32,841 bases of DNA from Verrucomicrobiota bacterium (GTDB taxonomy: Bacteria > Verrucomicrobiota > Verrucomicrobiia > Limisphaerales > SIBE01), in contig JACQWK010000220.1 of NCBI GenBank assembly GCA_016209525.1, positions 1 to 32,841 on the forward strand. The letters run 5' to 3'. Shown piece after piece: positions 1-32,841 of this stretch. Under the pieces are notes generated by a model, which searched no databases, was not told where the DNA came from, and saw nothing but the letters and a program-made list of their open reading frames with translations. The stretch's first letter is position 1. The number at the start of each line of letters is the position of its first letter. The position numbers were made by a program, and so were the translations under genes.

Positions 1-135
1 CCTCAGTCACAGAGCGCTGGCGGCTCTGCTCCTTCGTCGCGCCTCGCCCCAGGCCAAATGCGGCGCAACGCATGTGTCGATAATTCCGTGTCACAGTACC
101 AGGACAGTCTGCGGTCCGCAAAATTAGCGCAGCCG
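1..135. other. Non-coding edge downstream of fliQ, with a small hairpin
   Basis: This is the stretch after the fliQ stop codon on the minus strand. I see no recognisable gene. One minus-strand frame, starting at a GTG that overlaps the fliQ stop (139-137), stays open to the window edge, but its product is polar and arginine-rich. FliR, the expected next gene, is very hydrophobic, so this frame is not FliR. A short inverted repeat lies at 10-28, with CAGAGC and GCTCTG arms around a 7-base loop. It has no T-run on either side, so it is not a classical intrinsic terminator. It may belong to a dispersed repeat cut by the window edge. Confidence 0.35.
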
Positions 136-405
136 TCACCGCACCATTTCCGGCAACTTGCCGATCATGCCGATGGTGAAATCCATCAAGATCCGGATCA
201 ACCATGGCAATATGATGAACAGCAGCGCAACGACCGCCAGAGCTTTTGGCACGAAAGTCAGCGTTTGCTCCTGAATCGAGGTGATCGTCTGGAAAAGGCT
301 GACCAACAAGCCCACCAACAGCGCCGTCAAAAGGAATGGAGTCGCCACGACTACCGCGTGGCTCAGCAGTTTTCGCAACAGTTCAACCGTATAGTCAGGC
401 GTCAT
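136..405 (-). CDS. fliQ: Flagellar export gate protein FliQ
   Basis: FliQ is a small inner-membrane subunit of the flagellar type III export gate, where it packs with FliP and FliR around the secretion channel. The 89-aa length matches the family. Two strongly hydrophobic segments are visible, at roughly residues 14-38 and 50-75. The family-typical stretch FQTITSIQEQTLTFVPK lies in the polar loop between them, at about residues 38-54. The gene lies 79 bases after fliP in the same direction and is the last recognisable gene of the flagellar operon inside the window. The export partner FliR would normally come next but is not visible in the remaining 135 bases. The identification is secure. Confidence 0.96.
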   Translation of the reverse strand: MTPDYTVELLRKLLSHAVVVATPFLLTALLVGLLVSLFQTITSIQEQTLTFVPKALAVVALLFIILPWLIRILMDFTIGMIGKLPEMVR

Positions 406-484
406 GATCGATCTTTGAATTAGCAGTCGAGTGGAGACTGGGCTTCTGGGAGGGCATTTGTCTCATCTGGATAGTGACTTAGCA

Positions 485-1408
485 TTAAACCCTGAAACTA
501 TCGGCGAGGGATCGGACCAGCAGCGTCCATCCATCCACAAGAACGAACAACAAGAGTTTGAGCGGCAGCGATATGAACGCTGGTGGCAGCATCATCAAGC
601 CTAAGCTCATCAAGACAATCGCAACCACAAAATCGATCAGAATAAAGGGAATGAACAGCAGGAATCCCATTTGAAATCCTGTTCGAAGCTCGCTCAGGAC
701 AAAACCCGGAATGATCACGTGCATCGGAAGCTGCTCTGGCGTCGTCGGGCCAAGCTTCGCCAAACTCACAAAGACTTCGACATCTTTTTGGCGAGCCTGC
801 TGCAACATGAAATTCCGCATATGAACGGAAGCCCGCTGAACCGCTTCCTGGCTGGTAATTTGACCTGCGGAATAGGGTTGGAGCGCCTCTTGATTGATCC
901 TTTGGTAGGTAGGCGCCATGATGAAAAAGGTGAGAAACAACGAAAATCCGATCAGAAGCTGGCTGGATGGCGTTCCCTGCAACGAAAGCGCGGTCCTCAG
1001 GAAGGAAAAAACAATCACGATTCGCGTGAAAGAAGTCATCAGCATGACCAAGGAAGGCGCCAACGTCAACAGGGTCAGGATGAACAGTATCCTGATTGCC
1101 ATGTCCACGTCTCGAGGCTGGTTCGGAAGGTTGAACCCGAAGTTGAGGTTATACCCGGAGGCTGCGTTGGTCCGGCTCGCCACGGCGCCCCCAGGAGTTG
1201 CCTGCCCAAACACCGAAGTCGCGCCGCAAAAGAGGACCGCGAAGAATATCCCAGCCACCAGTAAGAGACCGAGAAGCGCGCGACCCTTGCCTACGAAACG
1301 TCGATTCGTAGCCGCCGAGTTTCGATCGGCGCGGCGCCAATCGAAACTCGAGTGGGCGCGTGTGTTCCGCAATTCCGGCTGCATACTTGCGTCTAAGTGA
1401 CTTTTCAC
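485..1408 (-). CDS. fliP: Flagellar export gate protein FliP
   Basis: FliP is the main channel-forming subunit of the flagellar type III export gate in the inner membrane. The core from about residue 100 is highly typical: a TM segment followed by PSLVMLMTSFTRIVIVFSFLR, a periplasmic domain containing FMLQQARQKDVEVF, and a C-terminal membrane region ending SLPLKLLLFVLVDGW. At 307 aa it is longer than the usual 220-260 aa. The extra length is an arginine-rich N-terminus of about 40 residues before a hydrophobic signal-like segment (about 44-65), then a Gly/Asn-rich linker. The chosen ATG overlaps the fliO stop as ATGA (1405-1408), which supports it, although the ATG eight codons later is possible. 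FliP proteins often carry a cleaved signal peptide, and the basic extension ahead of it is the unusual part. Confidence 0.95.
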   Translation of the reverse strand: MKSHLDASMQPELRNTRAHSSFDWRRADRNSAATNRRFVGKGRALLGLLLVAGIFFAVLFCGATSVFGQATPGGAVASRTNAASGYNLNFGFNLPNQPRDVDMAIRILFILTLLTLAPSLVMLMTSFTRIVIVFSFLRTALSLQGTPSSQLLIGFSLFLTFFIMAPTYQRINQEALQPYSAGQITSQEAVQRASVHMRNFMLQQARQKDVEVFVSLAKLGPTTPEQLPMHVIIPGFVLSELRTGFQMGFLLFIPFILIDFVVAIVLMSLGLMMLPPAFISLPLKLLLFVLVDGWTLLVRSLADSFRV

Positions 1409-1854
1409 TCTTTTCGTGATTGAGCGGCATCCAAATGTTCCGGAAACGAAGTCCGGTCCGATGACGGCGCGGCGGTCGCCGCGGCGTCAGGAAGCTGGCT
1501 AAGAAGGCTCACCCCAGTGGCTGTCGCCGCCAACAGGAAGCGGTGCTGATGGTAACCGACCACGAGCAGGCTATTTCTGTATCCGAGGGATCTGCTTTCC
1601 AGAACCTGCAACTGGGCCGGACCACTCCGGTACATCGATAAGAACCGCGACCTTTTGAAAAACCAAGCGCCCAAAATCAAGATCGACACCACGAATACGA
1701 GCGCCGCAACCATGCGGAGGAATGCCTCCAACAGACTGACGGACGACGGTTGGGCTTGAGAGGTTGAATTTGTCGGCTCCAGACCTGCAGCCTGGGCCAC
1801 CGCAATCGGAACGATCAGGAGGGCAGCCAGGCCGAAACACCGGCAAGCTTTCAT
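1405..1854 (-). CDS. fliO: Flagellar biosynthesis protein FliO
   Basis: FliO is a membrane protein that helps FliP oligomerise during assembly of the export gate. The 149-aa product begins with a signal-peptide-like hydrophobic stretch (residues 8-23, ending in AQA). A Ser/Gln-rich linker follows, then one clear transmembrane segment (about 46-66, with LVFVVSILILGAWFF), and then a small cytoplasmic domain with the usual LQVLESRSLGYRNSLLVVGY pattern of FliO. The tail is Ala/Ser-rich and poorly conserved. FliO is weakly conserved in sequence, but this topology and the position between fliN and fliP make the call firm. It overlaps both neighbours by 4 bases (1405-1408 with fliP, 1851-1854 with fliN), so translation of fliN, fliO and fliP is probably coupled. 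Confidence 0.92.
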   Translation of the reverse strand: MKACRCFGLAALLIVPIAVAQAAGLEPTNSTSQAQPSSVSLLEAFLRMVAALVFVVSILILGAWFFKRSRFLSMYRSGPAQLQVLESRSLGYRNSLLVVGYHQHRFLLAATATGVSLLSQLPDAAATAAPSSDRTSFPEHLDAAQSRKE

Positions 1855-2120
1855 GCCCCACTCGCTTTGGCCATGATTTCGGTGATCTTGATGCCGAAAT
1901 TCTCCTCCACAACGACAACCTCGCCTCGGGCTACGAGCTTTTGGTTCACGTAAAGATCCACCGACGCATTGGCAGATTTGTCCAACTGGACGACCGATCC
2001 AACATTCAATTGCAGCAGGTCACGCATGGAGATCTGGCAACTCCCCAACTCGACCGTCAGCTTGATCGGGACATCCAGCAGGAATTCGAGACTGGGTAAG
2101 TTTTCAGCGGTAGCACTCAT
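1851..2120 (-). CDS. fliN: Flagellar motor switch protein FliN
   Basis: FliN forms the lower part of the cytoplasmic C ring, works with FliM in rotor switching and docks the FliH-FliI export complex. The 89-aa protein is almost entirely the SpoA (FliN/MopA) domain: LDVPIKLTVELG, then LLQLNVGSVVQLDK, then VDLYVNQKLVARGEVVVVEENFGIKITEI. This is close to the minimal length for FliN. There is no room for the long phosphatase-like N-terminus seen in Bacillus FliY. It starts 15 bases after fliM ends and overlaps fliO by 4 bases. The identification is certain. Because FliM here lacks the usual CheY-docking peptide, FliN might be the site of response-regulator contact, but that is inference. Confidence 0.96.
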   Translation of the reverse strand: MSATAENLPSLEFLLDVPIKLTVELGSCQISMRDLLQLNVGSVVQLDKSANASVDLYVNQKLVARGEVVVVEENFGIKITEIMAKASGA

Positions 2121-2135
2121 GATAGATTGGGATTC

Positions 2136-3119
2136 CTAGGTTGAAAGGATGCCCGTGATTTCGACGGCGCTTTTGTTTCCCGAGCTGCCCAAGCGTCCCA
2201 TATACTTCGGCAATCCGGCCAGACATACCTGCACTTGATTGAGCTGGTTCGCGTCGAGCGGAATGATATCTCCCACCTGAAAATTCAGCAAATCGCGCGT
2301 TTGGATCTCCAGCTCTCTCCATTCGGCCGACATCGGGATTTTGATCTCGTCGAACCCAGGGTTCCATCGCGGCACCGATGTTTCCCGCGCGGCTCTCTCT
2401 TTCTTCACCGAATCGACTTCGAGCGAGAGCTGCCGGACCAGCGGGTCCACCATCTTCACGGGCAGCAGCATGAGCATTTGTTCGATGCAATCGCCAATCC
2501 CGGCTTCCATTTTGAGCATGAAGAAGCTTTCGTCCGACTCTCCAATCTGGAGAAAACGCGGGTTGCTCTCATGCCCCAGCAAGTTCGGTCTCAGGTCGTC
2601 CGCGCTTTTCCAGGCGGAGCACCATTCCTTGATGGCAATCTGCGCCATCTGATTGACCAGGGCAATCTCCACTTCCCGAAGGGCGCGATTGGGATTAACG
2701 GAGAATCCTTTTCCACCGAGCATCCGGTCGGCCACCGCCAAGGCCAGCGGCGGGGGCACGTCCAAAACTCCAATGCCGCGCAGAGGATCGATCTTGAAAA
2801 GAATCATGTGGCGCGGGGGCGGTGAGCTATCAACAAATTTCGGCATCGTCACCGAATCCAACGAAAGCAGTTCGAGAGTGAACTCGATCCTGAGAAAGAG
2901 GGAAAGACGGGCTCCGACGCCTCGGACAATCGATTCGTTGTGCGCTTTGAATCGGTGCAGTTCGCTTGAGCTCAGGGCCGCCGACTGGCCAAACGCAAAA
3001 TTCCTGATCCGGTCCGATGGCAGTGTCGTTTTGAGCCCGCGAAACGTGAACACCTGCAACGACTGAACGGTAGGGACCGGAGCGGCAACTTGGACGGGAG
3101 ATGCGCCAACACGAGCCAT
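2136..3119 (-). CDS. fliM: Flagellar motor switch protein FliM
   Basis: FliM is the middle C-ring protein, linking FliG to FliN. The 327-aa product has the FliM middle domain (about residues 40-230, including DRMLGGKG near 133-140 and an MLLPVKMVDPLVRQL segment) and a C-terminal SpoA domain (about 255-325) ending in GLPKYMGRLGSSGNKSAVEI. The start has a good ribosome-binding site, AGGTGA, just upstream (about 3125-3130). The N-terminus is odd. Canonical FliM begins with a CheY-binding peptide of the LSQxEIDALL type, but this protein starts MARVGASPVQVAAPVPTVQS and shows no such motif before the core domain begins. The gene sits between fliL and fliN, with 8 and 15 base gaps. The FliM call itself is firm. 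Confidence 0.95.
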   Translation of the reverse strand: MARVGASPVQVAAPVPTVQSLQVFTFRGLKTTLPSDRIRNFAFGQSAALSSSELHRFKAHNESIVRGVGARLSLFLRIEFTLELLSLDSVTMPKFVDSSPPPRHMILFKIDPLRGIGVLDVPPPLALAVADRMLGGKGFSVNPNRALREVEIALVNQMAQIAIKEWCSAWKSADDLRPNLLGHESNPRFLQIGESDESFFMLKMEAGIGDCIEQMLMLLPVKMVDPLVRQLSLEVDSVKKERAARETSVPRWNPGFDEIKIPMSAEWRELEIQTRDLLNFQVGDIIPLDANQLNQVQVCLAGLPKYMGRLGSSGNKSAVEITGILST

Positions 3120-3127
3120 TTCATCAC

Positions 3128-3859
3128 CTATTGAATGACAAACTCCGTGATAATGACTTCTAGGAGTGTGCCTCGGCCGAGAATCGCCTCCTGATTGAAT
3201 GCGGCCAGAAGCTCTGCGCGGAGGATGTTTCTGAAACCCACCTTTTCGACATCGTCCAGGGTTTTCATGGAGAGCACACCGGAAGCAAGATCCAGCATGC
3301 GCTCCCGATTTTGGTTCACCCGTTCGAGTAAGTCCTCGCGCTCCCCAACCAAAGATATTCTCGCCACGGCAAATCGAGTGCCGCCGGTGCCGGCGATGTT
3401 CACGATAATTTTATCGGATTTCGCTTCATCCCGCGGCTCACCCTTCAGATCGAGAACGACAATTTTGTCGTAATCTCCCTCTTTCGACGGGTCCTTCGAG
3501 TGATACGCGACCGCGTCCCGCGTCAGTGGGATGGGCAGTCGGGTGTTTCGCCCGGATTTGGTGCGTCTTGCGGTTTTTTCTTTGGAACTGCCATGCCCCT
3601 CGCCGGATTCAGCCTTCTTTGGAGCCTCCTCTTTCGAACTTTCGGCGTGCTCTGTTGCCGGGGCGGCGGCGGAGCCGTGATCCGACCGAGAGGTGAACTT
3701 CATCACCGCCCACGCCAGCACGGGCATGAGCACAATCACCGCGGCCAACGGCAGATAGGACATGAGGCCCCCGCCCTTCCCCTTCGCGGACGCCTGCTGC
3801 TCCTCGCCGCTGGCCGGCGTTGAACCGGGTGCCGGCGTCTGTTCAGGCGTGTCAGCCAT
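3128..3859 (-). CDS. fliL: Flagellar basal body-associated protein FliL
   Basis: FliL is a single-pass inner-membrane protein that surrounds or supports the MotAB stator. The 243-aa protein has a cytoplasmic Pro/Ala/Gln-rich N-terminus, one transmembrane segment (about residues 34-53, with YLPLAAVIVLMPVLAWAVM), and a highly charged low-complexity linker rich in Glu, Lys and Ser (about 57-105). The conserved periplasmic domain starts near KIVVLDLKG (about 133) and ends in TLLEVIITEFVIQ. The end matches the family pattern in which the final strand reaches the C-terminus. It is longer than typical FliL (150-180 aa) because of the linker. It is placed between flgE and fliM, as in Bacillus-type operons. 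Confidence 0.93.
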   Translation of the reverse strand: MADTPEQTPAPGSTPASGEEQQASAKGKGGGLMSYLPLAAVIVLMPVLAWAVMKFTSRSDHGSAAAPATEHAESSKEEAPKKAESGEGHGSSKEKTARRTKSGRNTRLPIPLTRDAVAYHSKDPSKEGDYDKIVVLDLKGEPRDEAKSDKIIVNIAGTGGTRFAVARISLVGEREDLLERVNQNRERMLDLASGVLSMKTLDDVEKVGFRNILRAELLAAFNQEAILGRGTLLEVIITEFVIQ

Positions 3860-3876
3860 AGGTTAGGTCAGAACCG

Positions 3877-4794
3877 TTATCGAGTTAGCTGAACGATTTC
3901 CTGCAAGATCGTGTCACTCGCCGTAACGACTCGAGCGTTCGCTTGGAACGCTCGCTGGGTGGTGATCATATTGGAGAACTCGCGAGCAATGTCAACATTG
4001 GACAGTTCCAAGGCGCCGCTCTCGATCCGGCCCAAACCACTGCTGTTGGGCGCGTTCTTCGTCGGCGTTGCGTCAAACGGCTGCGCCGCGGTGATGCCGG
4101 CGCCCAGAGGGCCCGCAGTCGTCAAACCGGTGTAAAGGTTGTTTCCTTGCTTCAGCAAAGCATTCGGATTCGAAAAACGCTGCAGCAGAATTTGACCACG
4201 GACGTATTGGGTGCCGTCACTCAACAAAATGTTGATCTTCCCGCTGCCATCAAGGGCGATGTTTGAAATCCCGGCATCTGCGGCCGCTGCTGCCGGCGCC
4301 GTGCCTTTGTCAAATTTGATGTGCCCTTGGGCATCGGCGTCCGTGTAGAGGCCGTCCGCAGCCGTCGGGGGATCTTGGAAGCCCTGGACGCGAAAGCCTT
4401 GGTCTGTCACGAGGAATCCGTTCGAATCGACGCGAAAATCGCCCGCGCGCGTTGCGAACAGCTCGTTGGTTGCGATGTTCTTGACAATGAAGAATCCCTC
4501 TCCGCTGATCGCCAAGTCGGTTGTGACCCCGGTCTGATTCACGGCTCCCTGAGTGAACAGATTGCGGACGGAGGCAATGTCAACGCCGTTTCCCACTTGT
4601 ACCGAGGAAGTGCCAGAACGGGTCGCCGAGTCCGGCGTTCCCGCTCTTAGAGTCTGGTTGAGCGTATCGGCAAATTCCACCCGGCCCGCTTTGAAGCCGA
4701 CGGTGTTCACGTTGGCCAAGTTGTTGCCGATGGTGTCGAGGTTGGTCTGATACTGTCGAATTCCAGTGACGCCTGTATTGAGTGCTCGAAGCAT
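3877..4794 (-). CDS. flgE: Flagellar hook protein FlgE (FlgE/FlgF/FlgG family)
   Basis: This is an axial protein of the rod/hook family, exported through the flagellar apparatus and polymerised outside the cell. The N-terminus (LDTIGNNLANVNTVGFKAGR, about residues 19-38) is the conserved flagellar rod/hook signature. The middle has DLAISGEGFFIVKN and TRAGDFRVDSNGFLVTDQGF. The C-terminus (LELSNVDIAREFSNMITTQR and on) is the FlgE/G C-terminal domain. It lies right after flgD (the hook cap), which is where the hook gene sits in Bacillus-type operons, so FlgE is preferred over FlgG. At 305 aa it is short for a hook protein (about 400 aa in enterics), so the outer surface domains must be reduced. 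A distal-rod FlgG role cannot be excluded from sequence alone. Confidence 0.85.
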   Translation of the reverse strand: MLRALNTGVTGIRQYQTNLDTIGNNLANVNTVGFKAGRVEFADTLNQTLRAGTPDSATRSGTSSVQVGNGVDIASVRNLFTQGAVNQTGVTTDLAISGEGFFIVKNIATNELFATRAGDFRVDSNGFLVTDQGFRVQGFQDPPTAADGLYTDADAQGHIKFDKGTAPAAAAADAGISNIALDGSGKINILLSDGTQYVRGQILLQRFSNPNALLKQGNNLYTGLTTAGPLGAGITAAQPFDATPTKNAPNSSGLGRIESGALELSNVDIAREFSNMITTQRAFQANARVVTASDTILQEIVQLTR

Positions 4795-4823
4795 AATATC
4801 TGTTTCGCGTTAGGGTTTGCGGT

Positions 4824-5267
4824 TTACTGTTGGTTTGCCAAACGGATAGTCAGAATGTCGTTCAGGTCGTATTTTTCGTTCCCGATGATCAGTTTTGGAT
4901 TGTCTCCCTCCATGTCGAAACCTTTCACAATCCCCGTGGCAAGGCCGGTTTTCCCCGACTGAACGACGACTTCCCGATCGAGTAGCGACATGGCCTGCAA
5001 AACTTTTTGTTGTGATCGCATTTCCGCGATGTCGGCGGTCATCCCCTTGGTCTGTTCGAGGGTCGTAAACTGAGCCATCTGCGCGATAAACGCCGTGTCG
5101 CTCTGCGGCGCCAAAGGATCCTGGTTGGCTAACTGCGTCACGAGCAATTTCAGGAAATCTTGCTGGTCGAGCATCTTCGCCGGCATTCGGCCAAGAGTCT
5201 CAGCATCAGAAGCGCTCGGATCTGCGGTCCTTATCTTGATGCTTGGGTCCAAAGTTGCAGGAATCAT
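4824..5267 (-). CDS. flgD: Flagellar hook assembly protein FlgD
   Basis: FlgD is the hook scaffolding cap, which sits at the growing hook tip and is discarded after completion. The conserved N-terminal region is clear: DQQDFLKLLVTQLANQDPLAPQSD, then FIAQMAQFTTLEQTKGM, at about residues 33-80. A short C-terminal part follows (DREVVVQSG ... IVKGFDMEGDNPKLIIGNEKYDLNDI). The total of 147 aa is shorter than the roughly 230 aa of enteric FlgD, so the C-terminal tudor/FnIII-like domains are largely reduced, as in Bacillus FlgD. The gene is 3 bases downstream of fliK and 29 bases upstream of flgE, forming a hook module fliK-flgD-flgE. Confidence 0.94.
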   Translation of the reverse strand: MIPATLDPSIKIRTADPSASDAETLGRMPAKMLDQQDFLKLLVTQLANQDPLAPQSDTAFIAQMAQFTTLEQTKGMTADIAEMRSQQKVLQAMSLLDREVVVQSGKTGLATGIVKGFDMEGDNPKLIIGNEKYDLNDILTIRLANQQ

Positions 5268-5270
5268 AGG

Positions 5271-8200
5271 CTAAGCCCAACTTTCCCAGCCTCTGGCCGG
5301 TCTGGCCGGTCTGGCGGCTGGCGGTGTTGACCGTTGTTTTCTAGGTTCGGAGGATTCACCGTTGAATCGAAGATCAAACTCGCGAAATTCAGGATCTCGC
5401 GAGCCATCGCTGCCTTGCTGCGGCTGACGGTGGTTCTCCGAGCTCATGGAATTGGTATTCTGCGACGCGAAGTATTGGGAGGCCTCGGTCTCAAGGGGCC
5501 GCAACTGCACGCCTCGGTTCGCCAACTGGGACTGAAGCTCGGGCCAACTCGGCGCGATCGCTTCCCAATTCCCGCTCTCCAGCCGGGCCTGGATGACCAA
5601 TTGGTCTTCCCGCAATTTCAGTCGCAAACTCAACTCCGTCTGTTCGTCTGCGCGAATCCGCACGACCCAATCATGCGCGCCCGCCGAGCGAAAACTCTCC
5701 ACGGCTGACCACACCCTCTCGGCGAGCCGGAAGTGCGTCGGATCGTGCACTCTCGCCGAGGAAATGGTTTCTCCGAATTCACCGACACCGTGCGCCAATT
5801 CAAACGATCCGTTCCGCGAAGCTGCCATTTCGGCCAATTGTTCGTTTGAAACGACCGTCCTCGCCCGAGCCGGCTCATTGACCGACATCGCCCGTTCCGG
5901 AATCCGGGAAGGGCTGTCATTTTTGCCCGAAGCCGGCATATTTTTCCCGGCCAATTCGATGGCCGGCTCGCTATCTTTGGTCGAAACCATGCGCGGAGTC
6001 TGTTGAGCATCTAGTGTGCCGCGGCGGTCAGATGGCCGGTCGGGCCTCGAACTCCCAAGGCCTATCGGCGCATCGCCGAACGATGCCGCGGACGAGTCCG
6101 GCGAAGGTGCTGTCCGGCTAAGCTCGGATCCCTCCGCATTCAAAGTTCCCTCAGGTTGCTCCGGCCTTATAGTGGTGCGGTTCAGAGAGGGCGACTCTGC
6201 ATCGCGCGATTCAAGAAGTCCGATCCGTTGTGGAGTGGATGCCGGGATTGGGCGACCCTGAGCGGCTTCTTGTGCGAGAAGCGTGGGGCTCGAAACCTTG
6301 GAACTCTTTTCGGGGAGGTCTGGTCGCGTTATCACATTGGCGCCAGCCTCATCCACTTGATTCCTCGCGATCGCGCCGGCATTGACGGTATCAATCGAAA
6401 ATGGTCGCAATCGCGGTCCGGTTGGCTCGTTAGATTGCAGCCGGTCTCTCGAGGCCATCGCGACCTCCATTTTGCTTGTCTTCGGATTTTGCGCCACAGC
6501 CTCTCGTGTATCGCCGGGCTTCTCCGATCGCACCAATTCACGCAGCGTCGCCACCGAACTGGAAGATTGTTCCAACGATTGTGGCACTGACGGGTTCGAA
6601 GAAGGCTGTGGTGAGCCCTCAGATTGAGGTCGGTTTCGGTGACGGGTCTCTGGGGTCGGCCCCGAGGGGTCGCCCGCTCGGCCTTGACGATCTGTTCCTG
6701 TTCCTCCTCCGAAGCTCGGAGCAACAGGTTGTGCCGGCTTTCGAATCTCGCCCTTATGAACCCCGCTTTGGACTGTACCATCAGCCCGTTGCTCGAGTTG
6801 ATCCGGCAGGAGGGTACCGACAATTGGGCCGGTCGAGCCGCCAGCCTGCGCTGCGTTAACGACGACTTCCGGCTCCGTTAAGGCAATATTGGTCGGCACT
6901 GCTCTCACTCGCAGTCCGGCGTTCACGCTGGGATCGTGGCCGGCCACCTTGACATTCTTCTCTGGCATCGACGTCGAAGATCCGCCAAGTCTCTCCTGGG
7001 GACTGACCAACTTCTCGTCAACCCTCGGGACACCGCTTCCAAGATCGGTTTCCAGCGAGACACTCCCGAAATCGTGGAATGTGGGTCGGAGGGGAGTGGG
7101 GCTCTGAGAGGATGTGGGAGGACTGACTGGCTTTGCCGGTTGGCCACTCGAACTCTCATTCGAGTCAAGTCCACTGAATTGGATTCCAATCGCAGACCTC
7201 TGCAGGTTCGCCGGCTTAACCGTAGGGATTCCAGATTGGCTCTCTGCTCCATCGGCAACTGCCGCGTCTGATGGTAGCGGGATTCCACCCCCGACCGTGG
7301 CCGATTCAGCACTTTTGGCTAATGTTCTTGTTCTCCCCGCTAATGGGATATCACTCTTGAACGATACGGAATCAGCACTGACGATTGAATCCGCGTCGTG
7401 TGACACGCCAAAGGCATCACTGCGGGCCTGTTTTTGGCTCCCAACGGCGGCGGAGACGTTTGGTTTCAGGTTTTGCTGCCCGACGACAGGAGAAGAAGCT
7501 CCAAGGAGCGTTGGTAATGCAACTGGGGCTTTAGGCTCATTGCTCGTCGGCTTCGCAATGACTCCCGCGTTTGCCACCTGACGTCCTGTTCCGGTGAGTG
7601 AGGAACTTTCAGGAGGACTGATCGGCGCTTCATGGCCTGGGTCAACCTGACGCCCCGTTCCGGTGATTAAGGAACCTCCACGAGGAGTGATCGGCGCTTC
7701 ATGGCTTGGGTCAACCTGACGCCCCGTTCCGGTGATTAAGGAACCTCCATGAGGACTGGTCGGCGCTTCATGGCCTGGGTCAACCTGACGCCCCGTTCCG
7801 GTGATTAAGGAACCTCCATGAAAACTGATCGGCGCTTCATAGGCTCGTTCAACCTGACGCCCTGGTCCACTGGGCAAGGAAATTTCAGAGACAGCAGCTT
7901 GCAAGTTTTCCGGCTGACCATCAGTGGACGCCACGCCTGACGCTGTCGGACCTTTGAACTTGCTCGGGCTTTCGAATCCCATGCGCCGACTGGAAAACGG
8001 CCCTGGTCCGTCAGGCATCTCGCTCGATATCTCAGGTCTTGGTTGCGGGCCGTTCTCCAGAATGGGAGCACCCGCTCCTGGCAGAACCTCCGTTTCTCCG
8101 CCGGGGATCGAGACTCCCTGCCGGCTGCCACTAGTGCGGTTGATCGACGGCTGCACCGCACCACCTGCATCTCTGACACCCGTCCAACCGGCGGCCGAGT

Positions 8201-8768
8201 ATGCACTGGCGACGCGAGAAGTAATCGGTGCGGAAGCCGATCCGCGTTCCGGCTCACCGATTGCGCTGATCGTCGAATCGGGCAGCTCTGAGCCTGACGT
8301 TCCGCGGCCTTCAAGAGGGTCGCGGGGGAGGGTAATCGGAAGCCCGGCAATGATGAGCGATTGAATAAGCTGAGTTGGGTCCGGCCCCGTCAGGAGAGAA
8401 TTTTCCGACTCTGTCGCGCCATCGGCGCTCGACATTTCAACTTCATCACCTGGTTCCGCAGACTTCGGCAAAACAGGGGACTGTTCGTTCAGTAAAGGCA
8501 CGCCCGATAGAGGAGGGGCCATCGACGCCACAATTGCGGAAGTGGGCTGGAGTATCCCTGGAAGCGCAGCAGGATTTGTCCCTGGCTGTTGCTTCGCGCC
8601 TGCGTCGATCAAATTGCTAGCATCCGGTCCCGCAGCCGAGGAAATCACGAGGACTGTCTCGAAAGAGTCGCCGAGGAGCGCTCCTTCAGGAGAGCCACCG
8701 GGCAACGCATTCAAGAGCGCGCCCTCGTTCGGGCTGGGCTTGTTAATATCGAACTGTAGAACGTTCAT
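5271..8768 (-). CDS. fliK: Very large FliK-type hook-length control protein
   Basis: FliK is secreted during hook growth, measures hook length and switches export specificity through its C-terminal domain. The 1165-aa product is assigned by position (motE-fliK-flgD) and by a C-terminal Flg_hook-like domain at about residues 1010-1105, with LAERVWSAVESF, a strand-rich stretch containing TELSLRLKLREDQLVIQARL, and LRPLETEASQYF. It is about three times longer than the 405-aa enteric protein. The first 1000 residues are low-complexity, rich in Ser, Pro, Gly, Thr and Ala, and predicted to be unfolded. Residues about 295-397 form a 23-residue tandem repeat, listed separately. The gene overlaps motE by 4 bases (ATGA at 8765-8768). 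The very C-terminus is basic and proline-rich. The frame stays open across all 3.5 kb, so it is probably intact rather than a pseudogene. Confidence 0.88.
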   Translation of the reverse strand: MNVLQFDINKPSPNEGALLNALPGGSPEGALLGDSFETVLVISSAAGPDASNLIDAGAKQQPGTNPAALPGILQPTSAIVASMAPPLSGVPLLNEQSPVLPKSAEPGDEVEMSSADGATESENSLLTGPDPTQLIQSLIIAGLPITLPRDPLEGRGTSGSELPDSTISAIGEPERGSASAPITSRVASAYSAAGWTGVRDAGGAVQPSINRTSGSRQGVSIPGGETEVLPGAGAPILENGPQPRPEISSEMPDGPGPFSSRRMGFESPSKFKGPTASGVASTDGQPENLQAAVSEISLPSGPGRQVERAYEAPISFHGGSLITGTGRQVDPGHEAPTSPHGGSLITGTGRQVDPSHEAPITPRGGSLITGTGRQVDPGHEAPISPPESSSLTGTGRQVANAGVIAKPTSNEPKAPVALPTLLGASSPVVGQQNLKPNVSAAVGSQKQARSDAFGVSHDADSIVSADSVSFKSDIPLAGRTRTLAKSAESATVGGGIPLPSDAAVADGAESQSGIPTVKPANLQRSAIGIQFSGLDSNESSSGQPAKPVSPPTSSQSPTPLRPTFHDFGSVSLETDLGSGVPRVDEKLVSPQERLGGSSTSMPEKNVKVAGHDPSVNAGLRVRAVPTNIALTEPEVVVNAAQAGGSTGPIVGTLLPDQLEQRADGTVQSGVHKGEIRKPAQPVAPSFGGGTGTDRQGRAGDPSGPTPETRHRNRPQSEGSPQPSSNPSVPQSLEQSSSSVATLRELVRSEKPGDTREAVAQNPKTSKMEVAMASRDRLQSNEPTGPRLRPFSIDTVNAGAIARNQVDEAGANVITRPDLPEKSSKVSSPTLLAQEAAQGRPIPASTPQRIGLLESRDAESPSLNRTTIRPEQPEGTLNAEGSELSRTAPSPDSSAASFGDAPIGLGSSRPDRPSDRRGTLDAQQTPRMVSTKDSEPAIELAGKNMPASGKNDSPSRIPERAMSVNEPARARTVVSNEQLAEMAASRNGSFELAHGVGEFGETISSARVHDPTHFRLAERVWSAVESFRSAGAHDWVVRIRADEQTELSLRLKLREDQLVIQARLESGNWEAIAPSWPELQSQLANRGVQLRPLETEASQYFASQNTNSMSSENHRQPQQGSDGSRDPEFREFDLRFNGESSEPRKQRSTPPAARPARPARGWESWA
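7577..7885 (-). repeat. 69-bp in-frame tandem repeat inside fliK
   Basis: The marker CCTGACG (CCTGACGT in the first copy) recurs at 7577, 7646, 7715, 7784 and 7853, which is an exact 69-base period. In the protein this is a 23-residue repeat with the pattern GTGRQVDPGHEAPxSPxGGSLI. Three to four central copies are nearly identical at DNA level and the outer copies are more diverged. Nearly identical central copies suggest recent expansion by slippage or unequal recombination. Because the period is a multiple of three, copy number can change without breaking the frame. Confidence 0.95.
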
Positions 8769-9514
8769 TTGGTTCCTGGGAGCTTGGGCTTTTCGCCAAG
8801 CTTGCGGATTTTTTCGCTGATCATGGTTGCTTTGCCTGTCTCCGCGGTCAGCTTGTTGGTGGCAAAATTCTCCAGAATAAGCGCCTGTTCTTTGAAATCC
8901 ATGAACACGAGGATTTTTGCGACATCATCCTCCGCCATGCCATTGAGGATTTGCACAGCTCCGTGCGGCGGCATATTTGTGTAAACCTTGGCGAGATCCT
9001 TGAGTCGGTCCTCTTCCGTCTTGTCCCTCAGGTTCATCTGATTCGTAAGCTCGGACATGAGCAACGCCTTGGCTCTCAAAACCTCCGAGGTAATCGCGCC
9101 GATTTCCGCCTTTTCGGCAGCCAGCCGCTTCGCCAGTTCGTCAAGTTCGTGTGCCTTGGCCAGGAGAGCCCCTCTTTCCCGCCTGAGTTCTTCGACCATT
9201 GTTCGAACGTCCGGCGCATCGAATCTGAGGGATCCGGGCTCAGTTACGACCCCGGAAAACGTTGTGGCGGGGGTGAGCGTGGCGACTGGAGGTTTAGCGC
9301 TTTCCTCAGAGGCCGCGTGTTCTTCCGACGTCGGCTTTTCTCCAGGAGCGCTCTCTGAGACTCCGTTGGTGGCGGTGCCGACGGCATTCGTGCCTGCGGC
9401 GGCCGGAGCTTGTTCGACGGGTTCCCGGAGCATGACCATCAGGATCATGGGTATGCCGAAAGCGACGGCGGCTGCCACGGCGAGGAACCATTTGGCTGTG
9501 AGAATCTTTGTCAT
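8765..9514 (-). CDS. MotE-type flagellar protein (YlxF homologue, MgtE_N-like)
   Basis: This 249-aa protein sits between fliJ and fliK, the position of ylxF/motE in the Bacillus fla/che operon. MotE-family proteins are chaperone-like inner-membrane proteins linked to stator or export function. It has an N-terminal membrane anchor (about residues 8-29), an Ala/Glu/Ser-rich periplasmic linker, a coiled coil (about 105-165, including ELRRERGALLAKAHELDELAKRL in part), and a C-terminal MgtE-N-like helical domain (VYTNMPPHGAVQILNGMAEDDVAKIL, then FKEQALILENFA). The start has an excellent Shine-Dalgarno sequence, listed separately. It overlaps fliK by 4 bases. The family call is good, but the exact function is inferred from position and homology. 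Confidence 0.85.
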   Translation of the reverse strand: MTKILTAKWFLAVAAAVAFGIPMILMVMLREPVEQAPAAAGTNAVGTATNGVSESAPGEKPTSEEHAASEESAKPPVATLTPATTFSGVVTEPGSLRFDAPDVRTMVEELRRERGALLAKAHELDELAKRLAAEKAEIGAITSEVLRAKALLMSELTNQMNLRDKTEEDRLKDLAKVYTNMPPHGAVQILNGMAEDDVAKILVFMDFKEQALILENFATNKLTAETGKATMISEKIRKLGEKPKLPGTK

Positions 9515-9520
9515 ACCTGA

Positions 9521-9529
9521 ATCACCTCC
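9521..9529 (-). promoter_or_regulatory. Strong ribosome-binding site for motE
   Basis: On the minus strand the sequence GGAGGTGAT lies 6 bases before the ATG at 9514. It is a near-perfect complement of the 16S rRNA 3' end. It overlaps the stop codon of fliJ (TGA, 9524-9522), so ribosomes finishing fliJ can start motE directly. Most other genes in this operon lack such a clear site. Confidence 0.85.
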
Positions 9530-9980
9530 ATTTCAAGGCAAAATTGCCGATGGATTTCAGGGTGGCGATTTCGTCGAGAGCTTTCTGTTCAAGGCGGGCG
9601 GCTTGGACCTTATGCCGGGCTAATTGACGGTGATAAACTTTTTCGACGATTTCACGTTCTTGTCGGGCTTTGAGCATGATTTGGGATTTCTCATCGAGAA
9701 CCGCCTGCGCCTTCTGCAAATCGGCTTGCCAGCGTCGTAAAGCATCTTGCAGAGTTCGCAGACCGTGCTGGATCTGCTGAAGGTCCTCAGAGCTCGCAGC
9801 GCTCTTGAGCACGTCGCGACGACACGCGAGCGTTTCATCGATTTCTTGCCGGAGTTGGCGAACTTGCGAAGCGTTCCTCTCGACCTCGGCCTGAGCCAGG
9901 GCAAATGCCTCGAGGGCCTTGTTCTCCTGATTCAACCTCAGTGTCAGCACGGCCTGCAGGGGAAAGCGGAACGGTTTCAT
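9522..9980 (-). CDS. fliJ: Flagellar export protein FliJ
   Basis: FliJ is a cytoplasmic coiled-coil protein that inserts into the FliI hexamer, links it to the export gate and escorts chaperones. The 152-aa product starts MKPFRFPLQAVLTLR, which matches the FliJ N-terminal pattern (FxFxLQxVLxLR), and continues as an almost uninterrupted amphipathic helix rich in Glu, Gln, Lys and Arg. The usual family length is about 145-150 aa. It precedes motE with the ribosome-binding site embedded in its stop codon. It is separated from fliI by 164 bases that carry a palindromic repeat, so the normally tight fliI-fliJ pair has been pushed apart. Confidence 0.92.
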   Translation of the reverse strand: MKPFRFPLQAVLTLRLNQENKALEAFALAQAEVERNASQVRQLRQEIDETLACRRDVLKSAASSEDLQQIQHGLRTLQDALRRWQADLQKAQAVLDEKSQIMLKARQEREIVEKVYHRQLARHKVQAARLEQKALDEIATLKSIGNFALKWR

Positions 9981-10002
9981 GGCGCGTCATGACTCTTGTT
10001 CC

Positions 10003-10135
10003 AAGTCGCTTTCAAGACGAGACGAATGCCACTCGCCCGTCCTACGAACACCTTCTCCCCATCGGATGGGGAGAGCGATGAGCTGAGGGGTTTTTCGAAA
10101 AGCGCTTTCACAACGGTTAGCCTCATCTTAATCGC
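10003..10135. repeat. Palindromic intergenic element, copy 1 (fliJ-fliI)
   Basis: The core is an inverted repeat, CTCCCCATC (10055-10063) and GATGGGGAG (10065-10073), around a single base. The flanks (GACGAATGCC on the left; GAGGGG, then AAAAGCGCTTTCAC on the right) are shared with the copies between fliG-fliF and fliF-fliE. It fills most of the gap between fliJ and fliI. It would fold as a hairpin in the operon mRNA. No protein is encoded in it, so it resembles a REP or MITE-like element moved by enzymes encoded elsewhere. Confidence 0.85.
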
Positions 10136-10144
10136 TCGTTCGCT

Positions 10145-11524
10145 CTAACGGCTGCGTTTCTTATTCTCAACCGGCGGCGGTGGCGGTCGCAAGATCTCAG
10201 CCAGGAGCTGCCAGCTTTCGGCCATCGTCTTCGTCTCCCGGACGGCCTGGCGGAGAAAAGTGATGAGCGGGCCTTGCAGCCGGATCGCTTGATCGATCGC
10301 TGGGTTGCTCCCGGCCGTATAAGCGCCGATGGTGATCAAATCTTGGTTTTTTCGATAAAGCGCGGCCGTCTCGCGGGCGTGCCCCATCAACTCCAGTTGC
10401 TCGGGAGTCAGCAGGTCCCGAGTCAGACGGCTAACGCTCTCTTGAATATCAATCGCGGGGTAGTGATTCAAAGCCGCCAGCTCCCGAGTCAGAACCAAGT
10501 GGCCATCCAGAATGGAACGAACCGCATCCGCAATGGGATCGTTCATGTCATCCCCTTCCACCAAGACCGTGAAGAGTCCGGTAATCGAGCCATTATCGTC
10601 GTTCCCGGCGCGTTCCAGCAACTGCGGCAGCAGGGCGAAGACCGAGGGAGTGTAGCCTCGGGACGTCGGCGGCTCCCCTACGGCCAGACCAATCTCTCTT
10701 TGGGCCATGGCCAATCGTGTCACCGAATCCATCATCAAGAGTACGTTCTTGCCTTCGGCGCGGAAGTACTCCGCAATGGTCATCGCTAAAAACGCCGCCT
10801 TAATTCGGACAAGGGAAGGCTGGTTTGATGTGGCCACTACGACCACGGATTTTGCGCGGCCTTTCTCGTCGAGGTCGCGTTCAATAAACTCTCGAACCTC
10901 CCGTCCTCGCTCCCCGACCAGCGCGATGACGTTGACATCCGCCTCAGCGTGACCCGCCATCATGCCCAACAGGGTCGATTTGCCCACGCCGCTCCCGGAG
11001 AAAATGCCGAGGCGCTGGCCTCGACCGCAGGGCACGAAGGTGTCGATGGCTTTGATCCCTGTTTGAAACTGTTTCGTAATCCGGTCCCGTTTGAGAGGAT
11101 GCGGCGGAGCCAAATTCGGCTCCTCGAGCGGCATGCTCGTCACGGGGCTGCCGCCGTCGATCGGATTGCCGAGTCCGTCGATCACGCGCCCTTTTAGCTC
11201 GGCGCCGACCGGCACGCGCAGAGGTGCGCCGGTGGCCACGACCAAACTGCCCGGGTGAATTCCGTTCAATTCACCGAGCGGCATCAGGAGGAGATTCTCA
11301 TTGCGGAAGCCCACGACTTCAGCGAGCACTCCTTCCGGGCTCGAACTGGATTCAATCCGGCAGACATCACCGATCGCCGACATCGGCCCTCTGGACTCGA
11401 CGACCAGACCGATCATCTGAGCGACTCGGCCATGGCGTTCGATCAACGAGGATGCACGCAGGCGGGAACGCGCCTGTTCCACCAGCGTCGGCGTCGGTGT
11501 AAACTCTTCGACGAGTTTGATCAT
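10145..11524 (-). CDS. fliI: Flagellum-specific ATPase FliI
   Basis: FliI is the cytoplasmic ATPase of the flagellar type III export apparatus, homologous to the F1-ATPase beta subunit. The 459-aa length is standard. Walker A, GSGVGKST, is at residues 177-184. Walker B, VLLMMDSVTR, is at 261-270, with Asp266. Between them is ALVGERGREVREFIERDL (about 201-218). The C-terminal region around SRGYTPSVFALLPQLLERAG (about 289-308) is typical, and the signature for FliI-type ATPases is intact. The ATG overlaps the fliH stop as ATGA (11521-11524). All expected catalytic motifs are present, so the protein should be active. The product ends in a short basic/proline-rich tail (RPPPPPVENKKRSR). Confidence 0.97.
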   Translation of the reverse strand: MIKLVEEFTPTPTLVEQARSRLRASSLIERHGRVAQMIGLVVESRGPMSAIGDVCRIESSSSPEGVLAEVVGFRNENLLLMPLGELNGIHPGSLVVATGAPLRVPVGAELKGRVIDGLGNPIDGGSPVTSMPLEEPNLAPPHPLKRDRITKQFQTGIKAIDTFVPCGRGQRLGIFSGSGVGKSTLLGMMAGHAEADVNVIALVGERGREVREFIERDLDEKGRAKSVVVVATSNQPSLVRIKAAFLAMTIAEYFRAEGKNVLLMMDSVTRLAMAQREIGLAVGEPPTSRGYTPSVFALLPQLLERAGNDDNGSITGLFTVLVEGDDMNDPIADAVRSILDGHLVLTRELAALNHYPAIDIQESVSRLTRDLLTPEQLELMGHARETAALYRKNQDLITIGAYTAGSNPAIDQAIRLQGPLITFLRQAVRETKTMAESWQLLAEILRPPPPPVENKKRSR

Positions 11525-12180
11525 TCGTTAACGGCTCTTTTCAGCAGTTCGATCTTGGTTTCGCGGCGGGCGTCGAGTTCGCCAAACTTGGTTTCCACCA
11601 GGCATCCTCCGCGGCTGGTTTTGGGGTCCGGCCGGAACCTGAGGATGGTTGAACCACCCGCTTTGTTGAGAAGTGTCGATTGATGCTGTTCCAGCAAGGC
11701 CAGGTCTTCCGGGTTCAATACCACCGTAATCTCAGTGTCATGCTCCACCAGATTGACGGCTTCCCGGACATAAGCCTCCACCGCATCCGCGGAGATGGGA
11801 ATTCCAGAAGTGAGTTTGATGGCCGCTTCGGCTGCCAGGAGAACGACATGTTTTTCCAGAGACTTGAACATTTCGGCCACTTGCGAATGCACGCTCCTGT
11901 TCAGGTTTTCCAGAATCCGAATCACCTCGGCTCGATGATTCGATTCCCACTCCCTTCGCGAGTCCTCCACTCTCTGCGCGCATCGTTGTTCCGCTTCCTG
12001 CTGGCCGCGTTCGAAGCCGGCTTGCTCACGCGAACGCAAATCCTCTTCCGAGACCTCCGGGCTCACGCGGTGAGACGCGGTTTCTCTACTCCCGTTTCCA
12101 TTCCCTCGGGGCTTGAAACTGGCCAAACGAATATCCCGCAGATGGCCAAGAATTGAAACATTTCGCGCGACGTTCACCAT
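11521..12180 (-). CDS. fliH: Flagellar export apparatus stator FliH
   Basis: FliH is the peripheral-stalk-like partner of FliI, tethering the ATPase to FliN at the C ring. The 219-aa product has a basic N-terminal region, then a Glu/Arg/Gln-rich helical stretch (about residues 45-100, with DLRSREQAGFERGQQEAEQR). The conserved C-terminal domain follows (about 100-215: LAAEAAIKLTSGIP, VREAVNLVEHDTEITVVLNPEDLALLEQH, GGCLVETKFGELDARRETKIELL), which matches the FliH/YscL/V-ATPase E-subunit fold. The position between fliG (3-base gap) and fliI (4-base overlap) is canonical. Confidence 0.93.
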   Translation of the reverse strand: MVNVARNVSILGHLRDIRLASFKPRGNGNGSRETASHRVSPEVSEEDLRSREQAGFERGQQEAEQRCAQRVEDSRREWESNHRAEVIRILENLNRSVHSQVAEMFKSLEKHVVLLAAEAAIKLTSGIPISADAVEAYVREAVNLVEHDTEITVVLNPEDLALLEQHQSTLLNKAGGSTILRFRPDPKTSRGGCLVETKFGELDARRETKIELLKRAVNE

Positions 12181-12183
12181 AAA

Positions 12184-13209
12184 CTAAGCTCCGACATCCA
12201 AGGAGATCTCACCCTCCGCTTCCAGTTTCCGAACAATGTCAATAATGCTATCCTGAGCGTGTTCGATTTCGCGCAGTGTAATCCTCCCCAAGTTCGATAT
12301 TTCATCCATGACCGTATCTGCCGCGCGTTTGGAGATCGCTCCGAGCAAGGCGTTCCGCAGGTTTTCGTTGGCGGCGCTCAGGGCGATTGCCAAGGTCGAA
12401 GCATCAATTTCCCGCAAAATCTTCTGGAGACTCTTGTTATCCAGAATGGCCAGGTCATCGAACGTGAACATTTTCATTCGGATCGACCGCACCAGTTCCG
12501 GCGTTCGTTCATCCAGCTTGTTCAAGATGTTCTGTCGGTGGGTCTTATCCATCACGTTCAAGACGGCGGCAGCGGACTTGACGCCGCCGGTCTGGTTCAA
12601 CGCGCGAGAAATCTTGGGGCCGATCTTTTTCGAAAGCACTTCGCCGACGGTTTCCACCACTTCGATGGGAGTGGACGACAAGGTTGCCAGGCGCTCAATC
12701 ACTTGCTCGCTCAAGTGCTCCGGGAGATTCAGCAACACTTCGGCTCCCTTTTGAGCGGAGAGATAACTAATGACCAAGGAGATAGTCTGAGGCTGCTCCT
12801 CCTTGATCAGGTTCACGATCGCGAGCGGCTCCATGTCGATGATTTGCTGCATCGTGGCGACGGAGGTCCGTCGTGTCGAAACTCGCCCGATGATTTCCGC
12901 GGCTTTGAACAAGCCGACCGATTTTTCGAGGACGGCGCGAGTGTACTCGACAGAACCGCCTAATGCGGCGTTGGCCTGAAGGGCGAGTTCGGTGAATTCT
13001 TTCAGCACGGAAGTCTGCTGCTCCAGGTTCATCAGCGGCAGATTGGCCATTTCCGCAGAGATAAGCTCCCGCTCGTTGTCATCGAAGTGTTTGAGCAGGA
13101 TGCTCGCGCTGTCCTCACCCAACAGAATCAATAGCGCGGCGAGCTTTTGGAGGTGAGTCATCCCCTTTTCAGAACCGGCCGGATTCCCTCTTTGAAGTTC
13201 GGTTGCCAA
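12184..13209 (-). CDS. fliG: Flagellar motor switch protein FliG
   Basis: FliG is the rotor protein that binds FliF at its N-terminus and contacts MotA through its C-terminal domain. The 341-aa product aligns along its full length with the family: LQKLAALLILLGEDSA (about residues 20-35), the EQPQT variant of the EHPQT motif, VLNLPEHLSEQVIERLATL, and the C-terminal torque helix region TFDDLAILDNKSLQKILREI. The chosen start is a TTG at 13209 with AGGAGGT just upstream. The ATG 16 codons later (13161) also has a G-rich site but very close spacing. Both give a complete FliG. Gap to fliH: 3 bases. Confidence 0.95.
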   Translation of the reverse strand: MATELQRGNPAGSEKGMTHLQKLAALLILLGEDSASILLKHFDDNERELISAEMANLPLMNLEQQTSVLKEFTELALQANAALGGSVEYTRAVLEKSVGLFKAAEIIGRVSTRRTSVATMQQIIDMEPLAIVNLIKEEQPQTISLVISYLSAQKGAEVLLNLPEHLSEQVIERLATLSSTPIEVVETVGEVLSKKIGPKISRALNQTGGVKSAAAVLNVMDKTHRQNILNKLDERTPELVRSIRMKMFTFDDLAILDNKSLQKILREIDASTLAIALSAANENLRNALLGAISKRAADTVMDEISNLGRITLREIEHAQDSIIDIVRKLEAEGEISLDVGA

Positions 13210-13212
13210 GCT

Positions 13213-13219
13213 ACCTCCT
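13213..13219 (-). promoter_or_regulatory. Shine-Dalgarno AGGAGGT before a TTG start of fliG
   Basis: On the minus strand AGGAGGT lies 3 bases before TTG (13209-13207), with AGGAGG 4 bases away. This supports a TTG start for fliG, although the spacing is on the short side. The alternative ATG at 13161 is preceded by AAAAGGGG directly against the codon. Confidence 0.6.
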
Positions 13220-13228
13220 ATTGTTGTT

Positions 13229-13361
13229 CAAAGTCGCTTTTGGCACGAGATGAATGCCCTTCACCCCTTCCCGCTCCCCATCCGATGGGGAGCGGGCGTC
13301 CGTAGGACGGGTGAGGGGTATTTCAAAAAGCGTTTTCACTCTGATGAGTCTCATCTCGATT
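13229..13361. repeat. Palindromic intergenic element, copy 2 (fliG-fliF)
   Basis: This is one of the best-preserved copies. The core arms CCCGCTCCCCATC (13270-13282) and GATGGGGAGCGGG (13284-13296) are perfect over 13 bases around one base. A second nested hairpin (GTCC-GTA-GGAC) follows on the right. Outer arms also pair: CACGAGATGA near 13244-13253 with TCATCTCG near 13351-13358, and CCCTTCACCCC with GGGTGAGGGG. The whole element is therefore one long imperfect palindrome of about 115 bp, like a MITE. It occupies nearly all of the 162-base fliG-fliF gap. Confidence 0.88.
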
Positions 13362-13371
13362 GTCCTTGGAA

Positions 13372-15129
13372 TCATGCTTCGTCAGTTTCCTGTATCTTGC
13401 GACTCAACCAACCTCGAGCGGCTTGGCTCATCTTGGCAGGATTCTCGCGGATCAATTGTTTCAGCACTTCAATCGTAATCCTCTCCGGCGCTTGCTGACC
13501 GAGGCCAAAGTCCATGACGAGTTTTGATTTGGCGGCCTGCAATTCCTCCACTTCCTGTTCTTCCGGCAGAATGTCTTCGACTCGTTGTTGCTCCGCTACC
13601 GCTTGAGCCACGCCAGTCGGCAAGGCCATTCCTGGAACTCCAACCGGCGCCTCATACACCAACTGCCCACCCACCAATTGCCCCACCGGAATGCCTGTCG
13701 GCAACAATTCTTCGGAAGAACTTCGGACGAGTCTCCAGAAGCCTATCAGCGCGGCCAGACCTAAAACTGCGTAGAGCACACCACGACCTATCGTCCAGTA
13801 AAGCTCAGTTCTCTGCTCTTTGTCGATCTTTTGTTCAATCCTCAAATCGTGTTCCCGATTGAAGCCAAGGAGAGTCACTTTCACGTTGGGCGCTGTCCTC
13901 ACATCTGATCCCAGTTCCGGCCCGAGAGCGTTCGCAACCATCTGCGTCAAGTCGTTGCGGATTGCATCCAACTGCTCCAATTGGTTCGTAGAGTTCGGTG
14001 AAATGGCAAACACGGGGTTGTTATTAGTATTCACCGTGACCGAGGCACTAATCCGGCTGATCCCCCCGGCCAGTCGCGTCAAATTCGTTCTGGACATGCT
14101 GATTGCATATTCAGTGGTCTCGTCTTTCTTGTGCACTGAATTGGTCATCACCAAGAAGGCGGGCGCATTGGTATCGACGTTGGCATTCGTGGTAGTCCCA
14201 GGCACGCCTCCTGGTTGCGGTGATGTAGAATCCGTTTTTTCGTCGCGAGTGTTTGTCGTCCGTTCAACCTTTTTGTTGGGGTCGTAATACTCGTCAGTCT
14301 TTTGCAGTGATTCGTGGTTGATTTCAGCGGCAACAGTGACCAAAGCCTGATTGGGGCCTAGAAAGCCTTCCAGATGCCTTAAAACCTTGTCCGCCAAGTA
14401 CTTCTCAATCCCTCGCTTCAGGGACAACTGGCTCGAACTCAGCGCCTGCAGGGAACCATCTTCAGCGGTTTCGGAGAGAACATTCCCCGAGTTATCTGAC
14501 ACGGTCACGGAGTTCGCCCTCAAACCTTCGACTGAGCCTGCGACTAGGAACCGAATGGCGTTGACGGTCGTCTGTTCAATCTGGAAGTTCCCTCGCAGTT
14601 TGACGAACACAGCAGCCGTGGCTTTCTTTTGCGGATCTACTAAAAGGCGACTTTCAGGCTTGGTGATCTTGACCCAAGCCTGATCGATGCCGTTGAATTT
14701 CGCGATAGTCCGAGCCAATTCGCCTTCGAGCGCACGCATGTAATTAACCTGCTGGACAAAATCGGACATTCCAAAAGCCGGTTTGTCAAAGATCTCGAAA
14801 CCTACGCCTTCAGCTTTTGGCATTCCCTTGAGGGCAAGCTGGGCACGGACGTTTGGAACCTGACCTTGAGGAACATAGATCGCCGTTCCGCCCGCCTTCG
14901 CCTGATACGGAATCTTCATCTGGTCCAGCTCGGTCGTGATTTTCCCAGCCTCCATGAGATCAAGACTGCCATAGAGAAGCGTGTAACTTGGGCGGCTAGA
15001 CCAATAGACCAAGCCGGCCAAACCCGCGAAGACAGCGATACCTGAGAGGACGATGATGACCCGCTGATTGAGGCCAAGCTGAATCCAAATCTTGCTAAGC
15101 TGTTGACCTAAAACTTTTAAGGCCTGCAT
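13372..15129 (-). CDS. fliF: Flagellar MS-ring protein FliF
   Basis: FliF forms the MS ring in the inner membrane, the platform for the rotor and export gate. The 585-aa product has an N-terminal transmembrane helix (about residues 23-42) and ring-building domains (YTLLYGSLD, AGGTAIYVPQGQVPNVRAQLALKG split across about 47-92; DFVQQVNYMRALEGELARTI about 122-141). A Thr/Asn/Asp-rich variable loop lies in the periplasmic beta-collar region (about 285-330), followed by a second transmembrane helix (about 448-466) and a cytoplasmic FliG-binding tail ending RGWLSRKIQETDEA. Length and topology are normal. Palindromic elements flank the gene on both sides. The ATG at 15129 has no strong ribosome-binding site. 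Confidence 0.96.
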   Translation of the reverse strand: MQALKVLGQQLSKIWIQLGLNQRVIIVLSGIAVFAGLAGLVYWSSRPSYTLLYGSLDLMEAGKITTELDQMKIPYQAKAGGTAIYVPQGQVPNVRAQLALKGMPKAEGVGFEIFDKPAFGMSDFVQQVNYMRALEGELARTIAKFNGIDQAWVKITKPESRLLVDPQKKATAAVFVKLRGNFQIEQTTVNAIRFLVAGSVEGLRANSVTVSDNSGNVLSETAEDGSLQALSSSQLSLKRGIEKYLADKVLRHLEGFLGPNQALVTVAAEINHESLQKTDEYYDPNKKVERTTNTRDEKTDSTSPQPGGVPGTTTNANVDTNAPAFLVMTNSVHKKDETTEYAISMSRTNLTRLAGGISRISASVTVNTNNNPVFAISPNSTNQLEQLDAIRNDLTQMVANALGPELGSDVRTAPNVKVTLLGFNREHDLRIEQKIDKEQRTELYWTIGRGVLYAVLGLAALIGFWRLVRSSSEELLPTGIPVGQLVGGQLVYEAPVGVPGMALPTGVAQAVAEQQRVEDILPEEQEVEELQAAKSKLVMDFGLGQQAPERITIEVLKQLIRENPAKMSQAARGWLSRKIQETDEA

Positions 15130-15148
15130 ACGATTCTATATGTTTCTA

Positions 15149-15272
15149 CGCGATACGAATGCCCCTCACCCCGTCTCTCTCCCCATCCGATGGGGAGAGG
15201 ATGTCCGTAGGACGGGTGAGGGGTATCTCTAAAAGCACTTTCACCAGGACAGGTTGTATCTTGGTCGCTCAC
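15149..15272. repeat. Palindromic intergenic element, copy 3 (fliF-fliE)
   Basis: The core arms CTCTCCCCATC (15177-15187) and GATGGGGAGAG (15189-15199) are perfect around one base. The flanks match copy 2 closely: CGAATGCCCCTCACCCC on the left, and TGTCCGTAGGACGGGTGAGG then AAAAGCACTTTCAC on the right. It lies between fliE and fliF and fills most of that 156-base gap. Confidence 0.88.
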
Positions 15273-15285
15273 TTGAATCAGCCAA

Positions 15286-15675
15286 CTACACCTGCATCCT
15301 GATTAGCTCCTGGTATCCCTCCAAGAGTTTGTTCCGAACCTCGACCATGAGTTGAAAAGAGACACTTGCTTCTTCCATGGCGATCATCGCTTGGTGCAAC
15401 GGCACATTTTGTCCGCTCAATAAACCAGTGACCGCATCGCCGACAGCCATCTGCTTGGCATTAACCTCCTTCACCAATTTGCCAAGCACGTTGTCGAATC
15501 CCACGGCGGCGGTGTTTGACGTCGCGGAGTCTGGGCGCAGTGGCAAAGGAATCTCATTGAGCTCGGTTCCCTCGATTCCTTTGCCTTGGCCGGCAGCGAA
15601 CTGGCGGCGCAGGTTGACGAGCTCGGCGGAATATGCTCCACCGCTGAACGCATTGTTGAACGAGACGGGGGTCAT
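15286..15675 (-). CDS. fliE: Flagellar hook-basal body protein FliE
   Basis: FliE joins the MS ring to the proximal rod and is the first axial protein exported. The 129-aa product has the conserved C-terminal half: FDNVLGKLVKEVNAKQMAVG (about residues 61-80), VPLHQAMIAMEEASVSFQLM (about 95-114), then VEVRNKLLEGYQELIRMQV at the C-terminus. This is the standard FliE ending. The N-terminal 55 residues are variable. It sits 30 bases after flgC, in the flgB-flgC-fliE order of most flagellar loci. Confidence 0.95.
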   Translation of the reverse strand: MTPVSFNNAFSGGAYSAELVNLRRQFAAGQGKGIEGTELNEIPLPLRPDSATSNTAAVGFDNVLGKLVKEVNAKQMAVGDAVTGLLSGQNVPLHQAMIAMEEASVSFQLMVEVRNKLLEGYQELIRMQV

Positions 15676-15705
15676 CTACTTTGAGGTGGAGCGTCGTTGA
15701 CGGTG

Positions 15706-16134
15706 CTACCTGCGGCCCAGTGAGAGAGTTTGCAGGGTCATCGCGCGAGAATTCTTGATCACGGCCAGATTCGCTTCAAAGGATCGAGAGGAAGCGATCA
15801 TATCTGCCATTTCCTCGTGAATGTTGACATTCGGATAGGCCACCATGCCGTCCGCGTTGGCATCCGGGTGGCCCGGCTGAAAAACGAGCCGTGGGGGTTT
15901 ATTATCCTTCAATATTTGAGCGATCTTCACGGTTTGCGGCACAGCTTCGGAATCAGATCCAAGTTTTTGCTGGAGGACGGTCTCGAATTTTACGACCTGC
16001 CGCTGATAAGGGGCGCCTTGGTCAGCTTTGGTGGTGTTGGCGTTGGCAATGTTTTGTGCGATCACCTCCAGCCTCACCCGCTCGGCGTGCAGCGCTGAAG
16101 CTGAACTTTCAAGTCCTGGCAATAACTTCATCAT
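15706..16134 (-). CDS. flgC: Flagellar proximal rod protein FlgC
   Basis: FlgC is a proximal rod subunit. The 142-aa length is standard. The N-terminal rod signature is clear (RLEVIAQNIANANTTKADQG, about residues 22-41), followed by PYQRQVVKFETVL. The C-terminal part contains MVAYPNVNIHEEMADMIASS and FEANLAVIKNSRAM, which is diagnostic for FlgC. It overlaps flgB by 4 bases (16131-16134). Confidence 0.97.
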   Translation of the reverse strand: MMKLLPGLESSASALHAERVRLEVIAQNIANANTTKADQGAPYQRQVVKFETVLQQKLGSDSEAVPQTVKIAQILKDNKPPRLVFQPGHPDANADGMVAYPNVNIHEEMADMIASSRSFEANLAVIKNSRAMTLQTLSLGRR

Positions 16135-16514
16135 ACGTTCCGCCCTAGAATGGCAGCCCGAAGTTTCATCAACGCAGAGGAGATGAAATGGGTCTCCACG
16201 TTGTGGGCCAAAGTGTTTTGTTGAAGTGCGAGCAATTCCTTCTCAAGTTGGACGGTGTTTCCGTCACGGTTGGGTGACGTCGCGGTCTTATCCATCACAA
16301 TCCTGGGCTCAAGACGTTTCACGTCGCGGATATTGTGGGCTGCGACGGCACGGCTGAGTTCCTCGCCAAAACTGGATTCGACATCGATGCGTTTGTAGTT
16401 GGGTGTTTCGACGTTCGCCATGTTGCTCGCGATGGCCTCATGGCGCATGACCGTCGCATCGAGCATCTTTTTGAGCCCCTGATAATTGCTCTGTAGAAAA
16501 AGTCCATTAACCAT
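16131..16514 (-). CDS. flgB: Flagellar proximal rod protein FlgB
   Basis: FlgB is a proximal rod subunit and the first gene of the operon. The conserved motif RHEAIASNMANVETPNYKR and the C-terminal LQQNTLAHNVETHFISSALM region identify it. The start is uncertain. ATG at 16514 gives 127 aa beginning MVNGLFLQSNYQG, which fits the family best. The frame is also open to an ATG at 16541 and a GTG at 16553. None has a good ribosome-binding site. The upstream starts overlap a palindrome that looks like a sigma-54 promoter (16538-16552), which argues for the 16514 start. Confidence 0.92.
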   Translation of the reverse strand: MVNGLFLQSNYQGLKKMLDATVMRHEAIASNMANVETPNYKRIDVESSFGEELSRAVAAHNIRDVKRLEPRIVMDKTATSPNRDGNTVQLEKELLALQQNTLAHNVETHFISSALMKLRAAILGRNV

Positions 16515-16537
16515 AACTTTTTGCCGACTGCTGCCAA

Positions 16538-16552
16538 GCATGGCACGTGCCA
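16538..16552 (-). promoter_or_regulatory. Candidate sigma-54 promoter for the flagellar operon
   Basis: On the minus strand the sequence is TGGCACGTGCCATGC. The sigma-54 consensus is TGGCAC-N5-TTGC, with the GG and GC pairs separated by 10 bases. Here spacing and both dinucleotides match, and only the T before TGC differs (A). Transcription would start near 16526, just ahead of the ATG of flgB at 16514, leaving a very short leader with no ribosome-binding site. The first 12 bases are also a perfect palindrome, so it could instead be an operator. No activator gene is visible nearby. Confidence 0.35.
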
Positions 16553-16553
16553 C

Positions 16554-17054
16554 TAGGAGACGGGCCTGCGATACTCAATCGCCTCTGAGGCCGCTCGGTG
16601 CGTAGGTTTCCAAGCCGTCCGCGCGCGAATCGATGTGGCGATCCGCAACCGCAGACGCAAGGCGGCGGATATCGGTCCTAATCAGGGCCTCCTCTTTGTT
16701 ACCTTGGCGGCACGAATGCACGGTTGCATCGACATTCCTGAGCGCCACTCGGCGAGTTGAGGCTCGGAGAGTGGCTGGCAAAACTTTCCCTCTACGACCG
16801 GTCTGGTTCCTTTGTGTATGGAAGTTTTTTCCTCGACACTTCGCTGGAAATGCCGATATCACGGCGAAGATCGCAGGCTGTCGCTGCGATGAATGCATCT
16901 CAAGCCGGTTTGAGTTCCGATTCTAGCGGCACAGATTCCGCTGCGAGACTCAGCAACTGACAAGCGGACAAAATGCACGTCAAGACTGGAACCATCTCAG
17001 TTAACTGCGATTATTTTGAAGATTGAAAGGAACGTTCAGGTCATTCGGAACCTC
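16554..17054. other. Divergent spacer between flgB and the Sel1 gene
   Basis: This is about 500 bases between two divergent genes. Short open frames exist on both strands (for example minus 16575-16898 and plus 16757-16960), but none shows a recognisable domain, signal peptide or good ribosome-binding site. I treat the region as regulatory. A GCCGATAT word at 16852-16859 resembles a FliA-type -10 box, but no matching TAAA -35 lies at the right distance. Confidence 0.5.
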
Positions 17055-18743
17055 ATGCGGATCTACCGAGTTCTAGTGATGCTCGCGGCGGTCCCGCTGA
17101 TCTCACCGACGATGTTGGGTGCGGCGAATGCCGCCTCGACGGGAGCGTCTCCCCTTCAAAGTCAGATATCCAAATGGAAAACAGCCGGCGAAAAAGGGGA
17201 AGCCTGGGCGTGCTTCAACCTTGGTTTGGCCTATCATCTTGGAAAGGACGTCGAAAAAAACGAGGCAGAAGCCATCAGATGGTACTTGTTGGCGGCCGAA
17301 AAGGGGTTTGCCGCGGCTCAAGCGAACTTAGGATACTGCTATGAGACAGGTTTTGGCGTACCTGTGGATTACGCCGAAAGTGTGAAATGGTACCAACTGG
17401 CGGCTCAGCAAGGTCATCCATTTGCCCAATACAACTTAGGAAAAAAATACCAAACCGGTCCCGGTGTTCCCATCGATCCAAAGATGGCTGAGAAATGGCT
17501 CCGACAAGCAGCGCAACGAAACTTTGTTCCGGCCTATTTCAGCTTGGGCCAGATTTATGCCAACGATACTTCGGGGAATGCCGACTATCGTGAGGCTTTC
17601 AAGTGGTTTAAGACCGCCGCAGAACAGGGCTACGCGCCTGCCCAACACGCCATCGGCTACCTATACTTCGAAGGCAAAGGAGTTCAGACAAACTACTTCG
17701 AGGCCGTGAAATGGTACAGCCTCGCTGCGAGCCGTAATTTTGCAGACTCCCATTACAACCTTGGTATCTGCTACGAACGCGGGTTCGGCGTCCCGCAAAA
17801 CCTGGTTGCTGCGGTCACGCATTACCGGACCGCCGCCGAATTTGGCCATCCGTACGCCCAGTACAGCATTGGCGTTTGCTATTACGAAGGCAAAGGCCTC
17901 GAGGCGGATTTTCTTCAGGCCTACAAATGGTGGAATTTGTCCGCTGTGCAGGGAATCCCTGAGGCTGCGTCCAGCAGAGAAATCCTGACGCGTCTCATGA
18001 CCGAAAGCCAAATCAAGGAGGGCCAGCGCCTCGCCAGTGAGTTCGTCCCGAGACAATCCACCGCTCACGAGGGCCCCAAACCTGTCGCGACGCCCTCCGC
18101 CGATGTCTCGGAGATCAAGAGAGTCGGCACCGGCTTCCTGGTTTCATCGGATGGTTTCCTTGTCTCCACACTCCGGACTGTTGCCGGCGCTACGAACATT
18201 CAGGTGATCACGGAAGGCGGAAGCTTTACGGCGAATCTCGTGCATGCCGATCCTTTGGGTGACATTGCGCTTCTGAAGGTGCTCGGCGTCTTCCAACCTT
18301 TGCCGCTCGTTCCGACGCGGGAAAGCGCGGTCAAAGACGGGATCCTCGCGTTGGGTTTTGACAACGAGAATCAGGGCCAGTTTAATCCCAAAGTCGCGCG
18401 AGGGAGCATCACGGCGCTGCTTGGGTTTCAAGCGGATCCGCGGCAATTGACTCTCCAACCGCATGTCGCGGCGCCTTTCGTCGGGACCGCAGTCGTGAAT
18501 CGTCACGGGCAAGTGATCGGCATGATGTTGGCCGTTCCTCCAGGGACAGTGCCGTCGGAGGCCAAGGACAGCCCGCCTCCCACGGTTAGCTACGCGCTCA
18601 AGAGCGAGCATTTGATCAATTTCCTTCGAAGTATTCCGGAAGCCAAGCCCCTGGTGGAGGAACCGAGATCCGGCGAGGCTAGTGCGGTGGAGGAAGTCCT
18701 ATCGAGAGCACGGGCGGCGACGGCGCTCATCGTCGTGCTGTAA
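17055..18743 (+). CDS. Secreted Sel1-repeat protein with a degenerate trypsin-like domain
   Basis: With the ATG start the 562-aa product has a signal peptide (about residues 1-26, ending in ANA); a TTG 13 codons upstream is possible. Residues about 45-310 contain seven Sel1-like repeats of 34-37 residues (pattern AQYNLGxxYExGxGVPxDxxEAxKWYxLAAxxG). These form a helical scaffold for protein binding. Residues about 355-535 resemble an HtrA/trypsin fold (GTGFLVSSDGFLVSTLRTV, then DPLGDIALLKV). The catalytic His position holds Arg374 and the nucleophile Ser position (normally GNSGGPLVN) reads FVGTAVVN with Val476. Only Asp403 is kept. The domain is therefore probably a non-catalytic binding module in the periplasm. 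It lies between two motility operons, but a motility role is only suggested by location. Confidence 0.85.
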   Translation: MRIYRVLVMLAAVPLISPTMLGAANAASTGASPLQSQISKWKTAGEKGEAWACFNLGLAYHLGKDVEKNEAEAIRWYLLAAEKGFAAAQANLGYCYETGFGVPVDYAESVKWYQLAAQQGHPFAQYNLGKKYQTGPGVPIDPKMAEKWLRQAAQRNFVPAYFSLGQIYANDTSGNADYREAFKWFKTAAEQGYAPAQHAIGYLYFEGKGVQTNYFEAVKWYSLAASRNFADSHYNLGICYERGFGVPQNLVAAVTHYRTAAEFGHPYAQYSIGVCYYEGKGLEADFLQAYKWWNLSAVQGIPEAASSREILTRLMTESQIKEGQRLASEFVPRQSTAHEGPKPVATPSADVSEIKRVGTGFLVSSDGFLVSTLRTVAGATNIQVITEGGSFTANLVHADPLGDIALLKVLGVFQPLPLVPTRESAVKDGILALGFDNENQGQFNPKVARGSITALLGFQADPRQLTLQPHVAAPFVGTAVVNRHGQVIGMMLAVPPGTVPSEAKDSPPPTVSYALKSEHLINFLRSIPEAKPLVEEPRSGEASAVEEVLSRARAATALIVVL

Positions 18744-18832
18744 GGTTTGGCGATCCGGACGAAACCTGAGATGCGGTCGGCGGTCGTGGGCAAGCGCGCG
18801 GCGCAGTTCTTGCTCAGCAGGCAGATTCATGT

Positions 18833-19099
18833 ATGCGTTTGGTTGTCGTGATAGCTGGAGCGTTTGGTTTTATGACCGTGGTCTTGGGGAGTTTAGCATG
18901 GAATAAGCCGATCGAGACTAGCCTGGTCAACGGAGCAATCTCAGCTTTCGTCGCTGGCATTCTACTGCGTTGGTGGATGAAGCTCTGGATTTCCAGCCTC
19001 GAACAGGTTTCAAGGCAGGAGGAGCTCGCCGCACATTTGGATCAGCTCGAAACGGCGTCGGAGCAAGCGCAATCGGGAAGCAAATTGAGTGAACCTTGA
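18833..19099 (+). CDS. Small two-helix membrane protein upstream of the sigma factor
   Basis: I do not recognise this 88-aa protein. It has two hydrophobic segments, about residues 2-22 (VVVIAGAFGFMTVVLGSLAW) and 30-47 (SLVNGAISAFVAGILL), then a Trp/Lys-rich boundary and a charged helical C-terminus rich in Glu and Gln (about 56-85). The latter probably lies in the cytoplasm as a short coiled coil. It begins 89 bases after the Sel1 gene and ends 49 bases before the likely start of the sigma factor, so it appears to head the fliA-motA-motB unit. Codon use and frame are consistent with a real gene. A membrane regulator of the sigma factor or a stator accessory protein are possibilities, with no direct evidence for either. 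Confidence 0.65.
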   Translation: MRLVVVIAGAFGFMTVVLGSLAWNKPIETSLVNGAISAFVAGILLRWWMKLWISSLEQVSRQEELAAHLDQLETASEQAQSGSKLSEP

Positions 19100-19148
19100 G
19101 AACCATGATAGCCGGGGGACTGAGGGGAAGGGACGCGTTGCAGAGACT

Positions 19149-19916
19149 ATGTCCGGCAAGGTGGCGAGACTCTACCACGCCACCAATATCAAGGGGTTCT
19201 CTGAAGACGAACTCGTGTTGAAATATGCTCCGCTGGTGCTGAAAATGGTCCACCGGATCGCGCCCATCGTTCGTTCCGTCGTTGACTTCGATGACTTGAA
19301 GAACGTCGGGTATCTCGCTCTAGTGCAAGCGGCTCGGGCCTTCGATCCCGACCTCGGAGTCGCTTTCGAAGTGTACTGCAAATATCGTGTTCGAGGAGCA
19401 ATCTTGGACGAATTGCGAAGGAACTCGCCAGTCACCAGGACCGTCTATTCCAAATGGAAAAAGCTCGAAAGAACCATCCAAGACCTCGAGGATAAGCTCG
19501 GCCATCCGCCCTCGGAAGGAGAGGTCGCCGCGGCGCTCGGCATTACGGTGAACGGTTACCGCGAGCTCCTCGACGAGTTGAAACTGGTCGCATACGTGTC
19601 TCTGGACGAGATTTCCTCCCAAGAGAGCGATCTCGGCGAATTCACGCCTTTCCAATTGGCGGATCTCCACCAGGTCGATCCCGCTGGACAAGTGACGGCG
19701 CGCGATCTGCAAGAGCTGGTCCGTGACCGGATTTTGCAGATGAGTCCGCAACATCGAAAGATTCTGACTTTTTACTATTACGAAGGCCTCCGTTTCAAAG
19801 ACATTGCCGCGCTTATGAACGTGAGCGAATCGCGAATTTGTCAGATCCACACGGAAGCTATTATGGCCTTGCGCGCCTTCCTTGACAGAGAACAGAGTTT
19901 GGTCAATAAAAGGTAA
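19149..19916 (+). CDS. fliA: FliA/WhiG-family RNA polymerase sigma factor
   Basis: This is a sigma-28 type factor that directs RNA polymerase to late flagellar genes. Region 2 is clear at about residues 45-95 (VDFDDLKNVGYLALVQAARAF, then VYCKYRVRGAILDELRR). Region 3 follows (KLERTIQDLEDKLGHPPSEGEVA in part, then a YVSLDE turn). Region 4 is at about 195-240 (LTFYYYEGLRFKDIAALMNV and SESRICQIHTEAI). The 255-aa length fits. The ATG at 19149 gives the normal N-terminus; a GTG at 19089 would add 20 polar residues and overlap the 88-aa gene. motA follows 7 bases after the stop. No anti-sigma FlgM gene is recognisable in the window. It is named by family and by linkage to motAB. Confidence 0.93.
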   Translation: MSGKVARLYHATNIKGFSEDELVLKYAPLVLKMVHRIAPIVRSVVDFDDLKNVGYLALVQAARAFDPDLGVAFEVYCKYRVRGAILDELRRNSPVTRTVYSKWKKLERTIQDLEDKLGHPPSEGEVAAALGITVNGYRELLDELKLVAYVSLDEISSQESDLGEFTPFQLADLHQVDPAGQVTARDLQELVRDRILQMSPQHRKILTFYYYEGLRFKDIAALMNVSESRICQIHTEAIMALRAFLDREQSLVNKR

Positions 19917-19923
19917 TGGTCCT

Positions 19924-20787
19924 ATGGTAATCGTCATCGGTCTGATTGTTATTTTCGGCGGTTCGATCTACGGATTCACTCATGGTGGCGGCAAGCTTGG
20001 CTCGCTCCTCCACGTTGGCGAGGTAGCCACCATCGCCGGCATGGCAGTCGGATCCATGATCATCATGTCGCCAGCGAAGGTCTTGAAGCAAATCTTCCAG
20101 ATGAGCTTGGCGATCTTCAAGGGGGCTCCCTTCAAGAAATCGGACTTCGAGGACCTCTTGAAAGTCATGTACGAGCTGTTTGTCCTGGGACGCCGCAATG
20201 GAATGATTGCGCTGGAGGAACATGTCATGAGTCCGGGTGCGAGCAGTCTGTTCAAGAAGTATCCTTCGTTTCACAACAATCACGAGGCGCTCGAGTTCTT
20301 CTGTGACGGGTTAAGGCCGATCGTGGATGGCAGGATTAAGCCCGATCAACTAGAACCGCTGATGGACAAATCCTTGGCTTCGGTAGAGCATGAGAAGCAC
20401 ACGCCGCCCATGGTCTTGAGCAAGGTTGCGGATGCGCTGCCGGGATTCGGCATTGTGGCGGCCGTTCTGGGTATCGTGATCACGATGGGAGCCATCAGCG
20501 GCGACGTAAGCACCGTGGGCGAAAAAATCGGAGCGGCACTCACGGGCACGCTCATGGGAGTCTTTCTATGTTACGGAATCGTCGGCCCCATCGCCACCAA
20601 CATAGAGTTCTATAACCACGGCACATTGACCTACCTGAACTGCATCAAAGCCGCGGTCGTGGCATTCGCCAACGGCTTGCCTCCGCTGGTCGCGGTGGAG
20701 GTCGGTCGCCGGGTGCTTGACGAAGATATGCGCCCCACGGCCTCGGAGCTGGAGACAACTCTTAAGACGATGGGCAGCCAGAAATAG
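19924..20787 (+). CDS. motA: Flagellar motor stator protein MotA
   Basis: MotA is the inner-membrane stator subunit that couples ion flow to rotor torque. The 287-aa product has four hydrophobic segments: residues 1-20 and about 32-50 near the N-terminus, and about 170-195 and 205-228 further on. Between them is a large cytoplasmic loop (about 60-165) that contacts FliG. The third and fourth helices contain the conserved ALPGFGIVAAVLGIVITMG and ALTGTLMGVFLCYGIVGPIA, which include the proline positions needed for function. I chose the ATG at 19924 because it has AGG 10 bases upstream and gives the canonical MVIVIGLIVIFGG start. A longer frame beginning at 19882 would overlap the sigma gene. 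Length and features match the enteric-type MotA subgroup. Confidence 0.96.
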   Translation: MVIVIGLIVIFGGSIYGFTHGGGKLGSLLHVGEVATIAGMAVGSMIIMSPAKVLKQIFQMSLAIFKGAPFKKSDFEDLLKVMYELFVLGRRNGMIALEEHVMSPGASSLFKKYPSFHNNHEALEFFCDGLRPIVDGRIKPDQLEPLMDKSLASVEHEKHTPPMVLSKVADALPGFGIVAAVLGIVITMGAISGDVSTVGEKIGAALTGTLMGVFLCYGIVGPIATNIEFYNHGTLTYLNCIKAAVVAFANGLPPLVAVEVGRRVLDEDMRPTASELETTLKTMGSQK

Positions 20788-20814
20788 GCGCGAGGCGGTC
20801 AAACTTTTCTACTT

Positions 20815-21543
20815 ATGGCAGCAGGCGGAGGCGGATCATGGAAAGTGGCGTATGCGGATTTTATCACCGCCATGATGGCTCTGTTCATGGTCCTGTGGAT
20901 CATGAATCAGGACCAAGAGGTCAAAGGCTCGGTCGAAGAGTTTTTTAAGAATCCGTGGAAGGCCGCTCTGAGCGATTCCACAGGGATCATTCCCGTGCGA
21001 AACGCGGACGTGACGCAGTCTCAAAGGTCCAATTTTGAGGCTCCCTCGGCGATTCAACTCGAGGCCGCGCGCCGCATTAACGAAGATCTGCTCAGGACTT
21101 TCGTCCAGAACAAGGAATATCGTGAGCATCGCTCACTCGCCATTGAGATGACCTCGGAAGGATTACTCATCAATTTTCTCGACAACCCGAGTCACCCGGT
21201 TTTCACCATCGAGAAAGGCTCCGTCAAGTTCACCACCTACGGGCGTTGGGTGTTCGATACCGTCGCCTGGGAAATCGCCCGTTATCCTTCGACCTCCATT
21301 GAGCTGGAGGGGCATACTGAGAACGGTTTCAAGCCGCTTCAACCTGACTACACGGCTTGGGAAGTCTCGATGGATGAGGCTTCGATTGCGCGGAGGCGCC
21401 TGCTCGAAATGGGAGTGACCGAAGCTCAAATTGTCAAGGTTTCAGGCTTTGCCGGCACCCGGCCGCTGAAAGAGAAGAAGCCTGAAGATCCGTCCAATCG
21501 CAGAGTATCAATCATGATTCGCTCCGGACGGGAACCGGAATAA
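20815..21543 (+). CDS. motB: Flagellar motor stator protein MotB
   Basis: MotB forms the ion channel with MotA and anchors it to peptidoglycan. The 242-aa product starts MAAGGGGSWKVAYADFITAM. Asp15 in AYADF is the expected ion-carrying aspartate in the single transmembrane helix (about residues 11-30). A plug/linker region follows (about 33-75). The OmpA-like peptidoglycan-binding domain is at about 115-240 (SIELEGHTENG, then ASIARRRLLEMGV and PSNRRVSIMI). The enteric proteins are about 60 residues longer, so the linker is compact here. It starts 27 bases after motA. Whether it is proton- or sodium-driven cannot be settled from this alone. Confidence 0.95.
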   Translation: MAAGGGGSWKVAYADFITAMMALFMVLWIMNQDQEVKGSVEEFFKNPWKAALSDSTGIIPVRNADVTQSQRSNFEAPSAIQLEAARRINEDLLRTFVQNKEYREHRSLAIEMTSEGLLINFLDNPSHPVFTIEKGSVKFTTYGRWVFDTVAWEIARYPSTSIELEGHTENGFKPLQPDYTAWEVSMDEASIARRRLLEMGVTEAQIVKVSGFAGTRPLKEKKPEDPSNRRVSIMIRSGREPE

Positions 21544-21558
21544 GCAGCTTCACCACCC

Positions 21559-23399
<1,841 letters not shown>

Positions 23400-23495
23400 T
23401 CAGCGGCTACGATCCATAATTCCGTTTGGGAGATCCTGGCGGCACACAAAAAGGAATTGTCCTCCGCTGCAAATCACGGCACTCTCTCGCCCTCT

Positions 23496-24866
23496 ATGCA
23501 GCAGGTAAATGTGGGCATGATTGGCTGTGGAACTGTGGGTGGCGGAGTCCTGCAAGCTCTGCAACGAAACAGTCCCCTCATGGCATCGCGCCTTGGCGTC
23601 AAACTCAGCGTCGCCAAAGTCGCCGTGCGCCATCCCCGCAAGGTTCGCGCGGTCGCGATCCCGCCCTCCCTCATCACCACAGACTGGGAAAACGTCGTCG
23701 CCGACCCTCGAATCAATCTGGTGGTGGAGTTGATCGGAGGCACAACGATGGCCCGCAAAATCATCCTGCATGCGCTCTCCGCCGGCAAACCGGTCATCAC
23801 AGCCAACAAAGCCTTGCTCTCAGCGCACGGCGAAGAACTGTTCGCGGCCGCCCAAGAGTACGGCGCCAATCTCTATTACGAAGCAAGCGTCGGCGGAGGG
23901 ATTCCGATCATCAAGGTCTTGCGCGAAGCGTTGATCGGAAATCGCATCACGCGGATCTACGGCATCGTCAACGGCACGTGCAATTACATCCTCACTCGCA
24001 TGAAACTTGAGTCTGCCGATTTCGCTGATGTCTTGGCGGAGGCCCAACGGCTCGGTTACGCGGAAGCCGAGCCGTCCTTGGATATCGACGGATACGACGC
24101 CTTGCACAAAGTCGGCATCCTCGCTTCCCTGGCGCACGGATTCTGGGTCAATCCTAAACACATCTATGTGGAAGGCATCCGCTCGATCTCCAGACTCGAC
24201 ATCCAATTCGCCGGCCAGCTTGGCTATACGATCAAACTCCTCGGTGTGGTGAAGCGTTTTGACGACTTGCGATTCGCGAATGACGCGCCGCCCCGGCGCA
24301 AATCGCGTAATTCCCAAATCGAAAATCGTCGATCTGCTCGCGTGCAGGTCTCGGTCTATCCTGCGCTCATCCCCAACTCGCACGTCCTGGCCAGCGTCAA
24401 CCATGTCTTTAACGCCATTTATGTCCGAGGCGATGTCGTGGGCGATACGTTGTACTACGGTCGCGGAGCCGGCCCAGACGCCACCGCCAGCGCCGTGCTG
24501 AGCGACTTGGCCGACGCGGCCCTGGACCTGAAATGCGGCAGCAAGAGCCGAATCCCGCCTTTCGTTCCCCACGAATGCGATGGAGCTGTCCTGAATATGG
24601 GGGAGGTTTTGTCCAGGTACTACGTCCGGCTGAGCGTGGTTGACAAGCCGGGCACGCTCGCAAGGATTGCGGCTATTCTGGGCCGGGAAAAGATCGGCAT
24701 TTCTTCGGTGATTCAACCCGAGGGCCACGAGGGAGAAAGCGTTCCGTTGATCCTGATGATCCACGACGCGCCCAATGCCGCCATGACTCAAGCGCTTGAG
24801 AAGATCGGCCGGCTGGCTGTTGTCAAAGCAACGCCCCGAATCATTCGCGTGGAAAGCTTCGAATGA
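23496..24866 (+). CDS. hom: Homoserine dehydrogenase with ACT domain
   Basis: This enzyme reduces aspartate semialdehyde to homoserine, the branch step to threonine and methionine. The 456-aa product has an N-terminal NAD(P)-binding Rossmann fold (VGMIGCGTVGGGVLQAL, about residues 6-22), the central catalytic region (TANKALLSAHGEELF; YYEASVGGGIPIIKVLRE; IYGIVNGTCNYILTRM; YAEAEPSLDIDGYDA), and a C-terminal ACT regulatory domain (about 375-456, from YYVRLSVVDKPGTLARIAAI). The ATG at 23496 starts right at the Rossmann strand; a TTG at 23457 is possible. A basic, low-complexity insertion lies at about residues 258-283 (DAPPRRKSRNSQIENRRSA), where relatives have a short turn before VQVSVYPALIP. 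The stop overlaps thrC by 4 bases. Confidence 0.96.
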   Translation: MQQVNVGMIGCGTVGGGVLQALQRNSPLMASRLGVKLSVAKVAVRHPRKVRAVAIPPSLITTDWENVVADPRINLVVELIGGTTMARKIILHALSAGKPVITANKALLSAHGEELFAAAQEYGANLYYEASVGGGIPIIKVLREALIGNRITRIYGIVNGTCNYILTRMKLESADFADVLAEAQRLGYAEAEPSLDIDGYDALHKVGILASLAHGFWVNPKHIYVEGIRSISRLDIQFAGQLGYTIKLLGVVKRFDDLRFANDAPPRRKSRNSQIENRRSARVQVSVYPALIPNSHVLASVNHVFNAIYVRGDVVGDTLYYGRGAGPDATASAVLSDLADAALDLKCGSKSRIPPFVPHECDGAVLNMGEVLSRYYVRLSVVDKPGTLARIAAILGREKIGISSVIQPEGHEGESVPLILMIHDAPNAAMTQALEKIGRLAVVKATPRIIRVESFE

Positions 24867-25975
24867 AACGCGCCCTTATCACATCGGCAACCGCCAGCCA
24901 GCACTCGGAGTCGCCCGTTTGGGAGGGAGTCATTGCTCGCTACGCGCGCTATCTGCCTGTCTCCGGAGCGACTCCAATCGTCACCCTCAAAGAGGGCAAT
25001 ACGCCGCTCATTCGAGTCCCCAACTTTGTGCACGCCTGCGGCGGCAAGTTTGAGCTCTGGCTCAAGTACGAGGCGCTCAATCCGACTTGCTCATTTAAAG
25101 ATCGAGGCATGACCATGGCCGTGTCCAAGGCTCTCGAAAGAGGGACAAAAGTGGTCATTTGCGCCAGCACAGGCAACACTTCCGCCTCGGCCGCCGCGTA
25201 TGCCGCGCGCGCCCGGATCCGCTGCGTCGTGCTCCTTCCGCACGGCAAGATTGCATTGGGCAAGCTGGCTCAAGCTCTGATGTACGGCGCCACCACGATC
25301 GCGATCGACGGCAACTTCGACGAAGCGCTTCGCATCGTCCGGGAACTCGGAGAAACGGGAAAAGTGGAAGTGGTCAACAGCGTGAATCCAGCCCGGATTG
25401 AAGGCCAGAAAACAGCCGCGTTCGAGATTTGCGACCACTTGGGACGCGCGCCTGACTTCCACTTCCTTCCGGTGGGCAATGCGGGCAACATCACGGCTTA
25501 CTGGAAGGGATACACGGAATATTTCTCGGACGGGAGAATTGCGGCGTTGCCGCGCATGTTTGGATTTCAGGCCGCCGGCGCGGCCCCCATCGTGGAGGGA
25601 CGCCCCATCGAAAAGCCCGAAACAATCGCCTCCGCCATCCGCATTGGCAACCCCGCAAGCTGGCACGGTGCGACGAATGCCATCGAGGAATCCAAGGGCC
25701 TCATCGATAAGGTGACGGATGAAGAAATCCTGAACGCGTATCAATTGCTGGCAAGAACCGAAGGGCTTTTCGTTGAGCCGGCCTCGGCGGCTGCGCTCGC
25801 CGGTGTGATTCGATGCGCGAAGAACCACCTCATCCCGGAGAACAGTGTTGTCGCCGCCACCATGACCGGGCACGGCTTAAAGGATCCTGACAGCGCCCTC
25901 AAAACCTCCGGAACCGAGCCTTTGATCGTCGCCCCCAAAAAAGAGGCCGTGATGAAAGTGATGGGAATTTATTGA
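24863..25975 (+). CDS. thrC: Threonine synthase
   Basis: This is a PLP enzyme that converts O-phosphohomoserine to threonine. The 370-aa product belongs to the short threonine synthase class. The PLP lysine is Lys79 in NPTCSFKDRGM; most relatives read NPTGSFKDRGM, so position 76 is Cys in place of Gly. Other motifs are intact: EGNTPLI (about residues 44-50), ASTGNTSASAAAYAARA (the PLP phosphate/ring contact, about 101-117), PVGNAGNITAYWKGY (about 207-221), and a C-terminal EPASAAALAGV. The ATG overlaps the hom stop (ATGA, 24863-24866), which fixes the start and shows coupling with hom. The kinase ThrB that links the two is not in the window. Confidence 0.95.
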   Translation: MKRALITSATASQHSESPVWEGVIARYARYLPVSGATPIVTLKEGNTPLIRVPNFVHACGGKFELWLKYEALNPTCSFKDRGMTMAVSKALERGTKVVICASTGNTSASAAAYAARARIRCVVLLPHGKIALGKLAQALMYGATTIAIDGNFDEALRIVRELGETGKVEVVNSVNPARIEGQKTAAFEICDHLGRAPDFHFLPVGNAGNITAYWKGYTEYFSDGRIAALPRMFGFQAAGAAPIVEGRPIEKPETIASAIRIGNPASWHGATNAIEESKGLIDKVTDEEILNAYQLLARTEGLFVEPASAAALAGVIRCAKNHLIPENSVVAATMTGHGLKDPDSALKTSGTEPLIVAPKKEAVMKVMGIY

Positions 25976-25990
25976 TGAGTTCAAAAGGAA

Positions 25991-26062
25991 GCAGACACCC
26001 CTCACCGGCCTTCGGCCACCCTCCCCCCATCCGATGAGAAGAAGGCTGGGGTGAGGGGTTTG
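25991..26062. repeat. Palindromic intergenic element, copy 4 (thrC-lysC)
   Basis: Outer arms ACCCCTCACC (25997-26006) and GGTGAGGGGT (26050-26059) are perfect. Inside are a GGCC-TTC-GGCC hairpin (26007-26017) and the diagnostic word CCCCATCCGATG (26035-26052 region, diverged on the right arm). It lacks the AAAAGCGCTTTCAC flank of the flagellar copies and is a more decayed or different subtype. It fills most of the 128-base thrC-lysC gap and may weaken read-through or stabilise the upstream mRNA. Confidence 0.75.
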
Positions 26063-26103
26063 TTTCATGTCGGTTTTCTTATGAACTGTTCACCAATTTA
26101 GCG

Positions 26104-27333
26104 ATGGCCCTCATCGTCCAGAAATACGGCGGCACCTCGGTCGCCAATACGGAACGGATCAAGAACGTCGCCGCGCGCGTCGCCGGATACCGAAGCCGGG
26201 GCGACCAGATCGTCGTCGTCGTTTCGGCCATGAGCGGAGTGACCGACAACTTGATTAAGCTCGCCAAGGACATCATGCCGCTTCCGAGCGAACGGGAAAT
26301 GGACATGCTCTTGGCGACAGGCGAACAGACCACGATCTCGCTCACGGCGATGGCCCTCCATGCCCTGGGAATCGATGCTGTCTCTCTCACGGGCGCCCAG
26401 GCCGGCATTGTGACTGATGGCGTCCACACAAAAGCGAAAATCCTTAATATCACGCCGAAACAAGCGCATGCGCTCTTGAAGGCCGGAAAGGTCGTGATCG
26501 TCGCAGGTTTCCAAGGCCAAACGCCCGAGGGACAGATCACCACACTCGGGCGCGGCGGCTCCGACCTGACCGCGATCGCCCTTGCGGCCGCTTTGCGAGC
26601 CGACCTCTGCCAGATTTACACCGACGTGGACGGAGTTTATACGGCGGACCCGCGCATCGTGCCGTGCGCGCGCAAACTGAACGAAATTGCCTATGACGAG
26701 ATGCTCGAGCTGGCCGGCGCCGGCGCCAAGGTGATGCAGCTCCGCTCGGTCGAGTTTGCCAAGAAATTCGGCGTCGTCTTTGAAGTGCGATCGAGCATGA
26801 ACGACAACCCAGGAACGATTGTGAAAGAAGAAGTCAGAAGCATGGAAGACGTCGTGGTCCGTGGCGTCTCGCTCGACAAGAACCAAGCCAAGGTTACGCT
26901 CGTGGCGGTCCCAGATCGGCCGGGGGTCGCCGCCCGCATTTTCAACGCGCTCTCCGACGCCGCCATCAACGTCGATATGATCGTCCAAAATGTCAGCCAC
27001 GGCGTCGGCCTGCCTGCGACGGACCTCTCGTTTACGGTCGATAAGCCCGACCTCCTGAAAGCCACCAAGGTGATCGAAAGTCTCAAGGCAGAAATCGCCT
27101 ATCGCGAGGTCATCTCAGATGAAAACATCGGCAAACTTTCGATCGTCGGAGTGGGCATGCGAAGCCACTCGGGTGTCGCGGCGAAGATGTTCGAGACTCT
27201 CGCCAAGGAAAACGTCAACATCGGCATGATTTCCACTAGTGAAATTAAGATCTCCGTCATCATTGACCTCGCCAAAGGAGAACAGGCCACCCGTGCGGTC
27301 CACGCGGCCTTCCTGGAGTCCAAGCCGGCCTGA
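26104..27333 (+). CDS. lysC: Aspartate kinase
   Basis: This enzyme phosphorylates aspartate, the first step to lysine, threonine and methionine. The 409-aa product has the catalytic domain (QKYGGTSVANTERI, about residues 6-19; ATGEQTTISLTAMAL; GRGGSDLTAIALAAAL; YTDVDGVYTADPRIV) followed by two ACT domains (about 265-340 and 345-409, with VPDRPGVAARIFNALSDAAI and VGVGMRSHSGVAAKMFETL). This is the usual arrangement of feedback-regulated aspartate kinase. The ATG at 26104 (MALIVQKYGG) is right for the family but has no clear ribosome-binding site. It follows hom-thrC in the same direction, so the window encodes three of the five steps from aspartate to threonine; asd and thrB must lie elsewhere. 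Confidence 0.97.
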   Translation: MALIVQKYGGTSVANTERIKNVAARVAGYRSRGDQIVVVVSAMSGVTDNLIKLAKDIMPLPSEREMDMLLATGEQTTISLTAMALHALGIDAVSLTGAQAGIVTDGVHTKAKILNITPKQAHALLKAGKVVIVAGFQGQTPEGQITTLGRGGSDLTAIALAAALRADLCQIYTDVDGVYTADPRIVPCARKLNEIAYDEMLELAGAGAKVMQLRSVEFAKKFGVVFEVRSSMNDNPGTIVKEEVRSMEDVVVRGVSLDKNQAKVTLVAVPDRPGVAARIFNALSDAAINVDMIVQNVSHGVGLPATDLSFTVDKPDLLKATKVIESLKAEIAYREVISDENIGKLSIVGVGMRSHSGVAAKMFETLAKENVNIGMISTSEIKISVIIDLAKGEQATRAVHAAFLESKPA

Positions 27334-27550
27334 GAGTGTGTTTCAGAATTCGGTTGGCGCGGGAACGATTATGCCCGTTGCTTGGCACTTGCGGCGGTTT
27401 TCAACATGCGGAACATCTACGCGTTCCGCCCGGTCGATCAATCCTCGATCAATTTGGGCCGCGCCCCTTTTCAGCGTCCGGCCGCAAAAAACGTTCTTGC
27501 CATTGGGAGAGGCCCTCCGTGAGATTCTGAGCCAACGCCACCGGCACATT

Positions 27551-29341
27551 ATGAATCTGATCCACTCGAACCGTTGCGCCCTTCTTGCAGGCTTCCTATC
27601 GTTGTCTTTGTGTCTGTCACTTCAAGCGCAAGCCCCGCCTGACAATAGAGAGGGTGCCGACACGCTTGCGACTCTCGTAGAGGTTCTGAGCCAGACCGAC
27701 GACGCACAGTTCCAGTTGGACATTCTAAAGGGATTGGTCGATGGACTGAAGGGGCGGCGAAACGTTCCCATGCCGAAAGGGTGGGAGAGGATCGAAGCCA
27801 GGCTCATTGAGAGCCCCAATTCTGAAGTGCGTTCACAGACGCAAATTCTCGCCGTGACCTTCGGCAGCGCCCGCGCTTTGGAGGCGCTCAGAAGAACGCT
27901 CAAAGACCCGGCCTTCGATCTGGCCACCCGCCGCCTGGCCCTCGAGACTCTCCTAAGCGCCAAAGATAGCGAGTTGCCAGCCATTCTTCAGACCCTCTTA
28001 AAGGATTCAGGCTTGCGGGGCGGAGCCCTGAAAGCGCTGGCCGGTTATGACCAGCCAACCACGCCGCAGGCGATCCTGGAGGTTTACGGTTCACTGAACG
28101 CCGGCGAGAAGAGGGACGCCTTGAACACACTCGCCTCGCGCGTGAATTACGCCAAATCCTTGATGGCTGCCATCGCGAGCGGAGCGGTCCCACGGAAAGA
28201 TCTCAGCGCCGAGATCATCCGCCAGTTGCGCAGCCTGAAGAACCCTGAGATTGACCAGCGCTTGCAGGACGTTTGGGGGGTCGCCAGGGACAGCGATGTG
28301 GACAAGCGAAAGGAGATCGAACGGTACAAAGGGATTTATCGCGCCGGCGGCTCACAGCCTGGAGACGCGACCCGCGGGCGGGTGGTGTTTGCGCGCGTGT
28401 GCGCCCAGTGCCATTCTCTGTTCGACAGCGGCGGCAAAGTCGGTCCAGACCTGACAGGATCCAACCGAGCTGATCTCGAATATATTCTGCAAAATATCGT
28501 CGATCCCAACGCCGTCATCCCGAACGATTATCGCTCTTCAACGGTGGAGACCTCCGATGAACGCATTATCACGGGCCTTGTGACGAAGCAGGAAGAGAAA
28601 TCGATCACGATGGTCACGGCGAACGAAACGCTGATCCTTCCGCGAGGCGAGATTCGGCTGTTGCGACCCAGCGAAATCTCCATGATGCCCGAAGGCCTGC
28701 TGGCGAACCTTGGGGACCAAGAAGTTCGAGATCTGGTTTACTATCTCACGCGTCCTGGACAGGTGCCGCTCCCGGCCGGCCCGGAGACGCTCGACCTTTT
28801 TTTTAACGGAAAAGATCTCAGCAATTGGGATGGCGACTTTGAACTTTGGCGGGTCGAGCGAGGCGAAATCGTCGGTCGAAGCGCGACCGGCCTTAAACAA
28901 AATGAGTTCCTCAAGAGCCAAATGGTTCTTGGCGACTTCCGGCTGATTTGCCGCGTGAAGTTGACTCCAAACAGTGAGAACAGCGGTATTCAATTCCGCA
29001 GCGAGGTCTTGCCAGACGGGGAAGTGAAAGGATACCAGGCTGACATCGGCGCCGGCTGGTGGGGCAAACTCTACGAAGAGCAGGGCCGCGGGCTTCTATG
29101 GAACAAGTCCGGAGAGCAGTTCGTCAGGCCCGAGGATTGGAATCTTTACGAAGTCGTCGCCGTAGGCCACCAACTCCTGACCGCGATCAACGGCAAACCG
29201 TGCGTTAATCTGCGCGACGCATCGGGAAGAGTCCACGGCATGGTGGCCCTTCAGCTTCACGCGGGTGGCCCGCTTGAGGTGCGCTTCAAAGATTTCCATT
29301 TGGAACTCAATCCAAAGCCGGAACTCACTAGGGCGAGGTAG
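27551..29341 (+). CDS. Secreted repeat/cytochrome c/DUF1080 fusion protein
   Basis: The 596-aa product starts with a signal peptide (about residues 1-27, ending LQAQA). Residues about 30-270 are helical repeats resembling HEAT repeats. Next is a cytochrome c module of the type common in Planctomycetes and Verrucomicrobia: CAQCH at 284-288 binds heme, followed by VGPDLTGSNR and NIVDPNAVIPNDYRSSTVET. The C-terminal part (about 410-590) is a DUF1080 / 3-keto-disaccharide hydrolase-like domain (LFFNGKDLSNWDGDFELW, SENSGIQFRSEVLP, GYQADIGAGWWGKLYEEQGR), a jelly-roll fold. The protein probably acts in the periplasm in oxidative breakdown of sugars, but the substrate is unknown. The frame is open further upstream, but the ATG at 27551 is required for the signal peptide. 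It stands alone between lysC and a convergent lipoprotein gene. Confidence 0.88.
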   Translation: MNLIHSNRCALLAGFLSLSLCLSLQAQAPPDNREGADTLATLVEVLSQTDDAQFQLDILKGLVDGLKGRRNVPMPKGWERIEARLIESPNSEVRSQTQILAVTFGSARALEALRRTLKDPAFDLATRRLALETLLSAKDSELPAILQTLLKDSGLRGGALKALAGYDQPTTPQAILEVYGSLNAGEKRDALNTLASRVNYAKSLMAAIASGAVPRKDLSAEIIRQLRSLKNPEIDQRLQDVWGVARDSDVDKRKEIERYKGIYRAGGSQPGDATRGRVVFARVCAQCHSLFDSGGKVGPDLTGSNRADLEYILQNIVDPNAVIPNDYRSSTVETSDERIITGLVTKQEEKSITMVTANETLILPRGEIRLLRPSEISMMPEGLLANLGDQEVRDLVYYLTRPGQVPLPAGPETLDLFFNGKDLSNWDGDFELWRVERGEIVGRSATGLKQNEFLKSQMVLGDFRLICRVKLTPNSENSGIQFRSEVLPDGEVKGYQADIGAGWWGKLYEEQGRGLLWNKSGEQFVRPEDWNLYEVVAVGHQLLTAINGKPCVNLRDASGRVHGMVALQLHAGGPLEVRFKDFHLELNPKPELTRAR

Positions 29342-29546
29342 CCAGGAGGACCGCGGCGGTTGGCGCAAGTCAATCCGATGGAAGCGCTCCGTAGGAATGA
29401 CGAATGACGAATTTCGAAGGTCGAAACACGCTCCGCCTCCCCGCGTCGGTGGCCACGGTCGATCGCTCCACAGCACGACCGGATGATCGCGGAGAAGTCT
29501 GGGGAACCGCCGTTGCCCGCCTTCCGCCGACCCGCTCCGCCTCCAG

Positions 29547-29933
29547 CTACTGGCTCCGAGTTCGGGGAATCGGCTGGCCGCCCTCCAAAAGCGTCACAAG
29601 ATCACTCAAGGCGTGGTAAGTCTCCAGCGAATATTTCTTGGGGTTCTGCGAAACGACCATCTGCATTTCGACGATGGCGCTGGAAATGCCTTCTTTCTGT
29701 TCGTCCGTTAGGCCACCTCCCTTGATGACTTTCTGCAGGACGGGCATCGCCTTGGTGTAATCGCCCGCTCGAATGGCCGGGACGGCTTGGTTGATCTCGC
29801 CTCTCACGGCGGGTCCCGCGCTTTGGAAACTTTGCTCCAGCTTGCTCGTATCGGCTCTGCCGCCGGAACCGCAGCCGGTTGCCAGTGCCACCCCCGTGAG
29901 AGCTGTCGTCAGGATCCAGGTCAGATGTTTCAT
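29547..29933 (-). CDS. Small putative lipoprotein
   Basis: The 128-aa product has a lipoprotein signal (MKHLTWILTTALTGVALATGC); the lipobox LATGC places the acylated Cys at residue 21. The mature part is short and helical, with EQSFQSAGPAVRGEINQAVP and then IRAGDYTKAMPVLQKVIKGG, followed by LTDEQKEGISSAIVEMQMVV. That pattern resembles a small TPR-like helical hairpin that handles a partner protein, but I do not recognise a named family. It is convergent with the cytochrome/DUF1080 gene (205 bases between them, with no gene seen) and divergent from the epimerase. Confidence 0.75.
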   Translation of the reverse strand: MKHLTWILTTALTGVALATGCGSGGRADTSKLEQSFQSAGPAVRGEINQAVPAIRAGDYTKAMPVLQKVIKGGGLTDEQKEGISSAIVEMQMVVSQNPKKYSLETYHALSDLVTLLEGGQPIPRTRSQ

Positions 29934-29991
29934 AGGAGAGATTCGTTTAGCAATTAACTATTGCACAGTGCCTAGGTCTTCCGACATGAAA

Positions 29992-30050
29992 CACCCCTCT
30001 CCCTGCCCTCTCCCCTCATCAGATGAGGGGAGAGGGACCAAGGGTGAGGA
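29992..30050. repeat. Palindromic intergenic element, copy 5 (lipoprotein-epimerase)
   Basis: The core arms CCCTCTCCCCTCATC (30006-30020) and GATGAGGGGAGAGGG (30022-30036) are perfect over 15 bases around a single base. Outer arms ACCCCTCTCCCTG and AGGGTGAGG pair in part. The core differs from the CCCCATC/GATGGGG type by one extra T/A pair, so it is a sister subtype of the other copies. It lies in the divergent spacer between the lipoprotein and the epimerase. Confidence 0.8.
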
Positions 30051-30178
30051 GAGCCGGTGTCAGGAAAGTCATACGCTGATCAATAGGTTCCGCAATTCTG
30101 CCATCAGTGTTGCGAAGCTACCGCCAAAAACAAAGATAAAATTCTGTAAAATCCTCAATTTCCATTTAGAACGCTGGC

Positions 30179-31300
30179 ATGCAAATGAAGTTTCAGGAGT
30201 TTGACTTGAAGTTGACTCACCGTTGGACAATCGCGAGCTCGCTGGGCCCCGGCGGCGCCGGCGGAACCGAAATCTTCAAGGTCGTGTTCGTGGAGCTCAG
30301 GGACAAAAACGGCGTCCTGGGAATCGGAGAGGCGGCCCCGTCCACGCGGTATGAGCGAGGCATCGAGTCGGTGCTTTCTTTCCTGCGCCAGGTCGATGCG
30401 GACCGGTTGTCGTTCGACGATCTCTCGCCGAGCATGGAGTATTTGGACGGTCTGGGATCCGGCCATTTCGCTGCCAAGGGCGCGCTCAATATCGCGCTGC
30501 TCGACGGCGCAGCTCGACTCTCGAACAAACCGGTTTGCGACTATCTTGGACTCGGATTCACAGAACGAAAGCACGTTACCTCGTTCAGCATCGGAATCGA
30601 CCATCCTGACAGCATTCGTCGCAAGGTCGCGGAGGCGGAATCCTATCCGGTGCTCAAGCTGAAAGTTGGCAGTCCTCAAGACCGGCAAAACCTGGCAGCG
30701 TTGCGCGAAATCGCCCCCCAAAAACCGATTCGTGTGGACGCCAACGAAGCGTGGAAAACCAAGGAGGAGGCGCTCGGACAATTGGAGTGGCTGGCCGGCG
30801 ATGGCGCCATCCAGTTTGCTGAACAACCTATGCCGGCGACGAGCGCGCCTAGGGATCTGGCATGGCTCAAGGAACGCACGCCCTTGCCAATCATGGCGGA
30901 CGAATCTTGCCTTTCAGCGAACGACATCGAACTCTGCGCCGATTGTTATCATGCGGTAAATGTGAAGTTGATGAAAACCGGCGGAATTAGCGGCGCGGTC
31001 GAAGCTCTGAAAGCGGCGCGCACGTCCGGAATGAAAACGATGATCGGTTGCATGATTGAATCGAGCGTGCTCATCACGGCCGCGGCTCATTTGGCCGAAT
31101 TGACAGATTATCTCGACATCGATGGCAATCTGCTGATTAGCAATGACCCGTTTCTTGGCGCGACCGCCGAAGGCGGCATCATTTCTTTCGCGAAAACACC
31201 CGAACCGATCGGCCTGCGCGTCCAGTCGCGCGATCCGCTTGCCGACCGACGTTCCATTCACCATTCGGAAACGGCAACTATTCAGGTGGAAAATTGCTAA
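30179..31300 (+). CDS. Dipeptide epimerase (L-Ala-D/L-Glu epimerase type, enolase superfamily)
   Basis: Enzymes of this group epimerise dipeptides, typically L-Ala-D-Glu from peptidoglycan turnover. The 373-aa product has the full muconate-lactonising/AEE subgroup motif set: KLK at residues 160-162 (general base), metal ligands Asp187 (VDANEAW), Glu215 (AEQPM) and Asp241 (MADES), and Lys263 (NVKLMKTGG). The DxD pair Asp313/Asp315 (YLDIDGN) binds the dipeptide amino group in known epimerases, which supports a dipeptide substrate over a cycloisomerase or o-succinylbenzoate synthase. Glu294 (CMIESS) is also present. Specificity for Ala-Glu is not proven. The start has ATG at 30179 and 30185, and neither has a strong ribosome-binding site. 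Confidence 0.88.
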   Translation: MQMKFQEFDLKLTHRWTIASSLGPGGAGGTEIFKVVFVELRDKNGVLGIGEAAPSTRYERGIESVLSFLRQVDADRLSFDDLSPSMEYLDGLGSGHFAAKGALNIALLDGAARLSNKPVCDYLGLGFTERKHVTSFSIGIDHPDSIRRKVAEAESYPVLKLKVGSPQDRQNLAALREIAPQKPIRVDANEAWKTKEEALGQLEWLAGDGAIQFAEQPMPATSAPRDLAWLKERTPLPIMADESCLSANDIELCADCYHAVNVKLMKTGGISGAVEALKAARTSGMKTMIGCMIESSVLITAAAHLAELTDYLDIDGNLLISNDPFLGATAEGGIISFAKTPEPIGLRVQSRDPLADRRSIHHSETATIQVENC

Positions 31301-31302
31301 TG

Positions 31303-31392
31303 GACGCGAATCACCGCGAATCAGAAGCAGCCTTTTGCCTTGCTGCGCTTCGTTCGGTTCCATTCGCGTGCAATGGCGTTCATTCGCGGTTA
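31303..31392. repeat. Inverted repeat of ATTCGCG words downstream of the epimerase
   Basis: CGCGAAT occurs at 31305-31311 and 31315-31321. Its complement ATTCGCG occurs at 31362-31368 and 31382-31388. Between them is a smaller GCAGC/GCTGC hairpin. The whole forms a loose palindrome of about 90 bases filling most of the epimerase-mtnP gap. It looks like a decayed copy of a second dispersed repeat family, distinct from the CCCCATC/GATGGGG elements. Confidence 0.65.
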
Positions 31393-31432
31393 GCTTGAAC
31401 AGCCGCAGGATAACCTTATTCGAGCACGAATT

Positions 31433-32296
31433 ATGTCACCCCATCGAATCGGCATCATCGGAGGCAGCGGACTTTACCACATCGAAGCCCTGACCAAACA
31501 GCGATGGACTAAAGTGAAGACTCCGTTCGGGCAGCCCTCCGACAGTCTTCTCACCGGCGAATTGGGAGGCCGACAGGTCGTTTTTCTCCCTCGACACGGA
31601 CGTGGGCACCGGATTCTGCCGAGCGAACTCAACCATCGGGCCAACATTTGGGCCATGAAAAGGCTGGGAGTGGCCTGGATCATCAGTGTCAGTGCTGTCG
31701 GTTCCCTGCAGCCGAAGTATAAACCCCGTGACATCGTTCTCCCGAATCAGTTCGTGGATCGAACAAAAAGAGCTTCAGACCACACGTTCTTCGGACGAGG
31801 AATCGTCGCCCATATCGCGTTCGCGGACCCGATTTGTGAACAATTGAGGCAAGCGCTGCTTCGCGCCGGTCGAAGTCAGGGCGCCCGCCTCCACGACGGC
31901 GGGGCTTATGTGAACATGGAAGGCCCTGCTTTCAGCACGCGCGCAGAGTCGCGGACGAACCGCCGGGCCGGTTACGATGTCATCGGCATGACAAACCTAG
32001 GCGAGGCCAAGTGTGCCCGCGAAGCTGAAATCGCTTATGCTACAATGGCGATGGTGACCGACTATGACTGTTGGAAGGCGACCCAAGATTACGTGACGGT
32101 CGAAATGGTGGTTGCCAACCTTCAAAAAAACGCCGAGTTGGCAAAGAGAATTATCGCTGAGGTCGTTCCGATGATACCGCCAGATACAGGCTGCACTTGC
32201 CATCATGCCCTGAAAAACGCAATCCTGACCGATCGGAAACTTTGGCCGACGAAGACGGCGCGCGCCTTGCGCATCCTCTTGTCAAAGTATCTCTAG
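31433..32296 (+). CDS. mtnP: S-methyl-5'-thioadenosine phosphorylase
   Basis: This enzyme splits 5'-methylthioadenosine with phosphate into adenine and methylthioribose-1-phosphate, the first step of methionine salvage. The 287-aa product shows the purine phosphorylase family-2 pattern: RIGIIGGSGLYHIEAL (about residues 4-19), phosphate-site PRHGRGHRILPSELNHRANI (about 53-73), WIISVSAVGSLQP (about 82-94), YVNMEGPAFSTRAES (about 160-174), and VIGMTNLGEAKCAREAEIAY followed by VTDYDCW. The Asp in TDYDCW favours 6-aminopurines, which points to MTAP over guanosine/inosine phosphorylase. It converges with the kinase gene, with 26 bases between stops. Confidence 0.93.
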   Translation: MSPHRIGIIGGSGLYHIEALTKQRWTKVKTPFGQPSDSLLTGELGGRQVVFLPRHGRGHRILPSELNHRANIWAMKRLGVAWIISVSAVGSLQPKYKPRDIVLPNQFVDRTKRASDHTFFGRGIVAHIAFADPICEQLRQALLRAGRSQGARLHDGGAYVNMEGPAFSTRAESRTNRRAGYDVIGMTNLGEAKCAREAEIAYATMAMVTDYDCWKATQDYVTVEMVVANLQKNAELAKRIIAEVVPMIPPDTGCTCHHALKNAILTDRKLWPTKTARALRILLSKYL

Positions 32297-32322
32297 AGTG
32301 GCCCCGGCGGCTTAGACCCAAA

Positions 32323-32841
32323 TCAGTTCCTGCCTACACCCTTTCCCTCCTCGGCGGCCTTGTTTTTGGACCGCTCGCCGGCGGACCGATAGTGGCTCGC
32401 GTAATATCGATTCTGGTAGTAGTAGTAAGAATAGTAGTAAGAATCCTTGCCTTCGAAATCGATGTCATTCAACACCACGCCCACGATGTTGATCCCCGCA
32501 TTCTGAACACGCTGGATCGACTTGCGAGCGTGTTCGCGCCGGATTTTGTTGAACTTGGTGACGAAAAGGACGCCGTCGGACATCGCGGCAATGATGAGCG
32601 GATCGCTGACGGCCGAGATTGGCGGACAATCCAAGAGAATCCGGTCATAACGCGAGCGAACCAACTCCAAAAACTCCGCCATCCTCTTGGAGCCGATCAA
32701 TTCGGAAGGATTCGACGGCACGGAGCCGCAGCAAATGACTTCCAGGTTGGGCACTTCCGTCTTGTGGACGACTGGGGCGATTTCGTTGAGTTCATCCATC
32801 AAGAAGGACGACAGGCCGGTCGGACTGTGAAGGCGGAAGGC
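32323..32841 (-). CDS. C-terminal part of a bacterial tyrosine kinase / capsule regulator (partial)
   Basis: The frame stays open to the right edge, so this is the last 172 residues of a longer gene. The visible part matches the CpsD/CapB/Wzc BY-kinase domain: HSPTGLSSFL, then VICCGSVPSNPSELIGSKRM, the Walker A'/B-like YDRILLDCPPISAVSDPL, SDGVLFVTKFNKIRREHARK and GINIVGVVLNDID. Next is a tyrosine-rich tail (SYYYSYYYYQNRYYASHYRS in part, about 32385-32441) with ten tyrosines, the usual autophosphorylation cluster, and a Lys/Glu/Gly-rich end. Such kinases control polymerisation and export of exopolysaccharide. The Walker A motif and any membrane-spanning Wzz domain would lie outside the window. 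Confidence 0.92.
   Translation of the reverse strand, partial: AFRLHSPTGLSSFLMDELNEIAPVVHKTEVPNLEVICCGSVPSNPSELIGSKRMAEFLELVRSRYDRILLDCPPISAVSDPLIIAAMSDGVLFVTKFNKIRREHARKSIQRVQNAGINIVGVVLNDIDFEGKDSYYYSYYYYQNRYYASHYRSAGERSKNKAAEEGKGVGRN

Follow-up and report, generated by a model that had tools for sequence, protein, structure and literature searches.

In the order Limisphaerales, fliK (the gene for the hook-length control protein) is a hotspot of in-frame tandem repeats and lengthens by duplication of the repeat unit. This finding across the order is new; a literature search, with most subscription journals outside its reach, found no paper describing fliK tandem repeats. We favor, with a probability of roughly two in three, the reading that FliK of these bacteria is a long disordered ruler between an export signal and a switch domain, and that it lengthens by in-frame repeats that would extend the hook.

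In a C-domain alignment search of 320 genomes from the order (one per species, mostly drafts), 126 proved to have FliK, and 124 loci were extracted. TRF arrays with a score of at least 100 are present in 20 of the 124 fliK genes (16%), and every period (6 to 408 bp) is divisible by three. Array density in fliK is 3.3 times that of the flanking DNA (p = 2e-4). Among the array units tested by blastn, none are related between genera, and within a genus only those of G010 and G085 are shared; the arrays thus arise anew. Array-bearing FliKs are longer than the rest (median 1039 vs 543 aa, p = 5e-6), and longer genes also offer more room for arrays. Contig breaks in fliK (0.146 per kb) are 2.5 to 3 times commoner than in the flanks (about 0.05 per kb, p = 2.7e-4), and arrays hold 8 of the 24 fliK breaks while making up 2.2% of fliK DNA (p = 2.6e-8); for all array and break statistics the thresholds were picked during the analysis, the species are not independent, and assemblers are expected to break at repeats. 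Because the breaks concentrate within arrays, true arrays often exceed their assembled length.

Genus g116 supplies the one clean example of a copy number that changed between related species. A 55-aa unit is present as one copy at the same position in G306, G293, G301, and G298 and as four tandem copies in G304. The G304 FliK has 1039 aa; less three copies (165 aa) it would have 874 aa, compared to 881, 876, 878, and 890 aa in the four congeners (in the same order). The G304 remainder aligns to the congeners with 6 to 34 gap columns and 62 to 66% identity. It was concluded that the G304 ruler gained 165 residues by repeat gain. An earlier note on DNA from this order had proposed that repeat number could vary between strains without frameshift; here such a change is seen between species, in relatives. 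The hook protein has 285 aa in G304 and three of the four congeners (G306 reads 232 aa). At the Salmonella slope given below, the 165 added residues are predicted to add 33 nm of hook.

That note concerned a stretch of 32,841 nucleotides from a 10-Mb draft genome in 764 contigs. We call the whole stretch the window. It carries a minus-strand flagellar operon (fliF, fliG, fliH, fliI, fliJ, motE-like, fliK, flgD, flgE, fliL, and fliM, with fliP farther on). The features discussed here are:

3877-4794, minus strand: flgE, 305-aa hook protein with D0/D1 only (Pfam PF00460, PF22692, PF06429)
4824-5267, minus strand: flgD, hook cap (Pfam PF03963)
5271-8768, minus strand: fliK, hook-length control protein, 1165 aa, start codon overlapping the motE-like stop
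5274-5285, minus strand: C-terminal ESWA tail
5466-5744, minus strand: folded C-terminal substrate-switch domain of FliK, about residues 1009-1101
5919-6026, minus strand: segment GTxDAQ...GKNxP...KNDS before the switch domain, conserved at family level
7587-7862, minus strand: four full in-frame tandem copies of a 69-bp (23-aa) unit, FliK residues 303-394, with flanking partial copies reaching to about 7575 and 7885
8649-8663, minus strand: N-terminal F-x-x-x-L motif (F36-L40), a putative export signal resembling a gate recognition motif
8765-9514, minus strand: motE-like gene with an MgtE_N-type segment (Pfam)
9522-9980, minus strand: fliJ (Pfam)
10145-11524, minus strand: fliI (Pfam)

The fliK ORF is intact with no internal stops; it has the 1165 aa given in the earlier note and lies between the motE-like gene and flgD. 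Its ATG overlaps the motE-like stop in ATGA, and an AGGA ribosome-binding-like site lies upstream of the ATG. The gene sits next to flgD and flgE, where a FliK gene is expected, and the order motE-fliK-flgD-flgE is kept in relatives. Separate flgF/flgG genes are found elsewhere in the genome, apart from the window flgE. A FliF scan of contigs gave three distant Bacillota loci as its sole matches. Elsewhere in the window, Sel1 repeats are fused to a trypsin-like domain at 17016-18743, encoded on the other strand from the flagellar operon, and a 7-bp unit (CGTAAAT) is repeated five times in tandem at 23352-23386 between putative enolase-like (minus strand) and homoserine-dehydrogenase-like (plus strand) genes, names read from the sequence. 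About 1.6 to 1.8 kb downstream of fliK, relatives carry recurrent in-frame tandem repeats at one site, probably the fliL linker.

A Pfam search with the window FliK alone gave no matches, and PF02120 (Flg_hook) had no significant match across the genome, so the identification rests on alignment, fold, and synteny. Syntenic genes from 26 relatives align with the window FliK over its last 240 residues, and the C-terminus hardly varies among them (most commonly E-[ST]-W-A). PF02120 is matched at E<=0.1 by 20 of the 27 aligned family members, and the family profile matches the Salmonella FliK C-domain (PDB 2rrl, E = 0.0039). In the AlphaFold model the C-terminal core has a pLDDT above 90. The two best PDB entries in a Foldseek search with this core are 2rrl (FliK C-domain, E = 1.6e-4) and 5cuk (PscP switch domain, TM 0.68 of the target); Foldseek against viral proteins returned nothing under E = 0.001. 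Early export substrates carry a gate recognition motif (PMC8983047). Its pattern is F-x-x-x-hydrophobic. Of 100 order FliKs, 93 have such a motif near residue 36, compared to 25% of shuffled N-termini and 10% of internal windows, which fits a gate recognition motif. WA are the last two residues in 120 of the 124 order FliKs. In other bacteria switching requires the final five FliK residues (PMC8545394), and the invariant tail fits such a need. The genome also encodes FlhB with the autocleavage motif NPTH. The window protein is a genuine FliK of an ordinary flagellar export system, and the earlier identification is borne out by the switch-domain fold, the N-terminal motif, and this FlhB.

The window FliK is proline/serine-rich, and its first 500 residues are predicted to be unstructured (mean pLDDT 38). 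This supports the earlier description of a mostly disordered FliK short of proving it, since the low pLDDT derives from five sequences only. Compared to the sister species, the middle region is only about 26% identical and the C-terminal part 53%.

TRF reports a period-69 array at 7576-7862 with 4.2 copies, 90% matches, no indels, and a score of 455, the sole strong TRF array in the window. The repeat that the note had described in fliK is thus real and in frame, with four full 23-aa copies. In the protein, a degenerate half copy precedes the four full copies, which accounts for the array end at 7885 in the note, and a GRQV stub follows them. Codon shuffles of the 124 fliK genes gave no array with a score of at least 100, so the window array is not a product of chance composition. 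It is single-copy in the genome; a mobile or dispersed repeat was considered and rejected, as the unit is found only in fliK within this genome. The unit is absent from the sister species, and in a search for a precursor in sister species the best local score in G002 was not above that of shuffled sequences (p = 0.19). Copies 2 and 3 differ by four codons, all non-synonymous.

Among complete FliKs of the order (n = 97, excluding the doubtful complete frame of G141) the median length is 570 aa and the range about 400 to 1813 aa. Three are longer than 1165 aa; the giant FliK is not unique to the window species. Flg_hook frames elsewhere in the phylum span 242 to 827 aa in a PF02120 survey, which sees only FliKs near the Pfam model; very long FliKs therefore seem typical of several lineages within the order. 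The hook protein of the window does have the 305 aa given in the note, but it is not minimal: the order median is 285 aa, and 82 of 109 FlgEs are shorter. Hook proteins of known structure span at least 402 to 851 aa. Hook subunit size is set by the outer domains and tells little about hook length. FliK and FlgE lengths are uncorrelated (rho = 0.09, p = 0.40), and we rejected a pairing of long FliK with short FlgE; the suggestion that a long ruler beside a small hook subunit is unusual is not supported. Two side observations on hook proteins were made. FlgE has about 560 to 690 aa in three relatives (L055, L061, and L062) and carries a large insert near the position of residues 165-175 in the window FlgE. 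Hook-domain proteins are also encoded outside the flagellar operon (L063:8935-10329 in G000:C704, L059:4994-6397 in G001, and L065:4919-7186 in G044). Each has a signal-like N-terminus and FlgE-like D1 domains in tandem (two or three) but lacks D0 helices; PF22692 is matched in the L063 and L059 proteins. These are apparently hook domains reused in another secreted protein.

In the proposed mechanism, FliK would act as an intermittent tape that is exported through the hook during its growth, and the FliK switch domain would meet FlhB once the hook reaches the length permitted by the stretched ruler. Since the domain would reach FlhB only at that length, each extra repeat would permit a longer hook. 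Unequal recombination or slippage between repeats could change ruler length freely, provided that the frame is kept, because the ruler sequence is little constrained. Salmonella FliK variants of 363 to 785 aa give hooks of 42 to 135 nm, or 0.2 nm per residue (PMC6126814), and the value for a fully extended chain is 0.37 nm per residue (PMC6972891). At the Salmonella slope one 23-aa copy would correspond to about 4.6 nm of hook. For the window organism the same slope would predict a hook of about 207 nm, an extrapolation to a disordered protein of 1165 aa from values obtained with helical inserts up to 785 aa; the hook would be longer still if the disordered proline-rich ruler is fully stretched. 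A broader reading is tentative, with the odds somewhat against it: FliK of the order would be a fast-evolving ruler in which birth, expansion, and loss of repeats reset hook length between species, and the longest rulers would give hooks of about 200 to 340 nm, several times the enteric length. Long hooks impair swimming in Salmonella (PMC6126814), and selection need not lie behind the long FliKs, which may simply be tolerated.

The linker might instead gain repeats by recombination in a neutral manner, its sequence and (within limits) its length mattering little, with hook length mainly set otherwise or reaching saturation. The middle region is nearly unalignable among many congeners (24 to 27% identity), FliK lengths within a genus can vary by 200 to 550 aa, and neighboring copies of the window array differ by 1 synonymous and 17 non-synonymous codon changes, all of which speak for neutral expansion. 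Length is nevertheless steady within 23 to 34 aa in some genera (652-675 aa in g44 at 24% middle identity, 459-493 aa in g94), as expected if length is constrained, and in Salmonella hook length is known to depend on that of FliK (PMC6126814). We consider the neutral account unlikely.

Less probable again, and compatible with the ruler reading, is that repeat number flips within populations and gives differing hook lengths, like YscP or the Periscope surface proteins. YscP repeat number does vary among Y. enterocolitica strains (PMC3469391), and the excess of contig breaks in fliK and within its arrays would suit such flipping; but any long repeat can end a contig during assembly, so the breaks are no proof of population variation, and strong arrays are present in just 16% of fliKs. 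Misassembly as the source of the window array or its copy number is very improbable. The copy number rests on one draft assembly (the genome is in 764 contigs), and arrays do sit at contig ends elsewhere in the order. This array, however, is internal to a 97-kb contig, its copies bear distinct substitutions with the frame intact, and unrelated arrays are found in many independent assemblies.

The window FliK shares with Salmonella FliK (405 aa) an N-terminal export signal, a ruler, a flexible linker, a C-terminal switch domain (fold match 2rrl), and FlhB as partner. Salmonella FliK is 760 residues shorter, whereas the window FliK has an N-terminal 500 residues predicted to be without a folded domain, an internal tandem repeat, and the order-specific ESWA tail. 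YscP of Yersinia injectisomes (SctP family) is likewise a ruler, whose natural length variants differ in the number of 14-, 25-, and 46-aa repeats (PMC3469391), and the switch-domain fold is common to its relative PscP (5cuk). YscP (452-538 aa) serves an injectisome needle rather than a hook, and its repeats are common among strains of one species while the fliK units of the order are new in each lineage. Periscope Proteins also change length by in-frame tandem repeat number (PMC9704523); they are folded stalks of surface-attached proteins, whereas FliK is an exported, disordered measuring protein.

Most tests of ruler control of hook length have so far used engineered Salmonella FliK. The order represents a repeated natural version of that experiment: between related species the hook proteins are equal in size, and FliK varies by little other than whole repeat units; because fliK repeatedly gains lengthening in-frame repeats, it offers natural test pairs for the relation between ruler and hook. 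Its hooks could show if the ruler law stays linear well above 785 residues and if disordered rulers obey it too. As in YscP of injectisomes, a ruler gene can evolve by simple repeat expansion.
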